A stretch of 6,547 nt of DNA from Actinomycetes bacterium (lineage in GTDB: Bacteria; Actinomycetota; Acidimicrobiia; Acidimicrobiales; RAAP-2). The position numbers were made by a program, and so were the translations under genes. Of the stretch, positions 1 through 6,547 are shown piece after piece; position 1 is the first letter of the stretch; each line of letters opens with the position of its first letter. The DNA is taken from NCBI GenBank assembly GCA_021826655.1, contig JAKAZC010000161.1, positions 1-6,547 on the forward strand, read 5' to 3'. The notes beneath the pieces were generated by a model. The model saw only the letters and a list, made by a program, of their open reading frames with translations, did not search any database and was not told where the DNA came from.

Positions 1-317
1 AGCACGCCAACAAGGTGGCCACCCGGGTGGAGTTGCGGTTCGACGTGGCCGGCTCGCCCTCGCTCGGGCCACACCAGCGGTCACGTCTGCTCGAGCGGTT
101 GGGTCCCGAGGTCCGGGTGGTGGCCGACGACGAGCGGTCGCAGCTCCGGAACCGGCAACGTGCGGTCGAGCGGCTCGGCGAGCGGTTGGCCGACGCGCTG
201 CGGGTGGAGAAGGTCCGACGGCCGACACGGCCCTCGCGGGGCGCCAAGGAGCGACGGCTGGCCGACAAACGACGGCTGTCCGAACGGAAGCGGGCGCGGC
301 GTCCCGACGACGACTGA
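1..317 (+). CDS. arfB: ArfB-type peptidyl-tRNA hydrolase (ribosome rescue), 5' partial
   Basis: This is the C-terminal part of an ArfB/YaeJ-family protein, a codon-independent release factor that enters stalled ribosomes and hydrolyses peptidyl-tRNA. The first two bases (AG) are the end of a Gln codon, and the next codons read HANKVATRVELRFDV. This matches the stretch after the catalytic GGQ in the family (GGQHxNK), so the catalytic glycines lie just outside the window. A VRVVADDERSQLRNR segment follows, then a long Arg/Lys-rich tail (RRPTRPSRGAKERRLADKRR...). In this family the tail lies in the empty mRNA channel, which separates ArfB from the longer release factors RF1 and RF2. The protein ends RRPDDD at TGA 315-317. 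About 104 residues are present of a usual length near 140. The last codons form one arm of the hairpin at 300-342. The identification is firm; only the missing 5' end limits it. Confidence 0.93.
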   Translation, partial: HANKVATRVELRFDVAGSPSLGPHQRSRLLERLGPEVRVVADDERSQLRNRQRAVERLGERLADALRVEKVRRPTRPSRGAKERRLADKRRLSERKRARRPDDD

Positions 318-342
318 CCGACGGGCGGTCGTCGTCGGGACG
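300..342. terminator. 15-bp stem-loop, likely bidirectional terminator
   Basis: CGTCCCGACGACGAC (300-314) pairs perfectly with GTCGTCGTCGGGACG (328-342) around a 13-base loop. The left arm encodes the last residues of ArfB and the loop begins with its TGA stop. The hairpin lies between two convergent genes and ends 10 bases from the stop of the minus-strand hydrolase. There is no T-run on either side, which is common for terminators of high-GC actinobacteria. A second, smaller stem (CCGGCT 345-350 with AGCCGG 354-359) overlaps the hydrolase stop codon. Confidence 0.6.
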
Positions 343-351
343 GACCGGCTC

Positions 352-1290
352 TCAGCCGGCCCGACGGGCGCGGTGCACCGGCGGGGACCACGCGGTGTCG
401 AGCAGCCCGTTGATCTCCTCGGTGAGGCGCTCGGGGTGGACGCGGAGCTCGAGGACCGAGCTGGCCTGGATGAGCTGACCGCGAGGTAGGCGGCGGGCGA
501 GCTGCTGGGCATCGTGGAACGGGTGCACGTGGTCGACCTTGTGACCGATTACCAGCGCAGGCACGTCCATCGCCGCGCGCTGGTCGACGGTCGGGGCGAT
601 CGGCCCGGCCAGGATCCCGTGCAGGACGGCTGCCGTCTCGCGGGGCTCGGCCGAGAACATGTTCATGACGCTGTCGAGCGGGCCGTTGCCGGTACGTGGC
701 AGGACTCGGAAGGCCCGGGCCACCCAGCCGACGAGGGGTCGGGCGAAGTGGGTGGCGAGGAGCATCGGGACGAAGGTGATCGCAGCGGCCGGAAGTGCCC
801 ACTCGAGGACCGGCATCTCGATCACCAGGCCTCGGACCCGCTCGGGTGCCTGGGCGGCCACGAGGAGGCTGACGTTGCCACCGAGGGAGACACCGCCCAC
901 CACGGCCTCCTCGACGTCGAGGTGGTCCATCAGGGCGATCACGTGTCCGGCGTAGGTGTCCATGCGGTGGTAGGAGGCCCGTTGCGGCCGGGCAGAGAGC
1001 CCGTGACCCGGGAGGTCGAGCAGGACGACCCGGTTGCCCTTGGCCGCCAGGTCGGCGGCGAGCCTCCGGTTCATGTTGGCGTCCATCAGGATTCCGTGCA
1101 GGAAGATCAGGACCCGGGGGCCCTGTCCGTGGACCTCGTAGTACAGCTCGAGGTCGTCGTGGACGAACTGCCCGACCTCGAAGGGCGCCACCGGACCCGG
1201 CTTGTCGTCGGGGAGGTCCCGGGGTGCCCGGAGCACCCGAGACGGCTTCGCCTGCGCCCGTTCAGTTCGCGGTGCCCCGGTCGTCGCCAT
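352..1290 (-). CDS. alpha/beta hydrolase (function unassigned)
   Basis: A 312-residue alpha/beta-hydrolase-fold protein. Visible elements in order are: an N-terminal extension of about 40 residues rich in charge and proline; the oxyanion-region HG in IFLHGILMDAN (about 62-72); LLDLPGHGLSA (90-100); the nucleophile elbow GGVSLGG with Ser135; a hydrophobic cap region (about 160-195); and the acid strand ALVIGHKVDHVHP with Asp253. The expected catalytic His is not in its normal place: the C-terminal segment reads ASSVLELRVHPERLTEEI, and the only nearby His (285) directly precedes the PE. I chose ATG 1290 because the reading frame upstream of it does not resemble the family and is antisense-like low-complexity sequence. 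The start lies 29 bases inside the end of the upstream amidase gene, so the two are probably co-transcribed and translationally coupled. The substrate cannot be inferred. It could be an esterase or lipase-like enzyme, or a non-hydrolytic member of the fold. Confidence 0.85.
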   Translation of the reverse strand: MATTGAPRTERAQAKPSRVLRAPRDLPDDKPGPVAPFEVGQFVHDDLELYYEVHGQGPRVLIFLHGILMDANMNRRLAADLAAKGNRVVLLDLPGHGLSARPQRASYHRMDTYAGHVIALMDHLDVEEAVVGGVSLGGNVSLLVAAQAPERVRGLVIEMPVLEWALPAAAITFVPMLLATHFARPLVGWVARAFRVLPRTGNGPLDSVMNMFSAEPRETAAVLHGILAGPIAPTVDQRAAMDVPALVIGHKVDHVHPFHDAQQLARRLPRGQLIQASSVLELRVHPERLTEEINGLLDTAWSPPVHRARRAG

Positions 1291-2131
1291 GCAGCCCACG
1301 GTACGCCGCGGGCTGGCGGTTCGCCAGCACCGGCAGTCGGTCGCGCACGTCGCCGAGGAACCCGAGATCGAGGTCGGCGACGACGATCCCGGGGGTCGGT
1401 TCCGTGCGCTCGGCCAGGACGACACCCCACGGGTCGACGATCATCGAGTGGCCGTGTGCCCGGGGCATCCCTGTGGGGAGCCGGCCAACCTGGCCAGCCC
1501 CGATGACGAACACCTGGTCCTCTACGGCCCGGGCCCGCACCAGGAGTTCCCAGTGGGCCGGCCCCGTCGTCGAGGTGAACGCAGCCGGCACGGCGACGAC
1601 GGTGGCACCACCGAGCGCGAGCATCCGGTAGAGCTCGGGGAACCGGACGTCGTAGCAGAGGGACAGACCGAGCACCGGCCCCGGCCGGCCGCCTTCGGCC
1701 GGGCCGAGCGGGACCACGCACACCTCCCGTCCGGGGGCGATGGTGTCCGATTCCCGGGATGCGACGCCCCGGAGCGACACGTCGAACAGGTGGATCTTCC
1801 GGTACACCGCCAGGAGGGTGCCGTCGGGTCCGACGAGACAGCTCGTATTGGACAGCCGCCCGTCGTCCCCCGGCACCGCCTCGGGGAAGCTGCCGGCGAC
1901 CAGGTGGATCCCGAGGCGGACCGCGAGCGCCGCCGCCCACGTCACGGTCGGGCCGTCGAGCGCCTCGGCGGCGGCGCGCAGCACTTTGGGCGAGCCGGCC
2001 ACCGAGAAGTACTCCGGGAGTACGACCAGCCCGGCGCCGGCCCCGGCTGCCTCCTCGACCAGCGCGGCCGTCGCGACGAGATTGGCGTCGCGGTTCGTAC
2101 CGGCCGTGGTCTGGATGGCGGCGGCGCGCAT
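1262..2131 (-). CDS. Nit1/Nit2-like carbon-nitrogen hydrolase (amidase)
   Basis: A 289-residue nitrilase-superfamily amidase with the full Glu-Lys-Cys triad: Glu40 in LVVLPEYF, Lys112 in VYRKIHLFD and Cys159 in LSLCYDVRFPEL. Three further blocks are characteristic of the Nit1/Nit2 branch: GPAHWELLVRARAVEDQVFV (from about 190), GHSMIVDPWGVV (from about 227), and a terminal LPVLANRQPAAYRG comparable to the LPVFxHRRPDLYG of Nit1. Known Nit1 proteins hydrolyse deaminated glutathione and Nit2 proteins are omega-amidases for alpha-ketoglutaramate and related compounds. Both are metabolite-repair roles in the cytosol. Many actinobacteria lack glutathione, so the actual substrate is open and could be another thiol-derived or omega-amide compound. 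ATG 2131 gives the typical MRAAAIQ N-terminus; there is no obvious Shine-Dalgarno before it. The gene is divergent from the hydrolase at 2220 and overlaps the downstream hydrolase by 29 bases. Confidence 0.9.
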   Translation of the reverse strand: MRAAAIQTTAGTNRDANLVATAALVEEAAGAGAGLVVLPEYFSVAGSPKVLRAAAEALDGPTVTWAAALAVRLGIHLVAGSFPEAVPGDDGRLSNTSCLVGPDGTLLAVYRKIHLFDVSLRGVASRESDTIAPGREVCVVPLGPAEGGRPGPVLGLSLCYDVRFPELYRMLALGGATVVAVPAAFTSTTGPAHWELLVRARAVEDQVFVIGAGQVGRLPTGMPRAHGHSMIVDPWGVVLAERTEPTPGIVVADLDLGFLGDVRDRLPVLANRQPAAYRGLHGDDRGTAN

Positions 2132-2142
2132 GCCACAGGGTA
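2132..2142 (-). promoter_or_regulatory. possible -10 box for a leaderless amidase transcript
   Basis: Read on the minus strand, TACCCT (2142-2137) fits the actinobacterial TANNNT -10 pattern and is followed after 5 bases by the ATG at 2131. No Shine-Dalgarno sequence is visible. This arrangement is what a leaderless mRNA would show. No convincing -35 hexamer is present and the spacing to the ATG is slightly short, so this is only a candidate. Confidence 0.25.
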
Positions 2143-2219
2143 GGTCGGGGATCGGGCACAATGACCCACGGCGGCGCCGACCCACCAGGTCCCGGCCGCC
2201 CTCCAGGGAAGAGAGCACC

Positions 2220-3449
2220 GTGTCCTTCGAAGACTCCGATGTGGTCCGCAGCGCCGTCCGGGTGGAGGGTTTCCGCGACGACGAGTTCAACTACCAGCTC
2301 ATCCGGGCCATGGGCATGGCCGACTACGGCGGCTCCTCGGTGGGCGAATGCCTGGCGGTCGTGGCCGAGATCACCGACGGCAGCCCCAGGAGCTGGACCC
2401 GAGGGTTCGAGCAATTGGCCCGACGGGTGGAGGGTCAGGGTCGGGCGTGCCTGGCCGCGGGGTGGGAGGTGAGCGGTAGGGACCTCCTCCTGCGGGCCTC
2501 GACCTACTACCGCACGGCCGAGTACTACGGGGGCGACGCGGGTGCGGATGGCGCCGGTGAGCGCAGTCGGGCCTGTTTCTCGGAGGCGGCCGCGTTGGTC
2601 CGGCCACCCGTCGAGCCCCTGGCGGTGCCCTTTGCCGGCGGGTTCCTGCCCGGCTACCTCGTGCGCCCGCTGGCCGACGGAGGAGACGCAGCGCCCCGAC
2701 CGACCGTCGTGGCCGTCGGCGGGTTCGACTCGAGCGCCGAGGAGCTCTATTTCCAGCTCGGGGTGCCGGGTGCCGAGCGGGGGTGGAACGTGGTCGTGTT
2801 CGACGGCCCGGGCCAGCTCGGGTGCATGCGCACCGAGCCGGCGATGACCTTCCGGCCGGACTACGAGGTACCGATCGCCGCAGTGCTGGATACGGTCGCC
2901 GGCATGCGTGGGGTCGACCCGGATCGCCTGGCGCTGTGCGGGCAGAGCTTCGGTTCCTATTTCGCCGCCCGTGCCGCGGCCACCGACGACCGGGTGCGGG
3001 CACTGGTTGCCAACCCGCCGGTCGTCGACATGGGGCGCTACATGGAGGCCTGGGTCGGTTCCGACGTCTACCGGATGATCCGGGACATCCGACCCGAGGA
3101 CGTCGCCGGCGTCCCCGAGGACCTGATGCCCCGCCAGATGCAGTGGGGGATCGAGGCCATCTGCACGCGGTTCGGGGTCCCGTCGTTCCACGCCTGGCGG
3201 GAGGCCTTGGCGTCGTACCGGCTCGGTGGGCTGACCGCCTCGATCACCTGTCCGGTACTGGCCCTGGTGGGTGAGCGGGAGGGCGAAGAGCCGCGTGCCC
3301 AGTTCGACGCGTTCGTCGCCGGCGTGGCGGGTAGCGTGACCACCCGGGTGTTCGGTCCCGCCGACGGAGCGTCGACCCACTGTCAGTCGGACAACCTCCG
3401 ACTATCGGCCCAGGTCACCTTCGACTGGTTGGCTTCCCGGCTGGCCTGA
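2220..3449 (+). CDS. FrsA/Ayg1/DHPON-hydrolase-type serine hydrolase
   Basis: A 409-residue two-part alpha/beta hydrolase. An N-terminal helical region (about 1-130, with ASTYYRTAEYY) precedes the catalytic core. The core shows the hallmark VGGFDSSAEELYF (Gly167-Gly168-Phe169-Asp170-Ser171), FDGPGQL, the nucleophile elbow CGQSFGSYFAA with Ser243, and the C-terminal GASTHCQSDNLRLS with His387. This combination is typical of the group containing FrsA, 2,6-dihydropseudooxynicotine hydrolase (a C-C bond hydrolase) and the fungal polyketide-shortening enzyme Ayg1. The acid position in the GxxDxxxP strand is occupied by Glu354 (GEREGEEP). The length agrees with the family (about 370-410). The start is GTG 2220, preceded by a purine-rich AGGGAAGAGAG at 2205-2215. 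In-frame sequence upstream is antisense to the amidase and unlike the family. No signal peptide is seen. The substrate is unknown; ester or C-C bond cleavage are both possible. Confidence 0.85.
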   Translation: MSFEDSDVVRSAVRVEGFRDDEFNYQLIRAMGMADYGGSSVGECLAVVAEITDGSPRSWTRGFEQLARRVEGQGRACLAAGWEVSGRDLLLRASTYYRTAEYYGGDAGADGAGERSRACFSEAAALVRPPVEPLAVPFAGGFLPGYLVRPLADGGDAAPRPTVVAVGGFDSSAEELYFQLGVPGAERGWNVVVFDGPGQLGCMRTEPAMTFRPDYEVPIAAVLDTVAGMRGVDPDRLALCGQSFGSYFAARAAATDDRVRALVANPPVVDMGRYMEAWVGSDVYRMIRDIRPEDVAGVPEDLMPRQMQWGIEAICTRFGVPSFHAWREALASYRLGGLTASITCPVLALVGEREGEEPRAQFDAFVAGVAGSVTTRVFGPADGASTHCQSDNLRLSAQVTFDWLASRLA

Positions 3450-3518
3450 GGGTGGCACGACCCGGGGCCATGCCGACCGCTTCGGTCCGCCCGCTCGTCC
3501 GGTAGCCGCCCGGTGCCG

Positions 3519-4367
3519 TCAGCCGGCGCGGGTGGCCAGGGCCGCGGCCAACGCGGAAGACCCTCCATCGGAGACGTTCTCGCGCACCCCGACGAGCGGA
3601 GTCACCGAGGCCCAGCCGTCCTCGACCAGGGCGGCGTCCGACCCCGGCTCGAGTTCGGCTCGTTCCGCCGGAGCGTCGGCGCCGGTCCCCATTCCCCGCA
3701 TGGCCAGCACGATGGCGCCGCCGGTGCGGTCGACCGCCGTCCCGTCGACCGGTAGCGCGGTGTGCTCCGGTCGTACCGAGCGGATGAGGCCGAGCCGGCC
3801 GAGTCTCCCGTGGCGCAGGCCCTTGAGTTCGTGGGGTCGGACGGCGGGCACATTGAGATTGAGCACCGTGGCCGCCTCGGCCTCGGCCAACACCGGCACC
3901 ATCCCACAGGCCAGTCCCACCGCCGTCTCCCAGTAGTCGGGATCGGAGGCCCAGGCGATGCTGACGGCGAGGCCCCGCACCCCGAACTGGGCACCGGTCA
4001 GCGCGGCGCCCACCGTGCCGGAATGCAGCGCGGACCGGCCGGCGTTCATCCCGTGATTGATCCCGGAGACAACCAGGTCGGGTCGCGGACCGAAGCCCTC
4101 GATGCAGCCGAGGATGACCGACAGGGCGGGCGAGCCGTCGATGCCGTACGTCGGGACGTCGGCCAGTCCAGGGATGTCCACGTGCTCGTAGGGGATCGAC
4201 TCTCGCTCGTAGACGGCGCCGACCGCGGCGCCTGCGCCGCTGTGGTCGGTGAGCGGGGCCACCACGAGCAGGTCGTGCTCGTCCCGGAAGGCCGCGTGGA
4301 GGCCCCGCGCCAAGGCGGCGATCCCCGGTGCGAACACACCGTCGTCGTTGGTGATCAGGATGCGCAT
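3519..4367 (-). CDS. surE: 5'/3'-nucleotidase SurE
   Basis: A 282-residue SurE-family metal-dependent phosphatase acting on nucleoside 5'- and 3'-monophosphates, and in some members on short polyphosphate. The N-terminus MRILITNDDGVFAPGI carries the metal-binding Asp8-Asp9. Ser43 lies in APLTDHSGAG, and Asn104 in VVSGINHGMNAG completes the usual site. HSGTVGAALTG, LNLNVP and GWASVTPL follow in family order. The protein is somewhat longer than the usual 250 or so residues. ATG 4367 is preferred because it gives the canonical MRIL start. An in-frame ATG at 4382 would add MESPV, and neither has a good Shine-Dalgarno, so the start is uncertain by five codons. The gene converges on the hydrolase ending at 3449 and is divergent from the epimerase at 4619. 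Confidence 0.92.
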   Translation of the reverse strand: MRILITNDDGVFAPGIAALARGLHAAFRDEHDLLVVAPLTDHSGAGAAVGAVYERESIPYEHVDIPGLADVPTYGIDGSPALSVILGCIEGFGPRPDLVVSGINHGMNAGRSALHSGTVGAALTGAQFGVRGLAVSIAWASDPDYWETAVGLACGMVPVLAEAEAATVLNLNVPAVRPHELKGLRHGRLGRLGLIRSVRPEHTALPVDGTAVDRTGGAIVLAMRGMGTGADAPAERAELEPGSDAALVEDGWASVTPLVGVRENVSDGGSSALAAALATRAG

Positions 4368-4471
4368 GACGGGGGATTCCATTCGTCGGCTGTCTCGTGG
4401 CGCCGGCGCGACTGGGGGCGCGTGGGCTCGTCGCGACAGGGTCTCGGCGGGCCGGTGCGGCCTCCTGGCCT

Positions 4472-4477
4472 ACCATA
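4472..4477 (-). promoter_or_regulatory. possible -10 box upstream of surE
   Basis: On the minus strand TATGGT (4477-4472) fits a TANNNT -10 element about 105 bases before the surE start, inside the 251-base divergent gap between surE and the epimerase. A perfect AGGAGG (4466-4461) follows closely but has no start codon at a useful distance, so it is not taken as a ribosome binding site. No clear -35 was found. I see no other feature in the gap. Confidence 0.2.
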
Positions 4478-4618
4478 CCGGGCGACGTCGACACCCGGAC
4501 GGTACACACCCCGACCCGCAGGTCGGCGGGACCGGGCCGCTCCAGGAGTCCCAAGCGGGCGCCCCGGTGGGCGACCCGGAACCGGAACCCCCCCCGACGA
4601 GGAACCAGGCCCCACCAC

Positions 4619-5572
4619 ATGACCGCTCCCACCCCACCGCCCGACCAGCGACCCGCCCAGACCACCGCCGCCACAGGAGACCAGTGGGTCATCGGCCACG
4701 GACACCAACGTGCGATCGTCACCGAAGCGGGTGCCACCCTTCGGTCGTTCGCCGTCCGTGACCGTCCTGTCGTCGAAGGGTTCGGCCCCGAGGAGTGGAG
4801 CCATGGCGGACGGGGCCAGATCCTCGCCCCCTGGCCCAACCGCCTGGGCGACGGCGCCTACAGCTTCGAGGGAGTGACCGCCCAGGCGCCTCTCAACGAG
4901 GTCGACCGGCGCACCGCCATCCACGGACTGGTCCGGTGGCTGCCGTGGCGCCTCACGGGCAGGGCCCAGAACCGGGTGGGGCTGAGCTGCGAGCTCCGAC
5001 CGTCGCCGGCCTATCCGTTCTCCCTCCGCCTGGAGGTCGAGTACCGCCTCGGACGCGAAGGACTCACCGTGTCGACCGACGCCCAGAACATCGGGACGGG
5101 GGACTTGCCCTTCGGACTGGGATTCCACCCCTACCTGACCGTCGGTACCACCTCGATCGACCAGGCCAGGCTGCGGATACGGGCGGGCCGGAGGCTCGTG
5201 ACCGACGACCGGGGCCTGCCCACGGGTTCGGTCGCCGTGGCCGGCACCGAGTACGACTTCACCGCGGGCCGACCGGTCGGGGTGACCCGCATGGACTCCG
5301 CCTTCTGCGAACTCGTCCGCGACGGCGACGGTCGGGCATGGGTGGACCTCGACCACCCGGACGGCGAAGCCGGGGTGTCCCTGTGGGTTGACCGACGGTT
5401 CGACTACCTGATGGTGTTCACCGGAGACACGCTCGCGCCCGGCACGCGTCGCTCCGCCCTCGCCGTCGAACCCATGACCTGCCCGCCCGACGCATTCCGC
5501 TCGGGGGCCGACGTGGTGGTGCTCCGGCCCGGCGTCCGCTGGACCGGGTCGTGGGGCATCAGCCCGCGCTGA
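4619..5572 (+). CDS. aldose 1-epimerase family protein (mutarotase-like)
   Basis: A 317-residue galactose-mutarotase-fold protein. Aldose 1-epimerases interconvert the alpha and beta anomers of hexoses in the cytosol; a general-acid His and a general-base Glu do the chemistry. The expected sites are all visible: LAPWPNRLGDGAYSFEG with Asn74-Arg75, AIHGLVRW with His102, FGLGFHPYL with His170 (the likely acid), and LAVEPMTCPPDAF with Glu284 (the likely base). The protein ends in VVLRPGVRWTGSWGI, as is typical for the actinobacterial branch. ATG 4619 leaves a proline/threonine-rich leader of about 20 residues before the first strand (QWVIGHGHQRAIVTEAGA). A GAGGAA lies at 4599-4604, rather far from the ATG. 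The gene is divergent from surE and followed by non-coding DNA, so it is probably transcribed alone. The preferred sugar cannot be read from the sequence. Confidence 0.9.
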   Translation: MTAPTPPPDQRPAQTTAATGDQWVIGHGHQRAIVTEAGATLRSFAVRDRPVVEGFGPEEWSHGGRGQILAPWPNRLGDGAYSFEGVTAQAPLNEVDRRTAIHGLVRWLPWRLTGRAQNRVGLSCELRPSPAYPFSLRLEVEYRLGREGLTVSTDAQNIGTGDLPFGLGFHPYLTVGTTSIDQARLRIRAGRRLVTDDRGLPTGSVAVAGTEYDFTAGRPVGVTRMDSAFCELVRDGDGRAWVDLDHPDGEAGVSLWVDRRFDYLMVFTGDTLAPGTRRSALAVEPMTCPPDAFRSGADVVVLRPGVRWTGSWGISPR

Positions 5573-5596
5573 GGCGCCGTGCCCGCCACCTGGGCG

Positions 5597-5702
5597 GACT
5601 CCTTCGTTGACTCCTGCGTGGTGCCCTGCCGACTCCTGCGTGGTGCCCTGCCGACTCCGGCGTGGTGCCCTGCCGACTCCGGCGTGGTGCCCTGCCGACT
5701 CC
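5597..5702. repeat. 22-bp tandem repeat, four full units plus degenerate ends
   Basis: Four contiguous 22-base units start at 5609, 5631, 5653 and 5675 (last base 5696). Each reads GACTCC, then T or G, then GCGTGGTGCCCTGCC. Units 1 and 2 are identical with T at position 7. Units 3 and 4 are identical with G there. A degenerate 12-base half unit (GACTCCTTCGTT, 5597-5608) precedes the array and a GACTCCG remnant (5697-5703) follows. There are no spacers. The period is not a multiple of three, and translations of both strands look random, so the array is non-coding. It begins about 25 bases after the epimerase stop codon. Confidence 0.9.
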
Positions 5703-5703
5703 G

Positions 5704-6058
5704 TGGCGAACCGCCGATCCAGCGACCGTGCCGTCCGGGATCCACGACACGCGTACCGGGAGTGGTTGGGCCGTCGAGTGCCCGCACCCGTCTCGTGGGT
5801 CGGTGGTCGCCAGGGAGCCCGCCGTTGTGGTGCCGGTGACCTGGCGGGAAGCGAGGGCGTTCCGAGACGGCACGAGGACCGCAGGTCTGCCGTGCAGTGC
5901 AGCGAGGCCGCGCCCGCGGGTGCACGGGGACGTGCCATGTCCGCCCTGGCGGTCACCGCGGAGCGTTCCGCCGATCGCGCCCGTCACGTCCACCGTCGTG
6001 GGCGGTCGGGTCGGTGTGCCCTGCTTCGGCGTCCGATCGAGTCGTCGACGCCCCCCTC
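5704..6058. other. gene-free stretch between the tandem repeat and the tRNA fragment
   Basis: About 355 bases of very G+C-rich DNA. Open frames exist on both strands, but none has a recognisable family, a good ribosome binding site or a plausible composition, and some run straight through the tRNA fragment or the tandem repeat. The only structure noted is a 7-bp inverted repeat (CGCCAGG 5808-5814 with CCTGGCG 5840-5846), too weak to name. I see no RNA gene here. Confidence 0.6.
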
Positions 6059-6063
6059 TGGGG

Positions 6064-6110
6064 TGCGCCCCCTGGGATTCGAACCCAGAACCTGCGGATT
6101 AAGAGTCCAC
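6064..6110 (-). pseudogene. truncated tRNA-Lys(CUU), 3' portion; probable attachment-site remnant
   Basis: On the minus strand, 47 bases correspond to tRNA positions 27-73. The anticodon stem GTGGA/TCCGC (one G-U pair) closes the loop CTCTTAA with anticodon CTT (Lys). A 5-base variable loop AGGTT follows, then the T arm CTGGG-TTCGAAT-CCCAG, the 3' acceptor strand GGGGCGC and the discriminator A. The genome continues CCCCA, so CCA is not clearly encoded. The 26 bases that should hold the 5' acceptor strand (expected to pair as GCGCCCC) and the D arm show neither, nor the conserved TAGCTC...GG...AGAGC pattern. The piece cannot make a functional tRNA. The break at the 5' side of the anticodon arm is the classic edge of a tyrosine-recombinase attachment core within a tRNA gene. 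The fragment's 3' end faces the chromosomal genes on the left, which places the inserted DNA to the right. Confidence 0.85.
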
Positions 6111-6213
6111 CCGATGTCGTGGCGTCGCCCCCGCCTGTTTGCGTGCTCCCTGGTCAGGTCGGGAGTCGCTGCTCGGTTCGTCTGCTCTGCCCCGGCCAGT
6201 TCGGGCCATCCCG

Positions 6214-6219
6214 TAGAGT
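6214..6219 (+). promoter_or_regulatory. possible -10 box for the small gene
   Basis: TAGAGT fits the TANNNT pattern and would place transcription start at about 6226, inside the first GTTGACAA copy and about 30 bases before the GTG at 6255. No -35 hexamer is visible 16-18 bases upstream. If real, the GTTGACAA pair would overlap the start of the transcript, as a repressor operator often does. Confidence 0.25.
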
Positions 6220-6222
6220 CCC

Positions 6223-6242
6223 GTTGACAAATCGGTTGACAA
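6223..6242. repeat. direct repeat of GTTGACAA, 12-base period
   Basis: Two identical copies of GTTGACAA lie at 6223-6230 and 6235-6242, separated by ATCG. The second touches the ribosome binding site of the small gene at 6255. The arrangement suggests a protein-binding site, either an operator over the 5' untranslated region of that gene or a recombinase arm site near the att remnant. Although TTGACA is the -35 consensus, neither copy has a -10 box at the right distance. Confidence 0.5.
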
Positions 6243-6254
6243 GGGAGGCGTCAC

Positions 6255-6455
6255 GTGGCGGAGGAAGATGAGTTCTGGACGGAGATAGTCGCGTGGCCCG
6301 ATGGAGCGCAGGGCGCAGTAGTCGCCCGGCCTTTCCGAGTCGACGCCGACGGCGCTCGTTGGGAGTACGTCGGGAGGGATGACCTGCGGGTGCTGCCGGA
6401 AGGAATGGTCGGTGGTGTCGTCTACATCTACCGACGAGTGAGGTCGAAGGAGTAG
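6255..6455 (+). CDS. small protein of unknown function (66 residues)
   Basis: I do not recognise this protein. It is 66 residues long, starting at GTG 6255 with a strong Shine-Dalgarno GGGAGG (6243-6248) six bases upstream, and ending at TAG 6453-6455. The N-terminus is acidic (AEEDEFWTEI), the middle contains VVARPFRVDADGARWEYVGRDDLRVLPEG, and the C-terminus is hydrophobic then basic (VGGVVYIYRRVRSKE). The alternating hydrophobic and polar residues suggest a small beta-rich fold; no membrane segment or known motif is seen. By hand count 48 of 66 codons end in G or C, and it uses ATA, GTA, three CGA and two AGG codons. The first 45 codons of the hydrolase at 2220 have 41 ending in G or C. This fits horizontally acquired DNA to the right of the tRNA fragment. 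A stem-loop follows 24 bases after the stop codon. Confidence 0.72.
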   Translation: MAEEDEFWTEIVAWPDGAQGAVVARPFRVDADGARWEYVGRDDLRVLPEGMVGGVVYIYRRVRSKE

Positions 6456-6479
6456 CTGACCTCCTAAACGGCGTCTGCT

Positions 6480-6518
6480 CCGCCCTCGATTGCTCACGTG
6501 CCCCTCAATCGAGGGCGG
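6480..6518. terminator. 13-bp stem-loop downstream of the small gene
   Basis: CCGCCCTCGATTG (6480-6492) pairs perfectly with CAATCGAGGGCGG (6506-6518) around a 13-base loop (CTCACGTGCCCCT) that itself contains the palindrome CACGTG. It starts 24 bases after the stop codon of the small gene. There is no T-run, so it would be an actinobacterial-type terminator. It may act in both directions, depending on what lies beyond the window. Confidence 0.6.
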
Positions 6519-6547
6519 TGGGGATTGGGTGCCGAGCCCGGAGCACG

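Follow-up and report, generated by a model that had tools for sequence, protein, structure and literature searches.

Integrative elements and prophages of actinobacteria commonly insert, through tyrosine integrases, into the 3' half of a tRNA gene, with an intact tRNA at one end and a 3' fragment at the other, and the present locus raises the question of whether a truncated tRNA-Lys(CTT) gene lying close to the end of the sequence marks such a junction, and what can be said of the element when barely any of it is visible. The window, meaning here the whole stretch of 6,547 bp that was analysed, was compared with genomes of relatives, viral contigs, phage records and plasmids.

Chromosomal side of the junction

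Six genes occupy bases 3-5572 of the window, encoding an RF-1-like protein, an alpha/beta hydrolase, a carbon-nitrogen hydrolase, a FrsA-like esterase, SurE and an aldose 1-epimerase, the first of these products resembling the RF-1 domain at 34.1 bits, below the cut-off of 35. The epimerase gene (4619..5572, plus strand; PF01263, E 5.9e-47) is the last chromosomal gene before the junction, and a search for it in viral contigs returned no match. The closest relative found, an Acidimicrobiales genome (L001), contains six of the six genes in the same order, with protein identities of 81-91% (84% for the syntenic epimerase), in agreement with the sequence-only reading that the epimerase and surE side is old chromosome. 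In L001 an intact tRNA-Lys(CTT) on the minus strand starts about 0.18 kb past the epimerase, with tRNA-His(GTG) and tRNA-Arg(TCT) coming next; an intact gene of this kind, directly past the epimerase in a relative lacking the element, had been anticipated. The L001 locus is the empty site. At the same place the window retains the 3' part of tRNA-Lys alone (6062-6108), after which different DNA continues up to 6547. Since L001 shows the empty site, the last 439 bp of the window read as inserted DNA and the fragment as the displaced 3' half. Between the epimerase and the tRNA fragment, a 22-bp unit is repeated in tandem at 5609-5703 (4.3 copies, 98% match).

The tRNA-Lys fragment and the shared core

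The fragment (6062..6108, minus strand), which serves as att core as well as displaced fragment, comprises positions 29-73 of tRNA-Lys(CTT) plus two bases, its limits being tRNA position 29 and two bases of the CC end. With cmscan a tRNA was reported at 6125-6064 (minus strand) with 27.5 bits against a gathering score of 29, much of its 5' half fitting poorly, and ARAGORN found no complete tRNA in the window. The 47-mer is identical in the intact tRNA-Lys(CTT) genes of G002, G003, G010, G011, G012, G019 and G031 (47/47, E 2e-18), and once it is lengthened by one base at either end it has zero matches among the loci compared. Complete over 47 bases and lying where relatives keep the intact gene, this identity is not a chance match; against the tRNA-Lys of L001 the core shows 90% identity. 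The cmscan match and the 47/47 identity together establish the truncated tRNA-Lys(CTT) that the sequence-only reading had reported, in the right position, with the difference that the exact block is 6062-6108 and not 6064-6110. The core that it had put at about 45 bases measures 47 bp against the relatives' intact genes.

The anticodon lies at 6101-6103, read on the minus strand, and the anticodon loop as read from the sequence at 6099..6105 (minus strand), the presumed overlap region of strand exchange. At this single junction the core takes in the whole loop and stops three bases past it, as would be expected if the crossover were in the loop. The G-U pair of the anticodon stem (tRNA positions 28-42), earlier suggested to mark the core edge, does so: identity ends just before one of its partners, 6109 (position 28). 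At the other end, 6061 is G, with T in the intact genes of L001, L003, L010, L014 and L019, so the encoded CCA end was lost in the window fragment, which reads CCC, a change fitting relaxed selection on a displaced fragment.

Probable element DNA to the right of the junction

Element DNA is visible over 439 bp, up to the window end at 6547. Its first stretch (6109..6222, plus strand) separates the core from a pair of direct repeats, beyond which a 66-codon ORF (6255..6455, plus strand) is the first possible gene of the element. This frame has a GTG start with GGGAGG ahead of it and a GC content by codon position of 0.76/0.45/0.73; it had no relative in viral contigs, and a protein search returned the 66-aa product itself alone. 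A 13-bp perfect hairpin (6480..6518; z-score -2.5) follows the ORF and is possibly a terminator, one that lacks a T run. The window contains neither an integrase nor a recognised phage gene nor an intact tRNA, its 66-codon frame has no relative, and the 439 bp gave zero matches among 50,697 phage records, all of which counts against an element. Searches of the same DNA against plasmids yielded nothing beyond one 30-base match (E 0.4), and those against the genomes of 22 relatives one good match, in G011:C50, and three weak ones (E 0.002-0.004). In the good match, window positions 6143-6243 align (101 bp, 75% identity, E 1.3e-10) with an arm adjoining a tRNA-Leu fragment; the best-conserved part is GTTGACAAATCGGTTGACAAG, a pair of 8-bp direct repeats with a 12-bp period.

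A direct-repeat pair beside the core

In the window these repeats are arranged as GTTGACAA-4 bp-GTTGACAA, the copies being identical to one another (6223..6242, plus strand; 6223-6230 and 6235-6242, 12-bp period), and they are the predicted arm-type binding sites of an integrase. Exact matches to GTTGACAAATNNGTTGACAAG were found at four places, namely the window, G011:C50, G461:C54 and the viral contig L149, and all four adjoin a tRNA fragment. Among five more places with 1-2 mismatches, G062:C334 adjoins a tRNA-Gln fragment and no tRNA fragment was found at the other four, a result that counts against the reading as an element end. The distance from core end to repeat is 114 bp in the window, 114 in G011, 113 in L149, 115 in G461 and 114 in G062, the four comparison elements having been chosen for possessing pair and fragment, with distance not a criterion; outside the window, two of the fragments so spaced (113-115 bp) are of tRNA-Leu and two of tRNA-Gln. 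Another case in tRNA-Lys is G127:C43 (L142), which has TGTTGACA at +118 from the loop, compared with +117 in the window.

Across 397 genomes of the order, the pattern and its reversed control each gave 2 matches, which counts against the reading as an element end; in 150 genomes the reversed control had 0 matches. Because the control matched equally often, the pattern is not enriched among the 397 genomes, and the weight of the GTTGACAA pair rests on its place beside tRNA fragments and not on its frequency. From position, symmetry and the kinship of the associated integrases, we infer that the pair represents integrase arm sites. A promoter role for the TTGACA within the repeats was considered and set aside, as the repeats occur on both arms of G461 and G011:C50 and no -10-like stretch was seen after them by eye.

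Other elements carrying the pair

A complete case, G461:C54, is a fully bounded, prophage-like element of 15.4 kb in tRNA-Gln(TTG), found in a genome of the order of G001. It extends from a tRNA-Gln fragment at 81562 to an intact tRNA-Gln at 96943-97018, which is overlapped by the frame of a tyrosine-type integrase (95724-97007, 427 aa) with a catalytic domain (PF00589), a SAM-like domain (SAM_3) and an arm-binding domain (Arm-DNA-bind_4). Its interior encodes a terminase large subunit, a primase/polymerase-like protein and a weakly matched repressor. No capsid protein was found among ten of its proteins scanned against PHROGs, so that the element could represent a satellite as well as a prophage or a defective prophage. 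The pair flanks the core on both sides, with period 12 on the far side and period 11 on the integrase side, where it lies inside the end of the integrase frame (L153 15368). G461:C54 resembles the window in its arm, GTTGACAAATCCGTTGACAAG at 115 bp, and in the tRNA position at which the core ends (core length 49 bp by our reading, compared with 47 bp in the window), and differs in its tRNA-Gln target and in being a complete element.

In G011:C50 a 3' fragment of tRNA-Leu(GAG) shares 87% identity, across 54 bp, with an intact tRNA-Leu located 4.4 kb away. GTTGACA repeats flank the core on both sides, the pair on the integrase side (L135 7636) having one mismatch. The viral contig L149 (IMGVR_UViG_3300037114_000291) is like the window in that its arm pair follows 113 bp past a tRNA-Leu(GAG) 3' fragment, and a phage capsid gene lies 2.7 kb farther along; it is unlike the window in its target, and its fragment was recognised by likeness to the G011 gene and not by cmscan. 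The same contig contains at 3421-4928 a serine recombinase frame (PF00239) which, with an overlapping second frame, reaches into the tRNA-Leu 3' fragment and adjoins WhiB and capsid genes.

Kin of the G461 integrase were searched at 30 loci from 12 genomes, and the pair, with at most two mismatches, was detected at six of the 30 (five places). These are G062:C338, where the integrase is 58% identical with two stops and lies beside tRNA-Pro; G015:C76 (49%, beside a tRNA-Leu-like stretch); G011:C90 (50-60%, no tRNA found); G022:C71 (33%, near tRNA-Met) and G062:C234 (27%, near tRNA-Arg). The pair was found neither in G004:C98 (integrase 43%) nor at the remaining kin loci, and no relatives of the G461 integrase were confirmed in viral contigs. 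The association between integrase kinship and arm sequence is therefore suggestive and not strict.

tRNA-Lys as a repeated insertion site

In the epimerase loci of relatives (L001-L041), ten have an intact tRNA-Lys(CTT) 0.2 to 8.5 kb past the epimerase. L040 has a fragment about 50 bp past it, cut just after the anticodon loop, at a place matching that in the window. Two decayed fragments are present in L011, the epimerase locus of G011; those of L009 and L039 are shorter and lie another 5 to 6 kb away, and the contig of L004 stops inside tRNA-Lys. The other loci of this set have no tRNA-Lys copy up to 10 kb or the contig end. Among the contigs examined for several copies, three (L137, L138 and L140) also have an intact tRNA-Lys, and in these the fragments lie on its 3' side. 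A pattern for the tRNA-Lys 3' half, allowing up to three mismatches, matched in 127 of 150 family genomes, with six to eight matches per genome in G141, G127 and G111, several within a few kb, which are probably arrays of elements or scars. Among the matches listed in a search of 24 genomes, G011, G013 and G009 have a PF00589 tyrosine integrase at a distance of about 0.65 kb from an intact tRNA-Lys, measured from its 3' end, and the spacing between integrase and a tRNA-Lys copy, perhaps intact, is the same in G096 and G087. This tRNA-Lys(CTT), beside tRNA-His and tRNA-Arg, is a repeatedly used insertion site in these actinobacteria.

The layout of the arm was analysed over 22 truncated and 48 intact tRNA-Lys copies gathered regardless of arms, 46 of the intact ones having enough flank to be scored. 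Nine loci found by arm pattern or similarity (L123, L144-L151) were excluded; in these, cmscan on 22.9 kb overlooked short fragments in L146, L148 and L149, a 321-base slice recovering that of L148, slices of L144, L145 and L147 gave no tRNA fragment, and L151 was assessed with ARAGORN and by eye alone. An unrelated ZMP/ZTP riboswitch is present in L145 (2864-2955, 50.7 bits). As the search pattern spans the anticodon loop, L009 and L039, which are cut earlier, and the strongly decayed first fragment of L011 were missed.

A direct repeat of at least 8 bp with period 12, located 80-125 bp past the loop, was present in 13 of the 22 truncated copies, the window counted, in one of the 46 intact copies and in 0.6% of random windows. 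The corresponding Fisher p value of 2e-7 (5e-7 minus the window) is indicative only, since the interval was chosen after a first look, and the cases are not independent, several fragments sharing one genome and some repeats being common. The repeat stands at 104-106 in nine of the 13 positive fragments; the nine fragments that have no period-12 pair count against the reading as an element end. On the other side, a period-11 pair was found in 4/46 intact and 2/22 truncated copies. The repeat sequences vary (TTATGGGAT, GTGTGGGATT, AATGAGGGATGT, GTTGACAA and others), some being common to several fragments. Pairs of a second arm type, TTATGGGAT, follow tRNA-Lys fragments in two genomes (L040 11038-11170; L097 1531-1660) and recur on the opposite side in L091 and L098.

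These observations admit a broader proposal, to which we give even weight for and against, that one family of temperate actinobacterial elements keeps a single arm code, the GTTGACAA pairs having a 12-bp period at about 114 bp from the core and an 11-bp period on the integrase side, as its target switches among tRNA-Lys, tRNA-Leu, tRNA-Gln and perhaps tRNA-Pro, and that element ends at tRNA-Lys in general combine a period-12 ruler about 104-118 bp past the loop with lineage-specific arm sequences. If true, the specificities of arm and core would be modules that evolve separately, and some 150 bp would be enough to type an element end in the absence of the integrase.

Interpretation of the junction

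The fragment is very probably the displaced-fragment-side junction of an integrated element. In the preferred reading this element, in all likelihood a temperate phage or an island derived from one, has a tyrosine integrase that uses the anticodon loop of tRNA-Lys(CTT) for recombination. The empty site of L001, the exact core and an arm whose repeat pair is spaced as in other such elements lend support to the earlier proposal that the fragment is the end of an element integrated in tRNA-Lys. The N-terminal arm domain of the integrase would bind the GTTGACAA pair and its catalytic domain the core, strand exchange presumably taking place inside 6099-6105. The 3' half brought in by the element itself would have rebuilt an intact tRNA-Lys at the right end, beyond the window, where the integrase gene is probably located, as in G461, G011, G013 and G009. 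That the fragment is a tRNA pseudogene, or a chance resemblance in which no integration took place, is scarcely credible: the cmscan score under the gathering threshold would favour it, against which stand the syntenic intact gene of L001, the sharply defined edge of the core, arm repeats spaced as in other elements and the parallel fragment in L040. A chimeric assembly, with chromosome fused to foreign DNA within a common 47-bp repeat, is very doubtful. The contigs of L004 and L107 do break in or beside tRNA-Lys, as at a repeat, and the window stops 439 bp past the junction; however, a chimera formed through the core needs an element with the same core, and the arm would then belong to such an element anyway.

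The element may be intact, defective, part of a tandem array or a scar. An element inserted long ago and mostly lost, leaving fragment and arm as a scar, seems fairly improbable. Scars do exist nearby, as in the 4.4-kb island of G011:C50, with its 87% tRNA-Leu fragment and an integrase piece alone (tblastn), and in the two degraded tRNA-Lys fragments at the G011 epimerase locus, and the loss of the encoded CCA end (6061 = G) points the same way, whereas a core still 47/47 with intact genes and arm repeats still identical to one another do not. It is unlikely, if worth keeping in view, that the window enters a tandem array or multi-element island at one tRNA, in which the next boundary to the right would be another fragment; 20 of the 150 family genomes have at least two matches to the 3'-half pattern, and neighbouring copies on the contigs examined are 0.8 to 11 kb apart, but some of the 20 carry second intact genes (G003, G014). 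With the junction of an integrated element as the preferred reading, the kind of insertion is itself ordinary and textbook, and what is new is the direct-repeat pair beside the core. A sequence that ends soon after a broken tRNA is still recognisable as an element junction, and the arm repeats let the integrase lineage be guessed.

Comparison with known systems

Among the titles listed, nothing on point was found on such elements in Acidimicrobiia or on arm/core modularity. According to excerpts of the Islander paper, tyrosine integrases leave a restored tRNA and a displaced fragment, and 2083 islands have anticodon-centred sites, one of two large classes (PMC4383910). Among the features of Islander class A, the window shows a displaced 3' fragment (47/47, seven relatives) and an empty site (L001).

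A viral counterpart, L081 (IMGVR_UViG_3300037755_000886), is like the window in its tRNA-Lys(CTT) core, which lies next to a tyrosine integrase and has period-12 and period-11 repeat pairs, one on each side, and is unlike it in its arm sequence, GAACGTGGGATG. At this att core of L081 (2900-2974) ARAGORN reports a complete tRNA-Lys(CTT), with a 5' half that looks unlike the relatives' genes; the call may be false, or the tRNA may be carried by the phage and overlap attP.

In the mycobacteriophages Pixie and Tweety attB lies in tRNA-Lys, the common core of Pixie being 47 bp, as stated in excerpts of their description (PMC3203893). Aligned with 46 of the 47 core bases in the window, the Pixie core shows 82.6% identity, tRNA-Lys genes of phages, e.g., that of Cosmo, matching the window core slightly better, and direct-repeat pairs flank the Pixie core on both sides. 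Its arm is TGGGTACAC, in contrast to GTTGACAA in the window, and its integrase starts at a distance of 155 bp from the core, on the flank equivalent to the window arm, where the window has the 66-codon frame, of no known family, and no integrase is seen. In target and layout, as far as these excerpts describe them, the window matches the Tweety and Pixie tRNA-Lys phages (PMC3203893).
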